DNA of 64,000 nt from positions 1 to 64,000 of the forward strand of contig NZ_CP036278.1 in assembly GCF_007748035.1 (NCBI RefSeq). Direction: 5' to 3'. Positions 1-64,000 of the stretch are shown piece by piece (positions within the stretch are counted from its first letter, which is position 1; each line of letters begins with the position of its first letter). Origin of the DNA: Aeoliella mucimassa (GTDB lineage Bacteria; Planctomycetota; Planctomycetia; Pirellulales; Lacipirellulaceae). The translations under genes and the position numbers were made by a program. A model generated the notes under the pieces. That model was not told where the DNA came from, ran no database searches, and saw only the letters and a list, made by a program, of their open reading frames with translations.

Positions 1-1098
1 TTGGTCAACGGAGTGTCGACGCTTCCTGTGCCACGTCGGATGCCTCGCGCGCGCCTCACCGCCCGCGACGAAAGTAGCTCTGCGCTCAGCATGCAAGGCT
101 TCGTGGCCGGCGAAGAAAACCGCCTGTTGGTGGCCGTTCTGCAAGCCTGGTGTGCGGTGCTCGAGCACGATTCGGCGCGCACCCGCCGCGAAACGTGGTC
201 GCGGCTCACTAGCCCGCTGGTGCTGGTAGGCTCGACCGGCTGCGGCAAAACTCATTTGGCGGCCGGACTGGCCGACTTGGCGGGCGACGAGCAAGCCTGC
301 TTCGCGGTGGCCAACGACCTGCGTCGCGACTTTGCCGACGCCATCGAAGCCAACCAGGCCCGCGCCTGGCACGATCGCCTGGTTGCGGTGCCGCTGTTGA
401 TAATCGACGACCTCGATCATTTGCCGATTCGTGGCAGTTTTCAGCAGGAATTGCTGCATTTACTACAAGATCGCGAAGCGCTCGGCCAGAAGCTCATTGT
501 GACTTCGTCGCGCCCCATTGCCCACCTCGATCAATGGTTGCCCGACCTGGCGAACTGGTTTGCCAGCGGTTTGACGATCGAAATCTCGCCGCTCGGCACG
601 CAAACCCGCCGCGAGCTGTTCGAGCAACTGGCCGCGACCAACCTGTGGCAACTCACCGATTCGGCCCTCGACCTGCTGGTGGAGCAAACCCCGCCAGAAC
701 CGCGCGAGCTGTTCCGTCTGGCGGCCGATATGCTTCGCCAGTTTGGCCCCGGCGCCCGCTTCGAGGCCGACACGCTGGCCCACTTCCTGAACAAACGCAA
801 AGAGTCGCACGCCCCGTCGCTCCGCGATATCGTCCGCCTGGTGGCCCGGTATCACGAGATCCCGCTGAAGCAGCTCACCAGTGCTTCGCGCCGCGCGGCG
901 GTCGTGTCGGCCCGCGCCACTGCGATTTACCTAGCCCGTACACTCACCTCCAGTAGTTATGAGCAAATTGGGCAAATACTTGGTGGGCGCGACCACACGA
1001 CGATCATGCACAACTTCCGAAAAGTCGAGAAATCCCTGCCAAACGAAGCAGCACTTCGCGCGGCGATCGACGACCTGACCCGACTACTGAGAAAATAG
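1..1098 (+). CDS. dnaA: Chromosomal replication initiator DnaA (short, divergent)
   Basis: DnaA is an AAA+ ATPase that binds the origin and opens it in the cytoplasm. Seen here: Walker A GSTGCGKTH near residue 77, Walker B LLIIDDLDHL near residue 131, a sensor-I-like IVTSS, and a C-terminal helix-turn-helix ending in the DnaA signature GGRDHTTIMHNF. At 365 residues it is about 100 shorter than E. coli DnaA because the DnaB/DiaA-binding domain I and the linker are absent. The box VII segment, normally RSRF with the arginine finger, reads ANWF. The frame opens with TTG at base 1, so the true start could lie upstream of the window; FVAGEENR near residue 34 matches the usual domain III beginning. 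It precedes dnaN, the classic dnaA-dnaN order. A divergent DnaA paralogue with the canonical one elsewhere is possible. Confidence 0.85.
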   Translation: MVNGVSTLPVPRRMPRARLTARDESSSALSMQGFVAGEENRLLVAVLQAWCAVLEHDSARTRRETWSRLTSPLVLVGSTGCGKTHLAAGLADLAGDEQACFAVANDLRRDFADAIEANQARAWHDRLVAVPLLIIDDLDHLPIRGSFQQELLHLLQDREALGQKLIVTSSRPIAHLDQWLPDLANWFASGLTIEISPLGTQTRRELFEQLAATNLWQLTDSALDLLVEQTPPEPRELFRLAADMLRQFGPGARFEADTLAHFLNKRKESHAPSLRDIVRLVARYHEIPLKQLTSASRRAAVVSARATAIYLARTLTSSSYEQIGQILGGRDHTTIMHNFRKVEKSLPNEAALRAAIDDLTRLLRK

Positions 1099-1385
1099 AC
1101 CAATACGTGGATAACCTGTCGATTCGCGGACACCATCGGTGTAGGCAACATTGATGTTGCTCCCGCGCGGCCGACAACACCAAAAAACGGTCGACATTAG
1201 GCGACCATGAATCGACCAGCTGCGAACCACTAATCGACGCGTTTTCCACTGTTAAGATATCAACCTAAATCGAATACTCATAAGCACTTACGAATCGCCG
1301 TCGGACCCTTATCGACACATTTGTGCGGCTTATAAATAACAACAACAGAATTTAAAATTTAATATTGGACGACGAAGGGATCCTC
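1099..1385. other. Candidate chromosomal origin (oriC) between dnaA and dnaN
   Basis: This non-coding gap holds near-matches to the DnaA box TTATCCACA: CGTGGATAA at 1106-1114 (reverse orientation, one mismatch), TTATCGACA at 1309-1317 (one mismatch), and a weaker TTTTCCACT at 1242-1250. From 1321 to about 1370 the sequence becomes strongly AT-rich in an otherwise GC-rich region, as expected of a DNA unwinding element. Location between dnaA and dnaN is a common origin position. The box count is low, so this remains an inference from context and composition. The SD-like GAAGGGA at about 1374-1380 belongs to dnaN. Confidence 0.5.
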
Positions 1386-2501
1386 ATGAAGATTGTTGCC
1401 AATCGAGAGAAGCTGCTTCACGCATTTCAGACCGTCGCCCCGGTAGCTCCTACTCGTAGCCCCAAGGCAATCCTGCAAAACATCAAGCTCGATGTGGCGG
1501 CCGACGCCTGCACGCTGATGGCAACCGACCTCGAAGTAGGGATTCGTTTTGCTGTCGAAGGCATTGAAGTCGAGCAGCCAGGTACCGTGCTGCTGCGGAC
1601 CGATAAGCTGGTATCCATCCTCCGCGAGTCGAGCGACGAGACGATCGAGATCGAAGCCGATGGCAAGCACACCACGGTGAAAGGCTCGCGCAGTAAGTTC
1701 AACCTGCCAGTGGCGAATCCCAGCGAGTACCCGCCGGTGCCGAGCTTCGACGAATCGTCGTGCTACGAAGTTCCCGCGCGGCTGCTCAAGGAACTGATTC
1801 GCCGCACGCTGTTCGCGACCGACAACGAGAGCAGTCGCTACGCGTTGGGCGGCATCAAGCTCGAAAGCGATGGCGAAACGCTCATCGCCATTGGTACCGA
1901 TGGTCGCCGACTGTCGAAGATGGAAGGCCCGATCAACAAAGTGGGCGACCCCATGGAGTTCGGCGAAGCGACCATCGTGCCGGCTGGTTCGATGCGATTG
2001 ATCGAGCGAACCGTCAACGACGATGATGCCGAAGTGCAAATCGCGGTGCGACAGAACGAAGTGCTGGTGAAGACCCCACGGGCGACCATCTACACGCGGT
2101 TACTCGAAGGGCGTTTTCCTGGCTGGCGCGATGTGTTCCCGACTCGCAGCGAGTCGGCCAAGATCGAACTCTCGGTCGGCCCGTTCGGCGCGGCAGTTCG
2201 TCAGGCTGCCATTGTCACGAGCGACGAAAGCCGCGGTGTTGATTTCTCCTTTGGCAACGGCACTTTGGTGCTGGCCGGTAAGACAGCCGACATCGGCCAG
2301 TCGCACGTGGAACTCCCCATCAGCTACGACGGCGACGACATCACGATTGCCCTCGATCCACGCTATATGCTCGACTTCCTCAAAGTGCTCGACGCCGAGA
2401 AGACGTTTACGCTCGATCTCGAAAATGGCGATGCCGCAGCGGTCTGCAGCACCGACGATGGCTACGGCTACGTGGTGATGCCGCTCGCCCGCGATCGGTA
2501 A
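1386..2501 (+). CDS. dnaN: DNA polymerase III beta sliding clamp
   Basis: The beta clamp is a ring-shaped dimer that tethers DNA polymerase III and other replication and repair factors to DNA. The 371-residue length matches the family (about 366-380). The start opens MKIVANREKLL and the C-terminus ends in YVVMPLARDR, close to the usual VMPMRL-type end that contributes to the protein-binding pocket. An upstream in-frame TTG at 1365 exists, but the ATG at 1386 has a GAAGGGA Shine-Dalgarno a few bases upstream and matches the family start. It lies downstream of dnaA across the putative origin and upstream of the DUF721 gene and gyrB, a standard replication cluster. Confidence 0.95.
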   Translation: MKIVANREKLLHAFQTVAPVAPTRSPKAILQNIKLDVAADACTLMATDLEVGIRFAVEGIEVEQPGTVLLRTDKLVSILRESSDETIEIEADGKHTTVKGSRSKFNLPVANPSEYPPVPSFDESSCYEVPARLLKELIRRTLFATDNESSRYALGGIKLESDGETLIAIGTDGRRLSKMEGPINKVGDPMEFGEATIVPAGSMRLIERTVNDDDAEVQIAVRQNEVLVKTPRATIYTRLLEGRFPGWRDVFPTRSESAKIELSVGPFGAAVRQAAIVTSDESRGVDFSFGNGTLVLAGKTADIGQSHVELPISYDGDDITIALDPRYMLDFLKVLDAEKTFTLDLENGDAAAVCSTDDGYGYVVMPLARDR

Positions 2502-2569
2502 GAGCTTCGGTAGTCGTTGGCCAGGTTGCCGACCATGGATGCTTGAGTCACAGAAACCCCAAACGCGAA

Positions 2570-2941
2570 ATGCAAGACGAAACCACGGAAAAACTCGACT
2601 ACCTGATGCGTCGCGCCGACTGGCAACGCAAGCGGTTTTATGCGCGCGAGCCGCAAGCACTCGGCAAGGTGCTCGCGCAAGTGGTGATTCAAAACCGCTA
2701 CGCTTGCAACGATGCAAACGTAGCGCTGGTGGAAGCATGGGAGCGGGTGGTCGGCAACCAGTTTGCCAAGCGAAGTCGACCGACCGGAATCAAACGAGGC
2801 AAGTTCGAAGTAACCGTTGCCCACTCGGCGATAGCCCAGGAACTGAGCTTCGATCAGATCCGCATTGTCAAACAACTGCAACAAGCGATACCCGAAGCCA
2901 AGATCACCGGCTTGCGATTCCGTGTGGGGCCGATCGGCTAG
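2570..2941 (+). CDS. DUF721 / DciA-like protein
   Basis: A 123-residue protein resembling the DUF721 family, whose DciA members are thought to help load the replicative helicase in bacteria lacking DnaC. Seen: an N-terminal helical part, then VALVEAWERVVG, corresponding to the family's conserved W-x-x-(V/I)-V-G, and a C-terminal stretch with alternating strands and helix (FEVTVAHSAIAQEL). A TTG nine codons upstream (2543) is an alternative start; the ATG at 2570 is preferred. The position between dnaN and gyrB is where DUF721 genes are often found in many phyla, which supports the call. I infer the DciA function from family and context; no motif is uniquely diagnostic. Confidence 0.75.
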   Translation: MQDETTEKLDYLMRRADWQRKRFYAREPQALGKVLAQVVIQNRYACNDANVALVEAWERVVGNQFAKRSRPTGIKRGKFEVTVAHSAIAQELSFDQIRIVKQLQQAIPEAKITGLRFRVGPIG

Positions 2942-2976
2942 CCCCGCCCGAAGCATCTGGCCGAACGAGCGATTGA

Positions 2977-5604
<2,628 letters not shown>

Positions 5605-5632
5605 CTGCTGTCGCAAAACAAGCACAACAGGA

Positions 5633-5663
5633 ACCGAAGGGACGCCGCCCGTGCCCCTTCGGT
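5633..5663 (+). terminator. Hairpin terminator after gyrB
   Basis: A perfect 9-bp stem: ACCGAAGGG at 5633-5641 and CCCTTCGGT at 5655-5663 with a 13-base loop, followed by a moderately T-rich stretch. It lies 29 bases past the gyrB stop. There is no clean U-run, so its strength is uncertain. Confidence 0.6.
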
Positions 5664-5790
5664 ATCCCCCATTTTGCTTATTTTGCCAACATGCTTTCGC
5701 TCCGGCCGATCCTGTGGCATACTGTGGACCCTCGGTGCGCCTGCGGCGACGTGCACCTTCGTCCCACCTTTGCTTGGCTCCCACGTTCTC

Positions 5791-6273
5791 ATGGTCCGCT
5801 CGCGACTCGTCAAAACGACGGCCCTGCTGCTTGCCATGTTGCACACCATGGTGGGAGCAGCCGGTGAGTCGCTGCACCATTGGCAGTTGTCGCTACTGGC
5901 CACGAGTCACGCGGCCGCTCACGCTGCGGACCTCCACTCGACGACCCATCGTCATGTCGAGCAGTATGGCCATGTGCATGGTCCCGACTTTCACTGGCAT
6001 CTGCACACTCACGAGGTCGAAGAGACTTCGCAGGAGCACGCACCAGACGTCGCTGGCCCGGCAGCCCGGGCGACGCTCACCCCGCACGAGCCCCACGCCT
6101 GCCCTGCGTTATCGCTGATCGCCAGCTTAAAGCACTCGGCCGCTTTGCCGGCGCTGGTGCAACCGACGAATCTCAACGGTCAGTTTCTCCGGGTCGTTGT
6201 TTGGCGACCTCGCGCATTGGACGCCATCTCCGCCTGTTTACCGCGGGGACCTCCCTCAAACTCCCTGGCGTAA
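5791..6273 (+). CDS. His-rich secreted protein of unknown function
   Basis: A 160-residue protein with an N-terminal signal-like hydrophobic segment (LVKTTALLLAMLHTMVGAAG) followed by a strongly histidine-rich mature part with many HxH patterns such as HGPDFHWHLHTHE and a C-terminal RGPPSNSLA. I do not recognise a family. RGPP tails occur in some small proteins beside heavy-metal efflux operons, a weak analogy. An ATG at 5674 is in frame but would bury the signal peptide; 5791 places it at the N-terminus. It precedes a DUF1559 protein and two PEP-CTERM proteins that also have His clusters. Metal binding is inferred from composition and neighbours only. Confidence 0.62.
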   Translation: MVRSRLVKTTALLLAMLHTMVGAAGESLHHWQLSLLATSHAAAHAADLHSTTHRHVEQYGHVHGPDFHWHLHTHEVEETSQEHAPDVAGPAARATLTPHEPHACPALSLIASLKHSAALPALVQPTNLNGQFLRVVVWRPRALDAISACLPRGPPSNSLA

Positions 6274-6292
6274 CGAACTTTCATCTCGAAAG

Positions 6293-6312
6293 ACTCATGC
6301 ATCGGCATGAGT
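6293..6312. other. Hairpin between His-rich gene and DUF1559 gene
   Basis: An 8-bp perfect stem, ACTCATGC at 6293-6300 and GCATGAGT at 6305-6312, with a 4-base loop, lies 20 bases after the stop of the His-rich gene and 46 bases before the next start. It could be a weak terminator or an attenuating structure. No T-run follows. Confidence 0.4.
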
Positions 6313-6357
6313 GTTAGCCACGGCACCCAATTGGTGCTCGGGGAAAGGATGCATGCT

Positions 6358-7113
6358 ATGCGCAAGCCATCTGGCTTCACGCTCGTGGAGTTGTTGGTTG
6401 TGATTGCGATCATTGGTGTCTTGGTAGCACTGCTGTTGCCGGCGATTCAGTCGGCCCGCGGTAGTGCCCGGCGCACCCAATGCGCAAACAACATGCGGCA
6501 GTTAGGGTTGGCCATTCATCAGTACGCCGAGACGCACGACGGTCGGTTTCCGCTGATGGCTTACCACAATGCCGATCAAAGCAACTCGGCCGAGGAAGCC
6601 AAGTCTTGGATCGCGACCTTGGCGCCTTATACGGAAAACGTCGATGAATTGCGGTTATGCTCCGAGGATGTGTCTCGCCTGGAGAAACTCGAAGACACCG
6701 CGACCAGTTACGCCATGAATGGCTACCTGCGCGAACCAAAGCAGGTCGATACTACCGGTCTACCGCCGGTGCTAGCGCAAGCGGTTCGCCAGTCGAACGA
6801 GGGGCTGATGAGCAGTCTCTACGATCTGCGACAGACGCACGACACGTTGTTGATGGTCGAAGGAGTCGCCGCGCGGCTCAGTATGCACTACGACCACGTG
6901 CATTCGTATGCCTGGTTCACGGAGGTGAATCTCGCGAATCGTGGGGCCCCTCACTTTGCCATTCTCTCGGAAGTCGAGAAGGAGATCGCGCTCGACCGCC
7001 ATGGAGGAAAGGTCGCCAATTACCTGTACGCCGATGGGCATGTGCAGGTGATTTCGCAACAACAAATTGCTGAGTGGTGTGCCGAAGGCACCAACTTCGC
7101 CTTGCCTCGCTAG
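6358..7113 (+). CDS. DUF1559-like prepilin-type secreted protein
   Basis: A 251-residue protein with a type IV prepilin-like N-terminus: [20 protein letters not shown] with the G/FTLVE processing site near residue 6, then a pseudopilin helix and the [20 protein letters not shown] segment typical of the large planctomycete DUF1559 family. The C-terminus holds the usual N-Y-L-Y-A-D-G-H-V motif. It is shorter than most DUF1559 proteins (about 300-350). Three starts are in frame; ATG 6358 is chosen because GGAAAGG lies about nine bases upstream, while the ATG at 6349 would abut it. A segment [14 protein letters not shown] is His-rich, matching neighbours. Exact role unknown; DUF1559 proteins are thought to sit at the cell surface. 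Confidence 0.85.
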
Positions 7114-7172
7114 TCGCTAGGCCCTGCTGCGCGAAGTTCACCACTCCTGTCACCGAACGCTGTATTGCGTGT

Positions 7173-7188
7173 GCTGCAAATTTGCAGC
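7173..7188. promoter_or_regulatory. 16-bp perfect palindrome upstream of PEP-CTERM gene
   Basis: GCTGCAAATTTGCAGC is a perfect palindrome with no spacer, 42 bases upstream of the start at 7231 in a short intergenic region. The length and position suit a dimeric repressor operator. The regulator is unknown. No second copy was noticed in the other upstream regions of this block. Confidence 0.35.
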
Positions 7189-7230
7189 GGCACGACACAC
7201 GGGACGTTCGTCTTCCAATGATACTACCTA

Positions 7231-8070
7231 ATGAATGAGAATCTAATGAATCTATCTATATTACGAGTGGCGTTGGTTTGTCTGGTCGGCGGTGCAATAG
7301 CGAGCTTCGCCAACGAGTCACTTGCCCACGGCGGCGGAGGCGACATCGCTTTGTTCCAGACCGATGGCCAAGTCGACGTTGGTTTTGCCGTGCTCGACGA
7401 TAACGACGAAGAACAAGAGTACTTCGACCCCACCGTTAGCGTGTTTCAAGCGGTACTGATTCCGCATACCCCCAGCAGCGGTCTGCTCGGCGTGCCTTAC
7501 ACGTTTGCGACGCAGGAACCAGGTTTCGACGCGAATGAAGGTTCGCTGCCGGCGCTGGCAAACATGTACGCGAATGTCTCCGATGTTTGGTACTGGGATG
7601 GTTCCGGCGAGCTTGATTTCCAGCCCGCGAGCACTGTGCAGGTGACCGGCGGGTACGCTCCGATGCCGCAGGACACCGACATCGATGGCGGCCACCACTC
7701 GCACCCCTGGTTTGGCGTGGTCGGCGATAGCGACGTGCCCAACGGCATCTATCTGGCGAAAGCGACCGTGAGCATCGACACACTCGAAGAGTCCGATCCT
7801 TACTATCTGGTGACTCTCAAGGACGACACGCTTTACACCGGCAATGCCGAATCGGATGCCAATAACGGTGTCGCGGTTGGTGAGCTGGTGCGAGAATACC
7901 TCGATGGAACGCTCGCCGAAGCCCCCGTGTACCAAGGCACCGACTACACGTTCTACGCCGACGCGGTGAGCTTCGCTCGCACGCTCCCCGTGCCCGAGCC
8001 GACCAGCGGGCTGCTGCTCACAGCGGCTGGACTCGCGGTGGCGATCGGTTCGCGGATGCGTCGTGCCTAA
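7231..8070 (+). CDS. PEP-CTERM secreted protein, His-cluster
   Basis: A 279-residue exported protein. Residues 1-31 form a signal peptide ending near SLAHGGGG, so the mature protein probably begins with A-H-G-G-G-G. The middle contains YWDGSGELDFQP and a metal-ligand-like GGHHSHPW. The tail has the sorting signal VPEPTSG, a hydrophobic segment and a basic end (RMRRA), the PEP-CTERM pattern processed by exosortase. It resembles the next gene: both have AH(G/N)GG after the signal, a GQVDVG/GQIDVG strand and an L/VWYWDG motif, so the two are probably tandem paralogues. Some PEP-CTERM families in other phyla are Zur-regulated and metal-related; any such role here is inference. Confidence 0.83.
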   Translation: MNENLMNLSILRVALVCLVGGAIASFANESLAHGGGGDIALFQTDGQVDVGFAVLDDNDEEQEYFDPTVSVFQAVLIPHTPSSGLLGVPYTFATQEPGFDANEGSLPALANMYANVSDVWYWDGSGELDFQPASTVQVTGGYAPMPQDTDIDGGHHSHPWFGVVGDSDVPNGIYLAKATVSIDTLEESDPYYLVTLKDDTLYTGNAESDANNGVAVGELVREYLDGTLAEAPVYQGTDYTFYADAVSFARTLPVPEPTSGLLLTAAGLAVAIGSRMRRA

Positions 8071-8143
8071 CCAACCTTCCTTCACCTCGGAATCGCACGC
8101 TCGTCGGGTGGTTCCGAGGTGCTTTCTCTTTGAGGAACGAACC

Positions 8144-9190
8144 ATGCGATGCATGATTACCACCATCGCGGTGCTAGCTATCGCCGGATTGATTGGTGCG
8201 AGTGATTGCCAGGCCCACAACGGAGGGGTTTTGCTGCAACTGCGGAATGGTCAAATCGATGTCGGGGCCGACTCGGAACAAACGGGGATGCCGCCGAACT
8301 TCGAGACCAACGTATTCACCAGTCTGCTCAACAGCGTGACTTACGCCCAGGATTTGCCGTCGTATCTGTCGTTGTCGAATCCACCGGAGGGAACCGAGGC
8401 GTTGCCGAAAGGAACCGACATCTATTGGGACTTCCTGCCAATGACCATCAACGGGGCGACTTCGAACCTGTGGTACTGGGATGGCCAAGGTACCTCGATC
8501 GACAGCGTTCAGTTCGAGCAAGTCCCGCAGGCAGGCGTGACGATGAGCTTGTACAACATCGACGACTCGCAGTCGGCCACCGTAACTGGCACTGCCGAGT
8601 TGGTGCCTGGTGCCTTGCTCGGCACGACCTCGACCACCGACGATCGCTTGCGACTGCACTATCACAACTATTACCTGCTCGACGATGGCGACGGGGTGCT
8701 GCCGACCACGGTGCCGGAGGGGGCGTACCTGATCGCCATGCGGCTGCGAATGGCGGGAGCCACCCCGTCGGATCCGTTCTTCGTGCTTGCCAGCACCTTT
8801 CCACTCGCGAGTAACTCGTTGGAATCGGTCGAGGCTGCCTACGCCTGGGTCGATGCGAATCAGCACGAGCTGATTTTGCCAGGCGACTACAATTACGACG
8901 GGCAGGTGGATCTCGACGACTACGCGGTCTGGAAAGAACAGTTCGGCAGCGACCTTACCAACTTTGCCGGCGGCAACCTGGCCGATGGTAACAGCGATGG
9001 TCAGGTCGACCTGGCCGACTATACGGTATGGCGCGACCATTTGATGGATCCCGCAGTTGCCCCCACCATGGCCGCAGTGCCCGAGCCATCCACCAAACCC
9101 CTACTGCTGATGTGTCTATTGATAGCCGGCGTGCTTTCTGGCAAACGAGCAAGGCATCCGGCAAAACCGGTGGGTATACTCAAAGATTGA
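8144..9190 (+). CDS. PEP-CTERM protein with dockerin-like calcium repeat
   Basis: A 348-residue exported protein. The N-terminus MRCMITTIAVLAIAGLIGA is a signal peptide with the mature end near QAHNGG. The core shares GQIDVG and LWYWDGQG with the upstream neighbour and has LRLHYHNYYLLDDGDG in the middle. Near the C-terminus is a duplicated dockerin/EF-hand type element (GDYNYDGQVDLDDY and DGNSDGQVDLADY, each D-x-N/S-x-D-G) followed by VPEPST, a hydrophobic segment and KRARH: a PEP-CTERM sorting signal. The longer reading frame from 8063 overlaps the previous gene; ATG 8144 is chosen because it starts the signal peptide with GAGGAA upstream. Dockerin-PEP-CTERM pairing is common in Lacipirellulaceae. 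Confidence 0.85.
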   Translation: MRCMITTIAVLAIAGLIGASDCQAHNGGVLLQLRNGQIDVGADSEQTGMPPNFETNVFTSLLNSVTYAQDLPSYLSLSNPPEGTEALPKGTDIYWDFLPMTINGATSNLWYWDGQGTSIDSVQFEQVPQAGVTMSLYNIDDSQSATVTGTAELVPGALLGTTSTTDDRLRLHYHNYYLLDDGDGVLPTTVPEGAYLIAMRLRMAGATPSDPFFVLASTFPLASNSLESVEAAYAWVDANQHELILPGDYNYDGQVDLDDYAVWKEQFGSDLTNFAGGNLADGNSDGQVDLADYTVWRDHLMDPAVAPTMAAVPEPSTKPLLLMCLLIAGVLSGKRARHPAKPVGILKD

Positions 9191-9239
9191 AGCCCTGTTA
9201 TTACTGGGAGTCCCTTTCCCTGCTTGGAGTCACCGCGCG

Positions 9240-10658
9240 TTGCGTCTGCCCATTCGTTATCAGTTCATGGTGCCGTTGATCGTGGTGGCCCTCGCCAGTT
9301 TGGCCGCCATCTCGGCCTACTATGCACGTCGGGCGACGATCGACACCCGCACTCGCGTCGAGGAGCAACTGCAAGGCGTGGCCGCGGTGCTGGCAGGCAG
9401 TGGCTTCCCCCTGACCGACGCGGTGCTGCACGACATGAGCCATTTGGCCGGAGCCGAGTTTGTACTCGTGAACTCCCGCGGGCTGCCAGTGGCTTCGAGC
9501 CATGAAGAGGAAGTGGGCAATGTCGACTCGCTCAGCGGCAAGCCAGTTGCCAAGCATGCCGAAGAGGTTTCGCTCGGAGAAGTGGTCGAACTCAATGGCG
9601 TGTTCTACTACCTGGCGAGTTTGCAGATGGCCGACCGTCGGGGTGGCGATTCCACTCAGGTGCTCCACATGCTGTTTCCACAGGGCGACTTCAATACTGC
9701 CTGGCGGGCGGTGTTTCTGCCGCCGCTGTTGGTCGGTATGGCCACCGTGCTGGCGGTGGTACTCACCACGCAGTTCATTGCGGCCCGCATCAATCGCGTG
9801 CTCGGCCAACTCGGTACCGAGGTCGAGCGACTAGCCGATGGGGATTTCTCGCCAGTGGAAGTGCCGGAGGTCAAAGACGAAACTCAGGACCTGGCCATTG
9901 CCGTGAATCGCACCGCCCAGCGGCTGGTCGACTACGAAGCCGAAACCCGTCGCACCGAGCAAATGCGAACGCTTGGGATCTTGGGTTCGGGCCTCGCCCA
10001 CGAGATGCGTAACGCGGCAACCGGTTGTCGCATGGCAGTGGAACTACACCGCGAGGTTTGCCAGAGCGAAGGGGACGACGACAGCCTGCAGATGGCCATG
10101 CAGCAACTCCAACTCATGGAGCGTCAATTACAGAAGTATTTACGACTCGGCAAGCGGTCGGATCGCGAACAAAAGTCGCTCGTAGATCTCCGCGAGTTGG
10201 TTGGCGACCTGATTGGGTTGGTTCGCTCGTCGGCCAAGCACGCTGGGATCGATCTCGTTTGGCAGCCACCCGCCGACCCCACGCAGGCGATGGCCGACCC
10301 CGAACAGCTCAGCCAGGCGGTGATGAATCTGGTGCTCAACGCGATGGATGCCGCTCGGCAACGTTCCGCTACCACTGGAACCAATGGTTACGTTCGGGTT
10401 GAACTTACTAGGGATTCTGCGTGTCCCCATGTAAAACTAGTAGTCTCTGATTCGGGCGACGGGCCACCCGATCGGTTGTCCGAATCGCTATTTGAGCCTT
10501 TTGTCTCCGATAAGCCGGAAGGAGTCGGTCTCGGGCTAGCGGTTACCCGCGATATCGCAGAGAATTGCGGAGGGAGTCTTACATGGCATCGCGTTGACAA
10601 TGAGACTCAATTCGTGATGAGCATCCCCCTAAGTAATGAAGCGGCCGACCATGCCTAG
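9240..10658 (+). CDS. Membrane sensor histidine kinase
   Basis: A 472-residue two-component sensor in the cytoplasmic membrane. Seen: TM1 (residues about 7-27), a periplasmic domain of about 130 residues, TM2 (about 159-181), a HAMP-like linker (RINRVLGQLGTEVERLADGDF), then a HisKA-type segment GLAHEMRNAATG with phospho-acceptor His254, the N box NLVLNAMDA, and G boxes SDSGDGPP and VGLGLAVT. The start is TTG 9240, giving a natural TM1; a GGAG is upstream. The gene overlaps the following response regulator by 8 bases, so they form an operon and almost certainly a cognate pair. The extracellular signal is unknown; the adjacent surface proteins are a reasonable but unproven guess. Confidence 0.93.
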   Translation: MRLPIRYQFMVPLIVVALASLAAISAYYARRATIDTRTRVEEQLQGVAAVLAGSGFPLTDAVLHDMSHLAGAEFVLVNSRGLPVASSHEEEVGNVDSLSGKPVAKHAEEVSLGEVVELNGVFYYLASLQMADRRGGDSTQVLHMLFPQGDFNTAWRAVFLPPLLVGMATVLAVVLTTQFIAARINRVLGQLGTEVERLADGDFSPVEVPEVKDETQDLAIAVNRTAQRLVDYEAETRRTEQMRTLGILGSGLAHEMRNAATGCRMAVELHREVCQSEGDDDSLQMAMQQLQLMERQLQKYLRLGKRSDREQKSLVDLRELVGDLIGLVRSSAKHAGIDLVWQPPADPTQAMADPEQLSQAVMNLVLNAMDAARQRSATTGTNGYVRVELTRDSACPHVKLVVSDSGDGPPDRLSESLFEPFVSDKPEGVGLGLAVTRDIAENCGGSLTWHRVDNETQFVMSIPLSNEAADHA

Positions 10659-12054
10659 TATCCTGATAGTCGACGACGAACAAAGCATTTGCTGGGGAAT
10701 CGCTAAGCTCGCCCGCCAGATCGGCTGCGAAGTCGGTACTGCTGCGTCGGCCGAAGAAGGGCTGAAACTGGCTGCCGAGTCGCCTTACGACTTGGTGGTG
10801 CTCGACGTCCGCCTGCCCGGGATGGACGGACTGACCGCCTTCGAGCAATTTCGCAAAACGCTCGGGCAGGTCCCGATCATCATCATCACCGCGTTCGGCG
10901 ACATCGATACCGCGGTTCGGGCGGTTCGGAGCGGGGCGTTTGAGTATCTGGTGAAGCCTTTCGACCTGGCGTCGATTCGCTCGGCCATCCAGCGGGCGCT
11001 CGAGTACACCCCGCCAGCCGAGGTCCCTGCGGCCGAAGCAGTGCCATCGAGCCCCGATAAGCTCATCGGGCAAACTCCCATCATGCAGGAACTGTTCAAG
11101 CAGATCGCACTGGTCGCGGCAACCGATACCAGTGTGGTACTGCAAGGCGAGAGCGGTGTCGGCAAGGAAGTCGTCGCGCGGGCTATCCATCGCCATAGCA
11201 TTGCTTCCGACCAACCCTTTGTCGCTGTGAACATTGCTGCGCTAAGCCCATCGTTGGCCGAATCGGAACTGTTCGGGCACACCGCCGGGGCGTTTACCGG
11301 AGCCAGCCGCGCCCGCGATGGTCTGTTGGTACAAGCCAACGGCGGCACGCTGTTCCTCGACGAAGTGGCCGACATTCCGTTGCCACTGCAGGTCAAATTG
11401 TTACGAGCGGTCGAAGAGGGCGAAGTGTTGCCGGTGGGTGCCGATCAACCAGTGCAAACCCGGTTCCGCATCATCGGTGCGTCGCATCAGTCGCTCAAAC
11501 AGTGCGTGCAATCGGGAACGTTTCGTCACGACTTGTATTTCCGGTTAGCCGCGTTCGAAATCACCATTCCACCACTTCGCGAGCGGGCGAACGATATTCC
11601 GCTCCTCGCGCAGCACTTTGCAGCACGCCGACCTCATGCCCCGCAGACCTTCAGCGACCCTGCCATCGTGGAGCTCCGTCGCCGACCTTGGCATGGCAAT
11701 GTTCGCGAACTGCGGAATGCGGTGGAGCACGCCCAGGTGGTATGCCGGTCGGGGGTGATCACGCCTGAGCATCTCCCCACCCCGCACCCTGCTCTGGGCG
11801 ACGACACGGTGACCACAGCAGATGTGCAAACCCAGTTGGCCGAGTTGTTGTTCCGCCGGGCTGAGGAACTGCTGAACGACCCCGAAGCCACCGGCAACGT
11901 GCACAGCCTGCTACTCAGCGAAGTCGAACGCCCGCTCTTGCTGCGAGCGATGAACCATTACGCCAACGAATACGCCCCCGCCGCCCGGGCGCTCGGGCTG
12001 CATCGCACCACGCTCAAAAAGAAGCTGGACGATTACGAAGTAAGCGAGTCGTAA
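10651..12054 (+). CDS. NtrC-family sigma-54-dependent response regulator
   Basis: A 467-residue activator. Receiver domain: acidic pair DDE near residue 8-10, phospho-acceptor Asp52 in LVVLDVRLPGMDG, conserved ITAFG and VKPF. The AAA+ sigma-54 activator domain has Walker A GESGVGKE near 166-173, the sigma-54-binding loop GAFTGA near 213-218, and Walker B LFLDEV. The C-terminus is a Fis-type helix-turn-helix (AARALGLHRTTLKKKL). It overlaps the kinase gene by 8 bases; ATG 10651 (MPSILIVDDE) is preferred over 10636. Targets should carry sigma-54 promoters; none was confidently located. The gene ends 3 bases before the convergent SRPBCC gene. Confidence 0.95.
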   Translation: MPSILIVDDEQSICWGIAKLARQIGCEVGTAASAEEGLKLAAESPYDLVVLDVRLPGMDGLTAFEQFRKTLGQVPIIIITAFGDIDTAVRAVRSGAFEYLVKPFDLASIRSAIQRALEYTPPAEVPAAEAVPSSPDKLIGQTPIMQELFKQIALVAATDTSVVLQGESGVGKEVVARAIHRHSIASDQPFVAVNIAALSPSLAESELFGHTAGAFTGASRARDGLLVQANGGTLFLDEVADIPLPLQVKLLRAVEEGEVLPVGADQPVQTRFRIIGASHQSLKQCVQSGTFRHDLYFRLAAFEITIPPLRERANDIPLLAQHFAARRPHAPQTFSDPAIVELRRRPWHGNVRELRNAVEHAQVVCRSGVITPEHLPTPHPALGDDTVTTADVQTQLAELLFRRAEELLNDPEATGNVHSLLLSEVERPLLLRAMNHYANEYAPAARALGLHRTTLKKKLDDYEVSES

Positions 12055-12057
12055 GCA

Positions 12058-13491
12058 CTACTTGTCCATCACCAGTAGCAATTCGCCGAGACGATCCATC
12101 GATTCGGTCGCGCCCGACTCCATGCCCGAACCCATGTGACCATCGCGAGATTCGACCGAGTCGTACTTGATGTGGTTCACCAACAGGGTCTGGCCATCGG
12201 TTTCGGTGAGCGTGATCGTTTCGATCGAGGGATGATCGCGAATGAAGTCGACATCGTAGATGAACGTATTCGCGTAACGATTCGGCGAGTCGATCTCCAA
12301 GTACTCACCGCAAAAGGGATGCTCGGTGCCGTCGGGCGCGCGTTGCACGATCCGCCATTGCCCCCCGACGCGGAAGTCAACCTCGCACGTGGTGCACTCG
12401 AACTCTCGGCAGCCCCACCATCGCTGTAGATGTTCCGCTGAAGTGAGCGCCTGGAACACCAATTCTCGAGGGGCATCGAACCGTCGGGTCAGCTCCACTT
12501 CGGTATCCGATAACACCTTCAAACTCAGTGCATAGGGATCGGTACCAGTGAGCAACTGCAGGTGATCGTCCATGCAATCGAAGCTCGATCCCCATCCCTC
12601 GGTAACTCCCATCTTCGCATGCTGCTCGCGACTTTCGACCGAGTCGTGCTCGATCAACATCGTGAGTCGTGTTTGCTCGCCGAGATCGTCGAACAGAAAC
12701 GAGGTGATGATGCCAGTTGGCAAGTCGGCTCCACCGGCGTCGAAGCCCTCGTCGAACTCATCGGTCATCACCAGTTTCTCGCCCCGCTCGAGTTCGAGCA
12801 CCTGACCTTTCACCGGATACTGGGCGCCATCGGGGCCAGTCATCACGTACTTGCAGGTTCCGCCGACGCGAAAATCGTACTCGGTCACCGTGGTGTCGAA
12901 TCCACGCGGGCCCCACCATTGGGTAATATGCTCGGGCCGGGTGAACGCACTCCAGACCAGCGGCCGAAGAGCGTCGAACACTCGCGTAATCACAATGGTG
13001 CGCGTCGCCCGCGGTTCGGTAAATGCCGCCCAGCGAGCGAGCGATTGCTGACCACCCTCGAGCGCGCCGTACTGCTCGATCACACGCTGCACTTCTTCAG
13101 GCGAGGGGAACGTGTTGCGGAGGGTGACTTTGGTTTGCGATTCGCTCAGCTTCTCAAGCGTGATCTGCGAAGTGAACGACACCCCGCCCGATTCTTCATC
13201 ACCGCCCGCATGCTTGTAAGCCAGTCGCTCGGGAGCAACCACTTCGGTGAAGACACTCTTGTTCGGATAGTCGGTGCCATCCGGCCCGTGCATCATGTGC
13301 TTCCAAGTGCCACCCACGCGAAGCTCGTACCGCTCGGTGGTGGTCGTGAACCCCTCGGGACCCCACCACTCGCCGATGTGTTTGGGATCGGTCAGCACCG
13401 ACCACACCAGCTCCCGCGGCGCATCGAACGTGCGGGTGATGATCATCTCGCATCCCGAAACCTGTGCATCGCTTTGCGTATCAGCAGCCAC
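12058..13491 (-). CDS. Triple SRPBCC (AHSA1-like) domain protein
   Basis: A 477-residue protein built from three consecutive SRPBCC/AHSA1-like domains, a helix-grip fold that often binds hydrophobic ligands. Each domain starts with a near-identical signature: RTFDAPRELVWSVLTDP, RVFDALRPLVWSAFTRP and RRFDAPRELVFQALTSA, each followed by a WWG motif (EWWGPEGF, QWWGPRGF, RWWGCREF). AHSA1-like proteins usually have one domain of about 150 residues, so a triple fusion is unusual. The long frame extends into the upstream ArsR gene; GTG 13491 is chosen because a perfect AGGAG lies at 13499-13503 with a 7-base spacer. It follows an ArsR-type repressor, the usual partner of AHSA1 genes. Substrate unknown. 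Confidence 0.9.
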   Translation of the reverse strand: MAADTQSDAQVSGCEMIITRTFDAPRELVWSVLTDPKHIGEWWGPEGFTTTTERYELRVGGTWKHMMHGPDGTDYPNKSVFTEVVAPERLAYKHAGGDEESGGVSFTSQITLEKLSESQTKVTLRNTFPSPEEVQRVIEQYGALEGGQQSLARWAAFTEPRATRTIVITRVFDALRPLVWSAFTRPEHITQWWGPRGFDTTVTEYDFRVGGTCKYVMTGPDGAQYPVKGQVLELERGEKLVMTDEFDEGFDAGGADLPTGIITSFLFDDLGEQTRLTMLIEHDSVESREQHAKMGVTEGWGSSFDCMDDHLQLLTGTDPYALSLKVLSDTEVELTRRFDAPRELVFQALTSAEHLQRWWGCREFECTTCEVDFRVGGQWRIVQRAPDGTEHPFCGEYLEIDSPNRYANTFIYDVDFIRDHPSIETITLTETDGQTLLVNHIKYDSVESRDGHMGSGMESGATESMDRLGELLLVMDK

Positions 13492-13553
13492 GGTTGAACT
13501 CCTGTGAGTATCGTTATTGTTGGTTCGTCGATCCACTTGTTGAGAAGCTACGA

Positions 13554-13904
13554 CTACTTCTTCTTGCGTGGCGGTTGTTTTGCTTTTTGCAGTTCCTGCA
13601 AGTAGTCGTCCAGGCGGTCGAAGCGGTCCTCCCACATCTGCCGATACTGGGCGATCCAGTCCGATGCGACCTTCAGCGGCGCGGGATCGAGCTTGCACGG
13701 CCGCCGTTGGGCGTCGCGGGTACGCTCGATCAAACCCGCCCGCTCCAGCACCTTCAGGTGCTTCGAAATCGCTGGCAAACTGAGTTCGAACGGCTCGGCC
13801 AGCTCGTTTACCGTCGCTTCTCCGCTCGCTAAATGCAGCAGAATCTCGCGCCGGGTGGGATCGGCCAGAGCAGAAAACGTTGAGCTAAGGGAATCAGTGA
13901 CCAC
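13554..13904 (-). CDS. ArsR-family winged-helix repressor
   Basis: A 116-residue regulator with the ArsR pattern: FSALADPTRREILLHLASGE, a second helix-turn-helix helix with LSLPAISKHLKVLERAGLIERTR, then a wing and C-terminal helices (WEDRFDRLDDYL). It lacks the metal-binding ELCVCDL motif of ArsR/SmtB, so it fits the metal-independent subset that commonly sits upstream of AHSA1/SRPBCC genes, where it may sense a small ligand. GTG 13904 is the start that preserves the family N-terminus. The downstream SRPBCC gene starts 62 bases after its stop and probably shares the transcript. A 26-bp inverted repeat lies just upstream. Confidence 0.93.
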   Translation of the reverse strand: MVTDSLSSTFSALADPTRREILLHLASGEATVNELAEPFELSLPAISKHLKVLERAGLIERTRDAQRRPCKLDPAPLKVASDWIAQYRQMWEDRFDRLDDYLQELQKAKQPPRKKK

Positions 13905-13911
13905 GTTATTT

Positions 13912-13937
13912 ACCGTTGGGTTAATTAACTAATCGGT
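13912..13937. promoter_or_regulatory. Imperfect palindrome upstream of arsR gene (operator candidate)
   Basis: A 26-bp inverted repeat centred on TTAATTAA (13921-13928), with outer arms ACCG (13912) and CGGT (ending 13937). Six of nine outer positions on each side pair. It begins 8 bases upstream of the GTG start at 13904, overlapping the probable promoter, where an autoregulatory ArsR operator is expected. Confidence 0.45.
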
Positions 13938-14063
13938 AAAGTAACGTCCCGACTCCATTTCGTCAACCATTTATTCCCACTACGATCGCACCCCTCACTG
14001 CGGGTACACTAGAGCGATCGACCGGACTATTGCTTTTCCAAATCGGAACAGGGGGCTGTCACG

Positions 14064-14597
14064 ATGGGCTTATTCAGTTTCTTAGGGCGGAAATCCAAGG
14101 CACCGCCGTCGGCCGACGATGGTCTTTCGCCCGACTACGCGTTTGCTCACTACGCACTGCGAATGTTCGCGCTCGCGCAGCCGCTTGAGTTTCTCGCCAT
14201 CGTCATGTCGCCTGACAGCAAGTTGTTCTTTGAAGATGTGCTCGACAACGTTGCCGAGAACTGTGGTCGCAAGACGTCGTTCGACGCCGACGCGATTCGC
14301 GTGCAGCCGGTCCGAATCGGTGACTACTCCTGTGCGGTAGTCGAATTGCCCGACCCGCACGAGATAGCCCACGCCCACATGGTGGCGTTGGTCGCGTTGA
14401 TCGACACGCCCGACATCCGCGAAGGCGAGCCGGTCGACGCCCGGTACTTTACGCTCGAAAAGGGTTTTCAACTCGATAACACTCCGCGGACAGTTCTTTG
14501 TGAATGGGATACGAGCAGCCACTCCAACTACGGCGACGGCCCCCGGCCGAACGTCGAGGAGTTCGTGCAAGCCATCGGTCAGTTGCTGAAGATCTAA
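14064..14597 (+). CDS. Hypothetical protein, 177 aa
   Basis: No family recognised. The protein begins MGLFSFLGRKSKAPPS, a short basic tip followed by a mixed alpha/beta body with no signal peptide or transmembrane segment. Notable words include HEIAHAHMVALVALIDTP near residue 100 and a C-terminal EEFVQAIGQLLKI. An SD-like GGGGGC lies upstream (AACAGGGGGCTGTCACG). It is transcribed away from the arsR gene and converges with the small membrane protein gene that follows. A cytoplasmic single-domain protein is the most that can be said. Confidence 0.7.
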   Translation: MGLFSFLGRKSKAPPSADDGLSPDYAFAHYALRMFALAQPLEFLAIVMSPDSKLFFEDVLDNVAENCGRKTSFDADAIRVQPVRIGDYSCAVVELPDPHEIAHAHMVALVALIDTPDIREGEPVDARYFTLEKGFQLDNTPRTVLCEWDTSSHSNYGDGPRPNVEEFVQAIGQLLKI

Positions 14598-14615
14598 CTC
14601 TCCCAGTTTCAACCG

Positions 14616-15017
14616 CTAGATCGACGAAGGGTCGGCCCCCAGCAAGCCGACTTTGATGTTGTTGTTGCGGAGGATCGTGGTCGCTTTGCCGTTGACGATC
14701 AGCAGAATCAGCAGACCCAAGAGCGGTACCAGGCAAAGGAATCCCAGAATGATCCCCAGCACGGTTCCATAGGTTTTGACCGCCAGCAAAAAGGTGAACA
14801 CCGCCCCCGCAATGGCGGCCGCAAATGCGACTAAACCCACGATGAGTACCACTTCTGCTGGAACAGCAAACTGAGCGAAAACAGCACAGAAGTATAACAG
14901 TATGCAGACCAAGATACCCTTCTGATACTGGGCAACTTTACGGAGGTCGTCGCGGTCACCGCTCAGCAATCCGGTGACTTGTTGTTCTTGAGGTGACTCG
15001 AAGGGATTACTGGACAT
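14616..15017 (-). CDS. Small membrane protein with NPFESP start
   Basis: A 133-residue protein with a cytoplasmic head (MSSNPFESPQEQQ) and three or four hydrophobic helices (for example GILVCILLYFCAVFAQFAV and VVLIVGLVAFAAAIAGAV, then GIILGFLCLVPLLGLLIL). The N-P-F-E-S-P opening recurs in the small membrane protein at 48875-49219 (MANPYESPS), so both belong to a planctomycete habit of small helical membrane proteins starting NPxESP. Function unknown. ATG 15017 opens the characteristic motif at residue 4. The gene is convergent with the preceding plus-strand gene, 19 bases apart. Confidence 0.7.
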   Translation of the reverse strand: MSSNPFESPQEQQVTGLLSGDRDDLRKVAQYQKGILVCILLYFCAVFAQFAVPAEVVLIVGLVAFAAAIAGAVFTFLLAVKTYGTVLGIILGFLCLVPLLGLLILLIVNGKATTILRNNNIKVGLLGADPSSI

Positions 15018-15170
15018 TGGTGTGTACCGCAGATGAGAGTAAGGATGATAAGCAGGTCACAAATACCCACTCTCGGTTGAGGGTGGGGTGAACTACTGAA
15101 TATCCTACCACGGAGCGATCACGCCACAAACAACAAAACGCCTGCCAGCAAGCGGTTTTGTCGCGCCGTG

Positions 15171-16331
15171 TTACTTCACCATGTTTGCGACGGCCGCGTC
15201 GAACTCTTTCAGATTGGCCGCGTCGAGATCCACCCAATTGGCGACCACTTTGTAGTCTTTGTAGATCATGACCGTGTTGTTGACTTCGGGATCAATCTGG
15301 TACGCAGCCAAATCTTTCAGACCAGTTTGGGCGTCGGGATAGCAGAGCGCGGTCCGCTTCAAGCCTTGCTCGGTCGCAAGCGTTTCCAACCGACCCGGCG
15401 AGGCATCCAGCACCGCGACAAACCCCTTCAGTTCGGCCGACTGATGCTTGGCCAGCAGCTTCTCAACATCGGCAACCAGCTTCTCGGTGGTCGCCCCATC
15501 TTTGGCAAACACCACGATGGCTGGCCGCGCCAAGTAAGTGCAGAGCGGGCAGGTACGCGTTCCCTTATCAGGTCCCGAAACATGCATCGGAGTCCACGGC
15601 TCGACCGACTGACCAACTGCCAGGCCCGACTTGGGAGCCTCGCCCGTTTCGGCGGGAGTCGCTTTCTCTTCGCTTGGTGCTTCCTTCACTTTGTCGGTTG
15701 CCTGACCGACGACCACATGCACGTCGACCAGCTTGGCAACGCCGTCAAGGTGATCCGACATGCCGAACGCGGTGCGATCGAGCTTGAACTCGCTATCGAG
15801 CACTATGCCCTCTTCCGAGTAACGCACCTTCGCGGGAAAAGTGATCTCGCTATCAGTGCCATGCATGTTCATCACGCCGGTCACGTCCACCATGCCTGGC
15901 TTGTCGGCCGGCTCAATCTTGGTGCTCTTGAACGACGCGGTCGGGTACTCTTCGACATGAAAGAAGTCGGCCGCTTGCAGATGCTGCGTGAGCTTATCGA
16001 ACTCGGTCCAGATCGAACCAATCTCGAACTCCACGCTGATGGTCTTCAGCGCATCGCCTTCCACTACCAGCACCCCTTGGAACTTCTTGAAGCCCCCCAG
16101 GCGTGGTTTCGGATCGTTGCCGGTGTGGATCCCAACAAAGTCGACGCGGGTGTTCGCCGGGCCGATCTTGGCCGTGGTTCCTTCGACCGCGACTGGTACG
16201 ATCTTCGTTTCCTCCGCGGGCTCCTGATCGGCAAACGCCAATCCGCCGAGTTCCACCACACCGGCTGCGACCACAAACGCAACACAGCAAACCAGTGCAG
16301 CAAGGGTAAGCTTGGAGCTAGAAACGCGCAT
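15171..16331 (-). CDS. Exported YceI-thioredoxin fusion
   Basis: A 386-residue exported protein combining two domains. After a signal peptide (LTLAALVCCVAFVVAAGVV), residues about 35-215 form a YceI-like lipocalin fold: VDFVGIH near the start, GSIWTEFDKLTQHLQAADFF in the middle and SEFKLDRTAFGMSDH toward the end. YceI proteins bind isoprenoid-like lipids in the periplasm. After a Pro/Glu-rich linker, residues about 240-386 look like a thioredoxin-fold domain with CxxC (TCPLCTYLARPAIVVF). This fusion is not the standard YceI layout. The frame extends far upstream, but ATG 16331 has an AGAGG Shine-Dalgarno and places the signal peptide at the N-terminus. A redox or lipid-related periplasmic role is inferred. 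Confidence 0.9.
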   Translation of the reverse strand: MRVSSSKLTLAALVCCVAFVVAAGVVELGGLAFADQEPAEETKIVPVAVEGTTAKIGPANTRVDFVGIHTGNDPKPRLGGFKKFQGVLVVEGDALKTISVEFEIGSIWTEFDKLTQHLQAADFFHVEEYPTASFKSTKIEPADKPGMVDVTGVMNMHGTDSEITFPAKVRYSEEGIVLDSEFKLDRTAFGMSDHLDGVAKLVDVHVVVGQATDKVKEAPSEEKATPAETGEAPKSGLAVGQSVEPWTPMHVSGPDKGTRTCPLCTYLARPAIVVFAKDGATTEKLVADVEKLLAKHQSAELKGFVAVLDASPGRLETLATEQGLKRTALCYPDAQTGLKDLAAYQIDPEVNNTVMIYKDYKVVANWVDLDAANLKEFDAAVANMVK

Positions 16332-16452
16332 CATCAACCTCTTGAAGGAATCGCAGGGTGGGCAAAGCGGCGGGCGTCGGTGGTAGTCGCTACAAATCGC
16401 GCTACCGGTAGGGTCACGCATTGTAGCGAAACTCCCGCGCCGGGACCAGAAA

Positions 16453-16474
16453 AAAAGGACCCTTGCGTCCTTTT
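16453..16474. terminator. Bidirectional hairpin terminator
   Basis: An 8-bp perfect stem, AAAAGGAC at 16453-16460 and GTCCTTTT at 16467-16474, with a 6-base loop, giving an A-run and T-run on either side. It lies between the YceI-thioredoxin gene and the repeat/IS110 region and would mainly stop transcription coming from the minus-strand IS110 transposase. Confidence 0.5.
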
Positions 16475-16545
16475 CGACCCGCTTTCCCCAGGGAGCCCAT
16501 TCGCCCCCGCATGCGCGAACCCCCATGCTCCTCACCATCCTCCGC

Positions 16546-16870
16546 GGGATAGTTTCCCAGCACCGACTCGATAGATTCCCAAGACCGACGATAGTTTCCC
16601 ACTGCTGGGCAAATAGATTCCCAATTTACCCACCGATGGGAAAATTGAATCTTCGCCCACTCTATAAAACCAGTGGTTTTCGCTCCCGAATAGATTCCCA
16701 TTTCCCAAAACGCATCGAGTGGGAATCTATTTTCCCGCTGGGAATCAATCGCAAGTCGTTTGTTAGCAATGAGTTGCATCAACATCTCTGCGATAGTTGC
16801 CCAAAATAGATTCCCACCCATGGGAAACTATTTTGAGATGGGAGTTAGGGGTTGGGAGTTGGAAGTTAGA
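16546..16870 (+). repeat. Composite repeat copy A, block 1 (phased TGGGAATCTATT array)
   Basis: This block iterates the 12-bp word AATAGATTCCCA (reverse of TGGGAATCTATT) and close variants. Starts at 16548, 16570, 16590 and 16612 are spaced 22, 20 and 22 bp; then an inverted pair at 16689 (AATAGATTCCCA) and 16720 (TGGGAATCTATT), further variants at 16739 and 16805, and an inverted partner at 16821. A separate small palindrome AAACCA-G-TGGTTT lies near 16666-16680. The same block occurs at 36530 and, inverted, at 60771-61090. In copy A the array is followed directly by the IS110-type element, which separates it from block 2 at about 18076. Confidence 0.8.
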
Positions 16871-16896
16871 AAGGATAGTAGCGACTGTCTTAAAGT

Positions 16897-17850
16897 TCAA
16901 GTCTCTTTGGAGCATTTCCAGTCCGTTTTTGTTTTGATCATGGCATTGAGTATCAGCAGTAGTTTTCGCATGCAGGCGGTGAGAGCGGTCATCTTGGCTT
17001 TGCCTCGCTGCAGAAGTTGCTGGTAGTGTTCGCGGATAATCGGGTTGTGCTGGGTGGCCACAAGAGTGGCCATGTAGAGTCCCTGACGCACCGCCGCTCG
17101 ACCGCCGCCAATCATACGCTTGCCACGCAAGGTTCCGCTGTCGCGGTTGATCGGTGCCAGCCCTGCCAAGCGTGCCACTTCGCGACGATTGAGAGTGCCC
17201 AACTCCGGCATATCGGCGAGCAAGGCCGCCGCCGTCGTCGTTCCTACGCCAGGCACCGTGACTAGCAGCGACGAGCGTTCTTGAAACTGAGGATCGGCTT
17301 TGATGAGCTGTTGAATCTGTTGGTCGAGCTGCTCCAGTTGTCGTTGGTAGAAGTCGATCGCTTCTTCGATCGACTGACGCACCTGCTCATCTCGCTGCGT
17401 GCCTCGCCGATTCTTTTCCCGTGTCAGAGCATCACTCACCTGCTGACGACGAGTTCGGAGGGAGCGGAGTTTTTGCTCGTTTTCCGAGGGTTTTTGGGTT
17501 TCTTTGGGCTGCATCAACACGGCATAGCGGGCGATCACCAGCGCGTCGAGGCGATCGGTCTTGGCGAGCTGACCTTGCGCGCGGGCGAAGTCGCGAATCT
17601 GACGTGGATTGACGACACTCACCGCAATCCCTTGCTCGCGAAGGAAGTCGACTAGCATGCGTTCACAACCTCCCGTGGCTTCCAGGCAGGCGTGGGTCAC
17701 CTGATGCTGCACTAACAACTGCCGAAGTTGCTGGCATCCTTCTTGACCGGCAGACCAATGATGCATCTGCGGTTGCCCCGCAACGACGATGTCCCAGTGG
17801 TATTTGGAAACATCGATCCCAATCCAAGTACTTTGCAAATGGTTTTCCAT
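16897..17850 (-). CDS. IS110-family transposase (DEDD recombinase)
   Basis: A 317-residue bridge-RNA-guided recombinase. Seen: the RuvC-like catalytic segment GIDVSKYHWD at residue 12, CLEATGGCE near 55-63, KTDRLDALVIARY near 97, a coiled middle (RQQVSDALTREKNRRG, then a Glu/Gln-rich helix), and the C-terminal Tnp20-type domain with VPGVGTTTAAALLADMP and LAGLAPINRDSGTLRGKRM, where the Ser of DSG is the expected nucleophile. The length and all motifs look intact, so the element could be active. It lies on the minus strand inside repeat copy A. It is unrelated to the IS903 and ISKra4 elements elsewhere in the window. Confidence 0.95.
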   Translation of the reverse strand: MENHLQSTWIGIDVSKYHWDIVVAGQPQMHHWSAGQEGCQQLRQLLVQHQVTHACLEATGGCERMLVDFLREQGIAVSVVNPRQIRDFARAQGQLAKTDRLDALVIARYAVLMQPKETQKPSENEQKLRSLRTRRQQVSDALTREKNRRGTQRDEQVRQSIEEAIDFYQRQLEQLDQQIQQLIKADPQFQERSSLLVTVPGVGTTTAAALLADMPELGTLNRREVARLAGLAPINRDSGTLRGKRMIGGGRAAVRQGLYMATLVATQHNPIIREHYQQLLQRGKAKMTALTACMRKLLLILNAMIKTKTDWKCSKET

Positions 17851-18062
17851 CGATTACCCTTCCTTGCATATGCGAGCTTGTTAAAACAGCTCTGGCGACT
17901 GTTCGGGCTAATGCGACAGGCGGCCGGCCGGCGATCCAGCTACGAGATCGGTCTCGTGAGGACCGAGGGTGGGACGATCTACCGGCGGCCGCCGTCTTCT
18001 ACTTCGTTCGCTACGCTCACTCCGCAGAAGACGGCGAAATCGTTGATAGCACCACCTCTGCA
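17851..18062 (-). ncRNA. Candidate IS110 bridge RNA region
   Basis: IS110-family recombinases use a structured bridge RNA encoded in their non-coding end. Upstream of the transposase start lies about 210 bases rich in inverted repeats: a perfect 10-bp stem, GCCGTCTTCT at 17991-18000 and AGAAGACGGC at 18026-18035, enclosing a 25-base loop, and a second paired region around TCGGTC/GACCGA near 17950-17965. Large loops on stems are what target-binding and donor-binding loops look like. I cannot fold the RNA or match its loops to the flanks here, so the call rests on position and visible stems. Confidence 0.4.
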
Positions 18063-18075
18063 AGATACAAGGGTG

Positions 18076-18310
18076 GGTCCAGGAGCTTCCAGCGACGCAG
18101 CCCCACCACCCGCGTTACCCACACGCGCAGCAGTGAACGCCCACGCAACCGAACATTCGCCTGCGCGTCGATACTGACATTCATTGGAATTCAAAAACTG
18201 CTAAACCATTTCACCCTCCAACAACGGACCACGGACAACAAGCAACGGACCAAAGACACCTGTCCATTAGAACACCATAGGTGGCCAATTCCCAGCGAAA
18301 ACTGGAAAGA
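18076..18310 (+). repeat. Composite repeat copy A, block 2
   Basis: This segment matches block 2 of the copies at 36.84-37.12 kb and 60.42-60.72 kb (inverted). Shared words: GAGCTTCCAGCGAC, a CACACGCGCAGCAG(T/C)GAACGCC stretch leading to TTCGCCTGCGCGTCG, and a hairpin-bearing end CACCTGTCCATTAGAACACC followed by AGGTGGCCAATT and CAGCGAAAA. Between them a CAACGGACCACGGACAAC-like low-complexity run is shared with the 60.4-kb copy but replaced at 36.9 kb. No gene is seen. Confidence 0.65.
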
Positions 18311-18773
18311 ATCTAAGCATCAAATTCACCCTCCGCTGGCCCAATTTCAGGAACACGGGTCGGGCTATCAGGCCCGGGGAGGTGGGAAGCGGAGTACGCG
18401 TCTTACTGTTTCAAATTCGGCAACTGGGTAGCACCCAATCAGATAATGAAGTAGTGATAAGGATCCAAGCAGACTCAGGACCGGGGAGGGTAGCACCAGA
18501 ACGCGGCGCTTCGATTGAAACAAACCGTTCCCTGGGACTAGCGTCCAGGCCACGCGCTATCGCCGCTGCGCGGCTGGGATGAGCGGATCACGGCCAAAGA
18601 CACGCCCCCATTTCCTGAAAGGGAAACGTCTCTCAGCGAAGGGAGGGCGTGACCAACAGTCTCACCGTAGCTTCAACGTTTCACAAAATGTGAACGCGGG
18701 TGTTTAGCAAGAGCCTTTAGTATAGTCACCACCATGACTGTCGGTTCGAAGGGACAGTCATATGGTTAGCGCC
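18311..18773. other. Non-coding region with structured segment
   Basis: No convincing gene. Two structures are visible. At 18601-18651 a CACGCCC/GGGCGTG stem (18601-18607 with 18645-18651) encloses an inner TTTCC/GGAAA hairpin (18611-18615 with 18622-18626) and a possible second hairpin, a three-way-junction layout. At 18734-18761 a perfect 9-bp stem ATGACTGTC/GACAGTCAT lies just past the stop of the minus-strand gene and could end its transcript. A GGCTATCAGGCCCGG word at 18363 was considered as SRP RNA and rejected. Confidence 0.35.
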
Positions 18774-19013
18774 TCACGCATTCGCTTGCTCACGCAGAAT
18801 TGTGATGGACTCGCACTGGAGGCATTTGTAGGCGCACTTGACCGCCCGCTTCTTATTTAGCAAATGCGAATGGAAAATGGTCTCCCCAGTTGGTCCCGGA
18901 AGTAGCGGATTGAATTCAGGTGGGTCTTTTCTCCAGAACAATCCACCAGCCAACACATGGTCGAGCCAGGTATAGCCCTCTTCCATTTCAGTTTGGCACT
19001 GTGGGCATCGCAC
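18774..19013 (-). CDS. Small zinc-ribbon protein (DUF6487-like)
   Basis: A 79-residue protein opening MRCPQCQTEMEEG and closing with a second Cys pair KCLQCESI, the C-x-x-C ... C-x-x-C arrangement of a small zinc ribbon. The first 30 residues (CPxCxxxMxxGYTWLDHVL) resemble the DUF6487-type family of short zinc-ribbon proteins. Three GTG starts are in frame; GTG 19013 is chosen because GGAG lies 8 bases upstream and it starts right before the first Cys. Function unknown; nucleic-acid or protein binding is typical of such ribbons but cannot be shown. Confidence 0.65.
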   Translation of the reverse strand: MRCPQCQTEMEEGYTWLDHVLAGGLFWRKDPPEFNPLLPGPTGETIFHSHLLNKKRAVKCAYKCLQCESITILREQANA

Positions 19014-19116
19014 GGCATTCACTCCAGTTACTAGCACGTATCAAACAGGCAATCTACCAAGTCCCTAACTCACCTGCCAGCTCGATCCATTGCCCCGCGT
19101 AGCCCCGCCTCCTCCC

Positions 19117-20727
19117 TCACGCGAAGCGGCGGTAGCATGCTACGAGCAACGCTGCCATCGACACGAGTGCGACCGAGGTGGGTTCGGGGATCGAATTAGT
19201 CGACCAGAGGGCGACGCCGTGGCGTCCGTCGGCCAGGCTGAAGCGATAGGCGATTTGCCCTGCGTTGTTAAAGCCATCTTCCTCGTAGCCAGAATTGCTG
19301 ATGTTCTGTTGCAGCCCGAGGTCTGTGATGATGCTTCCCAGCAGCGGCGTGCCGGTGCGGACGACCTCTTGCAGTCCATCGACTTCGTTGAAGTAGTAGA
19401 TCGCAGCATCTTCGTTGCCGGAGGCCGTGTCGTTGAGGTCGGCCAGAAAAGCCACTTCCCCAGCATCGTTAAACATTGGCCGGATGCTCATGTTTGGAGC
19501 AGAACTAGAGATCGGCAGGAATCTCGGCAGGTCGATGGTGCCATCGCCGCTAGGGGCAAGTTGGCCTTCGCGAACGATTTCGACCAGGCCGCTCGTGTCG
19601 TAGCGATACAGTCCCACGTTCTCGCGGTCGAGTTCGGCATTCGGATCGTCGGTCAGCAGTGCGTAGAATGCGAGATCGCCTTCGTCGTTCAGGGAAGGTC
19701 GGCCGAATCCAGCGAACGTGTCGCCGCCAGGAACGGTTTCGCCTTCGCGAACTACGGCCGTAGCGCCATTGGGGGTGTCGACCACGAACAGACCGAGGCC
19801 GTTGCCTGCAGGAGTCGATGCGTCGGCGACACTTCCGTAGAAGGCGACGCGACCGTGGGCATTCATCGACGGGTTGTATAACTCAAGCAGAAGGGAACCA
19901 TCGACATTCGGCGAGGTGGTGGGATCTCCGCTTCGAAACAGCAGTTCCCGACCAACGCCGGGTGTATCGCGAAAGATGGCAGGTCGTTCGGGCAGTCCCG
20001 CTCGGGCGATGCGAGGAGTATAGAGTGTTTGCCCTGCATCATTTAGCGCGGGATAGAAAGCACCGCCAACCACCCCTTCCCCATCGGGCGCCGGCTGCCC
20101 TACTGTGGCGAGTGTAGCTAAGCCAGTCGTTGAATCGAAGAGCACCGCTGATTCAGGGCCTGAACCGTCGACAAGTCGCAAAGACAGGCCCAAGCGTCCA
20201 TTAGCATCGAGGTCGTTGATGCGGATAAAATCGACTCTATCTCCACCGGGGGCCGAATCGCCTTCGTGTACCACGATCGTTGGCGCGGTGTAGCCGTTGT
20301 TAAGTACCGCGCTGGTGCTGTTGGCCAGCGGCGAGTTGTCCGTAGCGACGTCTCGCTGCTCGTAGGCGACCACGCCGGAATCGTTGATGGCTCGGACGAC
20401 AAAGGAGCTTGCCAGCGAATCAGGCGTGATGCCGGGATCGCCGGTTTTCACGAGTTCTTGCAGGGGATTGATGCCATCGCCAACGTAGACACCGCCTGCG
20501 AGCACGGGGCTGAAATAGCCTCCGACTCGAAAGCCGCTAAACGCCGCCTGGCCAGCTTCGTTGAGTACCGGACTGGAGAACGTGGGGGTCGGATCGCCGT
20601 TGGCGGGGCCTTCGCCGTTGTCGACAGCGATCACGATCGTTGCACAGCAGGCAACACGGCTGTCGGCCATGAGGAAACCGAGTACCAAAGCGCATGAAAC
20701 AACAGGTGCCAGGCCGCGAACAAGCAT
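19117..20727 (-). CDS. NxxGxxAF-repeat PEP-CTERM surface protein
   Basis: A 536-residue exported protein. A signal peptide (LAPVVSCALVLGFLMADSR) is followed by about eight tandem repeats with the core (L/I/F)N-x-x-G-x-x-A-(F/Y): LNEAGQAAFSG, INDSGVVAY, LNDAGQTLY, MNAHGRVAFYG, LNDEGDLAFYA, FNDAGEVAFLA and FNNAGQIAYR among them, with VREG(E/Q)xxPxGD linkers. This matches the choice-of-anchor NxxGxxAF repeat family, probably a beta-propeller-like surface domain. The C-terminus has IPEPTS, a hydrophobic segment and CYRRFA: a PEP-CTERM anchor. Function unknown. No enzyme motif is visible, so an adhesion or matrix role is a guess. Confidence 0.85.
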   Translation of the reverse strand: MLVRGLAPVVSCALVLGFLMADSRVACCATIVIAVDNGEGPANGDPTPTFSSPVLNEAGQAAFSGFRVGGYFSPVLAGGVYVGDGINPLQELVKTGDPGITPDSLASSFVVRAINDSGVVAYEQRDVATDNSPLANSTSAVLNNGYTAPTIVVHEGDSAPGGDRVDFIRINDLDANGRLGLSLRLVDGSGPESAVLFDSTTGLATLATVGQPAPDGEGVVGGAFYPALNDAGQTLYTPRIARAGLPERPAIFRDTPGVGRELLFRSGDPTTSPNVDGSLLLELYNPSMNAHGRVAFYGSVADASTPAGNGLGLFVVDTPNGATAVVREGETVPGGDTFAGFGRPSLNDEGDLAFYALLTDDPNAELDRENVGLYRYDTSGLVEIVREGQLAPSGDGTIDLPRFLPISSSAPNMSIRPMFNDAGEVAFLADLNDTASGNEDAAIYYFNEVDGLQEVVRTGTPLLGSIITDLGLQQNISNSGYEEDGFNNAGQIAYRFSLADGRHGVALWSTNSIPEPTSVALVSMAALLVACYRRFA

Positions 20728-21077
20728 TAGTCAATCTACCTATACTGTGGGAACGACTTCGAAAGATCAGCTTGAAGTCATCCAGCCAACGACGGACAAA
20801 AAATATCACATTTAAGTGGCTAGAGAGGCGGCAGCACTCCCCCGATTGTGCCACACCCAGATTAGCTATACGTGCTCGGAGGTCAAGATAATTCCTAGCG
20901 AAACGATGTATTTTTTGCAGAGAGAGGGGCAAGAAACACCAGCACGCATTCGTGTTCGAAAAGAGCTTGTGACTGGAAATCGCAAGCTTTGCCGGCGTGG
21001 AAGTGTTCCCGTATGATGTCGTCCATCGATAGAGGCTTCCACCCACTCCTACATCCCCCAACCTTGGCGGTCCGACG
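20728..21077. other. Intergenic region between divergent genes
   Basis: About 350 bases separate the divergent starts at 20727 (minus) and 21078 (plus), so promoters for both genes are expected here. No clear -35/-10 pair, operator or repeat was recognised and no reading frame has a credible start and composition. Confidence 0.3.
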
Positions 21078-21785
21078 GTGAAAATCGAACGAGTAAATCG
21101 ACGTCCTTTTCGGCTGGTCCCTTCCGATCAAGGACCTCATCGCTTCGGCGGTGTTTCCACGGTGAACGGCTCGACGCCCAGTGGTTCGACGGTTCCGCTG
21201 CAGTTAGTGCTGGAACTGGATCTGACGGACAAGAAGTTGCCGGTCGAGGCCGACGCGCCGCTTGCCCGGCTGCCGCTTTTCTACCCATTCAAGTACGGGT
21301 GCGGAGGCCCCGAGGTGCAGTACGCAGTACTTAGCGACAACGAAATTCAGATTCTTTACATGTCGGATCCTGAGCCTGACGAACCGGACGAGCAGTACGT
21401 GCAGGTCGACCAGCTTCCAAGCGTTGCCTTAGCACTCGAACCACTGAGTTACGAGCAAGCCCGGATTATGACCTTCATGGAATACAACGGGTACTTCCAG
21501 GCGGAAGGGGATGACAAGCAACTGAGGAACGACTTGCACGATCCGTTCTATCTTCCCTTCGGTGGTCAACGGGGGTCCATCCCGAATGCAGGCGACGTGA
21601 TTTGCCGGAACCCCGAGTGCGAGTTCCACGATCGTAGCGTTCATTTCCAGTGCCTGACCATGGTGCCGCCGATCCCGGTCGCCGGCGATACCTCGTTCTG
21701 GTACGAGTACGAGGGAGACGTCGCCTTTTGCTTTGGGCTGTGCTACTACTGCGGAACGGTGATCGTGTTCAATGTGTGCACTTAG
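21078..21785 (+). CDS. Hypothetical cytoplasmic protein, 235 aa
   Basis: No family recognised. The protein has no signal peptide or transmembrane segment. It has an acidic middle (YMSDPEPDEPDEQYVQVD), a conserved-looking ICRNPECEFHDRSVHF with paired Cys, and a C-terminal CFGLCYYCGTVIVFNVCT. The Cys pairs suggest a zinc-binding fold of the kind seen in small cytoplasmic DUF proteins, but that is inference. GTG 21078 is the start. It stands alone between a surface-protein gene on the opposite strand and a DUF1559 gene. Confidence 0.7.
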   Translation: MKIERVNRRPFRLVPSDQGPHRFGGVSTVNGSTPSGSTVPLQLVLELDLTDKKLPVEADAPLARLPLFYPFKYGCGGPEVQYAVLSDNEIQILYMSDPEPDEPDEQYVQVDQLPSVALALEPLSYEQARIMTFMEYNGYFQAEGDDKQLRNDLHDPFYLPFGGQRGSIPNAGDVICRNPECEFHDRSVHFQCLTMVPPIPVAGDTSFWYEYEGDVAFCFGLCYYCGTVIVFNVCT

Positions 21786-22090
21786 CGTGGGTGTTCTGAT
21801 CGCTCCCATAGAATAACACCGAGGAAGCACCTGGTAGTTTCGTAGCGCCCTGCGATGTTATTCGGTCTGTTACCGAAGGGGAGTTCCGCGTTAGTTGCGA
21901 GCTTGCCCGAAGATTCCCCCCATTCTAAGAGCTAGAAAAGTCGGCAAAAACCTTTGATTTTGGCCCTGAAATTGTGGACAAGCAGGGACCGTTTGCGGTT
22001 AGAATGCTGATCCCCCTGGAGAAGAGGCGGGTTCCGGGCGTGTGGTAATGGCAATCGTTGTTGGCATCGATCACTAGAAAGGGCTTGCCT
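21786..22090. other. Intergenic region
   Basis: About 305 bases. A short GGTGTT/AACACC hairpin at about 21790-21822 may terminate the gene ending at 21785. TTAGAAT near 21998-22004 is a -10-like word for the downstream DUF1559 gene, but no matching -35 was found. An AGAAAGGG Shine-Dalgarno precedes 22091. Confidence 0.35.
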
Positions 22091-23119
22091 GTGGTGTTCC
22101 AAGTTCGCTTCTCTAAGTCGCGTCAAAGCGCGTTCACTCTCGTTGAGTTGCTGGTGGTGATTGCCATCATCGGTATGCTCGTCGCTTTGTTGATTCCGGC
22201 CGTGCAGTCGGCTCGCGAGGCGGCTCGGCTGATGCAGTGCAAGAGTCATTTGCGATCGATCGGCCTGGCGTCGATCATGCATCACGACGCCCTGCAAGCG
22301 TTTCCGCCAGCGCGGTTGCGAGCACGTAATGACTTCGGCGAGAACGCCTGTGAGAATACTCAAGCGTCGTGGTTGGTGCGTATTCTTCCCTACCTGGAAG
22401 AGGGCAACGCGGCCAACGACTGGCAGCTCTACAGCGAGTTTGAAGCGAACGCGTCGGACCTGCGCGAGTACTCGCCCGAGGTGTTTGTGTGCCCCACCCG
22501 GCGACGCTTAACCGAGGCGGTCATCCCGAGCGAAACGATCGAGCAGGAACTTTTCTACCCTTGTGGATGTAGCTACACCGAGCAAGTGAAGCTCACCAGC
22601 GGCGCGGTCGGCGACTATGGTGCGAACCATGGCGACTTCACCGGCGGCTCCTACAACAATGCGAAAGCTTACTGGCGCGGGGGCAACGGCACCGGCGTGA
22701 TCATCTCGAGCCGCCCGCGGTGCGGGGCCACTGGGCCGGTCGACTGGATGGACAAGATACGGATGAAAGACATCGTCGACGGCACCAGCAACACCGCGCT
22801 TGCCGGCGAGATGCACGTTCCGGAAACACGCTTGAGTCAGTATCCCGAGAACGGTCCCATGTACAACGGCAAAGACCTTACCGCCTTCGCCCGCATTGGG
22901 GGAGAAGGGGTACCGCTCGCCCGTGGGCCTAGCGACGTTTCGGTGCCGATCATCGGTTTCGGTAGCTGGCATCCCGGCGTCTGTCCGTTCGTGCTGGCCG
23001 ACGGCTCGGTCGATGCGATCGACAACTACGTCGACACGCAGGTGCTGCAGTCGTTGTGTCGCCGGAACGACGATTACGAGTTGGAAACCACTACCAGGCC
23101 GACCGGAGGCGTTCGCTAG
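22091..23119 (+). CDS. DUF1559 prepilin-type protein
   Basis: A 342-residue DUF1559 protein. The N-terminus has the prepilin signal ([21 protein letters not shown]) and QSAREAARLMQCKSHLRSIG, followed by FPPARLRARNDFGE, a Cys-bearing VFVCPTRRR, the DYGANHG segment, the family core VDGTSNTALAGEMHVP and C-terminal CPFVLADGSVDAIDNYVDTQVLQSL. GTG 22091 is chosen because AGAAAGGG lies 7 bases upstream; a TTG 11 codons earlier is in frame. It pairs with the downstream lipoprotein gene, a recurrent planctomycete arrangement. Confidence 0.9.
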   Translation: MVFQVRFSKSRQSAFTLVELLVVIAIIGMLVALLIPAVQSAREAARLMQCKSHLRSIGLASIMHHDALQAFPPARLRARNDFGENACENTQASWLVRILPYLEEGNAANDWQLYSEFEANASDLREYSPEVFVCPTRRRLTEAVIPSETIEQELFYPCGCSYTEQVKLTSGAVGDYGANHGDFTGGSYNNAKAYWRGGNGTGVIISSRPRCGATGPVDWMDKIRMKDIVDGTSNTALAGEMHVPETRLSQYPENGPMYNGKDLTAFARIGGEGVPLARGPSDVSVPIIGFGSWHPGVCPFVLADGSVDAIDNYVDTQVLQSLCRRNDDYELETTTRPTGGVR

Positions 23120-23125
23120 TCGACC

Positions 23126-23656
23126 GTGGAGGACATGATTCGTAGAAGTCACTCGAAGGATGAGTCGCTGGTGGAGAGAAACCTCCGACCCGTAGGCCAT
23201 CGTAATCCCAAGCTGCCAGCGCGGTGGATGCTGCTTGCGGCGTTGCTGACAGGCTGCCTGCAGGGATGCGACAGCGGCCGCCCGGCGGTCTATCCCGTGA
23301 CAGGCAGTGTGTCGTACAGCAATGGCATGCCGCTGCGGACCGGTTATGTGGAGTTCCTACCCACGGCCGGCGGCCCCTCGGCGCGGGCCGCTATCGAGCG
23401 CGATGGAACTTTCGCCCTGAGCACCTATGGGTCCGACGATGGAGCGATCGCCGGCGACTACATTGTGCTCGTCACGCAATCGACCCCACCGATGAACGCC
23501 GAAGTCGCCCGCAAACTTGGTCCCGAGCACGAGGACCACTCAGCATCGATTCAAGTGGTGTCGTTGAAATACGCCAGCCGCACGACCAGCGACTTGAAGT
23601 GCACGGTCGCCAAGCAGTCGGAGAACCACTTCGAACTCACGGTTGAGAGTGAATAG
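23126..23656 (+). CDS. Lipoprotein, carboxypeptidase-regulatory-like fold
   Basis: A 176-residue protein with an N-terminal hydrophobic stretch MLLAALLTGCLQGCDSG, giving lipobox-like LTGC or LQGC, so it is probably a lipoprotein. The mature part begins PVTGSVSYSNGMPLRTGYVEFLP, the pattern of planctomycete lipoproteins with a small beta-sandwich (carboxypeptidase regulatory-like) domain that follow DUF1559 genes. The GTG at 23126 and the ATG at 23135 are both possible starts. It begins 6 bases after the DUF1559 stop, so the two are co-transcribed. Function of the pair is not established; surface-associated assembly is a common guess. Confidence 0.7.
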   Translation: MEDMIRRSHSKDESLVERNLRPVGHRNPKLPARWMLLAALLTGCLQGCDSGRPAVYPVTGSVSYSNGMPLRTGYVEFLPTAGGPSARAAIERDGTFALSTYGSDDGAIAGDYIVLVTQSTPPMNAEVARKLGPEHEDHSASIQVVSLKYASRTTSDLKCTVAKQSENHFELTVESE

Positions 23657-23828
23657 GAGAGTGGAGGGCGGCGGAAGTGCCGCCTAGCTAGAAGCCCTCG
23701 GTATCGAGAGAACCATTGTCTGGCGACTTTCGCAATTCTCTCAGGCGTTCGATTTTCTTCTCTTGATCCGCGGGTGAGCGGTATGGAGTTGCTTTCGACC
23801 TTGAGAGGTCGAGATTGCGCTGTAGTGA
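23657..23828. other. Intergenic region
   Basis: No gene recognised. The downstream coding tail of the disrupted paralogue (minus strand) starts at its stop at 23829; see that entry. Confidence 0.4.
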
Positions 23829-24958
23829 CTAAAATGCTTCAAAGGAGATGTGAGGGAAAGCTTGTTCTAGTTCGACCAAATCTTCGAACGTAATCTCCAC
23901 GTCTTCCAGAGTGACTGTTCTGGTCTCAATTCCCTCTAGTAAGGCGTGATTTCTTCTTTCAAAAAGGCATTGCCGCATAGGGTAAGGTCATTGACTTTGA
24001 CCTTTACGCGGTCGGCCTTCTTAGAGATAGGAATCGCTGACCTGGAAGCAATGTCTTTACTCGTGTCAAAATATTCCGACCAGATTGTGAGTGAATCTAA
24101 GTAAACGAACTCTTGGGTCAAAGCCAAATCGTCCATGACCGCGGATGCTTCCTGTGGATCTGAGCTCCAGCTTCGCAAGGATAAGTCGACGTCGGCGTGG
24201 GTGACGTGGAGCAACTGGGGAGTCAAATGCTGATTCCCTAGCAGCCGGCTTAACCAGACCGGTCCAAAATAACTGCGGGAAGCATGTACTATGAGTCTAT
24301 GTTCTTCCATCAAATCCAGGGTGTCTTGTTCCCGCTCTTGCAAGCGACTGTGAAAATGGTACCAGCCTAAGAGGAGGCTAATGCAGGTGATGCCGACCAA
24401 GAGTTCCACGAGTCGAATTCGCAGTAGTCCCCCTCGCCAGCGAATCCATCGCTCGGTCGCCACGAGCGTTGTAACCAGTACCACGGCAAAGATCATCAGA
24501 TCAAGATACAGTAGCCAGTAATCAGCCCGCCAAGTATCGGTCTCCAACGGCCAATTGTCGAAATTGCTCCACGTGACCGGTTCGTACACTGGAACACCAA
24601 AGGTCTTGTCCTCCTCCCCCTCGACTTCAAATAGAGGCTCCGAGAAGACTCGGTCGGTTGTGGTGCCGATTTCATCCGCGGGATGCCCTTCGATACCACG
24701 CACAAAGCAGGGCCAAGGGTAGCCATGGATGTAAACACTGACATGCCCCCATTTAATACCATAGGGCAGATCTTCACCTGCTAACTCACATTGAACGTTG
24801 TGGGCTTGTCGATGGCTCCAGGTGTCTTCAGCACCGAAGTAACTCTCCTCCCCCGGCACCACAATGAGCACCATCGCCAGCGTCACCATGGCGGTTACAC
24901 ACCAAGTAAACGGGTGCAACCTTCGGCAGCGAGCGAGGATTCGGCGGAGGGGGTTCAT
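23829..24958 (-). pseudogene. Frameshifted membrane protein, paralogue of next gene
   Basis: The frame from ATG 24958 gives 340 residues ending EEITPY at a stop at 23936. In a second frame, coding resumes as LEGIETRTVTLEDVEIT and runs on through FEDLVELEQAFPHISFEAF to a stop at 23829. This matches the C-terminus of the adjacent paralogue (KLFLTNHRLTSAEVQQLM, RHPNIQ), so a one-base deletion near 23936-23960 has split the gene. The protein has a TM helix at the N-terminus (TWCVTAMVTLAMVLIVVP), a periplasmic domain, TM helices around WLLYLDLMIFAVVLVTTLV and LVELLVGITCISLLLGWY, and a leucine-rich C-terminal part. The N-terminal 111 bp are nearly identical to the paralogue. Function unknown. A sequencing error is an alternative to real decay. 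Confidence 0.7.
24847..24957. repeat. Near-identical 111-bp direct repeat, unit 1
   Basis: This stretch, the 5' coding end of the frameshifted paralogue, is repeated at 26137-26247 with an offset of 1290 bases and about three mismatches. The rest of the two genes has diverged to clearly lower identity. This suggests recent gene conversion of the 5' ends. Confidence 0.85.
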
Positions 24959-24970
24959 ACTTGGAAGTGG

Positions 24971-26248
24971 CTATTGGACTTGAATCAACGGATTATCTTC
25001 AATTTCGTTGATTGGATCAGAGCTGAAGGATGGCGATGGCGAGTCGTTTGGATCTCGACGTTCTGTACTACCGGTAGTACAGACCTGGATGTTGGGATGC
25101 CGATCCATCAGTTGCTGAACTTCGGCAGAGGTTAAGCGGTGGTTGGTGAGAAATAACTTCTCAACGGCGACTACATTTAATAACGCTTCTAAGTCCGCGT
25201 GTTTGAAATGTGTGCCATCGATGGCCAACTTTTGCACTTTGAGCAATGGCTCTGCAGGGAGCACCGCTTTTGAAAAATCGGGCAGTTTCTTTTTCGCAGT
25301 ATTCTCGGCGTCGAGCGACAGGGTAAGTTCTTCAAGGTAGTCGAGCTTAGCCAACTGTTTAAAATCGCTTTGCCAAAGCTCTTCCGCTTGACCATGCGTT
25401 GTATGCCCCAAGTACCGACATTCGGTGACGTGACGTAGGAAGTCAGGTAGCAATGGCTCGTAGCCAACGAGTTTCTGCAGCCAGAGTGGGGCCATGAGTT
25501 CACGATTAAGCTCGCCCACCGAAGCGTAAAGCTCATTCGTCAAACCTTCTTCAAATTGGGCTAAGCGGGCGTGATACTGTTGCCATCCCAGCGCAACACT
25601 GCAAAGTAATAGGACTCCCAAGAGTTCGACGAGACGAAACTTCAGCAATCCCCCTCGCCAGCGAATCCATTGCTCCGTACCAACTAGAGTAACCAGTGTT
25701 ACTCCTAGGAGTATGGATGAATCGAGTACCAGATTTACCCGGTACCATTGCTGGCTATCGCTCCGGAGAGGCCAATGATCGAAATTGGACCAAGTGATGC
25801 AGCGATGAGTCACTGGTGGTATTAGATCTGTTTCTGGATAGAACCAAATCCAAGGCGTTGAAGGAAGCGGTCGTGAGACGTAGTACGGAGTATAATCGTC
25901 ACCTCCGAATTTGAACTCAGGGACTACGTCTGGCTGCGAGAAGTCGATTAAGAAGGCACGACTACGTTCCAAGTAGGGCCACGGCCAGCCATGCTGGTAG
26001 CTAGTGGTGTAAACATCAGTCGTGCTGCGTGACAGATCTGGGTATCGTTCCCAAACCGTCTGTTCGGCCTTAAAGCGTAGCGCCACTCTTTCGGGCTTCT
26101 CGATAGATCGAATGGAAAAATAGGACGCGTTGATGTCCTCCCCCGGCACCACAATGAGCACCATCGCCAGCGTCACCGCGGCGGTTACACACCAAGTAAA
26201 CGGGTGCAACCTTCGGCAGCGAGCGAGGATTCGGCGGAGGGGGTACAT
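24971..26248 (-). CDS. Membrane protein with periplasmic domain and LRR-like tail
   Basis: A 425-residue protein opening MYPLRRILARCRRLHPFTW, one TM helix (CVTAAVTLAMVLIVVPG), a periplasmic domain containing TWSNFDHWPL, then two TM segments (about SILLGVTLVTLVGTEQW and FRLVELLGVLLLCSVAL) separated by a basic WIRWRGG turn. The C-terminal half has repeated L-x-x-L patterns (LDYLEELTLSLDA, KVQKLAIDG, LEALLNVVAVEKLFL) like leucine-rich repeats. ATG 26248 matches the paralogue's start; the longer frame is ignored. It lies 12 bases upstream of the paralogue's start, forming a tandem duplicate. Function unknown. Confidence 0.72.
   Translation of the reverse strand: MYPLRRILARCRRLHPFTWCVTAAVTLAMVLIVVPGEDINASYFSIRSIEKPERVALRFKAEQTVWERYPDLSRSTTDVYTTSYQHGWPWPYLERSRAFLIDFSQPDVVPEFKFGGDDYTPYYVSRPLPSTPWIWFYPETDLIPPVTHRCITWSNFDHWPLRSDSQQWYRVNLVLDSSILLGVTLVTLVGTEQWIRWRGGLLKFRLVELLGVLLLCSVALGWQQYHARLAQFEEGLTNELYASVGELNRELMAPLWLQKLVGYEPLLPDFLRHVTECRYLGHTTHGQAEELWQSDFKQLAKLDYLEELTLSLDAENTAKKKLPDFSKAVLPAEPLLKVQKLAIDGTHFKHADLEALLNVVAVEKLFLTNHRLTSAEVQQLMDRHPNIQVCTTGSTERRDPNDSPSPSFSSDPINEIEDNPLIQVQ
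26137..26247. repeat. Near-identical 111-bp direct repeat, unit 2
   Basis: Second unit of the direct repeat with 24847-24957, again the 5' coding end of a paralogue. The two mismatches inside are at the ATG/GCG of the alanine-valine-threonine stretch (AMVTL versus AAVTL). Confidence 0.85.
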
Positions 26249-26369
26249 GGCGGGCAAGTGAACAGGGCACGTGTCGGTTGGTCCCGGCGGGGCAGCAATC
26301 GATATTCTATGGTTGATTACCGGCGGAGTGCCGTATTTATTCACCGACCGCCACCCGCTCCCCTCCTAC

Positions 26370-26399
26370 TTGCGAGAATCTGCACAGGTCGGCTATAAT
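26370..26399 (+). promoter_or_regulatory. Sigma-70-like promoter
   Basis: TTGCGA at 26370-26375 and a perfect TATAAT at 26394-26399 with an 18-base spacer on the plus strand. Before the IS903-type insertion this would have read into the 29-residue basic protein gene at 27578; now the element lies between them. Confidence 0.45.
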
Positions 26400-26459
26400 C
26401 CAAGGTTCACGTATTATTCAGTAGTTCCACTAGGCCTTGTTGAACAATTAGTCACAAAC

Positions 26460-26507
26460 CTCCGTAAAAACTAACGTGGAATGGAACCACGTACCTTTTT
26501 TACGGAG
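26460..26507 (+). promoter_or_regulatory. Hairpin sequestering the transposase ribosome-binding site
   Basis: CTCCGTAAAAA at 26460-26470 pairs with TTTTTACGGAG at 26497-26507, and an inner ACGTGG/CCACGT (26474-26479 with 26487-26492) adds a second stem. The distal arm contains the GGAG Shine-Dalgarno of the transposase start at 26515. On a transcript entering from outside, the structure would hide the ribosome-binding site, as in IS10 and IS50; on a transcript starting inside it could be lost. Confidence 0.5.
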
Positions 26508-26514
26508 ATCGAAC

Positions 26515-27456
26515 ATGGCTACGAAAGAAAAACGAACCTACAAAGTCACGAACTGGAAGGAGTATAACAAGTCGCTCATCGAGCGTGGAAACATCACTAT
26601 TTGGTTTAGCGACGAGGCGTTGGAGAACTGGGAACATCCTAACGACCAGACAAAAGTCGGTCGCCCTTTTGTCTTCAGCGATACGGCGATCGAGTGCTTG
26701 CTGACGATTCGCGAACTGCTGAAACTTCCCTATCGGCAGACTGAGGGATTCGGCCGCTCGCTGGTGGCGATGTTGGGCGTCGAGGCAGCGATTCCCAATT
26801 ATTCTTCGCTCGCCAAGCGAGCCAGCAAGCTGAATGTTTCGCTCGATATCGCTAACAAGAGGGGCGACATCGATATCGTGGTGGATAGCACCGGCATGAA
26901 AGTGTTTGGCGAGGGCGAATGGAAGATGCGGACGCATGGCAAGTCGAAGCGGCGGACATGGCGGAAGCTGCATTTGTCGGTGAATCCTGACACCCGCGAG
27001 ATTGTGGCGGAGATTTTGACCGAGAACAGTTGCCACGATGCCGATGCGGTTCCCGAAATGCTGGAGCAGGTGGAGCAGCCCGTAAAAAAGTTTCACGGCG
27101 ACGGTAGTTACGACAAGTGGAAGGTTTATGAAGGGCTGGAATCCGAAGGCATTGAGCCGGTGATTCCGCCGCAGCACAACGCCAAGATCAAACAACATGG
27201 CAACTCTGCGGAGGAGCCTTTGCCCCGGGACGAGGCAATTCGTCAGATTCGACGCAAGGGGCGTAGGAGTTGGAAAGAGGAAGTGGGCTATCATCGTAGA
27301 AGCTTGGCGGAAACGACCATGTACCGAGTGAAACAAAGCTTTGGGAGCCATCTCAAAAACCGAGTATTCGAAAACCAACAAACGGAAGCCCGCTTGCGCT
27401 GTAAAATCATCAATCAATTCACCCAACTCGGGCTTCCACAGTTCGAGTGGAGTTAG
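26515..27456 (+). CDS. IS903-type transposase (DDE, IS5 family)
   Basis: A 313-residue transposase closely following IS903: YKVTNWKEYNKSLIERGN at the N-terminus, VVDSTGMKVFGEGEWK with the first catalytic Asp, TWRKLHLSV, FHGDGSYD with the second Asp, and SLAETTMYRVKQSFG with the catalytic Glu. Length matches the family (about 300-330). ATG 26515 is chosen over 26476 because GGAG lies 7 bases upstream. The protein is intact, so the element may still be active. A hairpin covers the Shine-Dalgarno. Confidence 0.97.
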   Translation: MATKEKRTYKVTNWKEYNKSLIERGNITIWFSDEALENWEHPNDQTKVGRPFVFSDTAIECLLTIRELLKLPYRQTEGFGRSLVAMLGVEAAIPNYSSLAKRASKLNVSLDIANKRGDIDIVVDSTGMKVFGEGEWKMRTHGKSKRRTWRKLHLSVNPDTREIVAEILTENSCHDADAVPEMLEQVEQPVKKFHGDGSYDKWKVYEGLESEGIEPVIPPQHNAKIKQHGNSAEEPLPRDEAIRQIRRKGRRSWKEEVGYHRRSLAETTMYRVKQSFGSHLKNRVFENQQTEARLRCKIINQFTQLGLPQFEWS

Positions 27457-27536
27457 TCAACAAGGCCCTGTAAAATCATCAATCAATTCACCCAACTCGG
27501 GCTTCCACAGTTCGAGTGGAGTTAGTCAACAAGGCC
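27399..27536 (+). repeat. Tandem 69-bp duplication of the IS right end
   Basis: Bases 27399-27467 are repeated at 27468-27536. The unit contains the last 58 bases of the transposase gene, its stop codon, and the terminal inverted repeat. The outer copy abuts the target duplication at 27537. Confidence 0.95.
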
Positions 27537-27577
27537 GTTCCACTATATAAGTTCCTCTTTAACTCGGGAGTTTTCGC

Positions 27578-27667
27578 TTGGGTACGAAGAAATCGGGCAA
27601 GGGTCGTCGCAAACAGGGCAGCAAGAAGCGCCGGATGCGTGCCAAGATCCGCCATCGTAAGAAGTAA
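27578..27667 (+). CDS. 29-residue highly basic small protein
   Basis: A very short gene: TTG at 27578 with a clear GGGAG Shine-Dalgarno at 27566-27570 and a 7-base spacer, ending at TAA 27665-27667. The product reads MGTKKSGKGRRKQGSKKRR followed by MRAKIRHRKK: over half the residues are Lys or Arg. It resembles the tiny basic proteins of ribosomal-protein type (AURKAIP1/COX24-like, bTHX-like) whose tails end in K(I/T)RHR(R/K). The IS903-type element sits just upstream, separating the gene from a good -10/-35 pair. RNA binding or ribosome association is inferred from composition and resemblance. Confidence 0.68.
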   Translation: MGTKKSGKGRRKQGSKKRRMRAKIRHRKK

Positions 27668-28081
27668 TCTCTTAAGCACAGGGCTTTAGCTCTCGTGTGT
27701 GGGACTGTGGCAACTCTCCGGTCCCCGACATTTCTTTCCAGGCTCGCACCATTTAACAAGGTGCGAAACTCCGTAGGCTACTGCGCGGTCGCCAAACCAT
27801 GGCGGCCGCTGTTGTAGAGTTTTCTGCTAGCGTTGTCGTTCTGACGACACTTCTTTGCTTGCCCTGTTTTTGCTGGATCGTCGTAAACGGTTATCTCAGA
27901 ACAGTTTGCGACCGACTCACTGGTTCCGGCACGCTGCTTGCCTTTCTCTAGTCTTCGTTGGCTCCTTGTTCGGGAGCCTAGGCCCGAATCGATCGATCCG
28001 CCGGAGTGCGGGCGGGTTGGTTCGGCCGGACGGAACGACCCTTCGAGCGCGCCCGCCGCGCCAGCTATGGAAGTGCTAGCT
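27668..28081. other. Intergenic region with hairpin
   Basis: No gene recognised. A 7-bp perfect stem TCGCACC at 27744-27750 and GGTGCGA at 27760-27766 could terminate the small gene at 27667. The stretch before the next gene contains runs of GC-rich sequence without credible starts. Confidence 0.35.
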
Positions 28082-29197
28082 ATGCGATCTCTGATTGTTG
28101 CCTGTGTGTTGGTGGTTCTCGCGGTGCCATCCTCATTTGCCCAAGCCGGTAAGCTTTCCCGCGCCCGCACTGCGGTTCGTGGACCTCAGACGTCGAGCAA
28201 CGACGACGACCAGCAAACCGCACCCCCCGCCAGCAGCAATGCGAGCAGCAAATCGTCCGGCGGAAAGCTATCGCAGGCCCGCAACGAAGTTCGCCGGCCG
28301 AGTGCTCCCCAGCCCGCCCCCGCCCCGGCACCGCCAGCGGCCGATCCCCCACCCCACCACTCCGGCGGCGGTAGCTATCATCGTCCCCCTACCCGGAGCC
28401 ACGGCGGCAGCCATTTTGGCTTTTTCATGTCGAGCCAGCCCTGCCCGACTCCTCCGGTGCGATGGAGCCACCCGGTGCACGCCTGCCCTCCGGTGTATAC
28501 GTGCCGGCCGGCGGTCACCTGCACGCCCGCCCCGGTCTACGTGGTTTCCGAGCCAGCAGTGGTACTCGAAACTCCGGCCGAACCAGTGGAGTACGAGGAA
28601 CGCATCGTGCCGGAGATCACGGAGCATTACCAATGGATGTTCACCCGCTATCCTTACGAACTGCCGGGTGCTGGATTCATGGCCAACACCACCGCCGACA
28701 TTGGTTCGAACTGGTTTGGCCGCGCACAGATGGAAATGGGGAGCGATTTTGATGGGCTCGATCGCATCGGTTTCGGGCTGTTGGTCGAACACTCGAGCGG
28801 CTTGGGAATCGACTTCGATTGGGATAGCTACAGCGAAGACCTACCAGGGGGCGGGCACGACGAGTTGCACCTCGGCGAGTTCGACTTGCTCTATCGCGTG
28901 GCCGAGTCGGAGCGGTCGCTCGTGCGTCTGGGGTTGGGCACCGTGTGGCTCGGCGATTCGTACGATACCGACTATGGCATCAATTTCACGCTGAAGGCCG
29001 ACTTCGCGCCGGTCGATCCGATCGTGCTCTCCGGCGAGCTGGACCTCGGCACCATCGGCGATGCGGAGCACCTGCATGCGGCTGGTACCGTGGGAGCGAT
29101 GATCGGGCGGTGCGAACTGTACGGCGGCTACGACTACCAGCGGATCGGCGACGTGGAACTCGCTGGCCCGCTGCTTGGATTGCGAGTGTGGTTTTAG
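28082..29197 (+). CDS. Exported protein with Pro/His-rich linker and beta-barrel-like end
   Basis: A 371-residue exported protein. The signal peptide SLIVACVLVVLAVPSSFA is followed by two copies of a GKLS(R/Q)AR motif (GKLSRARTAVRG and GKLSQARNEVRRP), a Pro/Ala-rich linker, a His/Ser/Gly patch (PPHHSGGGSYH), then a Cys-bearing CPPVYTCRPAVTC segment. The C-terminal 170 residues are alternating hydrophobic/polar strands (RAQMEMGSDFDGLDRIGFG, ELHLGEFDLLYRVAESE) ending GLRVWF, like an outer-membrane beta-barrel. ATG 28082 is chosen because GGAAG lies 8 bases upstream and it opens the signal peptide; ATG 28067 is possible. Function unknown. Confidence 0.7.
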   Translation: MRSLIVACVLVVLAVPSSFAQAGKLSRARTAVRGPQTSSNDDDQQTAPPASSNASSKSSGGKLSQARNEVRRPSAPQPAPAPAPPAADPPPHHSGGGSYHRPPTRSHGGSHFGFFMSSQPCPTPPVRWSHPVHACPPVYTCRPAVTCTPAPVYVVSEPAVVLETPAEPVEYEERIVPEITEHYQWMFTRYPYELPGAGFMANTTADIGSNWFGRAQMEMGSDFDGLDRIGFGLLVEHSSGLGIDFDWDSYSEDLPGGGHDELHLGEFDLLYRVAESERSLVRLGLGTVWLGDSYDTDYGINFTLKADFAPVDPIVLSGELDLGTIGDAEHLHAAGTVGAMIGRCELYGGYDYQRIGDVELAGPLLGLRVWF

Positions 29198-29323
29198 CCG
29201 GTTGGTTTAGATTTCGATCGCTGGTAGAAGCGAAAAACTGCACAAAGCTTGCTTGCTGAGCGTTGACTTACCATACTGAATCGTCCGCAGTTGAGCGATT
29301 CTTTTCCACCCCATAGGTCTGCG

Positions 29324-30133
29324 ATGCTCGTTCGCTTTGTTGCCCCCGTGATGCTGGCGATGTTCCTGGTGCAGTCGGTGTCGTCCTCGGCGGCCACGAT
29401 CGACGACTTCGCCACCTGGACCCTGGTGCAAGATCCACCTCATGCTGGCATGGCCGCATCGCTCGATAGTGGATCGCAGCTAACGCTCACGGCCATCGAC
29501 GCGGTGCCCGATGCCGTCGACATTGGTTACCAGTCGATCAACGGGGCCAATGTTGCCAGCTCGACTTCGGGCTTCTACTTCTCACCTGCGGCCGACTTTA
29601 CGATCGCGGTCGACTACGCGATCTCGAGCCAATCGTCGCAAGGGCTTGGTGGTATCGGCTTCGGCATTGGCGAAGATCAATCGGGTGCCAACTCAGCTGG
29701 CGTGGCCGTCGGCGTGCTCGATGGCATCGGCCTCGGCGTAGGGGGTGCTGCCCGCACGAACGACGTGAGCGATACCACGCTCGACGTACTTGGTGCTCCA
29801 CTAGTGGGTCGACTGTTTGTCGACTACACCGCATCGACCGGCGACATTGCCTACGGCTACTCCGACACGCCGGGCGCGAGCAGCTTCTCGGTACTCGGCA
29901 CCTTTGCCGCTCGCCAGCAAGAATGGAACGATCAGCCGCTATTGGCTTCGTTCTTTCTGCGGAGTCAGGATGGCTCGCCGGTGTCAGGGCCGCTGGAGAG
30001 CGGAACCCTGACTGCGGTATTCAGCAACTTCGAAGTGCTGGCCGGCAACGCGACTTCGGTGCCAGAACCTGCTAGCATGGTGCTACTCGCGACCGCGATG
30101 GGGTGTGCCCTGGGGGTGCTCCGCCGGCGGTAG
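29324..30133 (+). CDS. PEP-CTERM secreted protein
   Basis: A 269-residue exported protein. The signal peptide (VAPVMLAMFLVQSVSSSAA) is followed by a domain beginning IDDFATWTLVQDPPHAG, with beta-rich Gly patterns (GGIGFGIGEDQSG, DGIGLGVGGA), the look of a concanavalin-like or sugar-binding fold. The tail has SVPEPAS, a hydrophobic segment and LRRR: a PEP-CTERM sorting signal. ATG 29324 starts the signal peptide; the upstream TTG at 29291 is less likely. Function unknown; a surface or matrix protein is inferred. Confidence 0.85.
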   Translation: MLVRFVAPVMLAMFLVQSVSSSAATIDDFATWTLVQDPPHAGMAASLDSGSQLTLTAIDAVPDAVDIGYQSINGANVASSTSGFYFSPAADFTIAVDYAISSQSSQGLGGIGFGIGEDQSGANSAGVAVGVLDGIGLGVGGAARTNDVSDTTLDVLGAPLVGRLFVDYTASTGDIAYGYSDTPGASSFSVLGTFAARQQEWNDQPLLASFFLRSQDGSPVSGPLESGTLTAVFSNFEVLAGNATSVPEPASMVLLATAMGCALGVLRRR

Positions 30134-30310
30134 CGGGCCTTTTCGACGGCCGAGCGTTGGCTAATGATTCGTGGGTCGCTGGCGACGACCTGATTTTCTA
30201 GGCACCTCATGCATTGCAGATAGGCAGGTACGATTATCGGTACCCACCGAACAATCGGCCGCCTAACGGTTAGCGTGCTGAAAGATTAGGCACTCGCTGC
30301 ATCCTGAACA

Positions 30311-30348
30311 TTGACCAACCGACGTAACTCGTTTAACCTAAACGAGTT
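30311..30348 (+). promoter_or_regulatory. argH promoter region with overlapping palindrome
   Basis: TTGACC at 30311-30316 and TAACCT at 30334-30339 form a -35/-10-like pair with a 17-base spacer. The perfect inverted repeat AACTCGTTTA (30326-30335) / TAAACGAGTT (30339-30348), with a 3-base centre, overlaps the -10. That layout suits a repressor operator. It does not match the ArgR box. Confidence 0.45.
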
Positions 30349-30399
30349 GGCCCATGTGGCTCAGGTGGTAATCCTTTATTCAATCCGTAACGCACAGCG

Positions 30400-31779
30400 A
30401 TGTCCGACAAACCTTGGGGTGGTGCTTTCGAGCAGCCAACCGACCAATTACTGGAGCAATTCAGCGAGAGTGTTAGCTTCGACCGAAGGCTCTATGCCCA
30501 AGATGTGCGCGGTTCGGTGGCACATGCTCGCATGCTGGCCGCGGTCGGCGTGCTGACTGATGACGAGCGCGATCAGATTGTGGACGGCTTGGTCCAGATT
30601 CGTGACGAAATCGCCAACAACTCCTTTGAGTTTAAAACATCGCTCGAAGATGTCCACATGAATATCGAGCGAGCGCTGGTGGAGCGGATCGGCGACGTCG
30701 GTCGCAAGCTGCACACCGGCCGCAGCCGCAACGATCAGGTATCCACCGACTTTCGCTTGTGGATTCGCGATCAGATCGACACGCTCGATCAACTCGCTGC
30801 CAACCTGCAACGAGCGTTCGTGCATCGGTGCGACTTGGACCCCGGCGTGATTCTGCCGGGCTATACGCATTTGCAACGGGCGCAACCAGTGCTCGCGTCG
30901 CACTACTGGCTCGCCTGGTGCGAGAAACTGGCTCGCGACCGCCAGCGACTGGCCGACTGCCGTAGCCGCGTGAATCAACTGCCGCTCGGTACCGCAGCCT
31001 TGGCTGGCACTACTATTCCAATCGACCGCCAGATGGTGGCCGACGAACTCGGCTTCGAAGGCGTGGTCGCGAATAGTCTCGACTCGTCGAGCGATCGCGA
31101 CTTCGCGTTGGAGTTTGCTTACGTGCTCACGCAAATCTCGCTGCATCTGTCGAGCTGGGCGGAGGAGTGGATTCTGTGGTGCACCACCGAGTTCAACTTC
31201 CTGAAGCTGCCCGACGCGTTCTGTACCGGCTCGTCGATCATGCCGCAGAAGAAGAACCCCGACGGGCTCGAGCTAATTCGCGGCAAGACCGCCCGCGTGG
31301 TGGGCAATCTGCAAGCGCTGATCACGCTCACCAAGGGCCTGCCGATGGCCTATAATCGCGACTTGCAGGAAGACAAAGAGCGGGTGTTCGACTCGGCCGA
31401 CACCGTGGCCGCCTGCCTGGAACTGGCCGCCCCGATGGTAGCCGGCGCGGAGCTCAAACGCGAGTCGATTGCCGCTGGCATCGACCGCGGTTACCTCGAC
31501 GCGACCACACTGATGGAATACCTGATTTCGGTTGGCGTGCCGCAGCGCACTGCCCACGAGATCATTGGTAAGCTCGTCGGCACGGCGATGAAACAAGATT
31601 GCCGCCTGGCCGATTTGCCAGCGGCCGAGTTCGAAGCGGCTCATCCTTCGCTCGACAACAAGGTGTACGACGTGTTGGGAGTCGAGCGGGCGGTAGCAGC
31701 GTTCCAGAGTCTTGGTTCCACGAATCCGGAACTCGTGGCCAAGCAAGTTGAGGTGTGGAAAAACAAGCTGAACAACTAA
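30400..31779 (+). CDS. argH: Argininosuccinate lyase
   Basis: ArgH splits argininosuccinate into arginine and fumarate, the last step of arginine biosynthesis, as a cytosolic homotetramer of the fumarase/aspartase superfamily. Seen: MSDKPWGGAFEQPTDQLLEQF at the N-terminus, HTGRSRNDQVSTD, PGYTHLQRAQPV with the general acid His, and the flexible catalytic loop GSSIMPQKKNPD near residue 280. Length 459 matches the family. ATG 30400 is preceded by a promoter-operator-like region. The next gene begins 12 bases downstream, so argH probably leads a three-gene operon. No other arginine-synthesis gene is in the window. Confidence 0.97.
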   Translation: MSDKPWGGAFEQPTDQLLEQFSESVSFDRRLYAQDVRGSVAHARMLAAVGVLTDDERDQIVDGLVQIRDEIANNSFEFKTSLEDVHMNIERALVERIGDVGRKLHTGRSRNDQVSTDFRLWIRDQIDTLDQLAANLQRAFVHRCDLDPGVILPGYTHLQRAQPVLASHYWLAWCEKLARDRQRLADCRSRVNQLPLGTAALAGTTIPIDRQMVADELGFEGVVANSLDSSSDRDFALEFAYVLTQISLHLSSWAEEWILWCTTEFNFLKLPDAFCTGSSIMPQKKNPDGLELIRGKTARVVGNLQALITLTKGLPMAYNRDLQEDKERVFDSADTVAACLELAAPMVAGAELKRESIAAGIDRGYLDATTLMEYLISVGVPQRTAHEIIGKLVGTAMKQDCRLADLPAAEFEAAHPSLDNKVYDVLGVERAVAAFQSLGSTNPELVAKQVEVWKNKLNN

Positions 31780-31791
31780 GGCGAATTCATC

Positions 31792-34065
31792 ATGCGCACG
31801 ATTGCTTTTCTTCCCCTTTATCGAGCCAATCACTTCCGCTGTTACGCAGCGATTGCTTGCGGTATTGGTTTGTTGGCAATGCTGCCTTTAGGGGCTCGCA
31901 TAGCCCAGGCCCAGCAGGCCGCTGACGAAGAGGCCGGGGTCGTCGAGCAACCACTCGAGCCGGGCGACGAAGGATACGTGCCAGCCACGCCGGCACCGTC
32001 GGCGTTGGTGAATCCAGCAGTGCGGGCGGTGCTGAATGGCTCGCGACAAACCGCGGCCGACTACCTGAAGTCGACTCACTTGCTGCTCGACCTTGGTCAA
32101 CCAGCGCTGGCTGCTGGTGAGTTTCATCGCTTGTTGCAGCTCAATCCCAACGATGCGACGAAGGTCGAACTGGTGAATCAGTTTGGCCCCGCGATCATCC
32201 AACAACTAGCCCGCTCGCCCGAACTGGGACCAAAGGCCCGACCCTTCGCCGAGTCGCTGCTGGCCGCCAGTCAGCAAGCGGCCCAATCGGTCGAACGCAT
32301 CAAAGCGATGATCGACCAACTCGGTAGCGACGACAAAGTGGCTCGCAGCCGCGCTGTGGCTGCCTTGGCCGGCGCTGGCGAAGTCGCTGTGGTGCCGCTC
32401 ATCGAGTTGCTCGGCGGAACCGATGCCAGCGATACCGCCCGAGTTGGTGCCCGGGCGTCGCTCATGCGTTTAGCTCCTTACGCGGAACGCCCACTGATGG
32501 CGACGCTCGATTCCGCCGACTCCAAGTTGGTGGACGAGGCCGCGACGTTGCTCGCCGCGATTGGCTCGGGCGATGCGGCTCCACTGCTTGCCGCGCCTGC
32601 GCTGACAGGTGGTGCGGCGGCGCAGGCGTATCAGCAACTCACCGGGCAAGCTCCTTCGGCCGAGTCGGCCGCCGGATTGCTGGAGCGAACCATGAAAGTG
32701 ATCGAAGGGGGCTCGCCGGTGTTCGAGCCCGACTTCGAGGGGAAGGTGAAGTACTGGGTGTGGGACTCCAAGGGAACTCCCGGGCCGAAGGCTTTGAGCC
32801 TGTCGACCGCCGAGTCCGACACTCTTTATATGGACAAGCTTGCTACGGCACTGGCAACGGTTCGTCCTGAGTTGCCGAGCGCCGAGTCGCAAGCGATTCG
32901 TCTGCAATTCGAAGCGATCGACGTGCTGGGCCGGCATGGCTTTGCCATGGCTTACCCGATGGAGCAGTTGACGCAACTGCCAGCCGACTCGCTCAATCAA
33001 CTCCTGACCGATGCCCTGAAGCACAACCAATCGGCCGCCGCGCGGATGGCCCTGCAGGTGATTGCCGATCGTGGCGACGCTGGTATGCTGGCGACCAGCA
33101 ACGGGCAGCCCTCGCCTACGGCCAAGGCCTTGGTCCACCCGCATCCTTCGGTGCGTGCCGCGGCGGTCGAGGCCATTGCGGCTATCGATCCGGCGACTCC
33201 ATTCCCTGGTTCCAGCAAGCTATGCCCGGCCATCGTGAAACTCGCCAGCTCGCGCGGTCAGCGTCTGGCACTGGGTGCCTCGCCACGGATTGGTACCGCC
33301 GCTACTTGGGCCGGCGGACTCACGTCGATCGGCCTGGCCAGCGAGGTAGCCAATAGCGGCAAGCAGCTGTTCGAGAAAGCCGATCTGCTGGCCGATGTTG
33401 AATTGATTGTGATCGACATGAACCTCAACCATCCGTCGGTTCGCGACGTGGTGTACCAACTGCGAATCAACCCGTCGACCGCCTTGGTACCGATTGCCTT
33501 GATCGCCCGCGAGTCGCAGCTCAGCTCCGCCCGACTGATTGCTACCGAGCATAAAGCGGTGGGGGCGTTCCTGCGTCCGCACGACGATCAAACCATGGAG
33601 ATGCTGGTTCGCACCATGCTCGCGCAGCTGCCACCCGATTGGCCTACCGCCGAGCAACGGTTCGAGCAACGCGTGGCCGCCATCAAGGCGATGAATCACC
33701 TGATGGACAACGACCGCACGTTCTATCGACTGCGGTCGGCCAGTAGCGAGATTACCCAAAGCGTCTACCCGGAGACCGACGATGCCTGGCAGTTGCTGTC
33801 GCGACTCGGCACTCACGACAGCCAAGTCGCACTGCTGGCGTACGCCAGTACCACGACCGAGCAAATCGAGTCGCGCCAAGCGGCGGCCAAAGCGTTTGCC
33901 GATAGCGTAGGTCGCTTCGGCTTGCGAATCACGGCCGAAGAAATCGTGCACCAGTACGATCTCTACAACGCCAGTGCCCGCGACACCAAAGCGTCGCAAC
34001 AGGTGCTGGGCGACCTACTCGACACCATCGAACAAGGTCGCACCAACGAGAGCGAACAAGAGTAA
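31792..34065 (+). CDS. HEAT-repeat protein with receiver-like segment
   Basis: A 757-residue protein. The N-terminus has a signal-like segment (CYAAIACGIGLLAMLPLGA). Residues about 165-270 and 390-460 are HEAT-like alpha repeats (VARSRAVAALAGAGEVAVVPLIELLGG, ARVGARASLMRLAP, HPHPSVRAAAVEAIAAIDP). A later segment from about 530 to 615 resembles a receiver fold: ELIVIDMNLNHPSVRDVVYQL, then ALVPIALIAR and AVGAFLRPHDDQTMEMLVRTM. The aspartate in VIDMNL could be an acceptor-like position, but the acidic pair is not obvious, so it may be a pseudoreceiver. It is exported or membrane-anchored by its N-terminus, which is odd for a receiver. Sits between argH (12 bases) and a sigma-54 activator (2 bases). 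Confidence 0.78.
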   Translation: MRTIAFLPLYRANHFRCYAAIACGIGLLAMLPLGARIAQAQQAADEEAGVVEQPLEPGDEGYVPATPAPSALVNPAVRAVLNGSRQTAADYLKSTHLLLDLGQPALAAGEFHRLLQLNPNDATKVELVNQFGPAIIQQLARSPELGPKARPFAESLLAASQQAAQSVERIKAMIDQLGSDDKVARSRAVAALAGAGEVAVVPLIELLGGTDASDTARVGARASLMRLAPYAERPLMATLDSADSKLVDEAATLLAAIGSGDAAPLLAAPALTGGAAAQAYQQLTGQAPSAESAAGLLERTMKVIEGGSPVFEPDFEGKVKYWVWDSKGTPGPKALSLSTAESDTLYMDKLATALATVRPELPSAESQAIRLQFEAIDVLGRHGFAMAYPMEQLTQLPADSLNQLLTDALKHNQSAAARMALQVIADRGDAGMLATSNGQPSPTAKALVHPHPSVRAAAVEAIAAIDPATPFPGSSKLCPAIVKLASSRGQRLALGASPRIGTAATWAGGLTSIGLASEVANSGKQLFEKADLLADVELIVIDMNLNHPSVRDVVYQLRINPSTALVPIALIARESQLSSARLIATEHKAVGAFLRPHDDQTMEMLVRTMLAQLPPDWPTAEQRFEQRVAAIKAMNHLMDNDRTFYRLRSASSEITQSVYPETDDAWQLLSRLGTHDSQVALLAYASTTTEQIESRQAAAKAFADSVGRFGLRITAEEIVHQYDLYNASARDTKASQQVLGDLLDTIEQGRTNESEQE

Positions 34066-34067
34066 CT

Positions 34068-35162
<1,095 letters not shown>

Positions 35163-35245
35163 CGTGGTGGTGGACTCGAAACAGTGGCCTCGACTGCATA
35201 CGAAGTGCTCTTGCTTCTTAAAGCGAACGCCTTGCATCCGCCATA

Positions 35246-36376
35246 TTACTCCTCTACGACAAGTGGTTTACTCGTAATCAACCCGATGCCTCGACCTTGG
35301 TTGCCTACCGCGTTGTAGAACAGGTAGAAGGTCTCGTTCGCGGGGTTCCAAACGAGAGAGACCTTATGGGCATACTGCTTGTCCAATCCCGACGGGTTGG
35401 CCCCCGCCTTGTAGAGCGGTTCGGGATCGACGGTCCAATGCAGCAGGTCACGAGAGTAGGCCGCCATGATGTGGGCACCATCTTTACCCACCCCAAAGAA
35501 CAAGTTCACCCAGTGGTTGCCGTCTCGGAACACCTTCGGATCCGAGGAGAACTCCTGGTTGTAGCTACCCTGGGGGCCAACCGGGATCACAGGGTTGTGG
35601 GAGTAGCGTTTCCACACTAGCAGGTCCTCCGAGAACGCCAGCCCCGTCTGCTCGATCTTGCCATTGGCCGCGTTGTAGAAGTCGTAGTAGCGCCCGTCGT
35701 GCTCCAGTAGCCAGGGTTGATAGATGCACGACTTCTCCCATTCGCCGCAGTCCTGCTGAAAGACAGATAAGATCGGCTCGTCCTGTTCCCTGGCCCAGTG
35801 GATGCCATCGTTGCTGGTAGCGACCCCCTCGTACCCTGGGCGGAGCTCGTAGCCTCCCTGGCGCGGGTAGGCCCCGTAGAGGGACCAGAACTTGCCATCC
35901 TTTTTCTTGAGGGTTCGCGCGGCTTTAATGTCGTAGGATTCGTAGAGATAGGCCCCCAGCACGACCCCGCCGTGGTCGAACTCATCTTTCGGGCCGTAGC
36001 CCATCGCGAGACGATGGTTGGTCCAGTGCACCAGGTCGTCGCTCTCGGCGACAAACGACTGATAGCCCTTGCCGTCGAATCCGATGTAAGTCATGTACCA
36101 TTTCTTCTCGCCCGGCAGCTGAAACACGGTGGGAACGTCTGTCATTTTGACGTCTTCGTGACCCACGATCGGCGGTTGGGATGGAATCACATGGTCAGGA
36201 TAATGGTGCCAGCCACGCAACGGAGCCGACCACCGCTCGACCGTCTCCTGATCGATCGCCGTGGAGTCGAGAGGCGTAGAAGTCTCCGCGCAGTGCGACG
36301 TTACCGCCACCGACCAGAAGGCGATGGACAACACGATGAGACTTACGATTCGATAAGGGGATAACTCTAACACCAT
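35246..36376 (-). CDS. Exported glycosidase-like beta-propeller
   Basis: A 376-residue exported protein resembling five-bladed beta-propeller glycosidases of the GH43/GH117/GH130 type. Signal peptide (YRIVSLIVLSIAFWSVAVTS), then blade repeats with the typical pattern W-x-M-T/x-S-D-D-L-V-H-W: KKWYMTYIGFDGKGYQ, FVAESDDLVHWTNH, YEGVATSNDGIHWAREQ, FSEDLLVWKRY, YSRDLLHWTVDP. Acidic candidates occur in MTDVPTVFQ and WSLYGAYPRQ. The exact family and substrate are not resolved. The gene is flanked by the sigma-54 operon and a composite repeat and is transcribed toward the operon. Confidence 0.8.
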   Translation of the reverse strand: MVLELSPYRIVSLIVLSIAFWSVAVTSHCAETSTPLDSTAIDQETVERWSAPLRGWHHYPDHVIPSQPPIVGHEDVKMTDVPTVFQLPGEKKWYMTYIGFDGKGYQSFVAESDDLVHWTNHRLAMGYGPKDEFDHGGVVLGAYLYESYDIKAARTLKKKDGKFWSLYGAYPRQGGYELRPGYEGVATSNDGIHWAREQDEPILSVFQQDCGEWEKSCIYQPWLLEHDGRYYDFYNAANGKIEQTGLAFSEDLLVWKRYSHNPVIPVGPQGSYNQEFSSDPKVFRDGNHWVNLFFGVGKDGAHIMAAYSRDLLHWTVDPEPLYKAGANPSGLDKQYAHKVSLVWNPANETFYLFYNAVGNQGRGIGLITSKPLVVEE

Positions 36377-36529
36377 TCCATGCTCTCTAACTGAAAACGG
36401 TCGCCAGCACTCTACCTTACCACCTATATCCGGTGTGCTAGTACGTCATATTACATTGCCATCCGTCGCTGCCGAAACCGAGTTACTCCATTTTGGTTAG
36501 CCTGGCTAGGGTTGGCACAAACGCGACAC

Positions 36530-37115
36530 TCGCGAATAGATTCCCAATTTACCCACCGATGGGAAAATTGAATCTCCGCCCACGCTACAAAACCAGCGGT
36601 TTTCGACCTCGAATAGATTCCCATTTCCCAAAACGCATCGAGTGGGAATCTATTCTCACGGCGTCTGGCGGTCGCAAGTCGTTTGTTAGCAATGAGTTGC
36701 ATCAACACCTCCGCCGAAAGTGCCCAAAATAGATTCCCATGGGTGGGAAAGTATTTTTGGGAGGAGTTAGGAAACAGGATTCGGGGGACAGGGGAGTTTG
36801 GGATTTATGATTTCTGAGTTGCGGATGTGATCTTGAAGGAGCTTCCAGCGACTGAAAGATCTAGCCTACCGCTTACAGCCTAAAGCCCACAGCTTTACCC
36901 ACACGCGCAGCAGCGAACGCCCACGCAAGCAACCCTTCGCCTGCGCGTCGCTAGTATTCTGGCATTCGGAAAAGCATCACATCGCAATCACCTTCCATCA
37001 CTAAAAAGCCAACAGCCAACAGCCGATAGCTGAAAGCCGACAGCCAAATACACCTGTCCATTAGAACACCACAGGTGGCCAATTTCCAGCGAAAAATGCG
37101 AGATCGGAGAATCCG
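36530..37115 (+). repeat. Composite repeat copy B
   Basis: The only copy with both blocks uninterrupted. Block 1: AATAGATTCCCA at 36535-36546, an inverted pair AATAGATTCCCA (36612-36623) and TGGGAATCTATT (36643-36654), and a second facing pair near 36728 and 36744; the tandem array seen in A and C is reduced to one unit here. Block 2 (about 36837-37113) has GAGCTTCCAGCGACTG, AGCCTACCGCTTACAGCC, CACACGCGCAGCAGCGAAC and CACCTGTCCATTAGAACACC. The end matches the hairpin region at 60.42 kb with AGATCGGAGAATCC. Confidence 0.8.
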
Positions 37116-37735
37116 TTTCGCCCGCTAATTCGGAGCTGAGAGTGCTAGCTGTCTCCGCTCCTCCCCGTAGGAATCCAGCCGAGAGTCGCACGACAAACCT
37201 ACTACGGTAACGCTAACTTATGCCAATCCGTATCGGATTGCTCCGCTTGTACATCAATGCCGCCAGCCGCCTAGGCATCCATTGCAGGCTAGTACAATAA
37301 TCCCACCGACCACGATTCTGAAGTGGTTTGTCGCTTCGCGTTGGATGCTGAATCAGCGAGCTATCACACAGTTCGCTGAAGCAACCAGCGAGTTCGGTTC
37401 TGATAACAGATTATATCGGAAGTAAGCAAGGATTGAAAAATCGGTGGGGGTGCCTAGAATTGAGCCCGATTTCTCACGAACCAGAATCGACGAGGGTCTT
37501 GTGAACGCTCATGTGTTACCGCCCTCGCTTTGATCGTGCTTTGGCACTGTTTCTGACCAAACTATCATCGCAGTTTGGCGTCTTTGTTCCCCCGCTAATT
37601 TGGCACCTGCTCTTCTCGCAACTCGCCTGCTCGCGGCCCGCGGAGTCGAAGCTGCACGTGGTTCGCTCGCCCGCCGGGAATGGTCCAGTTAGAGGGTGGG
37701 GATGGTGGGACGGTTACGGTGTGTCGGGTCGCCGA
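37116..37735. other. Region without a clear gene; HTH-like remnant
   Basis: No credible gene. At 37253-37285 the sequence ATCAATGCCGCCAGCCG... TAGGCATCCA matches the Fis helix-turn-helix of the activator at 35.09 kb (ATCAAAGCCGCCAGCCG... TAGGCATCAA) at about 25 of 28 positions, suggesting a decayed fragment. Frames at 37511-37945 have no start with a ribosome-binding site and no recognisable family. Confidence 0.35.
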
Positions 37736-38266
37736 TCACAACCAGGCCGACGATCGTGCGATTGTTTCGAGGCAATTCAACTGGTTTATTGTCAGTACAA
37801 CGTACGTCTTGCGGTGTATACAGAAAGCAGAACCGGGCAACTGCAGAATTCCAATGCTTGTCGATTTTCGAAGTTTCAACAACCTTCGATCTGCTCTGCT
37901 CAATTCATGAGCCGTAGTTGCGTACCAGTTACACTGTTCAAGTGAGGTTGTCCGCTTGCAACCCATGCAAGTAACTGTGACACGGCCTTCTTCGATCACA
38001 ATCTTCTTTCTTAGCAGAGCAAACACCGCAAAGTGAACAAGAGCATAGATTGATAAGAAGACCAAAAAGAACATACCTATGGGCAATAATCTGGGACCGA
38101 ATACCGCTAGAACGTTGATCCCAAAAACAAACCGGAGTACCGCTGAGAACATAAGGAATCCTAAGACAAGGACATATAGGTCCAGCAGGTACACACTCAA
38201 GAACACGAAGAGCGAGCGAGGCTCCCGCACGGTTAGCGTCTGGCAAGACTGTTCTTCAGCTTTCAT
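37736..38266 (-). CDS. Membrane protein with C-terminal cytoplasmic domain
   Basis: A 176-residue protein with two to three hydrophobic helices (LFVFLSVYLLDLYVLVLGFLM, VLAVFGPRLLPIGMFFLVFLSIY) and a C-terminal part beginning KKIVIEEGRVTVTCMGCKRTTSLEQCNWY, then STSIGILQLPGSAFCIHRKT, similar to bacterial PH-like domains in membrane proteins. ATG 38264-38266 is the start; ribosome-binding evidence is weak. Neighbouring sequence is partly decayed, so the gene may be drifting. Function unknown. Confidence 0.55.
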   Translation of the reverse strand: MKAEEQSCQTLTVREPRSLFVFLSVYLLDLYVLVLGFLMFSAVLRFVFGINVLAVFGPRLLPIGMFFLVFLSIYALVHFAVFALLRKKIVIEEGRVTVTCMGCKRTTSLEQCNWYATTAHELSRADRRLLKLRKSTSIGILQLPGSAFCIHRKTYVVLTINQLNCLETIARSSAWL

Positions 38267-38375
38267 GGGTGGACGAGCGAAGACAATATCGACACTGCTT
38301 GATAGTTTGAAGGGGTGTGACGACCAATGGAACAGGATTATACGCTAAGCGGTCGTCAGCCCTGCCCAGGCGGAG

Positions 38376-38690
38376 CTAATCCTTCCAGAAATCCTTGAAC
38401 CGGGCCGCTGATAGCTGGGTGTAGCGGACCGTGTGCTGGATGTTCTTGTGGCCGAGATACTGCTGGATGGCTCGCGTGTCGTGGCCGTCGTTGGCGAGCT
38501 TGTATCCCGTGGAATGCCGGAGCATATGCGGGTGAATCGGGAACGCGAACTTAGCAACTTCTCCTGCTCGCGTGACGATTTTCCGCACGGCTGAATCGGT
38601 TAGCGGACCCTGCCGCTCAGTGGTGAAGAGATATGGCGAGTCCGGATAGTCACGCTTGAGCCTGCGAAGTGCCCTCCATCCGGTGAAGCT
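38376..38690 (-). pseudogene. Truncated tyrosine recombinase (integrase C-terminal part)
   Basis: Only the C-terminal catalytic part remains: RALRRLKRDYPDSPYLF, then the box II region HPHMLRHSTGYKLAND with His and Arg, and YLGHKNIQHTVRYTQLS with the His and catalytic Tyr. The N-terminal DNA-binding half and the first catalytic Arg are missing. The frame runs into an unrelated secreted-protein fragment at about 38690, so it is the relic of an integrated element or a recombination scar. It cannot be functional by itself. Confidence 0.75.
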
Positions 38691-38899
38691 ACCATGTCCT
38701 TTGCCAAGACAATGTTCGGCGTTCCTAGAGCCGAGCCACCCGGTACAGCAACGTCCGGTGTGTCGATTTCTGTCCATCCTGGGATGGATGCAGCAAGTCC
38801 AACGCTGCCATCTTCAAAGCTGGGATTACTGAGTTTATCCGCTACCGCTTCAACACTTGCGAGAGTAAATACTAGTGACGCGAAAATGCATGCACGCAT
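38690..38899 (-). pseudogene. Truncated secreted protein N-terminus fused to integrase relic
   Basis: The start MRACIFASLVFTLASVEAV looks like a signal peptide and is followed by NPSFEDG and ASPDGGHFAG, the opening typical of PEP-CTERM-type NPSFE domain proteins. Coding then stops making sense where the integrase fragment begins, so the rest of the gene is lost. The exact junction is ambiguous over about 20 bases because both frames look plausible at 38670-38700. Confidence 0.6.
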
Positions 38900-39482
38900 A
38901 TCTCGAATCCAATTGCGATGCCAAAGGTGCCAAACCGAACGTAATCGCCAGTTATCAGACGATTATTCCAAGAACAAAGCGATTGCTTCGACACCGTTCG
39001 TCAGTCTATGTCTACCATTGGTGCAATGCAATTAGTTTTCGTGTCGCTTCGACGAATTTGTGAAACTAATGCGAAGACCCTATGTGCGCGAATTCGCATG
39101 TGGTGTGTTTTACTGGAAGGGAATGCAAAGCAGACAAGCTCTCTCTCCCAAGTGCCTAAGGGGGACCATTCTGGTGTTGTGGAGCTGTTTAGCGACGTTC
39201 AGTGGTGACTCTCGTCATCGCTTCCCATTCGGAAAAGACCTGGGTGAGTCTGTCTCAAACAGGTGGCGGCTTCGAGAAAGGGGCTAGTCGTTCTCTCGGG
39301 GATCCAACGACAGCCATTCAACTACTTGACCCTCGACTTCGCTTGTAGTCCGCGACCTGTTTTCGTCAGCATCCCACTACATCCTCGCTCCTTCTCCCGC
39401 TGCATGCTGCATTCCTGCTCGACAAGCCTATATAATGCGATGGCGTTATTCTCCGATTGTCTCCCTTGGAAATGGCTTGCCG
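38900..39482. other. Intergenic region; promoter for following gene
   Basis: No gene recognised. A TATAAT at 39431-39436 lies about 50 bases before the start at 39483 and could be its -10; a -35 is weak (TGCATT). The rest is of mixed composition, with no repeat noted. Confidence 0.4.
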
Positions 39483-41117
39483 ATGTTTTCTCTCCCTTTG
39501 CTTCGCCCATGGCGAGTGGTTCCGCTGGTCGCGGCGGTTTGTGTGTTGCTCGTGGTTGTTTCTGTTCCTGCGGCGGCGGATCCTCCCGCAGCGGGTGTCG
39601 ACGCGTCGTTGCGGGTGATGGCTTGGAACATCTGGCATGGCGGGCGGGAGGATGGCGACGCTCGGGGGCCGCAACAGGTGGTCGAAGCGATTCGCGCCAG
39701 CGGGGCCGATGTGGTTGCGCTGCAGGAGACCTACGGATCGGGCGAGCAAATTGCCAAGGGGCTCGGCTTTCACTTCCAGCCGCGGGGCACCAACGTGTCG
39801 ATCCTCAGCCGCTACCCGGTGGTGGAAGACCTGTCGGTTGGACGGGAGTTCAACTGCGTGGGGGCGTTGGTCGAGTTGCCCAATGGTTCACGGGTGGCCT
39901 TCTTCTCCATCTGGCTGCCATTCGATGGCGACATCTGGCTGCCTGGCAATCGCGAGCAGGCCGACCTCGACAAATGGCTCGCGGTCTGCCAGCCTTCGGC
40001 CGACGTGCTGGCCGAGTTGGTGCCGCTTATCGAACAGCGACTCGCCGACGACAAGTACCAAGACGTAACCGTGATGCTGGCGGGCGATTTCAACTCGATG
40101 TCGCACCTCGATTACTCGGCCGTGAACCAGGATACCTACGAGCGAACCGTCGAGTGGCCGACCAGCCGAGTGATGACCGACGCGCGGTTCCGCGATTCGT
40201 TCCGCGAGGCCAATCCGGTCGTGAATCGCCATCTCGACGCGACTTGGACCCCGCGTTTTCCTGAGCAGCAGCAAGATCGCATCGACTTTGTGTACTATCG
40301 CAGCAACGGCTGGCGGTGCCAGCAGTCGCAGGTGCTCAACCAACTCTCCGGCGGATGGCCTTCGGACCACGCGGCGGTGCTCTCGACGTTTGTTCCGCAA
40401 CCGATGGCTAACCGCCCGCTACGCATTGCGTCGTACAACATTCGCCACGGGGCGGGCATCGACCTGAAGCTCGATCTCAAACGGACCGCCGACGCGATTC
40501 GCAAGTTCGACGCCGACGTGGTTGCCTTGCAGGAGGTCGACATGGCGGTGGAGCGGAGCGGCAAGCTCAACGAACTTCGCGAACTGGGAAGCCGCCTGCA
40601 GATGCACACCGCGTTCCTGTCGTTCATGGACTACCAAGGGGGCCGGTACGGGCTCGGCCTGCTGTCGCGGCTGCCGATCGTGCGGGTGCATCGCATCGAA
40701 CTCCCCTCGGGCACCGAGCCCCGCGCAGCGCTCGCGGTGGAAGTGATGACCGACGACAACCGCGTGGTCACGGTGGTCGATACGCATCTCGACTGGGTGG
40801 CCGACGACACCAAGCGATGGAGCCAGGCGGGCTTGCTGCGCGACGCGTGCCAGCAACTCGACACGCCGGTGGTGCTGCTCGGCGACTTCAACGATCGGCC
40901 CGGCAGCCGAACCATCGAGATGCTTAGCGAGGAGTTTCGTCGCGCGGCGAAGCCAGACGATAACCGCTTTACGTTTCCGGCTGACGGACCGAATCGCGAG
41001 ATCGACTTCCTGTTCGTCGATCGCAAGCACGAGTGGGAGCTTTCGGAATCGACCGTGGTCGACGAACCAATGGCCTCGGATCATCGCCCGATTGTTACTG
41101 AGTTGAAGCTGCCATGA
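39483..41117 (+). CDS. Exported protein with two tandem endonuclease/exonuclease/phosphatase domains
   Basis: A 544-residue exported protein. A signal peptide ([21 protein letters not shown]) precedes two EEP domains of about 230-270 residues. Domain 1: [41 protein letters not shown] and [11 protein letters not shown]. Domain 2: [43 protein letters not shown] and [10 protein letters not shown]. Both carry the N, E, D/N, D and H catalytic pattern, so both may hydrolyse phosphodiesters. A tandem EEP pair in one polypeptide is unusual. ATG 39483 opens the signal peptide; the upstream ATG 39435 is less likely. The stop overlaps the next start by 4 bases, so it heads an operon. Confidence 0.9.
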
Positions 41118-42052
41118 TCGATCTGACGAACCATCGCATCGTGTTGGCTGGCGGTAGCGGCTTCTTGGGAACCTCGATGGCCGCGGCGTTTGTCGCCGCG
41201 AGGGCGGAGGTGACCGTGCTCGCGCGATCGCGACCGAAAGTGATCGACGGTTGGCAGGTCGCCGAGTGGGATGGTCGCACCCTTGGCGACTGGCAACAAA
41301 CGCTCGCCGGAGCGACCGCGGTGGTGAACCTGGCGGGGCGATCGGTCGACTGCATCAAGACCCCGGATCATCAGGACGAGATCTTGCGCTCGCGAGTCGA
41401 GTCGACGCGGGTGCTCGGCAAGGCATTGCGAGTGGTCGAGAGTCCTCCGCTGGTGTGGGTGCAGATGAGTACCGCGCACATCTATGGCGATCCACCGACC
41501 GCGGTGTGCGACGAGACCGCCGCCGAAGGTATGGGGCTCGCCCCCACGGTCGCCAGGGCGTGGGAGTCGACCTTCGCAGCGGCCAAATTGCCAGACCAGC
41601 GCGGCGTGGTGCTACGCACTAGCTTTGTCGTGGGGCGAAACCGCGGCGCCGGTAACGGAGCACTCGGCAAGCTGAGCCTGGCCGCCCGCATGGGACTGGG
41701 GGGCAGGGTAGGGCGGGGAACGCAAGGGATGTCGTGGATCCACGAGGCCGATCTCAATCGCTTGTTCGCCCAGGCGATCGTCGACGAAACGATGTCGGGC
41801 GTGTACAACGCCACCGCGCCGCACCCGGTGAGTCAGGTAGAGTTCATGCGCGTGCTCCGCAAGACGATGGGCGTGCCGATCGGCTTGCCTGCTTTTGAAT
41901 GGATGGTGCGACTCGGGGCACCGCTCGTACTGCGGACCGATCCCGAACTGGCACTCTATGGACGCTACGTGGTTCCCGCGCGACTGATCGCGCATGGCTT
42001 TGAGTTCGAGTACCCCGAACTCGCCCCCGCGCTCGCGGAAGTTTATCGGTAA
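41114..42052 (+). CDS. TIGR01777-family epimerase/SDR protein
   Basis: A 312-residue atypical short-chain dehydrogenase of the TIGR01777/SDR39U1 family. Seen: the Rossmann motif [33 protein letters not shown] with an active-site-like Tyr, [33 protein letters not shown] and the C-terminal [17 protein letters not shown]. The substrate of the family is not known; some members are linked to cell division (YfcH/SulA-like). It overlaps the upstream EEP gene with ATGA. A hairpin at 42128-42171 may end the transcript. Confidence 0.93.
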
Positions 42053-42594
42053 GCCAGCTTCGCTGCGTGGGTCAGCGAGAAGTCACTCGCGCGAATGCTC
42101 TAGCAAAAGTGAGCACCTAAAAAAGGCGGCAGAGGACCAAGGGGTAGTCAGGATTCCCTCGGCCCTCTGCCTGCCGGTTTGGGGGGATGTCAGTAAGAAC
42201 CCCCAACCTTGTCTGATAGCTCGATGAGCTCGTATGAATATCGTACTACTAAAGTGTAGATGCTGAAATGTTGAGCGCGCTAATAATTGTATTTCTTCTC
42301 ATAGTAATCACTTGATACGAGCGTGGCTAGATTGTCGCGCTAATCGACAGCAAAGTCGCAGGGCGCGACAGGGGTGCACGCGGATTGCTGCATGCAGCGT
42401 AGTTCCGCATGCCGGGCATCAACTCCTAGTGTACGAACACGTTAGGAGGAATTTGCTCTTCAGAGTGCCTTCATGGAATCTTAAAGAACTGAGGTGTTTC
42501 TTCCGGTATGCTGCGCCTATCCGCTACGGACAGCGGAACGAGACACCTTGCGGAACCTCCTTCGACACCGGTGCAAACGCCCGAGTTTCACCGA
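42053..42594. other. Intergenic region with hairpin
   Basis: About 540 bases with no credible gene. GGCAGAGG at 42128-42135 pairs with CCTCTGCC at 42164-42171, a likely terminator for the epimerase gene, though no T-run follows. The frame at 42312-42611 has no ribosome-binding site and no protein-like composition. Confidence 0.4.
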
Positions 42595-43899
42595 CTACGA
42601 CTTTGTCGTGATGGCTACAGGGGTATTCGTGATCAGGCGAGCGGAACGGTTGCGGGTAATGTAGTTCCAGGCCCATTGAAAGAGCACGAGTAAGCGATTT
42701 TCGAACGTCACCAACTGCATCAGGTGCACGAACAGCCAGACGAGCCAAGCGAAGTAACCGGCAAATTCCAACTTACCCATTTGCACGATGGCCATCGACC
42801 GACCGACCGTGGCCATGGAGCCCCAATCGCGGTAAACAAAGCCCTTTTTTAGGCTTTTGCCTGACGATCGACGAGCGATGAGCTTCGCGGCGTACTTGCC
42901 TTGTTGGATCGCTACCGGTGCTAGCCCAGGTAGCGGTTGACCGTCGGCGTCGAGGCAGCGGGCCATGTCGCCGATCACGAACACATTGTCGTGTCCGGTG
43001 ATATCGAGCTTCTCGTTCACCGCGATGCGTCCCTGGCGGTCGACTTCCTGCCCGCTAGCGTCGGCCAGCATCTTGGCCAATGGCGAAGCGGCAACGCCGG
43101 CCGCCCAGAGCACGGTTTCGGTGCCGACCGTCTCGTGCTGGTCGTCTTTCGTCAGCACCACATGCGACGGGGCGATTTCGGTGACGATTTTGCCGCTGCA
43201 GAGGGTGACCCCCAGCTTCTCCAGCGATTTGGTTGCTTCGTCCGACAGATGCTCGCTGTACATGCCGAGCACCCGGGGGCCAGCGTCGACCAGCATGATG
43301 GTGGCCTCCTCGGACTTGATGGAGCGGAATTCGTGCCGCAGCGTATGGCGGGAGAGTTCGGAGAGCGCGCCGGCCAGTTCCACACCGGTCGGTCCACCGC
43401 CGACGATCACAAACGTGAGCAGGCGGTGCCGCTCTTCGGGATCGTCGGTGCGTTCGGCCCGCTCGAAGGCCGACAGAATGCGCGCCCGCATGTCGGTTGC
43501 GTTCTCGATGGACTTCAGCCCAGGGGCGAGCGACGACCACTCGGGGTGGCCAAAGTAGCTGTGCGACGAACCGGCCGCAACGATCAGCGAATCGTACGCC
43601 AGCTCTCCTTCGTTGAGCTTCACGGTTCGTGACTCTAGGTCAAACCCCACGACTTCGGCCTGCAACACGCGGGTATTGGCATGTCGTTCGAGGATGCTCC
43701 GCAGCGGGGCCGCGATGTTAGCGGGCGACAACCCGCCAGTGGCCACTTGATAGAGTAGCGGCTGAAACAGATGGTGGTTTGAGCGGTCGACGAGGGTTAC
43801 CTCGACATCAGCTCGCTTTAGCGACTGCGCTGCTTGCAGCCCCCCAAACCCACCTCCGATGATGACAACGCGATGCTTTGCCGACTGTGTGCGATCCAT
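42595..43899 (-). CDS. ndh: Type II NADH dehydrogenase-like oxidoreductase
   Basis: A 434-residue FAD-dependent pyridine nucleotide oxidoreductase of the NDH-2 type, which passes electrons from NADH to quinone at the membrane without pumping protons. Seen: FAD-binding IIGGGFGGLQAAQSL, RSNHHLFQPLLYQVATG, the NAD motif IVGGGPTGVELAGALSEL, LWAAGV and FVIGDMARC near the second FAD contact. The C-terminus has a hydrophobic anchor (FAGYFAWLVWLFVHLMQLV). Length matches the family. It is transcribed alone on the minus strand, next to an HD-GYP gene. The symbol is by family only. Confidence 0.93.
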   Translation of the reverse strand: MDRTQSAKHRVVIIGGGFGGLQAAQSLKRADVEVTLVDRSNHHLFQPLLYQVATGGLSPANIAAPLRSILERHANTRVLQAEVVGFDLESRTVKLNEGELAYDSLIVAAGSSHSYFGHPEWSSLAPGLKSIENATDMRARILSAFERAERTDDPEERHRLLTFVIVGGGPTGVELAGALSELSRHTLRHEFRSIKSEEATIMLVDAGPRVLGMYSEHLSDEATKSLEKLGVTLCSGKIVTEIAPSHVVLTKDDQHETVGTETVLWAAGVAASPLAKMLADASGQEVDRQGRIAVNEKLDITGHDNVFVIGDMARCLDADGQPLPGLAPVAIQQGKYAAKLIARRSSGKSLKKGFVYRDWGSMATVGRSMAIVQMGKLEFAGYFAWLVWLFVHLMQLVTFENRLLVLFQWAWNYITRNRSARLITNTPVAITTKS

Positions 43900-44086
43900 G
43901 GAGATTCTCGAAGCGTCCCCGCCTGATTGATTTGCCTTGACCTATTCTTATTCTTATCTCGTTTATCAACATCATAGAGATTGATTTCCCGAACGCACAG
44001 TTCGTTTATCGGGAGACAGCGATAAAAGAGTAGCCAACAAGCGAGTGCTGCAAGCAGTTGCAGATCGTTAGCGGTCGAGTCGTGGC

Positions 44087-45772
44087 TTAGTAGATCACAT
44101 TCCACTCGGTTACGTCGAGTGACAGCTGCTTGCGGTCCAAGTGAATCACCGATTCAATCTCGTCGCGCACCGCAAAGAACGCGTCGATAACTCGGGCGTC
44201 CCACTGTTGTCCGCGGGCGGAATGGAAGATCTTGTTGAGCTTCTCGGCCGGCATGCCGGCACGATAAGGTCGGTCGCTGCTCATCGCATCGAACGAGTCG
44301 GCCACGGCCACGATGCGGGCGAGCCAGGGAATCTCCTCGCCAACCAACCCCCCGGGGTAACCGCTACCGTCCCAGGCTTCGTGATGGTGCAGCACCACTG
44401 GCAGCACGTGCTGTAACTGTCGTACCCCTTTGAGAATGTTGTAGCCCAAAGTGGGGTGCTGCTTGATATGCTCGAACTCTTCGAGGGTTAGCTCGCCAGG
44501 TTTGCGAAGAATGTGGTCGTCGACACCGATCTTGCCGATGTCGTGTAACAAGCCCGCCAGGTAAATCGAGTTGAGTTGTTCTTTCGAGCACTTCAACTGG
44601 CGGGCGATTAGCACCGAAATGCGGGCGACCCGTTCGCTGTGGCCGCAGGTGTAGGGGTCCTTGGCATCGATCGCCGAGCTAAACGCCCGCACGACGCTTT
44701 CGAAGAAGGTGGACTGATCGTTGTAGAGCCGTACATTGCCTGAGTGCATGCCGACCATCGAAGCAACCGACGATAGCAGGCTGGTTTCGAGCGTACCGAA
44801 CTGATTGCTCTGGCGTCGGGCCGAAGGAGAGTGGTTGATGGCCACCAGCCAGCCGATCACGCTGTTGCCGGTGCGAATAGGAACGCTAATTACCTCGCGA
44901 ACCGTCGAGTAGTACCAGGTGGGACTCGAAGTTTCGTCCTGATCGAGCACTACCATCGACTGTTTCGCGTCGGGGCCTAAGCGATCGAGGAACTGGTCGA
45001 GTTCGTCGATCGGCAGCGGGCACTCGCCGGTGTAGATCCATTGTCGCGGAAGCTGGTGGATACCCGTCGGACTGGCCTCGAACATGCAAGCGAGTAAGCA
45101 CTCCGCCGGCAGCACCTCGCTCAACCATTCGACCGCGAGTTCCAGCAGTTGATGATCGTCCATCGACAGCGACAGTCGCTCGTTGATGCGATGCAGCAGA
45201 TTCAGCTCTTCGAAGGTCTGCAACAAATGTTGCGACACACTCGTAAGCTGGGTGCGTAGTTTCTTGTTTTCGGCTTCGGCTGAGACTCGGCGGCAGACCG
45301 AGTCGCTAAGCTGGGTCACCGCGTGCGGCGGCCAGATCGGCTGGGTAAGAGCCCAGTGCTGCAGGGTTTCGAGTTCCACACGCACCGCTTTCGCAGCGGC
45401 CGCCAGGTGCTCAGCGTCAGCGACCGCTTGGGTGAGGAACGTCGCCACCGCGACTTCGCTGCAGGGTAAATCGTCGTCGGGTAGCAGCGGAACGGCTAGA
45501 ACCAACAGGGGAGCACAGTCTTCGACTACTGCGGGGCGGCCTCGGCGAGCGATTTCCTCGAGCACCGGCAAAGCGACATCTAGATCGATCGGCAACCAGG
45601 CGGCCGGTACATGGTTCAGTTCGCCGGTGCCGAGGTCGACCACGGCGAAGGGAACCCCAAACGACTTGCGTAGCTGCTCGAATCGCTCACGAAGTGTTGT
45701 GTCGCTTAGCGCAGGCACCACCGATGGCGGAGCCATCGTGTCCGTGATCGAACTGGACTGAGCGGAAGACAC
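44087..45772 (-). CDS. HD-GYP domain signalling protein with GAF-like region
   Basis: A 561-residue putative cyclic-di-GMP phosphodiesterase. The C-terminal HD-GYP domain is intact: CGHSERVARISVLIARQL, HDIGKIGVDDHILRKPG, HHEAWDGSGYPGGLVGEEIPW and VADSFDAMSSDRPYRAG. The middle region (about 170-380) with VEWLSEVLPAECLLACMF and REVISVPIRTGNSVIGWLVAIN has GAF-like features, suggesting a ligand or redox input. There is no receiver or membrane segment. GTG 45772 is the longest start; ATG 45736 is possible. No partner gene is obvious nearby. Confidence 0.92.
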   Translation of the reverse strand: MSSAQSSSITDTMAPPSVVPALSDTTLRERFEQLRKSFGVPFAVVDLGTGELNHVPAAWLPIDLDVALPVLEEIARRGRPAVVEDCAPLLVLAVPLLPDDDLPCSEVAVATFLTQAVADAEHLAAAAKAVRVELETLQHWALTQPIWPPHAVTQLSDSVCRRVSAEAENKKLRTQLTSVSQHLLQTFEELNLLHRINERLSLSMDDHQLLELAVEWLSEVLPAECLLACMFEASPTGIHQLPRQWIYTGECPLPIDELDQFLDRLGPDAKQSMVVLDQDETSSPTWYYSTVREVISVPIRTGNSVIGWLVAINHSPSARRQSNQFGTLETSLLSSVASMVGMHSGNVRLYNDQSTFFESVVRAFSSAIDAKDPYTCGHSERVARISVLIARQLKCSKEQLNSIYLAGLLHDIGKIGVDDHILRKPGELTLEEFEHIKQHPTLGYNILKGVRQLQHVLPVVLHHHEAWDGSGYPGGLVGEEIPWLARIVAVADSFDAMSSDRPYRAGMPAEKLNKIFHSARGQQWDARVIDAFFAVRDEIESVIHLDRKQLSLDVTEWNVIY

Positions 45773-46035
45773 GTTAATTCAACAAGTATCCATATCACAA
45801 GAAGGTCACTTTTGTACGCGCGCAGAGCGCTCGCTAGAATACGATATTTGTCGGCTCTAGGCCTGCCGGCGGGCCGCTGCGGCGCGACACCCAGCGCAAA
45901 ATCGCGTTCGATCGCGACAGTGATTCCGGTGGTAGCGATTGGGGCTGCCGCACGAAAGCCGCACGAAGCGAATCGAGTCACCAAGCTGGGGGGCTCACGG
46001 TCGAAGGCCGCCCATGGTGCGACGCAGCCGCCCGA

Positions 46036-47082
46036 TTAGTCTTCGCCCTCACCGCGGTCGCGGCGACGGTCGCGATACCGACGACTCGCCCGGCGGAGAA
46101 AGGCCTGATCGTCTTGCGAGAGTTGATCGAACCCGTCGGAGTGCAAGCGGGCGAGGATGTCGTCGACGCGGGCGTCTTCGTAGTCTTCCTGGGCTTTCCG
46201 TTTGCGCTCGTAGCGTTCGCGAAGCTGGTCGTAGTGCTGCTCGACCAGCACCATATGGCTGGGATCGTCGCGGAGCCATTCGTCGGCTTCAATCTCGTTT
46301 TCGAGGGTCAGCCAATCTTCTTCGAGTTCCTGATGCTCGTCTTTTTCGAGCAGGTGCCAGTCGCGCTGCGAGGCCACCAGCAAGTACAACGCTGCCGCCA
46401 GGGGAACCGACCACACGTACGGCGCAGTTTGCAGGATGGCTGCCAGGTACAGCCCAGCGAACAGGAATCCCAGCGACGCGGCTTGCGCCAAGCGACTGGT
46501 GGTAATGTGGGCGGTCCGGCGACCAACCATCGGCCACAGCAGGCTCCGCAGGATGATCGCCGCGTCGAACGGGTAAGCGGGCAGCAAGTTCACCAGGAAC
46601 AGCATCCAGTTCATCCAAAGCACCATCTTTACGATGGTCAGCCCTGGCGGGACCGCTGCGCTGAACTCGCCGAAACCGGTAATCGGATTGAGTAGCGGGA
46701 GTGTCTCGGTGGGTCCCTGAAAGGCCAGCGGACACATGGCAGCCAGTACCAGCAGCATGTGCGTGGCCGGCGCGGCCAAGGCAGTGAGCACCTGGGGTTC
46801 CGGCTCGTCGGCCAGATCTGCCTCGTACGATCCCCCCGCGGGACCAAGCACCAGCGAGGTAACGTCGCCACCCATGCGATAAGCGACGAGAAAGTGGGCC
46901 AGTTGGTGCAGCACGACGCTGGCCAACCACACGGCAATGATCAAACCACCCAGCAAGCGGTTCACGCTGGTGTAGGCGACTAAAACGACTAACGTAAGTA
47001 GCAACGTAAGATGGACCTCAATGGCGGTATTGCCAAAGCGGCCCATGACGATAGTCCAGCGAAAACCGTTTTCCCTACTCAT
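46036..47082 (-). CDS. M50 site-2-protease-like protein lacking the catalytic Glu
   Basis: A 348-residue membrane protein of the M50 type. The normal zinc motif HExxH reads LHQLAHFLVAYRMGG, with Gln in place of the catalytic Glu (codons CAC-CAA-CTG-GCC-CAC), while the second metal site NLLPAYPFDAAI keeps the Asp. At least four hydrophobic helices are visible, for example LLTLVVLVAYTSVN and AAALYLLVA. A long acidic/basic charged C-terminal tail (EEDWLTLENEIEADEW, YERKRKAQEDYED, YRDRRRDRGEGED) extends into the cytoplasm. Loss of the Glu suggests a proteolytically inactive pseudoprotease, perhaps a binding partner. ATG 47082. Confidence 0.85.
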   Translation of the reverse strand: MSRENGFRWTIVMGRFGNTAIEVHLTLLLTLVVLVAYTSVNRLLGGLIIAVWLASVVLHQLAHFLVAYRMGGDVTSLVLGPAGGSYEADLADEPEPQVLTALAAPATHMLLVLAAMCPLAFQGPTETLPLLNPITGFGEFSAAVPPGLTIVKMVLWMNWMLFLVNLLPAYPFDAAIILRSLLWPMVGRRTAHITTSRLAQAASLGFLFAGLYLAAILQTAPYVWSVPLAAALYLLVASQRDWHLLEKDEHQELEEDWLTLENEIEADEWLRDDPSHMVLVEQHYDQLRERYERKRKAQEDYEDARVDDILARLHSDGFDQLSQDDQAFLRRASRRYRDRRRDRGEGED

Positions 47083-47298
47083 GCGTTTCGGGTCCCAGCA
47101 CGATTGCCCACATTACAGCATAGCGACGTGCGAAAGTCTCGCCATCTTCACTTATCATGGTACCACTGCTCCCTCGGGCTGGCAAACAAACCGTGAGCTA
47201 CCGGGCGAGCTTGGCGGCTTTTTCTTGAGCAGCGGTGGTCGCTCCCTTATGATCGAGGCCGACTCTTAGTATCCGGCACCCGATTCGTGGAGGCCCCG

Positions 47299-48864
47299 AT
47301 GACTCGTCGCTATCGATATTCTCTTGTTTCTCGCCCGTTATTCCTCGCTCTGGCGATGCTGGCACTCGTTGTGGTGGGACTCACCGCAGCAGCTCCTCCG
47401 GTGCTAGCGGACGACACCCCAGCCGTGTCGGCCCCGCGGCCGAACGTGGTGCTCGTAATTACCGACGATCAGGGTTATGGCCCCCTCGGCCGGCATGGCA
47501 ACCCGTGGATCCGCACCCCGAATCTCGACGACCTGTACGACCACAGCACGCGGTTCACCCGGTACCTGGTCTGCCCCACGTGCGCCCCCACCCGCTCGGC
47601 CTTGATGACCGGTCGGCACCCGATGCGCAACGGAGTGACCCATACCATCCTGGAACGGGAGCGGATGACGCTCGACGCGACCACGCTGCCCCAATTGCTC
47701 GGCGAGGCCAACTACACCAGTGCGATCTTTGGCAAATGGCACCTGGGCGACGAAGATGCTTACCAGCCGCAGAACCGTGGTTTCGACGAGGCCTTTATCC
47801 ATGGCGGCGGAGGCATCGGCCAGGCGTACGACTGTAGCTGTGCCGATGCGCCGGGCAACAAATATTTCGATCCGGTGATTCGTCACAACGGCGAGTTCGT
47901 GCAGACGCATGGCTTTTGCACCGACGTGTTCTTTACGGCCGCGCTCGACTGGATCGATCGCGTTCGCGACGACGAGCAACCCTTCTTTGCCTACATTGCC
48001 ACCAACGCCCCGCATGCTCCTTACTACGCGCCGGAGCGCGAGAAGCAGCGGTTCCTCGACCTCGGTTTCGGCGACAATCAGGCCGGCTTCTACGGCATGG
48101 TCGAGAACATCGATACCAACGTCGGCCGATTGATGCACGCGCTCGACGAATGGAAACTGCTGGATAACACCGTGGTGATCTTCATGTCCGACAACGGTAT
48201 GGCCCACGGCGGTGTCGCCGGCGCGGGCAAACCGCTGGGCACAGCCGAGGATGGCACACCGATGATGCCGAACAACGATGGCATGCGGGGGCTCAAGGGC
48301 AACGTCGACGAAGGAGGGGTGCGGGTGCCGTTGTTCGTGCGGTGGGATGGTCGCTACTCGGCGGGTCGCGACATCGACCAGGTCACCGCCCACATCGACA
48401 TATTACCGACCCTCGTCGAACTCGCCGGCGGCGAAGTTCCCCGTGAGCAAGTGGAGGGACGGAGCCTGGTGCCGCTGCTGGAAGACGCGTCGGCCGACTG
48501 GCCCGATCGCTACCTCTACACGCACTTGGGCCGCTGGAAGACCGGCGACGAACCGAACGAGTATCAATGGAACACCTTCGCGGTCCGCAACGAGCGGTTC
48601 CGCTTCGTGAACAACACCCGACTGCACGACATGCTCGCCGATCCTGGTCAGAAGACGAACGTCATCGAGCAGTACCCCGAGGTAGCAGCCGAAATGCGAA
48701 CCGCCTACGACCAGTGGTGGCAAACCACCCGGCCGATGATGGTGAACGAAACCGCCGAGATGTCGCCGGTCCGCCCGTTCCACGACGCGTTTCGCGAGCA
48801 AGAGCAAACCACCGGCATCCCCGACTGGCAGCCGCAAAGTGACTCGCCACTGGTGAATCCGTAG
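47299..48864 (+). CDS. Exported arylsulfatase-family sulfatase
   Basis: A 521-residue exported sulfatase. After a signal peptide (FLALAMLALVVVGLTAAAPP), VVLVITDDQGYG carries the metal-binding Asp pair and CAPTRSALMTGR is the C-x-P-x-R motif whose Cys becomes formylglycine. Also seen: FGKWHLGDE, FAYIATNAPHAP and FMSDNGMAHGG with the second metal site. Length and motifs are standard, so it probably hydrolyses sulfate esters in the periplasm or outside, typical of planctomycetes that feed on sulfated polysaccharides. It needs an anaerobic-type or FGE maturase, not seen here. ATG 47299 is chosen because GGAGG lies 5 bases upstream; GTG 47287 is in frame. Confidence 0.95.
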   Translation: MTRRYRYSLVSRPLFLALAMLALVVVGLTAAAPPVLADDTPAVSAPRPNVVLVITDDQGYGPLGRHGNPWIRTPNLDDLYDHSTRFTRYLVCPTCAPTRSALMTGRHPMRNGVTHTILERERMTLDATTLPQLLGEANYTSAIFGKWHLGDEDAYQPQNRGFDEAFIHGGGGIGQAYDCSCADAPGNKYFDPVIRHNGEFVQTHGFCTDVFFTAALDWIDRVRDDEQPFFAYIATNAPHAPYYAPEREKQRFLDLGFGDNQAGFYGMVENIDTNVGRLMHALDEWKLLDNTVVIFMSDNGMAHGGVAGAGKPLGTAEDGTPMMPNNDGMRGLKGNVDEGGVRVPLFVRWDGRYSAGRDIDQVTAHIDILPTLVELAGGEVPREQVEGRSLVPLLEDASADWPDRYLYTHLGRWKTGDEPNEYQWNTFAVRNERFRFVNNTRLHDMLADPGQKTNVIEQYPEVAAEMRTAYDQWWQTTRPMMVNETAEMSPVRPFHDAFREQEQTTGIPDWQPQSDSPLVNP

Positions 48865-48874
48865 CTCGCAGCGG

Positions 48875-49219
48875 TTACGCGTCGGACGAATCCTGCTCGG
48901 CTGGCCGCCGAGGTTTGGAGGCCAGCCCCACGATCACCATCACCAAGCCGCCTAAGCCGAGCGGAACGGCCGGGATCGAGTAGAGCAGTGCGTGCGAGAT
49001 GGCATTGGCAAGCTCCTCTGGATCGACCGCACTGCCCGATTTGCCGATCGTGGTAAAAGCAACTTGCATGCTGAACACCGTGGCCACCACGCAGAGCGCG
49101 GCGATTGCCATCAACCCCACGCCAGCGATGACATACGGCCGGAGATACCAGGCAATCACCGGCCTCTGGTCGTCGTGAACTCTGTTCTTAGTACTGGGCG
49201 ACTCGTAGGGATTGGCCAT
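48875..49219 (-). CDS. Small membrane protein with NPYESP start
   Basis: A 114-residue protein opening MANPYESPSTKN, then two to three hydrophobic segments (YVIAGVGLMAIAALCVVATVF, ALLYSIPAVPLGLGGLVMVIVGL), ending with a charged KPRRPAEQDSSDA. The NPxESP opening matches the unrelated-looking small membrane protein at 14616-15017 (MSSNPFESP), pointing to a shared planctomycete family trait. ATG 49219 fits the motif, so the longer frame is rejected. It is convergent with the sulfatase. Function unknown. Confidence 0.66.
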   Translation of the reverse strand: MANPYESPSTKNRVHDDQRPVIAWYLRPYVIAGVGLMAIAALCVVATVFSMQVAFTTIGKSGSAVDPEELANAISHALLYSIPAVPLGLGGLVMVIVGLASKPRRPAEQDSSDA

Positions 49220-49429
49220 AACCGTGATCAGGCAAGTGTAAACCGTCGGGCGGGGGGGAACCCTCCTCAGGCTAACCACTACGCCGGCGCAAGCCAAGGC
49301 GTTTGTGCCAAATCGGGTGCTCCCCTATTTACCCCTCCCTCGCGGAACTATGTTTGGCGCCGTACTCCGCCCGCGCTACAATCGGGCGTAGCGAATCGCT
49401 TCGAGTTAATTTCTCCCAGGGGAGTGGTC

Positions 49430-51880
49430 ATGGTTGCTAAATGGGTGCACTGGTTTGTCGTGGGTTGGGTGCTGTCGTTGTCGGCTGCTGTCGGCATCGC
49501 GGGCGAGGCGAAGCGCATCACGGGGCTGGTGCACGACACTCATGAGCAACCGGTGGCCGAAGCCTTGGTGGTGCTAGTGCAGCGACACGGCCTTGGCGAT
49601 GATCGCTGGGTGGTGACCACCGAGACCGACACGGAGGGTAAGTACACGCTGGAGCTTCCCAGCGAGTGGCTCGTGCCGGGTGCCTATTACTTCGATGGCA
49701 CCATCTGGGCGTACGCCGATGGGCACGCGGTGAGTACCACCCGCGGAATGCGGCAATGGCGAGCTGACAGCAAAGACCCAGAAACCATCGTACTGCCCGA
49801 CAAGCAGCCGCTGAGTTTCACCGTGGTCGATTCGCAGGGTGCACCGGTGGTTGGGGCTAAGATCGAGCCTCACCATTGGCATACGGGCAACATCGTTCCC
49901 GATGAGATCGCCCAGCGAGTCGCAGCTACCACCAACGCTGCCGGTCAGGCAACCATGCAGGGAATTGCCCGCGAGTCATTGCGCAACGTGAATGTGCTAG
50001 CAGATAGCCATCAGCGATTCAGGCTGGTCGATCGGTCCGCTCATGAGTTCACGATCGCCCTCGCGAACACCGGCACGCTGAAGGGCCGCCTGGTGTGCGA
50101 CGATCCAGCGATCGTGGCGAATCGCAGGATCATCGCGGAAGCATCCGAGCAACTTTTTGGGCCTCCGGTTGGGTTTGCCGAGTCGACTACCGACGAGCAA
50201 GGCCGGTTCGAGATCAAACACTTGGCCGAGGGAGAGTATCGTACGTACATCGACACGCCCGAGCAGGCCGCGTTTTGTCCGCGGATAGAACCGATTGTGG
50301 TCGCAGCCGACCAGGTGGTGGAAGTCGATATCGAGTACGACAAGACTACCCTCGTTCGCGGGCAAGTGGTCGCTCGTGGCAGCGATAAGCCGGTGGTCGG
50401 TGCTTTTGTGTCGGTCCGTCATGGCACCATTAGCAACCGAGAGAGCGTTCTGACCGACGAGCAAGGGCGTTTCGAAGTCCATGTGCTGCCTGGCACTGTG
50501 GCCCAGACGCTCGTGGTGATGCCCGATGAATTCAAAGAGTGGATCAGGGTGCGGGCCCCGCTACGGAACGTCGAAGTACCGCAGTCCGAGGAGCCCTTCG
50601 ATTTGCCACCGCTCGAGATTGCCAAAAGCAAAACCTTAGAGCTGCAGGTGGTCGACAAAAAGGGAGCACCCAAAGCGGAGATTTATGTACGGGTGATGGC
50701 CGAGGGAGCTTATCTGGCGGCTGGTCAGACCGACCAGCAGGGCAAGGCGACGCTGCATGTGAACGAAGACGCCCAGCCCGATGAGTTTCGCCTGTCGATC
50801 CTGGGGCAATCGGAGCAGTCGGGCAAGGTGACTTCGGAGTCGCCGCTGGTGCTGGAGTATCGCGATCCGAACGACCTAGTCAACGTGAAGGTCACCAGTA
50901 AACCAACTCCGCCAGAACTACTTGAGCCAGAGGTTCCGCAGCATCAAGAGGAGATCGGCACGTTGATTGTCGCCAAGGAAGTGCTGATCTTTAACGATCG
51001 CATGACCAGCTGGGCCGACCTGTCCGAAGAACTGGAACGCCGCGCCGGCACCAAGGGGGGCGACCTGTCCATGGTGCAGTACAACATCACGCGAGCAGCG
51101 TACGAAGATCCCGTGCGTCGGCAAGAAGCGCAGAACTGGGCGCAGATGCTAACCGACACCACCGGCGTGAACGTGCAGATGTATCGCATACTCTTCAACG
51201 CTCCCGCTGATCGGTACGATGTGATGAAGCTCACCGATCAATGGCCCCCAGGAGCCGAGCATCCCGTCAACGGGCGGGTGGTCGATGCCGATGGCAACCC
51301 GGTGGCCGACGCCCAAGTGGTGCTGCTGGTACCCCCGGCCACAGGTTCGCGGCAAAGGACAAACAACGTGACACTCCGCGACGGGCAGGTAGCATCCACC
51401 GACGCTTACGTGGTGAAGTACTCCGACAGCGACGGTCGCTTTGAGTTTGAGTTTCCGACCCCTCGCACCAATGTGATTGTCTGCGCCAAACAAGGTTTTG
51501 CCATGGTCGCAGCCAGCAGTACCAACGCCGACATCACACTTGCACCCTGGTCGCGACTCACGGTGCATTTGCCACAGGATCGCAAGCTGGGCAACCAGAC
51601 GATCATGCTCTACGTCGATGTCGCCAATTCTCCAGGTACCAGCACGTTTATCAGAATGTCCCAGGGCTCTTCGGAAAGCATCGCGCAGGACTTCACGTTT
51701 GCCGCGGTTCCTTCGGGCCATAAGGTCCGCGTATCCCGCCTCCTGTGGAAGGAGTCGGAAGAAGGCTACATGACCGGCAACAGCTATGGCGAGTCGTATC
51801 GGCTCGAAACCAAGCCGGGCATGACGCATCACCTAGAGTACGCCAAAGCCAGCATCGAAGATGGCGAACCGGTCGACTAG
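49430..51880 (+). CDS. Exported multi-domain carboxypeptidase-regulatory-like protein
   Basis: An 816-residue exported protein. The signal peptide (WFVVGWVLSLSAAVGIAG) precedes several small beta-sandwich repeats of the carboxypeptidase-regulatory-like type, each with a G-x-V-x-D ... G-x-P-x-x-x-A ... T-D-x-x-G-x-F/Y pattern: ITGLVHDTHEQPVAEALVVLV with TETDTEGKYTLELP, VRGQVVARGSDKPVVGAFVSV with LTDEQGRFEVHVLPG, and VNGRVVDADGNPVADAQVVLL with SDSDGRFEFEFP. A middle segment (IGTLIVAKEVLIFNDRM) is unlike these. ATG 49430 is preceded by GGGGAG with a 7-base spacer, so the upstream frame is rejected. Function unknown; a surface protein that binds polysaccharide or ligand is inferred. Confidence 0.8.
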   Translation: MVAKWVHWFVVGWVLSLSAAVGIAGEAKRITGLVHDTHEQPVAEALVVLVQRHGLGDDRWVVTTETDTEGKYTLELPSEWLVPGAYYFDGTIWAYADGHAVSTTRGMRQWRADSKDPETIVLPDKQPLSFTVVDSQGAPVVGAKIEPHHWHTGNIVPDEIAQRVAATTNAAGQATMQGIARESLRNVNVLADSHQRFRLVDRSAHEFTIALANTGTLKGRLVCDDPAIVANRRIIAEASEQLFGPPVGFAESTTDEQGRFEIKHLAEGEYRTYIDTPEQAAFCPRIEPIVVAADQVVEVDIEYDKTTLVRGQVVARGSDKPVVGAFVSVRHGTISNRESVLTDEQGRFEVHVLPGTVAQTLVVMPDEFKEWIRVRAPLRNVEVPQSEEPFDLPPLEIAKSKTLELQVVDKKGAPKAEIYVRVMAEGAYLAAGQTDQQGKATLHVNEDAQPDEFRLSILGQSEQSGKVTSESPLVLEYRDPNDLVNVKVTSKPTPPELLEPEVPQHQEEIGTLIVAKEVLIFNDRMTSWADLSEELERRAGTKGGDLSMVQYNITRAAYEDPVRRQEAQNWAQMLTDTTGVNVQMYRILFNAPADRYDVMKLTDQWPPGAEHPVNGRVVDADGNPVADAQVVLLVPPATGSRQRTNNVTLRDGQVASTDAYVVKYSDSDGRFEFEFPTPRTNVIVCAKQGFAMVAASSTNADITLAPWSRLTVHLPQDRKLGNQTIMLYVDVANSPGTSTFIRMSQGSSESIAQDFTFAAVPSGHKVRVSRLLWKESEEGYMTGNSYGESYRLETKPGMTHHLEYAKASIEDGEPVD

Positions 51881-51906
51881 CGGAGCCTCGGCAAGCGGCC
51901 GCCGGG

Positions 51907-54900
51907 TTACTCTTGTTCAACGTGCTCTGTCAGGCCGAAATCGTTGAGCATGACGTACAGCGCGGGTATCACGAACAGCACCAGCATGGTCGATGTGAGC
52001 ATGCCGAACACGATGCTGATCGCCAGCGGAATGAGCACAATGGCTTGCAAGCTGGTTTCGAACGTCAGCGGAATAAGCCCTGCCATGGTGGTGAGCGACG
52101 TGATGAGGATCGCTCGAAAGCGGTCGCGACTCGCCTGCCCCGCGGCCACCTCGGCGGGGATGCCTTCGGCCCGTGACTGCTTGAGGAACAGCATCAGCAG
52201 GATCGAATCGTTCACCACCACGCCCGCGAGCGATACGTAACCAAGCAGGCTAGGGAGCGTGAGGGGGTAGCCGAGCAGTACATGGCCGAGAATCACCCCG
52301 AGCAGTGCCAGCGGAATGGCAACCATCACGATCAACGGTTCGATGTAGCTGCGGAACTGGAACGATAGCAAGATGAAGATGCCGATCGAGCCAATGATCA
52401 TGCCTCGCAGGATCGACGACGCGGTTTTGCTGGCTTCGGCCGCCTCGCCTTCGAGATCGAATCGCACGTGCGGGTACTTGGCAATCAGCTCCGGCAGGTA
52501 GTCGCTCTTCAGCTCGGCCAGCACCGCAGCGGTGTTGGCCTTGCGACTATCGACGTCGCCCCGCAGCGTTGCCGCGCGAAGATGGTCGATGCGGGCGATG
52601 CGGGCCCAGCCGCGGGTCTCGAGCACCGAAGCCACGGTGGCCAGCGGAACCTGCGTACCATCGGGCAATGTAAAGCGGAAGTCGAGCAGGTCGGAGAGCG
52701 AACTCTGACTCGCCTCGTCGAATCGGGCGGTCACTTCGTACGATTCACCAGCTACTTGAATCTCGTCGACCTCTTCGCCTTGGAAAGCCGCCCGCAGTTG
52801 CGAAGCCATCCGTTGCGAATCGAGGTCGATGCCGAGCACGCCAGGGCGGAAGCGAATCTGGAACTCACGCTTACCAGCTCGCAAATCGGAAGTCAGATTG
52901 TCGACCCCATCGAATCGTTCGAGCCAGCTCTGGATGTCGGTCACGGCATGGCTTAGCTGATCGAGGTCGTGCCCGAGCGCACGGATTTCGATGTTCCGCC
53001 CAATCGGACCGACACCAGGATCCGAGATGTTCACGGCCACCGCCCCAGGGATCGGCCCCGCTGCTTGCCGCCAGTATTCAAAGAAGTCTTCCAGGCGAAC
53101 ATTTCGCTTCTCGGCGGTGAGCAGGTCGGCGTACACGGTCACCACGTGCGGGCCGGCTTCGAACGCGTCGGTATTCTGGCTATAGCGGGCGTACACGGTA
53201 TGCACCAGCGGTTGCTGCCCTGGTTGCTCGGGCGTGAGCTGCTGATCGACCTGCCGCAGGCCGGCGACAAGCTGGGCGACCACCCGCTCGGTTTCGTCTA
53301 GCGAGGTGCCCTCGGGCATCAGCACTCGCGCGGTGGCGACGTCGCCATCGAGTTCGGGGATTGCCTGGAACTTCAAAAGACCACCTGCCGGAATCGACAA
53401 GGCAACAAGGAACGCTGCGGCGACGGTTCCGGTCCATAAATATCGCCAGCGAATCGCCCAGTCGACACAGCGGCCGAGGATGTGTTCGCGCACCCAGTCG
53501 AACCCGCGATCGATCGCCACGCGTACGCGGTTGCGACTTTCGCAAGCGGCGAGCGAATGCCCTAAGTGACTCGGCAGAATCATGAACGCTTCGATCAGGC
53601 TCACTGTGAGCACAAGCGCCAGGATGATCGGAGTGACGTGCAGCACTCGCCCGATGTTGCCCGAGAGAAACGCGAGCGGTCCCAAGATGCAGACCGTGGT
53701 AAGGAACGAACTCAGCACCCCGAGGGCGACCTCCTGCACGCCATCCACGGCGGCCTGCAGCGGTTTCTTGCCCTTCGCGCGGTGCGAGGCGATGTTCTCG
53801 GCAATCACGATGCCATCGTCCATGAGGATGCCAGTGCCGATCAGCAAGGCAACCATCGACATCATGTTGATGGTAAGGTCGAGCTTGGGAATCAGGAAGA
53901 ACGCCCCCAGGAACGAAACCGGCAAGCTGGCGACTACCCAGAACGATAAGCGGAAGTTAAAGAACAACCACATCGTGGCCATCACCAGCAGCATGCCTTG
54001 AATGCCATTCTCGACCAGCAGTTTCAATCGCCCTGCGACCAGCGTCGATTGATCCTGCGTAACAATCAGCCGCACCGCGGGGCGCTCTTGTTGCTCGGTG
54101 ATGAGGAACTCTTTCACCGCCGCGGCGACGTTCAGCGTATCTTCGCTATCGGTCTTCTTGATCTTGAGCACCGCCGCACGCACGGGACCTTGCTCGAGAT
54201 CCAACTCCACCGGGCGGTCGCTGAGCACGTGTTCGTGGTCGGTATCAGCGGCCAGGTAGAGCAGCGTCTTGTCTTCGTCGAGTTCAAATGCATCGACCAC
54301 ATGCCCGAGATCGCGAATGCGAACCTCGGCCCCCGTGTCGGCACCAAGCACCACCAGGTCGCCGAGTTCATCGGGCGTTTGCCGCTCCTCGGCGAGACGC
54401 ACCAGCACTTCCCCTTCGTTGGCTTCGAGCACGCCGGCCGGCACGTCGAGACTCTGCCGACGGATGGCCGCGGCCACGTCGGCCGGCGACAGATCGTGCT
54501 GGATGAGTGCCTCGCTCGAGAGTTCGACGCGGAGTTGATGATCGGAGAAGCCTTCGATCTCTACCAGGCTGATGCCTGCCGTTTCCTGCAAGCGGTCTTT
54601 GAGTTGTTCGGCGTAGCGCTTCAAATCGCCGGGGCTCATCCGCCCTGCAGCGATCACGGTCAGCACGTCCTCAGTAGTGTGCAGTTCCTCGACCACCGGC
54701 TCTTCGGCCTCGGCGGGAAAGTCGTCGATCGCTCCAATCGCAGTATCGATCTCGTCCTTGAACGCTTGCCACACTCCTCCTTCCACCATCTCGACTGTCA
54801 CGGTACCGACGTTCTCGCGGGCGTCGCAGCGTACTTCCTCGACGAATCGCACGCCGTCGATCGCGTCTTCAATGCGCTGGCAGATGGAGTCTTCCACGTC

Positions 54901-55065
54901 GGTCGCGGTCGCCCCGGGATACGCCACGCGGATCTCCACCTCGCGAGGCTGGAAATCAGGGAACGTCTCGCGGCGAATTCCCCCGATGCTCATGATGCCG
55001 AGCACCATGATGCCACCCATCAACAGGTTGGCCGCCGTCGGATGTCGGGCGAAGAAGGCGATCAT
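51907..55065 (-). CDS. RND efflux pump (AcrB-like inner-membrane protein)
   Basis: A 1052-residue resistance-nodulation-division transporter. Twelve TM helices are evident with the proton-relay acidic pair in TM4 (GTGILMDDGIVIAENIAS). N-terminal FARHPTAANLLMGGIMVLG and the TM10-12 region LLGVILGHVLLGYPLTLPS and SLAGVVVNDSILLML are typical. The start overlaps the upstream MFP stop by 4 bases (ATGA), so the two are coupled. With the MFP and the TetR gene it forms a tripartite-type efflux operon; no outer-membrane channel gene is adjacent. Length and architecture match the AcrB/MdtB-like group; the substrate is unknown. Confidence 0.97.
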   Translation of the reverse strand: MIAFFARHPTAANLLMGGIMVLGIMSIGGIRRETFPDFQPREVEIRVAYPGATATDVEDSICQRIEDAIDGVRFVEEVRCDARENVGTVTVEMVEGGVWQAFKDEIDTAIGAIDDFPAEAEEPVVEELHTTEDVLTVIAAGRMSPGDLKRYAEQLKDRLQETAGISLVEIEGFSDHQLRVELSSEALIQHDLSPADVAAAIRRQSLDVPAGVLEANEGEVLVRLAEERQTPDELGDLVVLGADTGAEVRIRDLGHVVDAFELDEDKTLLYLAADTDHEHVLSDRPVELDLEQGPVRAAVLKIKKTDSEDTLNVAAAVKEFLITEQQERPAVRLIVTQDQSTLVAGRLKLLVENGIQGMLLVMATMWLFFNFRLSFWVVASLPVSFLGAFFLIPKLDLTINMMSMVALLIGTGILMDDGIVIAENIASHRAKGKKPLQAAVDGVQEVALGVLSSFLTTVCILGPLAFLSGNIGRVLHVTPIILALVLTVSLIEAFMILPSHLGHSLAACESRNRVRVAIDRGFDWVREHILGRCVDWAIRWRYLWTGTVAAAFLVALSIPAGGLLKFQAIPELDGDVATARVLMPEGTSLDETERVVAQLVAGLRQVDQQLTPEQPGQQPLVHTVYARYSQNTDAFEAGPHVVTVYADLLTAEKRNVRLEDFFEYWRQAAGPIPGAVAVNISDPGVGPIGRNIEIRALGHDLDQLSHAVTDIQSWLERFDGVDNLTSDLRAGKREFQIRFRPGVLGIDLDSQRMASQLRAAFQGEEVDEIQVAGESYEVTARFDEASQSSLSDLLDFRFTLPDGTQVPLATVASVLETRGWARIARIDHLRAATLRGDVDSRKANTAAVLAELKSDYLPELIAKYPHVRFDLEGEAAEASKTASSILRGMIIGSIGIFILLSFQFRSYIEPLIVMVAIPLALLGVILGHVLLGYPLTLPSLLGYVSLAGVVVNDSILLMLFLKQSRAEGIPAEVAAGQASRDRFRAILITSLTTMAGLIPLTFETSLQAIVLIPLAISIVFGMLTSTMLVLFVIPALYVMLNDFGLTEHVEQE

Positions 55066-56462
55066 AGCGCCGGAACCTCGCTCGTAGACGACGCTTCGCT
55101 CGGCGGAGTTGCACTAGCGTCGACCGGTACCGAGTTCACGAGCGAACCTTCTACCGCGATGTCGTGATTGCCAACCACCACCTGCTCGCCAGCGGTCAGG
55201 TTGCCGCGGATGCACACCATGTCGTCGTGAAAGAACAGTCGCTCTACTGGGCGATGCTCGAGCCGATGCTCGGCGGTAACCACTACCACTTCGCCGTTTC
55301 GCAGGGCCTCGCGAGGAACCATCAGTTGGTTTGGCCACGACCGCCCCATGAGTTCCACCTCGCAGAACATGTCGTTCCACAGCGGGGTCTTCGGCTCACT
55401 CTCGGCGATCTGGCGATGGTCGACCTGCACGATTACCCCCACCGCTCGGGTGCGGCGTTCGATGTCTTCGCGTAGTCGAACCACGCGGGCGGGCCACTCG
55501 CGCGACCATTGACCGCTCCGTACTCGCACGGTCGCTTGCAGCCCGCGAACGATCTGATCGAGCGACTGAGCGCTGTTGACCGTCGTTGCGGATGGGTTCG
55601 CCGACCCTTCGTGGAGCGCGAGCGCGGCGAGCACCGAGAGATCATCGAGCGGAATCCGCGCTTCGACCTCGGTCGCACCGACTCCGTGCACTTCGAACAG
55701 TTGCTCGTTGGCCGCGACGTACTGGCCCGGTTCGATGTCGACCTCCGCCAACCGGCAATCAAACGGAGCGGTAATCGTGGTGCGTTCGAGATCCAGCTCC
55801 GCTGCGCGGCGGCGTTTTTCGACCAGTTGCAAGTTGGCTTCGAGCCGCTTGGTTTGCGGATCGGCCAGCGCCAGTGCGTTTTGCAGTTGCTGCACGGCCG
55901 ATTCCTGCATCAGCACGGTCCGTTCGGCGTTGTCGGTGTCCGACTCCGACACAGCACCGGTCTTCGTGAGACCGAGATACCTCTGCAAGTCGCGGCGTGC
56001 CACTTCCAGCGACCGCTCTTCGACTTTCAGCGACTCTTCATTGTTCGTTTTGGTCCGTTCCACTTCGGCCATCTGGGCGTGAATCGCTTCGGCTTCGGCG
56101 CTGAGTTGTTCAAGGGCAATCTCGTAATCGACCGGGTCGATCCGCAGCAGCACGTCGCCCGCTTTCACGAAGTTGCCCGACTTCAGATGGGGATTGGTCT
56201 CGACGATCGCCCCCTTCACCCGCGCGATCGCGGTCCAGGTGCGGGCAGGGCGGGCCAGGCCGTAGCCGACGACGCGGGGCTCGATGTCGTGCTGCACCAC
56301 GTCGGCCACCATCACCGTGGTTGCCAGTTCGCTCGGCGGCAATTGCTCGGGCGCGGAACGCTGATTGATGGCCAGCGCCAGCACGGCAAAGCCGAGGGCA
56401 ACCGGCAAAAAAAAGATTGCTCGGCCGGCGAGTCGCGAGAGGTTAAGGCGGCGAAGTTTCAT
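55062..56462 (-). CDS. Membrane fusion protein (HlyD/AcrA-type) of RND pump
   Basis: A 466-residue periplasmic adaptor. An N-terminal TM anchor (FFLPVALGFAVLALAI) is followed by the lipoyl half-motif (GAIVETNPHLKSGNFVKAGDVLLRID), a long coiled-coil hairpin (EQLSAEAEAIHAQMAEVERT and later QSAVQQLQNALALADPQTK), the second lipoyl half (TTITAPFDCRLAEVDIEPGQYV), and a C-terminal beta-barrel. ATG 56462 is chosen because GGAAGAG lies upstream; the longer frame overlaps the TetR gene. Coupled to the RND gene by ATGA overlap. Directs substrates from the pump to an outer-membrane channel. Confidence 0.95.
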   Translation of the reverse strand: MKLRRLNLSRLAGRAIFFLPVALGFAVLALAINQRSAPEQLPPSELATTVMVADVVQHDIEPRVVGYGLARPARTWTAIARVKGAIVETNPHLKSGNFVKAGDVLLRIDPVDYEIALEQLSAEAEAIHAQMAEVERTKTNNEESLKVEERSLEVARRDLQRYLGLTKTGAVSESDTDNAERTVLMQESAVQQLQNALALADPQTKRLEANLQLVEKRRRAAELDLERTTITAPFDCRLAEVDIEPGQYVAANEQLFEVHGVGATEVEARIPLDDLSVLAALALHEGSANPSATTVNSAQSLDQIVRGLQATVRVRSGQWSREWPARVVRLREDIERRTRAVGVIVQVDHRQIAESEPKTPLWNDMFCEVELMGRSWPNQLMVPREALRNGEVVVVTAEHRLEHRPVERLFFHDDMVCIRGNLTAGEQVVVGNHDIAVEGSLVNSVPVDASATPPSEASSTSEVPAL

Positions 56463-56493
56463 GATGATGCTCTTCCCATGCTGGGCGTGTGGC

Positions 56494-57129
56494 TCAATGC
56501 ACTCCGTAGGCGGCCATAAACATGTCGACCAAGGCTTCGGCCCGCTTCTGGTGGTACTTGGCGGTGCGTTTGGGGAGCGATGCCATCTGCCCCCGCACCA
56601 GCTCGATGCCAACCAGCAGGCCAAACAGGTGCTCGGCCGCCACCTCGGGGGTGTCGACGTTCAGCCGCCCCAGTTCACTCTGGCGGCGAATGTAGCGAGT
56701 GATCGCGCGAAAGAACTTGTCGGGCCCCGCCTTATACAACGTTTGGGCCAGTTGCGGCAGCCGCGCGGCCTCGGCGATCACAAGTCGATCCCAACGCCGC
56801 TGTTGCACCGCCAACGCCCGTTTTTGGAATCGCATGGTGATTTCCATCAGGTCGACGCGAGGGTCTTCCGACAGTACTTCGAGCACGCCGATGGTTTGCT
56901 CGACGATCAAACTGCGTCGTGCGACCACCGCGTCGAACAAGCCCTCTTTCGAACCAAAGCGGCTGTAAATGGTCGGTTTCCCCACGCCAGCTTTCTCGGC
57001 AATCATCTCGAGACTGGTCGCCGAGTAGCCATGTTCGAGCATCAGGTCGCGAGCAGCATCGAGAATCGCCTCGCCTTTGGCGGTCGACTTCGGGCGTCCC
57101 CGGCGGGTTTTGCTGGTAGTGCTGGGCAT
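56494..57129 (-). CDS. TetR-family repressor of the efflux operon
   Basis: A 211-residue regulator. The N-terminal helix-turn-helix is standard: GEAILDAARDLMLEHGYSATSLEMIAEKAGVGKPTIYSRFGSKE, with a GRPKS-type basic tip. The C-terminal part (RWDRLVIAEAARLPQLAQTLY and RLNVDTPEVAAEHLFGLLVG) is the ligand-binding helical domain and contains the AefR-like pattern. It is the first gene of the TetR-MFP-RND set, 31 bases before the MFP start, so it probably represses its own operon and releases it when a pump substrate binds. An inverted repeat upstream at 57179-57196 is a suitable operator. Confidence 0.95.
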   Translation of the reverse strand: MPSTTSKTRRGRPKSTAKGEAILDAARDLMLEHGYSATSLEMIAEKAGVGKPTIYSRFGSKEGLFDAVVARRSLIVEQTIGVLEVLSEDPRVDLMEITMRFQKRALAVQQRRWDRLVIAEAARLPQLAQTLYKAGPDKFFRAITRYIRRQSELGRLNVDTPEVAAEHLFGLLVGIELVRGQMASLPKRTAKYHQKRAEALVDMFMAAYGVH

Positions 57130-57600
57130 CGAGAGTCCTGTCTCGGGTAAGTCGGTGAACCATCTCTATTTAATATTACTTTACGGTTCGGTAAAGAAAA
57201 TAGCACTCCGGGAGGTTTTCGGGTTTCCCCAACGCAGGTGTGGGTTTCCTGGGCCGCGCCGCTCCGTTGCTGGTAACGAGTGCAAGCGTTCGAGTGCAAC
57301 CTCCGCTGACGAGGAGGGGGGAGCAGCTCCACAGGTTCGGGCAAGAAGAGCATCTTGCTAGCAAGCAAAACGGCTCCGCAAATGGCGAACGCCTATCTGG
57401 CAGCGGCCGTGGAACGGATAATCGCTCGGGCAACGCGCCGGGGGGCACGTCACATTTGGTCGATAGTGTGATCTCTAGTTCGGCGTGTAGAAGTTTCACA
57501 CCTACGCTTCGAAGAACTGGGATTGAAGTCGCTGAGGTTGGGCACACCGCTGTTAGTTGAGGGGTAGCCGACGAACAAGAACTAAGTAGGGGGCCATTGC
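57130..57600. other. Intergenic region
   Basis: About 470 bases between the TetR start and the stop of the minus-strand gene at 57601. It holds the probable TetR operator at 57179-57196. The frames at 57240-57560 lack credible starts and protein-like composition. No repeat or RNA gene recognised. Confidence 0.35.
57179..57196. promoter_or_regulatory. Candidate TetR operator
   Basis: CTTTAC (57179-57184) and GTAAAG (57191-57196) are perfect inverted 6-bp arms around a 6-base centre, 50 bases upstream of the repressor gene. An AT-rich stretch with TAATAT between this repeat and the gene could be its -10. Position and symmetry fit autoregulation. Confidence 0.45.
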
Positions 57601-57984
57601 TTATTCGCGCCCGAGCGCCTCGCCCCAGATTTTGATCGTGGCGTTGATCGGGCCTGCGTTGACGGTTAACGCGATCGGCACCATACTGTTGCCCTGGTAC
57701 TCCGGCTCGGCGCTGTACTCGACTTCTTCGCCCTGTTCGATCAGGGGCATGATCTGATTAAGATCGATGCCTTGTTTAATCTGCGCGACCCCGATGGGCA
57801 CGTAGAGTGTATTGCTTGCGGACGCTCGCCCGCCGAACTCGAGCGGAAGGAGGTACAGCGGCTCAAGCGTGCCCTGTTTCACTAGGGCTAGGGCCTTCTT
57901 TTTGGAGTCGACGACCGAGAAATCCGGTCCGTCTGCACCAGTGGGGATATCGGGAGCCGGCGCTTTCTTGAAGAAACCAAACAT
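57601..57984 (-). CDS. Hypothetical protein, 127 aa
   Basis: No family recognised. It begins MFGFFKKAPAPDIPTG, a short basic tip like that of the unrelated 14064 gene (MGLFSFLGRKS), then has an alpha/beta body (PDFSVVDSKKKALALVKQG, YLLPLEFGGR, LYVPIGVAQIKQ) with no membrane segment. The C-terminal SMVPIALTVNAGPINATIKIWGEAL is strand-rich. ATG 57984 has AGAAG upstream. Function unknown. Confidence 0.65.
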   Translation of the reverse strand: MFGFFKKAPAPDIPTGADGPDFSVVDSKKKALALVKQGTLEPLYLLPLEFGGRASASNTLYVPIGVAQIKQGIDLNQIMPLIEQGEEVEYSAEPEYQGNSMVPIALTVNAGPINATIKIWGEALGRE

Positions 57985-58446
57985 TTTCTTCTCGGATGAA
58001 ATAGGTGGAAGCTCTCAATAACGACGACAGCAAGTCGCAGAACGTGCTGGTGCCAGAGCAGGAAAACTTGCTATTTGAAAGAAACTTCTTCAGTAAGCAG
58101 AGACCTATTCTAGGGGTTGCCGAGTGCTTTCTCAAGCAAGGTCGTTTGCGACTGCACTGGAATATTTCCACCGCGATTTGGCAGCCAACCAACTCACGTC
58201 GGTTGTCACAACCTCGATCAATTCAATGATCTCCGACCCCCCTCGGCCCCATTGTCCCACCCAGTTTCGGCATAAAGCAAGCCTGCAAGTCGTTCTTGAC
58301 CCCCAAAGCGGACTGGGTGTTTTCAACGGGTTTTGTTCGAATCTCCGAACAATGCCTTGCTTTCCATTCTTTGGCTTCTGGTGAACCTTTTCGTTTCTCG
58401 CTTGTCTATGGGGCGTTCCTAGGATCCCAATGCAGGAAGATTAGCG
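57985..58446. other. Intergenic region
   Basis: About 460 bases between divergent genes starting at 57984 (minus) and 58447 (plus). Promoters are expected but no clear -35/-10 pair was found. AGGAAG at about 58433-58438 is the ribosome-binding site of the GNAT gene. The reading frames here have no protein-like features. Confidence 0.35.
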
Positions 58447-58875
58447 ATGCAAATTCGTCCATACGAGCGACGCGACTTGGAGGGGGTGCTTTCTTCGTGG
58501 GAGAACGCTGCCCGGCTTGCCCATCCGTTCCTGGAAGAGGACTTCCTGGTGCAAGAACGCAAGAATCTGCCTGAGGTCTATTTGCCAAACGCAGATACGT
58601 GGGTCGCAGACATCGACGGGGAAGTGGTCGGCTTTATCGCCCTGATTGGCAACCAGATTGGAGGACTCTTCTTGCAGCCCTCCTACCATAATCGAGGTAT
58701 TGGCCGAGCACTCGTTGATAAAGCCGTCGAGCTGCATGGCTCGCTCGAGGTCGAAGTCTTCTCCGAAAACGTGGTTGGACGCCGATTCTACGCTAGCTAT
58801 GGCTTTACAGAGACAGAAGAGAAAACTCACGAGCCGACTGGCCAAAAAGTGCTCTGCCTGCAACGTGCTGTCTGA
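58447..58875 (+). CDS. GNAT-family N-acetyltransferase
   Basis: A 142-residue acetyl-CoA-dependent acetyltransferase. Seen: QIRPYERRDLEGVLSSWENA at the N-terminus, TWVADIDGEVVGFIALIGN, the acetyl-CoA binding motif LQPSYHNRGIGRALVDKAVE (Q/R-x-x-G-x-G/A) and FYASYGFTETEEK near the end. The family acts on many substrates; the YjaB-like look is not decisive. ATG 58447 is preceded by AGGAAG. The gene's terminator hairpin at 58889 was split by the ISKra4-type element, so its transcript may now run into the element. Confidence 0.92.
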   Translation: MQIRPYERRDLEGVLSSWENAARLAHPFLEEDFLVQERKNLPEVYLPNADTWVADIDGEVVGFIALIGNQIGGLFLQPSYHNRGIGRALVDKAVELHGSLEVEVFSENVVGRRFYASYGFTETEEKTHEPTGQKVLCLQRAV

Positions 58876-58904
58876 CCAGGATTCTCGAGCTAGATCGGAT
58901 TCTC

Positions 58905-60414
58905 GTGTAAGCGTCACAATTGTGGGCAGTTTGCTTAAGCTGCGTACTTTTGCCAGTAGTCTTCCCAGCAGCCGCGTTGGCTGAGGTAGAGGGCGCGGAG
59001 GTGGCACACGGCGTTTGAGCCGTGCTGGCTCCAGCGCATGCCGCTTTGCTTCAAGCGCCCCGCCACGACGGTTTTGCACGCGCTCTCGACCGGGCCGCTG
59101 CCGATCTGCCAGCCGTGGGCCACGTAGCGGGGGTAGTTCATCTTGTGCTGGTGGTTTTGGAAGTATCGCAGGCAGGTCGTATAAGCTTCGCGTTGAGCGG
59201 AAGACCAGTTGGTCTTCTCCAGCGACTGCAACATCCACACGATGCTCAAGCCTCCTTGGTGCTTCAGCCGGTGACACCACGATGCCAACTGAGCAGTGCG
59301 ATGCTCCTCGTCGTCCGGATAGAGCGACTGGCTTAATTCCACCAGGTACTCACTCGCGTGCCAGAAGTCGAGGATCCGCTCCGCACGCGGGAAGTGCACT
59401 CGCAAGAACTCTTCTAAACCAGCACCGCCATCCGAGATCGCGATCTGCTGCTCTGCCTCGTCCCACCCAACCGCGGCGGCTTGGCGACGCAGTTGCCGCC
59501 CAAGTTCCGGGAGTTCATAAAACCCCGATAAATACCGCACCGAATGCGGGTCGGGCGAGCGAGCATCCTGCTCGCTGTTTATGTTGTAAATCATGCCGAC
59601 GTACGCCATGCGGCCCTCGGCCTGCGCGCCACGAGGGCCTTGCTGTCGCACGCCTGTGGCGTCGAGACTCACGTACGCGCACGTCTTGCCATGCGCGTCG
59701 CGTTGCCAGGCGAACGGCTCTGTGTTGCCAAACGTCTCGCCTGCGGCGAGTAACGTTTGGAGACGCTCGCCAGCGTCTTCGGTGACTCGCTCGACGGTCG
59801 ACTCGCTGACCTTCAGTCCACACAGTTTACGAAGTGTCACTTCGCTCGACTGAGCGAAGCTCGTTTGCACGCCGGTGATGCTCACCACTTGGGCCGCGGC
59901 CGGACTAAACTTTCGCTTGCCGAGTCCCAACGTTTTGTCCCGCGGAAACAATCCGTGACGGCACCGGCGGCAGTGGTAGTAGTGACGCCTCACTTGCAGT
60001 GGGCCGAGCAGGCTATCGACCCACCGCGAGCGAACGTTCACGCAGCGGGCGTCGCCATTGCAGGTCGGGCAGACGCAGCTAGCTTTCTCGTACCCGTCCC
60101 TTTTTTTGTCGCTCGTTGGCGACTGTTTCCAAGGCCTTGGCTCCGAGTGCATGCACTCGGTCGCGGAGGTCGAACTCCGTTTGCCCAAACAGATTCGAGT
60201 CGTCCTTGTCGTGCAACAACTTGGCCATGCGACGAATGTCATCGTCGCAAGCCTCCTTTAGAAGCTCGTAAGTCCGCTGCTCCTCTTCGTTTAGCTCGAT
60301 TGGCTCACGCGGCGAATAGGCCATGATCATCTCCTGGCGTGTGGCAAAATAGGAAGAGTCACCCGGCACAATATATTAGAACCGATTTCATGCCTACTTT
60401 CGAGACGCTTACAC
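58905..60414 (-). mobile_element. ISKra4-family insertion sequence
   Basis: The ends GTGTAAGCGTC at 58905-58915 and GACGCTTACAC at 60404-60414 are inverted repeats whose similarity extends imperfectly to about 24 bases. A 9-bp target duplication CGGATTCTC flanks it at 58896-58904 and 60415-60423. Size is 1510 bp, with one transposase gene split into two frames. The target was the loop of a terminator hairpin. Confidence 0.87.
58935..60324 (-). pseudogene. ISKra4-type transposase in two frames (frameshift at an A7 run)
   Basis: The N-terminal part from ATG 60324 (AGGAG 6 bases upstream) encodes MAYSPREPIELNEEEQRTY through FGQTEFDLRDRVHALGAKALETVANERQ and stops near 60079. Coding continues in the +1 frame as GYEKASCVCPTCNGDARC, with zinc-binding Cys pairs, CAYVSLDATGVR, ERILDFWHASEYLVEL and the family signature HGWQIGSGPVESACK. 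The switch falls at a run of seven A at 60101-60107 (minus sense). Deleting one A restores a single gene of about 460 residues. This could be a decayed copy, a programmed or slippage-dependent frameshift, or a base-call error. Confidence 0.85.
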
Positions 60415-60423
60415 CGGATTCTC

Positions 60424-61090
60424 CGATCTAGCATTTTTCGCTGGAAATTGGCCACCTGTGGTGTTCTAATGAATAGGTTGTTTGTTGTCCGTTGTTCGTA
60501 GTCCGTTGTTGGAGGGCGGAATGATGTAACCGAGTGAATATGAAATTCACTGAAACCATCGACCACGCAAGCGCGCTGTAGGAGCGGTCTCTGACCGCGA
60601 TAGCCCTTGTGTTGGGTTCGCTGCTGCGCGGTTAGTAAAGCGATAGGCTTTAGGCTGTAAGCGGTAGGCTAGATCTTTCAGTCGCTGGAAGCTCCCTCAA
60701 GATGACATCCGCTTACCACTATTCCGCATTCCGAAATCCCCAATCCGAAATCACCTAACTCCCAACTCAAAATAGTTTCCCACCGATGGGAATCTATTTT
60801 GGGCAACTATCGTGGAGGTGTTGATGCAACTTGTTGTTGTCAAACGACTTGCGATTGATTCCCACCGCGAAAATAGATTCCCATCGGATGCGTTTTGGGA
60901 AATGGGAATCTATTCGAGGTCGAAAACCACTGGTTCTGTAGAGTGTGTGTGGATTCAATTTTCCCAACGGTGGGTAAATTGGGAACCTATTGCTGTGTCG
61001 TGGGAATCTATTTGGGAGCGGTGGGAATCTATCCATCGCGGTGGGAATCGATTGGCTCGAGGGTGGGAATCTATCTCGATTGGTGTCGGG
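60424..61090 (-). repeat. Composite repeat copy C (inverted)
   Basis: Block 2 lies at 60424-60720 (CGATCTAGCATTTTTCGC, GGCCACCTGTGGTGTTCTAA, GGCTTTAGGCTGTAAGC, CAGTCGCTGGAAGCTCC) and block 1 at 60771-61090, reversed relative to copies A and B. The tandem array has five units whose TGGGAA starts lie at 60980, 61001, 61022, 61042 and 61064, spaced 21, 21, 20 and 22 bp. Inverted pairs occur at 60771/60787 and 60872/60903. The copy is bounded by an ISKra4-type element at 60414. Confidence 0.8.
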
Positions 61091-61239
61091 AGATTGCCCC
61101 CCCATCGTGGGTGGAGGCCCTCAGGCGGACTCGCTCGATTTGCTGGCATTCTGCTGCGGCTTGCCTCACAATGTCTGCGGACTTCACGCGACTGATTCTG
61201 CCGAAATGGTACCTGCCGAAACTGGAAGAGGAGCTCGAT

Positions 61240-62879
61240 ATGCGTTTGCGGTTACTTGCTTGCGGGATGTTGCTCGCTGGGTTGGTCGTTGGCTCGGTCG
61301 CCCCGCTCGATTGCCCGGCCGCTGAGCCGGTGCAACGTGGCGGCGGGCTGCATGGTTACATCAGCTACTCCGCGTCGCAGCCGGAAGATCGGGCCGAGTA
61401 CGGCTACGGCATGGGCTTCTACTCGGCCGCGTGGACGTTGGTCGACGAACCGCTGGCCCACTTTCAAATCGGCCTGGCGAGCGGGTGGATTCTGCCCGAT
61501 AACCGTGACAACAAAGACCAGCCGCTCGCGCCCGAGGGCACCCTCGCGCGCAAGTGGAAGGAGCGAGGCCCCACCTGGTCGTCGGTGTTTCAAACCGTCG
61601 AGGGAGGTCTCGGCTACTGGCGCGGCAATCGCTTTCGCTACGGGCCGCCCAAGTTCAGCATGAATGCGACGCCGCAGTGCTACGACTACGAAGTCGGCTC
61701 GCCTGGCTGGTCGTTCTTCTACGACACCGAGGCCCTGCCCGACAATCGGCTCGGCATCGCCCAGCTCAGCAATCGGCTGCTGATTCCCCCGGATGCGTTG
61801 CCGTTCGAAGGGGAGCCGGCTGGCCAGTTCTTCGGCTACACCTACATGGCGTTGCCGATGACCGATCGGGTGCCGTTGATCGATGGCCGCGCGCCGATCG
61901 GCGATCACGCCTGGACTTGCTTCATCGCGACCGAGAACTTCAAAGGCCCAATCGCTTACTACATACCCGAAACGTGGAGCAAGATCGGCGACCTGTTCGA
62001 CGAGCCGTTCCTCTTCGGGCGGGGGCTCGACTCGCGGGTTGGCATGATGGGGGGCGGAGCGATGGAAATCAACACGGTGCCGCAGCTCACTGCTACCGAC
62101 GACAACGGAGTGCGATACTCGAAGATACCCAAGCTGCAGTTTCCCATCGACGAGTCGGGCCGCGCGGTGCTGGTGCAAGACGTGACCTATTACTCGCGCG
62201 ACGCGCTCTACCAACCGCTGCTCGACTGGCGCAAGGGTGGCCCCGCGATCACTGGCGAGTTCGACTCGCAGGCCGCCTTCGTGGCGAAGCTAAGCACTCG
62301 CACGCCGGGCTTCGATCAGCAGGGGCAACCGATGCGCGGGGTGGCCGACACGTTCGATACGCAGGTGTTCGACGACAACACGTGGGGGCTCGTGTGGAAG
62401 CCTGAGGGCGACGCCCCCGCGGGGCATTTCCGCAGTACTATCGCCATACCGACGAGGCGAGCGTGGCCGTGGCCGTCGACGACGTTCCGGCCGAAACCGG
62501 ATTGCACGCGGCCGAGTTCCAGCACGCCGAGCCCGGGGAGCCATTCACCTCGCGCGACACGCCGGCCTGGACCACGCCCGGCGCAGCGAGCGAACCACAG
62601 CAGGTGAAGCTCGGCGACGGTTCGCTGGTGACCTACGCGTGGTACCGGTTTGTCGACCAACCAAGCTTCCAGCAGTACCAGTGGAGCGAAGCGAAAAAGG
62701 CCGAGCTGCAAGAGTTCGTCGAGCAAATCCACCGCACTTGGCCGATCGACCGCAACTACATGGCACCCCCCACCAGCGGCGAACTAGTCGCTCTCGACCC
62801 GGCGCTAATCGTCACTCCCCCCGCAGGCATGGAAGTCGGCTACGTGCCGATCGTGCTACGCCAGGAGCGTGCGGAGTGA
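61240..62879 (+). pseudogene. Exported hypothetical protein with one-base frameshift
   Basis: From ATG 61240 (GAGG 8 bases upstream) a signal peptide (LLACGMLLAGLVVGSVAPL) leads into an extracellular-looking protein (GLHGYISYSASQPEDRAEYG, GGAMEINTVPQLTATDD, VLVQDVTYYSRDALYQPLLDW). At about 62430 the frame switches: the first frame goes PAGHFRSTIAI and then looks non-coding, while the +2 frame reads PQYYRHTDEASVAVAVDD and continues to a stop at 62879. One extra T near 62427-62430 would give GHFPQYYRHTDEAS and join them into about 546 residues. No family recognised. Real decay or a sequencing error are both possible. Confidence 0.72.
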
Positions 62880-62910
62880 GTGACATCCAGCAAACGATTG
62901 ATGCGGAGGG

Positions 62911-63288
62911 TTACTCGGTAACGGGTCGACCGGCGAAGTGCGTTGTGACCCATCGCCATGCTACTGAGTAGCCGAGGACGCCTACGATGAACACGATGTC
63001 TTGCACGGAGCTATGCGGCTCGAAGGAACGACTCAACAACGACAAGCCTAGCGAGAGTGGGAGCATGACGGCGTAGCACGCGACAGGATGCAGAGGCATT
63101 TGGTCGGCGAGTACTCTGCTGCAAATCCAGGCAAACGGTGCCAGACAAACCCACAACCAAACGGAGTACGCAAGCTCGATGTTGGGAGTGAGCGACTGCT
63201 GCAACCACCCGGCCACGGCCATTCCACCAACGATGGAGATAAATACAATCGCAAAACCAACGACACCGAGCAGCCCGTGAGATCGCAT
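62911..63288 (-). CDS. Small four-helix membrane protein
   Basis: A 125-residue protein with about four TM segments: LGVVGFAIVFISIVGGMAVA, ELAYSVWLWVCLAPFAWI, ACYAVMLPLSLGLSLL and DIVFIVGVLGYSVAWRWV. No family recognised and no motif besides the helices. ATG 63286-63288 is the start, without an obvious Shine-Dalgarno. It is convergent with the frameshifted exported gene, 31 bases away. Function unknown. Confidence 0.6.
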   Translation of the reverse strand: MRSHGLLGVVGFAIVFISIVGGMAVAGWLQQSLTPNIELAYSVWLWVCLAPFAWICSRVLADQMPLHPVACYAVMLPLSLGLSLLSRSFEPHSSVQDIVFIVGVLGYSVAWRWVTTHFAGRPVTE

Positions 63289-63380
63289 GAGTCGCTTTCG
63301 GCAGGTTCCAAGTCAGAAGGAGCCTATTTTGATTGTGTGCAGGATTCGCTGAAACAATCTTCGCAAACAAGTAGTATTCC

Positions 63381-64000
63381 CTACTGCATTAACTGTTTGG
63401 CTTTCTTCACTAGTAAGTCCGATCGTTCGGCAATAAAACGTTTGAAGTCATCGTGGAATATATCAGTGGGACAGACGGCGTGTTCCAATATTTCCGAAAC
63501 CTGTTCTTGGTTGTCAGGCATTAGCAGCATGTATTCACTCGGAGGCTTAGCACTGATGGTATTGTTAGATGCTCGAGGCAAGAAACAGAAGTTTGCGAGA
63601 GAATTTCCAAGCTGCATGTCGGCACCTTGAGCTTCAAGCAAGGCCCGCGGATATACGTGGTGAAATTCTTTCTTGTTGCAGTCGCGGAGTACACTGCCCA
63701 ATGCAATAGAGCCCCCACCGATAAAGTCGAGCGGTGATGCCGATGCCAACATTAAGATATGAGTTCTTGTGTTCGTTGTGCGAAGGCTGAATGCACTTTT
63801 GGTGAAGAACGAAGCATCTAGTTCATGTTCGAACTCGCCGAGCTTATGTAGATCGCCGTCTCGCATTCTCTTGATTTCAACAACATCCTGATTTAATTGT
63901 TCGAGTCGTTTACTGTATCGCCGAGTAAAAAAGGTTCGCCATAACCATCGTACTAATGTGCTCTGTTGATCTGAATTTGGATGAGTGCTTTGGTCGCGTG
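63381..64000 (-). CDS. DUF262/DUF1524 (GmrSD-like) protein, partial
   Basis: The frame is open to the window edge, so the N-terminal part (usually the DUF262 ParB-like NTPase) is missing. Visible: RWLWRTFFTRRYSKRLEQLNQD, then LASASPLDFIGGGSIALGSVL and the HNH-like DUF1524 motif NKKEFHHVYPRALLEAQG, followed by NSLANFCFLPRASNNTISAKPPSEY. This pattern matches the C-terminus of GmrSD-type proteins, which cut modified DNA in some systems, and related DUF262 proteins in defence loci. Function here is inferred from family. Its partners, if any, lie outside the window. Confidence 0.7.
   Translation of the reverse strand, partial: RDQSTHPNSDQQSTLVRWLWRTFFTRRYSKRLEQLNQDVVEIKRMRDGDLHKLGEFEHELDASFFTKSAFSLRTTNTRTHILMLASASPLDFIGGGSIALGSVLRDCNKKEFHHVYPRALLEAQGADMQLGNSLANFCFLPRASNNTISAKPPSEYMLLMPDNQEQVSEILEHAVCPTDIFHDDFKRFIAERSDLLVKKAKQLMQ

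Follow-up and report, generated by a model that had tools for sequence, protein, structure and literature searches.

Bacterial interspersed repeats are usually defined by their sequence, and BOX elements are modular. The described kinds that come closest to the family reported here are the BIME/REPIN, BOX, and STAR repeats, and we file it as a member of none of them. In the accounts cited, REP, REPIN, and BIME sequences with their RAYT enzymes appear as high-copy intergenic palindromes of mosaic make-up that are targets of insertion sequences (ISs) and form subfamilies within one genome (PMC3116915, PMC3733652), all of which holds for the present family as well, and it shares with REPs and REPINs the paired palindromes at a fixed distance that make up the unit. 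In contrast, the unit here is 350–650 bp long with a conserved 3′ block, and the word of its palindromes changes while the scaffold stays. For the positions of REPs, no deviation from random is described above 200 bp, i.e., beyond the paired unit (PMC3116915), whereas the elements studied here are over-dispersed at the 10-kb scale. Pneumococcal BOX, RUP, and SPRITE elements are, as PMC3049150 presents them, likewise interspersed, species-limited, probably parasitic, and structured, but in the present case the scaffold recurs in a second genus with a different word, and the copies are evenly spaced. Compared with BOX by description, the family also has fixed outer modules and inner modules that vary in number and type. 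Staphylococcal STAR elements resemble it as intergenic direct repeats with spacers that occupy different loci in each species, whereas a fixed-distance palindrome scaffold and a conserved 3′ block are not described for them in the abstract of PMC3532100. The family works like a non-autonomous repeat of the REPIN/BOX type, but lacks two features that define REPs, the tag and the linked RAYT, and one that defines MITEs. A GTAG/CGTC tag at the palindrome end is absent, the words beginning, as judged by eye, with ATAG-ATTCCCA, GTTTTGTCC, CTTTTGTCCC, or GTTTTGCCCC; a RAYT gene flanked by the same repeat is not the rule; and terminal inverted repeats are absent, the 5′ word array and the 3′ block being unrelated and the inverted repeats lying within the word block.

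The window analysed here, 64,000 nucleotides in length, consists of bases 1–64,000 of the single 6,608,792-base contig of its genome (G000), and the element at 36.5 kb is one of three copies of the composite repeat within it. This copy is intact, lies on the plus strand at 36,530–37,105, and comprises an upstream word W0 (TAGATTCCCA; 36,537–36,546), the word palindrome H1 with 13-bp arms and a 19-nt loop (36,611–36,655), a conserved linker with hairpin H2 (CGCAAGTC...GTTGCA; 36,673–36,706), and a second word palindrome, H3 (36,726–36,758), 116 bp after H1 from word to word. These are followed on the same strand by a degenerate 7-bp array in an exchangeable slot (36,760–36,824), the REP-like palindrome module B (GTGATCTTGAAGGAGCTTCCAGCGACTGAAAGATCT; 36,825–36,862), the scaffold motif GCGCAGCAGC, which is common to the family of the second genus (36,905–36,914), a second 7-bp array found by TRF, of AGCCAAC type here and of ACGGACA type in other copies (37,007–37,047), and the conserved 3′ block (CACCTGTCCATTAGAACACC....GGTGGCCAATTTCCAGCGAAAA; 37,044–37,098; profile score 48.5 bits). 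The second copy, also on the plus strand, has its word block at 16,550–16,840 (H1 16,691–16,729, H3 from 16,807) and its modules and 3′ block at 18,070–18,305 (48.6 bits), separated by an IS110-family IS on the minus strand with approximate boundaries 16,882–18,069 and an ORF at 16,897–17,850. The third copy is read on the minus strand (60,432–61,073; 45.8 bits), with the 3′ block at 60,432–60,483, H3 at 60,773–60,796, H1 at 60,874–60,912, and the word array extending to 61,073. The first-pass annotation had described two blocks that travel together in order at 36.5 kb, are split by an IS in the second copy and are inverted in the third, and all of this is borne out: the blocks follow one another at 36,537–37,098, the IS interrupts the copy at 16,550–18,305, and the inverted copy keeps the block order. 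Chance similarity, which would have undone that description, does not account for the repeats, as TAGATTCCCA matches 15 times in the window while shuffled sequences average 0.08 matches and none of 100 reaches 15. A DNA uptake sequence is a word scattered over the genome, genes included; here all 15 matches lie inside the three copies. Nor are the copies parts of genes, since only two of the 84 with a measurable 5′ end overlap a predicted gene by more than 150 bp.

The family to which the window copies belong counts about 150 intergenic elements in the 6.6-Mb genome, so that the earlier count of three is right for the window and an underestimate for the whole. With up to three mismatches, the end motif CACCTGTCCATTAGAACACC gives 72 + 41 genome matches by strand against 1 + 1 for the reversed control, and a 57-position profile of the 3′ block (consensus CATTAGANCRC....GGTGGCC) finds at least 150 places. 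A word block is present within 800 bases upstream in 92 of 103 fetched copies; in several of the remaining 11, an IS splits the copy. From 5′ to 3′ in element orientation, the parts are ordered as word array, H1, linker with H2, H3, 7-bp array, one or two REP-like palindromes, GCGCAGCAGC, exchangeable modules with a second 7-bp array, and 3′ block. The 3′ end is sharp and the 5′ end ragged; strong copy pairs end together (2531384/5717469, 95.9% identity over 657 bp; 671531/4928915, 90.1% over 555 bp), and some copies show a further homologous stretch of about 450 bp downstream (18 extended-looking copies aligned). An empty site was found for none of the copies. Copies are unequally distributed over the strands, 94 to 56 among the best 150 places and 99 to 57 by pattern (p 0.001), and the bias keeps its direction over the whole contig; on contig C1 of the second genus, the split is 34 to 48.

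The word block is the most rigid part of the element. Statistics for the word, H1, and H3 refer to young copies only (104 and 103 of 114), i.e., those whose palindromes carry TAGATTCCCA/TGGGAATCTA. In 98 of these 104 copies the words of H1 and H3 are 116 bp apart, the loop of H1 measures 19 nt in 99 and that of H3 4 nt in 103, and at least one extra word of the array, in which AATAGATTCCCA recurs at 20–22-bp steps, is found in 99. The arms of H1 pair at 10/10 positions in 96 copies; those of H3 pair at 9/10 in 63, 8/10 in 35, 10/10 in five, and 7/10 in one, its 3′ arm being often decayed. When 103 copies are aligned, the majority base has a mean share of 0.998 in the H1 word and 0.994 in its complement, compared with 0.936 in the loop, 0.890 in the 25 bases upstream, and 0.807 in the linker. 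The filter favored intact words, but since it let through one or two mismatches per word, it biases this ranking only in part. The linker motif CGCAAGTCGTTTG...GTTGCATCAAC is able to form hairpin H2, with perfect hairpins in L255 (10 bp) and, as judged by eye, near G000:2,920,300. A possible stem within the 3′ block (CACCTGT/ACAGGTG) failed to hold across copies, and the 3′ block profile R1 was therefore built without structure. Helical phasing of the 116-bp distance was also considered and dropped, because in the second genus the distance is mostly 117–124 bp.

Between these fixed parts the interior is exchangeable. The first-pass annotation had noticed that stretches between the shared words are replaced wholesale, and this replacement can now be understood as reassortment of alternative 7-bp arrays and palindromes in fixed positions. 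Slots for the first 7-bp array, the palindromes, and the 3′ modules were typed in 91 of 103 copies, the other 12 having no scorable modules, and in the 89 copies left after two ambiguous ones had been set aside, no significant association between slot types is seen (permutation p 0.07, 0.59, and 0.85), so that modules reassort almost independently. Relatives also have 7-bp arrays of a similar kind that stand by themselves in intergenic positions. In L123 (G021), L125 (G005), and other relatives, such lone intergenic arrays have a changing word (AGCCGAC; CAGTGGT turning into TGTTGGC). The heptanucleotide arrays reported for Beggiatoaceae, Nostoc, and Xanthomonas also lie between genes and resemble the exchangeable slots as far as they are described in PMC4679880 and PMC4692102, whereas here the arrays are parts inside a larger, mobile-looking unit.

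At first sight the family seems to be confined to one species. BLASTN, which the first-pass annotation had suggested as a check, by itself pointed to such a restriction: in the whole-element search, 13 of 59 genomes match, the window's own included, and the other 12 do so by short pieces alone, mostly the AGCCAAC array. The exact word hairpin likewise occurs 135 times in G000 and not once in 58 other genomes. Searching with only the 3′ block (CATTAGANCACCNNNNGTGGCCA, at most three mismatches) overturned this view, as it yields 99 + 57 matches in G000 (control 5 + 3) and 25 + 18 in G018 (control 1 + 3), a member of another genus of the window's family, with other genomes near control. About 150 copies exist in G018 (147 places among the best 150 scored candidates), arranged as palindrome, linker (often CGTAAGTGCTTT), palindrome, CGCGCAGCAG, and 3′ block, with the word GTTTTGTCC/GGACAAAAC and in a subset CTTTTGTCCC/GGGACAAAAG. 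Words are present at both H1 and H3 (up to one mismatch each) in 35 of 40 loci from G018 and G005, most of them located via the 3′ block alone; five loci failed the word filter, and L208 and L209 are the same copy. In 33 of the 35 rows that pass, H1 and H3 lie 116–127 bp apart, and the other two, at 70 and 83, look like mis-assigned H3. Alignment A2 contains 31 of the 35 (L203, L208, L218, and L224 left out). R1 is a sequence-only profile of the 3′ block made from alignment A1, with 51 sequences from 24 of 41 representatives and 27 G018 loci. Over 43 family genomes it finds at least 130 places in G000, at least 130 in G018, 26 in G005, 16 in G003, and 0–2 in the rest, and of 296 genomes of the order, the six with a match at E 1e-4 or better all belong to the window's family. 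By eye, from one or few copies each, the words are GTTTTGCCCC and CCAATTGTCC in G003, which is of the window's genus, TTTTGTCCCC and TTTTGTCGC in G001, and GTTTTGTCC and GACTTTTGTCCC in G005.

Counting 9-mers that recur inverted within 24 nt brings out the same words. Over a contiguous 464 kb of G000, i.e., the window plus 400 kb, the commonest are ATAGATTCC and TAGATTCCC (13 each), which are the word itself, and in 400 contiguous kb of G018 it is GTTTTGTCC (7); another strong inverted word in G000, AGACAAAAG, was discarded as it sits inside an IS gene. In these 864 kb, R1 finds 30 places at E 0.1 or better. Four of seven low-scoring R1 matches in G000 possess the scaffold with the word GTTTTGCCCCC, indicating an older word subfamily in this genome, while the last of the seven is probably due to chance. 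The 3′ arm of the older subfamily is GGGGGCTTTATT or GGGGGCAATTC, and its complement AATAAAGCCCCCA resembles the younger AATAGATTCCCA, though a derivation is no more than suggested. Among the best 150 places in G000, 124 are young (114 direct, eight with the word block further upstream, two with one word), 14 are old (ten clear, four with one word), and 12 have no word, about six of these being cut by ISs. A close flanking gene (75% or more identical) is common to a relative's copy and a fetched G000 element locus in two of 46 cases, weaker paralogue-like matches not being counted, which by a rough estimate is near chance for positional orthology; this comparison covered about 846 kb of G000, one 464-kb stretch and the regions around copies. 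The flanking gene of L255 shows 80.5% amino acid identity in opposite orientation, that of L220 74.7% in the same orientation. A strict pattern search found no match in 84,980 species genomes, a collection from which the window's own or near records may be absent; a looser pattern gave a single match, in a Balneolia MAG, that is probably due to chance, and viral contigs yielded none. We found no published account in the open-licence literature, and the family is real, species-spanning, and apparently undescribed. At G000:C1:1745000-1749800 (L336), a tRNA-like sequence is followed by the 3′ block without any word, in two copies 3 kb apart.

Copies keep apart from one another in both genera. The coefficient of variation (CV) of gaps between the best 150 G000 places is 0.731, compared with 0.989 for random placement, and only nine gaps are shorter than 10 kb where 30.3 are expected; none of 5000 simulations reaches either value. 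The best-scoring 131 places have three such gaps against 23.4 expected. When the 124 young copies are compared with random placement on strand-switch junctions, using the junction map of the 464-kb stretch tiled over the genome, two short gaps contrast with 20.4 expected (minimum eight in 2000 simulations). Within the 464-kb stretch itself, random placement on its 87 real strand-switch junctions would give the 13 young copies 2.9 gaps below 10 kb, and they have none (P 0.021); for all 19 copies, two such gaps compare with 6.1 expected (P 0.011). The IS5-like IS of the same stretch, in contrast, has three against 1.8 and thus shows no exclusion. On contig C1 of G018, 82 places show three short gaps against 14.5 expected (0/5000) and a CV of 0.714 (P 0.0008). 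The longest gap is shorter than random in G000 (P 0.012 for the best 150 places, 0.0034 for the best 131), but not unusual on contig C1 of G018 (P 0.11). Old copies also avoid young ones: one of 14 lies within 10 kb of a young copy where 5.0 are expected (P 0.023), which rules out random placement of old copies relative to young.

With regard to genes, which were predicted by a simple hexamer score, 46 of 84 copies have both neighbors predicted in the fetched stretch, 15 being convergent, 16 divergent, and 15 co-directional. Strand switches are preferred (31/46 copies against 87/264 junctions of the 464-kb stretch; Fisher p 1.4e-5, and 3e-4 for junctions of at least 60 bp only). Upstream genes read towards the element in 36 of 74 cases, and 38 of 74 copies lie in front of genes; copy starts lie near 60 bp from gene ends in the median (36 genes), closer than they lie to gene starts, where the median is near 270 bp (38 genes).

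A dedicated enzyme was sought among RAYT-type and other transposases, as the first-pass annotation had proposed, and this lead did not hold. There are 13 matches to Y1 transposases in G000 and 26 in G001, G003, G005, and G018, and the 3′ block occurs near three of 30 distinct Y1 loci scanned in these five genomes (26 of relatives, four of G000), once each at L145, L280, and L265, so that a linked transposase is rejected as a rule and no mobilizing enzyme linked to or co-inherited with the element was found at these loci. At G000:C1:1322400-1323500 (L145, L169), an old-word element has beside it a RAYT-like gene of 201 aa, flanked on either side by REP-like palindromes. Inserts inside copies were considered as internal genes of the element, and this was rejected as well: they are independent ISs, namely two kinds of IS110, IS200, and IS5-like, the label IS200 resting on Pfam PF01797 and those of IS110 and IS5 being what we presume from the proteins. 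Four of six full G000 copies of the IS200-family IS (TnpA 162 aa) lie directly behind TGGGAATCTAT inside elements (G000:C1 6526681, 2675460, 4148888, and 4299627; L140, L142, L143, and L144), which marks the word as a place where that IS lands; the remaining two follow TCTAT/TCTTT at other places. Relatives of the IS110-family IS of the window are present in at least four further copies (G000:C1 3396048, 4664656, 4691729, and 6274850), a second IS110-type IS interrupts copies 1661766 and 2607032, and the IS5-like IS interrupts some copies. Insertion of ISs into REPs, as described in PMC1525189, offers a parallel. The IS5-like IS of the window (ORF 26,476–27,456) adjoins or sits inside several elements, and a perfect 69-bp tandem duplication is found at the end of its transposase gene (27,399–27,536).

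We hold with about even confidence that the family is non-autonomous intergenic mobile DNA whose word is read by a putative trans-acting factor and whose copies are subject to local exclusion. The first-pass annotation had spoken of a non-autonomous mobile or regulatory module without a transposase of its own, which suits about 150 dispersed intergenic copies with no gene inside or regularly adjoining, but it had not seen how many copies there are, that their geometry is fixed and their spacing even, or that the word differs between species. As the word is kept in young copies and exchanged between lineages while the scaffold stays, a word-reading factor seems the simplest cause. The word, i.e., the array and the two palindromes at a fixed distance, would be the recognition site of such a factor, encoded outside the element, and the 3′ block would serve as a second, slowly evolving recognition site and as a fixed end. 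Dispersed whole units, subfamilies of different age, and different neighbors in each genus argue for copying to new sites, and a nearest-neighbor identity between copies of only about 84% suggests that this copying is old or slow. New copies would arise from the currently recognized word subfamily and settle between genes, for the most part at strand-switch junctions, while the roughly 10 kb around a copy already in place would be closed to them. If the specificity of the factor shifted, a new word subfamily might replace the old one, giving rise to species dialects on one scaffold, and in the interior 7-bp arrays and REP-like palindromes could be freely swapped by recombination, the interior also acting as a landing site for ISs. 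The near absence of close pairs, unlike the distribution of an IS in the same genome, points to exclusion or to a function for which sites have to lie apart.

The gap distribution would be the same under exclusion and under selected spacing, and the copies could instead be chromosome-organizing sites, where the word is recognized by a nucleoid or segregation protein, one site per about 45–50 kb is maintained by selection at transcription-unit boundaries, and the word co-evolves with the protein. Over-dispersion in both genera (random CV about 0.98), the short longest gap in G000, the strand-switch preference, and the distance that old copies keep from young ones would all agree with this possibility, which we take seriously but consider doubtful, given that simple exclusion accounts for the gaps equally well, that the longest-gap test is not significant in G018, that no more than 16 copies are detectable in G003 and 26 in G005, and that most family members have none. 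The similar totals of 150 and 147 in the two genera would also speak for it, but are not to be pressed, as both were taken among the best 150 scored candidates and are partly set by that choice. Stated more narrowly, and more tentatively, there would be a spaced array of about one site per 45–50 kb at transcription-unit boundaries, in which a word-specific DNA-binding protein and the word co-evolve, so that whole genomes switch dialect while the two word palindromes, about 116–124 bp apart, and the 3′ block stay. PRDM9 is a fast-evolving recognition system, and spaced co-evolving sites, if real, would be a bacterial parallel to systems of this kind. It is unlikely, in our judgment, that the elements are passive mosaic repeats of BIME or BOX type, spread by recombination with occasional mobilization by unrelated IS enzymes and no dedicated factor, their words being kept alike by hairpin correction and gene conversion. 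Template switching can correct palindrome arms, and near-independent reassortment of modules and the several IS types inserted in copies agree with this idea, but in the same copies the word and the 116-bp distance are far better conserved than neighboring positions, and the spacing is non-random whereas the IS5-like IS lacks exclusion. Very improbable is a structured RNA or tandem transcription terminator at gene ends: although hairpins H1, H2, and H3 exist, the G000 palindromes end in TTTT, and copies often start just past a stop codon, half of the copies precede genes, decay of the 3′ arm of H3 is frequent, and no Rfam family matches the window at gathering score. An intrinsic terminator would show a hairpin with a T run in all members, and in the G018 word family the palindrome GTTTTGTCC/GGACAAAAC has no T run after it in this orientation.

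What is surprising about the family are its dialects and its over-dispersion: one recognition word gives way to another on a persisting scaffold, and in both genera copies are seldom found within about 10 kb of each other. These two properties make it possible to test whether the elements are parasites with target immunity or sites of a chromosomal function, and to ask how a genome-wide word is replaced. The words of the two genera are natural baits for finding the putative protein. Downstream of the third copy, at 58,935–60,242 of the window, lies a 1.26-kb segment that includes most of a 435-aa ORF and is 96.8% identical to a segment behind copy 3446108 (G000:C1:3446108).

What the first reader, a model, noticed from the sequence alone, without database searches (positions are those of the whole stretch)
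60980..61075. 21-bp-phased array of a 12-bp word inside a dispersed repeat
In copy C, TGGGAA(T/C)C(T/G)AT units begin at 60980, 61001, 61022, 61042 and 61064 (steps 21, 21, 20, 22). Copy A has four units of the reverse word at 16548, 16570, 16590 and 16612 (steps 22, 20, 22). The 8-10 bases between units are not conserved, so the word and its spacing are what selection or copying maintained. Steps of about two helical turns place every unit on the same DNA face, as in iteron or protein-loading arrays. Copy B keeps only one unit, so array length varies. This does not match an element I know.
Basis: seen in the sequence. Interest (0 to 1): 0.78.

Follow-up and report, generated by a model that had tools for sequence, protein, structure and literature searches.

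The report
Species-specific dispersed repeat with phased word array
The repeated 12-letter word is real and marks about 130 copies of a roughly 650-bp composite DNA element scattered between the genes of this bacterium; a same-genus genome has an element of similar plan spelled with a different word, so the words look like docking sites for an unknown DNA-binding protein, but no partner protein or function has been shown.

Summary
The array is real. TGGGAATCTATT (<=1 mismatch) occurs 764 times in this 6.6-Mb genome against 5 for a reversed control. It belongs to a composite intergenic element of about 650 bp, about 125-133 copies: a sharp 45-bp left end, heptamer tracts and hairpin-like modules, a gap-free 226-bp core with the word at fixed positions on both strands, and a variable edge of 0-4 further words. 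Of 67 steps, 66 are 20-22 bp; 14 unrelated spacer types all give 19-22.

Corrections: the first spacer is often conserved by descent, and the array is optional (24 of 70 copies lack it). The tightest constraint is on three words inside the core palindromes. No covariation, coding signal, Rfam, phage or plasmid match was found; GTAG-type REP membership was tested and not met. No other genome searched holds the element. A same-genus genome holds one of similar plan with another word (GTTTTGGGCCAAC, 57 versus 0), but with array steps of 13-20 bp, so two-turn phasing is not general.

Best reading: clusters of sites for an unidentified DNA-binding protein, carried on an old, mosaic, MITE/BIME-like dispersed element. 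The function is inferred, not shown.

The parts
60980..61075 (+). Copy C array: five words at 60980 (the last core word), 61001, 61022, 61042, 61064
   Evidence: family step distribution
60766..60991 (+). Copy C 226-bp core: palindrome P1 about 60769-60800, P2 60872-60914, P3 about 60956-60981
60435..60478 (+). Copy C left end (LE), promoter-like 45-bp motif
   Evidence: 133 matches genome-wide
60477..60510 (+). Copy C heptamer tract 1
60583..60630 (+). Copy C hairpin-like module HP
60671..60708 (+). Copy C hairpin-like module H2
60730..60752 (+). Copy C heptamer tract next to the core
36535..36760 (-). Copy B core, no array
36825..36862 (-). Copy B module H2
36904..36954 (-). Copy B module HP
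37052..37095 (-). Copy B left end LE
16548..16623 (-). Copy A array: core word at 16612 plus words at 16590, 16570, 16548
16612..16837 (-). Copy A core
16897..17850 (-). IS110-family transposase ORF of an insertion sequence that splits copy A; not part of the element itself
   Evidence: Pfam DEDD_Tnp_IS110 and Transposase_20
18080..18098 (-). Copy A remnant of H2 beyond the insertion sequence
18124..18173 (-). Copy A module HP
18258..18301 (-). Copy A left end LE

Best explanation
The array is the variable right edge of an old, species-specific, composite intergenic repeat with about 130 copies. Its right half is a cluster of double-stranded binding sites for one sequence-specific protein that has not been identified. 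Three invariant words at fixed distances inside the core palindromes seed a complex; degenerate half-matches and 0-4 further direct words, spaced 20-22 bp so that they lie on one helical face, let it extend outward. The left end looks like a promoter, so the complex probably also affects transcription that starts there. Shown: copy number, anatomy, fixed core spacing, step distribution, scarcity of mutation in the internal words, species specificity, and an element of similar plan with another word in a same-genus genome. Inferred: that a protein binds, that it is one protein, the promoter, and any effect on transcription or on chromosome structure.
For: Word 764 against 5 control. Core of constant length, words at constant positions on both strands in 39 sampled copies. 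Array steps 20-22 with zero background, 14 unrelated spacer clusters at 19-22: word and spacing persist while spacer letters change. Internal palindrome words carry 4 minor alleles in 36 columns against about 1 per column elsewhere among conserved columns. Stems do not covary, and the P1 left arm drifts while its right arm stays fixed, as expected of duplex sites rather than RNA stems. Sister family in the same genome with TGGGGGC words and a G001 family with GTTTTGGGCCAAC keep similar plans with other words, as co-evolving sites would.
Against: No binding protein found and no experiment. The G001 arrays have 13-20-bp steps. First spacers are shared by descent, so the steps are not all independent. 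The constraint test was refined after a broader test gave p 0.10. Consensus scan finds no sigma-70 promoter in copy C. Some sampled copies were chosen for likeness to copy C.
Confidence: 0.45

Rival explanations
1. A non-autonomous mobile element (MITE-like) whose words are transposase-binding sites, with the array acting like the multi-site end of a Tn7- or Mu-type transposon. Words look clean because only copies with good sites propagate.
For: About 130 dispersed copies with a sharp left end and unrelated flanks; present in one species and absent from relatives; similar plan with another word in G001, as fast-changing recombinase families would give.
Against: No element-borne gene in the sampled third of the genome other than inserted IS elements; no terminal inverted repeats; variable right end; no recent copies (closest pair differs at 13 of 226 positions; no long near-identical pairs except shared IS DNA); internal words avoid even rare substitutions.
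Confidence: 0.3
2. A family of small RNA genes: LE is the promoter, P1, P2 and P3 are RNA hairpins, and the array is a row of single-stranded motifs in the transcript.
For: LE has -10-like hexamers (TCTAAT, TATAAC; TTGAAT-16-TCTAAT in some family-2 copies); the core plus array folds better than shuffles (z -6.6).
Against: No covariation: helix pairs equal shuffles, pair 10-29 broken in 11 of 36 copies, 11-28 unpaired in 35 of 36. The folding score is expected for any sequence made of a word and its complement. No Rfam match. No consensus promoter in copy C.
Confidence: 0.12
3. The array is only a decaying minisatellite edge: a 21-22-bp unit duplicated in tandem, with spacing set by slippage and not by any protein.
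For: First spacers are shared by descent; copies with 0, 1, 2, 3, 4 units number 24, 30, 13, 1, 2; the G001 step lengths differ.
Against: Words persist while unrelated spacers occur at the same length (14 clusters, all 19-22); Tandem Repeats Finder does not report the copy C array; the same word is fixed inside the core on both strands.
Confidence: 0.1

Closest known systems
REP/BIME repeats (GTAG- and CGTC-tagged palindromes; PMC3733652, PMC2817692)
   Same: High copy number, intergenic, palindromic units in mosaics, family specific to a species; targets for insertion sequences, as described for REPs (PMC1525189)
   Different: Much larger (about 650 bp), no GTAG/CGTC tag seen on the word palindromes, promoter-like left end, gap-free 226-bp core, phased direct-word array; the RAYT-like gene examined has its own hairpins
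BrickBuilt MITE with 23-nt tandem repeat in Porphyromonas gingivalis (PMC4596501)
   Same: Species-specific intergenic element with a leader, a tail and a variable array of unit close to two helical turns; promoter activity reported there
   Different: BrickBuilt repeats a whole 23-nt unit without spacers and has small inverted-repeat ends, 19 copies; here a 12-bp word with variable spacers, about 130 copies, word also fixed inside a core, no inverted-repeat ends found
Intergenic heptamer repeats (TAACTGA arrays of Beggiatoaceae, Cyanobacteria and Bacteroidetes; PMC4679880)
   Same: Short intergenic heptamer tracts, many sets per genome
   Different: Heptamer tracts here are minor modules inside a larger element and have other letters
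Tn7-like and Mu transposon ends (multiple TnsB or MuA sites; from general knowledge)
   Same: Several protein-binding sites about two turns apart near one end
   Different: No transposase gene, no matching opposite end, variable site number, no fixed terminus found

Membership tests
REP (GTAG/CGTC super-families) with RAYT | 20-40-bp palindrome tagged by GTAG or CGTC | tested here: not met
   Word palindromes P1, P2, P3 read in all aligned copies carry no GTAG or CGTC tag at their ends
REP (GTAG/CGTC super-families) with RAYT | Cognate tyrosine transposase flanked by the repeat | tested here: not met
   13 Y1_Tnp matches. Copies near the word are IS200-like insertions into it; the RAYT-like gene at C1:1323018 has its own GTAG-containing hairpins and a family-2 element on one side only
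MITE | Terminal inverted repeats | tested here: not met
   LE and the right edge are not inverted copies of each other
MITE | Target-site duplication | not testable with these tools
   Right end variable and no close relative with empty sites
Tn7/Mu-type transposon end | Cognate transposase gene within an element | tested here: inconclusive
   None in 39 sampled elements apart from inserted IS110-family genes; two thirds of the genome not read
Iteron origin | One or few loci next to a replication-initiator gene | tested here: not met
   About 130 dispersed intergenic loci; Pfam on window genes near copies shows no Rep protein
Structured small RNA | Covarying stems | tested here: not met
Structured small RNA | Transcript | not testable with these tools
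   No expression data available
Known RNA, phage or plasmid element | Match in Rfam, phage, plasmid or viral collections | tested here: not met

The most novel reading that the evidence does not exclude
A genus-level class of chromosomal site clusters in which each species has its own word in a similar palindrome-plus-array plan, so that a DNA-binding protein and up to a hundred or more dispersed site clusters change specificity together: a chromosome-wide nucleoprotein system without a described counterpart.
Probability: 0.25. Interest if true: 0.82.

Novelty: new variant of a known kind. Interest (0 to 1): 0.6.

Why it matters
Dispersed bacterial repeats are usually short hairpins or transposon remnants. 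Here about 130 old copies keep three 12-bp words almost free of mutation while the rest diverges, and a same-genus genome keeps a similar plan with a different word. If the words are protein sites, this is a natural case of a DNA-binding specificity and a genome-wide set of sites changing together, and a simple pull-down with the word could name the protein.

Tried and rejected
Protein coding: an open frame runs from GGAGG..ATG through the core in copies A and C, but variation is equal at the three codon positions and the frame has stops in 8 of 37 copies; for family 2 only 18 of 41 are open and P1-P2 distances are not multiples of three. RNA structure: no covariation. Rfam, phage, plasmid and viral-contig searches: nothing. 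Other genomes: a core variant gave none; the word palindrome gave two hits, in Peptoniphilus and Dyadobacter, which I take as chance and did not study. Replichore polarity: GC skew puts the origin near 0 and the terminus near 3.2 Mb; element orientation shows no consistent leading-strand bias. Neighbouring genes: array-side gene co-directional in 25 of 36, weak, from a home-made gene caller. Synteny for empty sites: relatives too distant. Recently copied pairs to define the unit: none beyond shared IS sequence. A first count of private substitutions, all four words against all other positions, was not significant (p 0.10); restricting to conserved columns and internal words, chosen after seeing that the edge word is looser, gave a strong result, so that test is partly post hoc.

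Full report
OBSERVATION. All coordinates in the finding hold. The window holds 26 words at up to two mismatches against 2.2 expected. Genome-wide, TGGGAATCTATT at up to one mismatch occurs 764 times (358 forward, 406 reverse) against 5 for the reversed pattern. Copy C as a DNA query finds relatives only in its own genome among 59 searched, and in those relatives the word never approaches the own-genome count.

WHAT IT BELONGS TO. I read 100 stretches of 20 kb plus the window, 2.06 Mb or about a third of the genome. They contain 39 full-length cores, about 125 when scaled up. The core is 226 bp and aligns without a gap in 36 copies; 70 distinct copies differ on average at 14% of positions. Similarity extends about 300-400 bp to the left of the core and only 0-50 bp to the right. 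The left boundary is sharp: a 45-bp LE, consensus TTTTCGCTGGGAATTGGCCACCTGTGGTGTTCTAATGGACAGGTG, with 133 matches in the own genome and none in 58 relatives. Between LE and core lie heptamer tracts and two hairpin-like modules, HP and H2. The full cores in the sample have LE and HP on their left, most also H2, in the same order.

THE ARRAY. After the last core word, 24 of 70 copies have no further word, 30 have one, 13 two, 1 three and 2 four. Steps are 19 (1), 20 (12), 21 (22) and 22 (32); none at 17, 18 or 23-26; background 0 of 12,172. Copy C is one of the longest. Spacers are partly shared by descent (TGCCCAGCRK, CGTGAGCGN, GCTGTGTCG), which lowers the number of independent observations, but 14 unrelated spacer clusters still all give steps of 19-22. 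The 70 copies include loci picked for similarity to copy C, so the counts are not a random sample. Phasing of about two helical turns is supported in this family.

CONSTRAINT. Shared variation sits in blocks between the words, and blocks are linked only locally, which points to recombination or gene conversion among copies. The three words inside the palindromes (P1 right arm, both arms of P2) carry 4 minor alleles in 36 columns over 70 copies, against about one per column in other conserved columns. This contrast was made after a broader test gave p 0.10, and the edge word is looser (13 minor alleles), so I give it moderate weight. The closest pair of copies still differs at 13 of 226 positions: there is no burst of fresh copies.

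NOT RNA STEMS, NOT CODING. Pair counts do not exceed shuffles; pair 10-29 of P1 is broken in 11 of 36 copies, and 11-28 is unpaired in 35 of 36. The low folding energy of core plus array is expected for any sequence built of a word and its complement. Coding was rejected. No Rfam, phage, plasmid or viral match.

RELATIVES OF THE PLAN. In the same genome a second family repeats the plan LE-P1-middle-P2 with TGGGGGC words and a P2 centre reading CGAATCGATTT; 41 members were collected, with P1-P2 distances mostly 100-102 or 117-121; its P2 pattern is absent from 58 relatives. Some of its LE copies read TTGAAT-16-TCTAAT or end in TATAAC, which is why I call LE promoter-like; a consensus scan of copy C itself finds no promoter. 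In G001, labelled same genus, the word is GTTTTGGGCCAAC, 57 exact hits against 0 for the control and none in the own genome. Its elements have a palindrome with a 23-nt centre, further word-like sites, and words repeated on one or both sides; a core motif gives 62 hits against 1 for the control and background elsewhere in the family. I read this as the same plan, but homology was not proven by alignment. The G001 steps are 13-20 bp, so two-turn phasing is not general.

INSERTION SEQUENCES USE IT AS A TARGET. An IS110-family element sits inside copy A and inside elements at C1:4663023 and C1:4693221; an IS110-like ORF lies inside the element at C1:2607007-2608793. An IS200-like element lies immediately 3' of TGGGAATCTATT in 5 of the 7 copies whose left junction could be read. 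Bacterial repeats as targets of insertion sequences are known for REPs (PMC1525189).

MECHANISM. The best reading is a cluster of protein-binding sites: invariant words in the core seed a complex, and the array lets it grow outward along one face of the helix. Rivals are a non-autonomous transposon with transposase-binding words, an RNA gene, and a decaying minisatellite edge. GTAG-type REP membership was not met: no tag, and the RAYT-like gene examined closely has its own hairpins. MITE membership fails on terminal inverted repeats and could not be tested on target duplication. Missing are the protein, any transcript evidence, and a close relative.

Noticed in passing
G000 C1:6526681-6527037 and loci L276-L281, L286: An IS200-like element lies immediately 3' of the word TGGGAATCTATT in 5 of 7 copies whose left junction was read, so the repeat is a favoured IS200/IS605-type target.
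   Followed up: partly
window 16897-17850; L081 7127-8080; elements at C1:4663023 and C1:4693221: IS110-family insertion sequences sit inside four copies of the repeat, at related positions near a CTAC sequence; possibly guided targeting.
   Followed up: partly
own genome, 41 members collected, e.g. L171-L200: A second dispersed family with TGGGGGC palindromes and P1-P2 distances near 100 or 120 bp; one copy lies near the RNase P RNA gene (L171).
   Followed up: partly
L282 (C1:1323018): A RAYT-like transposase gene flanked on both sides by hairpins containing GCGTAGCCTGGTGGCGCGA, a candidate REPtron.
   Followed up: no
C1:2231913-2251912 (L072): A 20-kb stretch with G+C near 50% and unusual codon use but eight long ORFs, probably a foreign island.
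   Followed up: no
own genome: LE matches are unevenly oriented, 50 forward and 83 reverse, without a clear link to replication direction.
   Followed up: no
window about 60520-60540 and other LE-side regions: GGAGG followed by ATG and an immediate stop codon (ATGTGA, ATGTAA) recurs downstream of LE in many copies.
   Followed up: no
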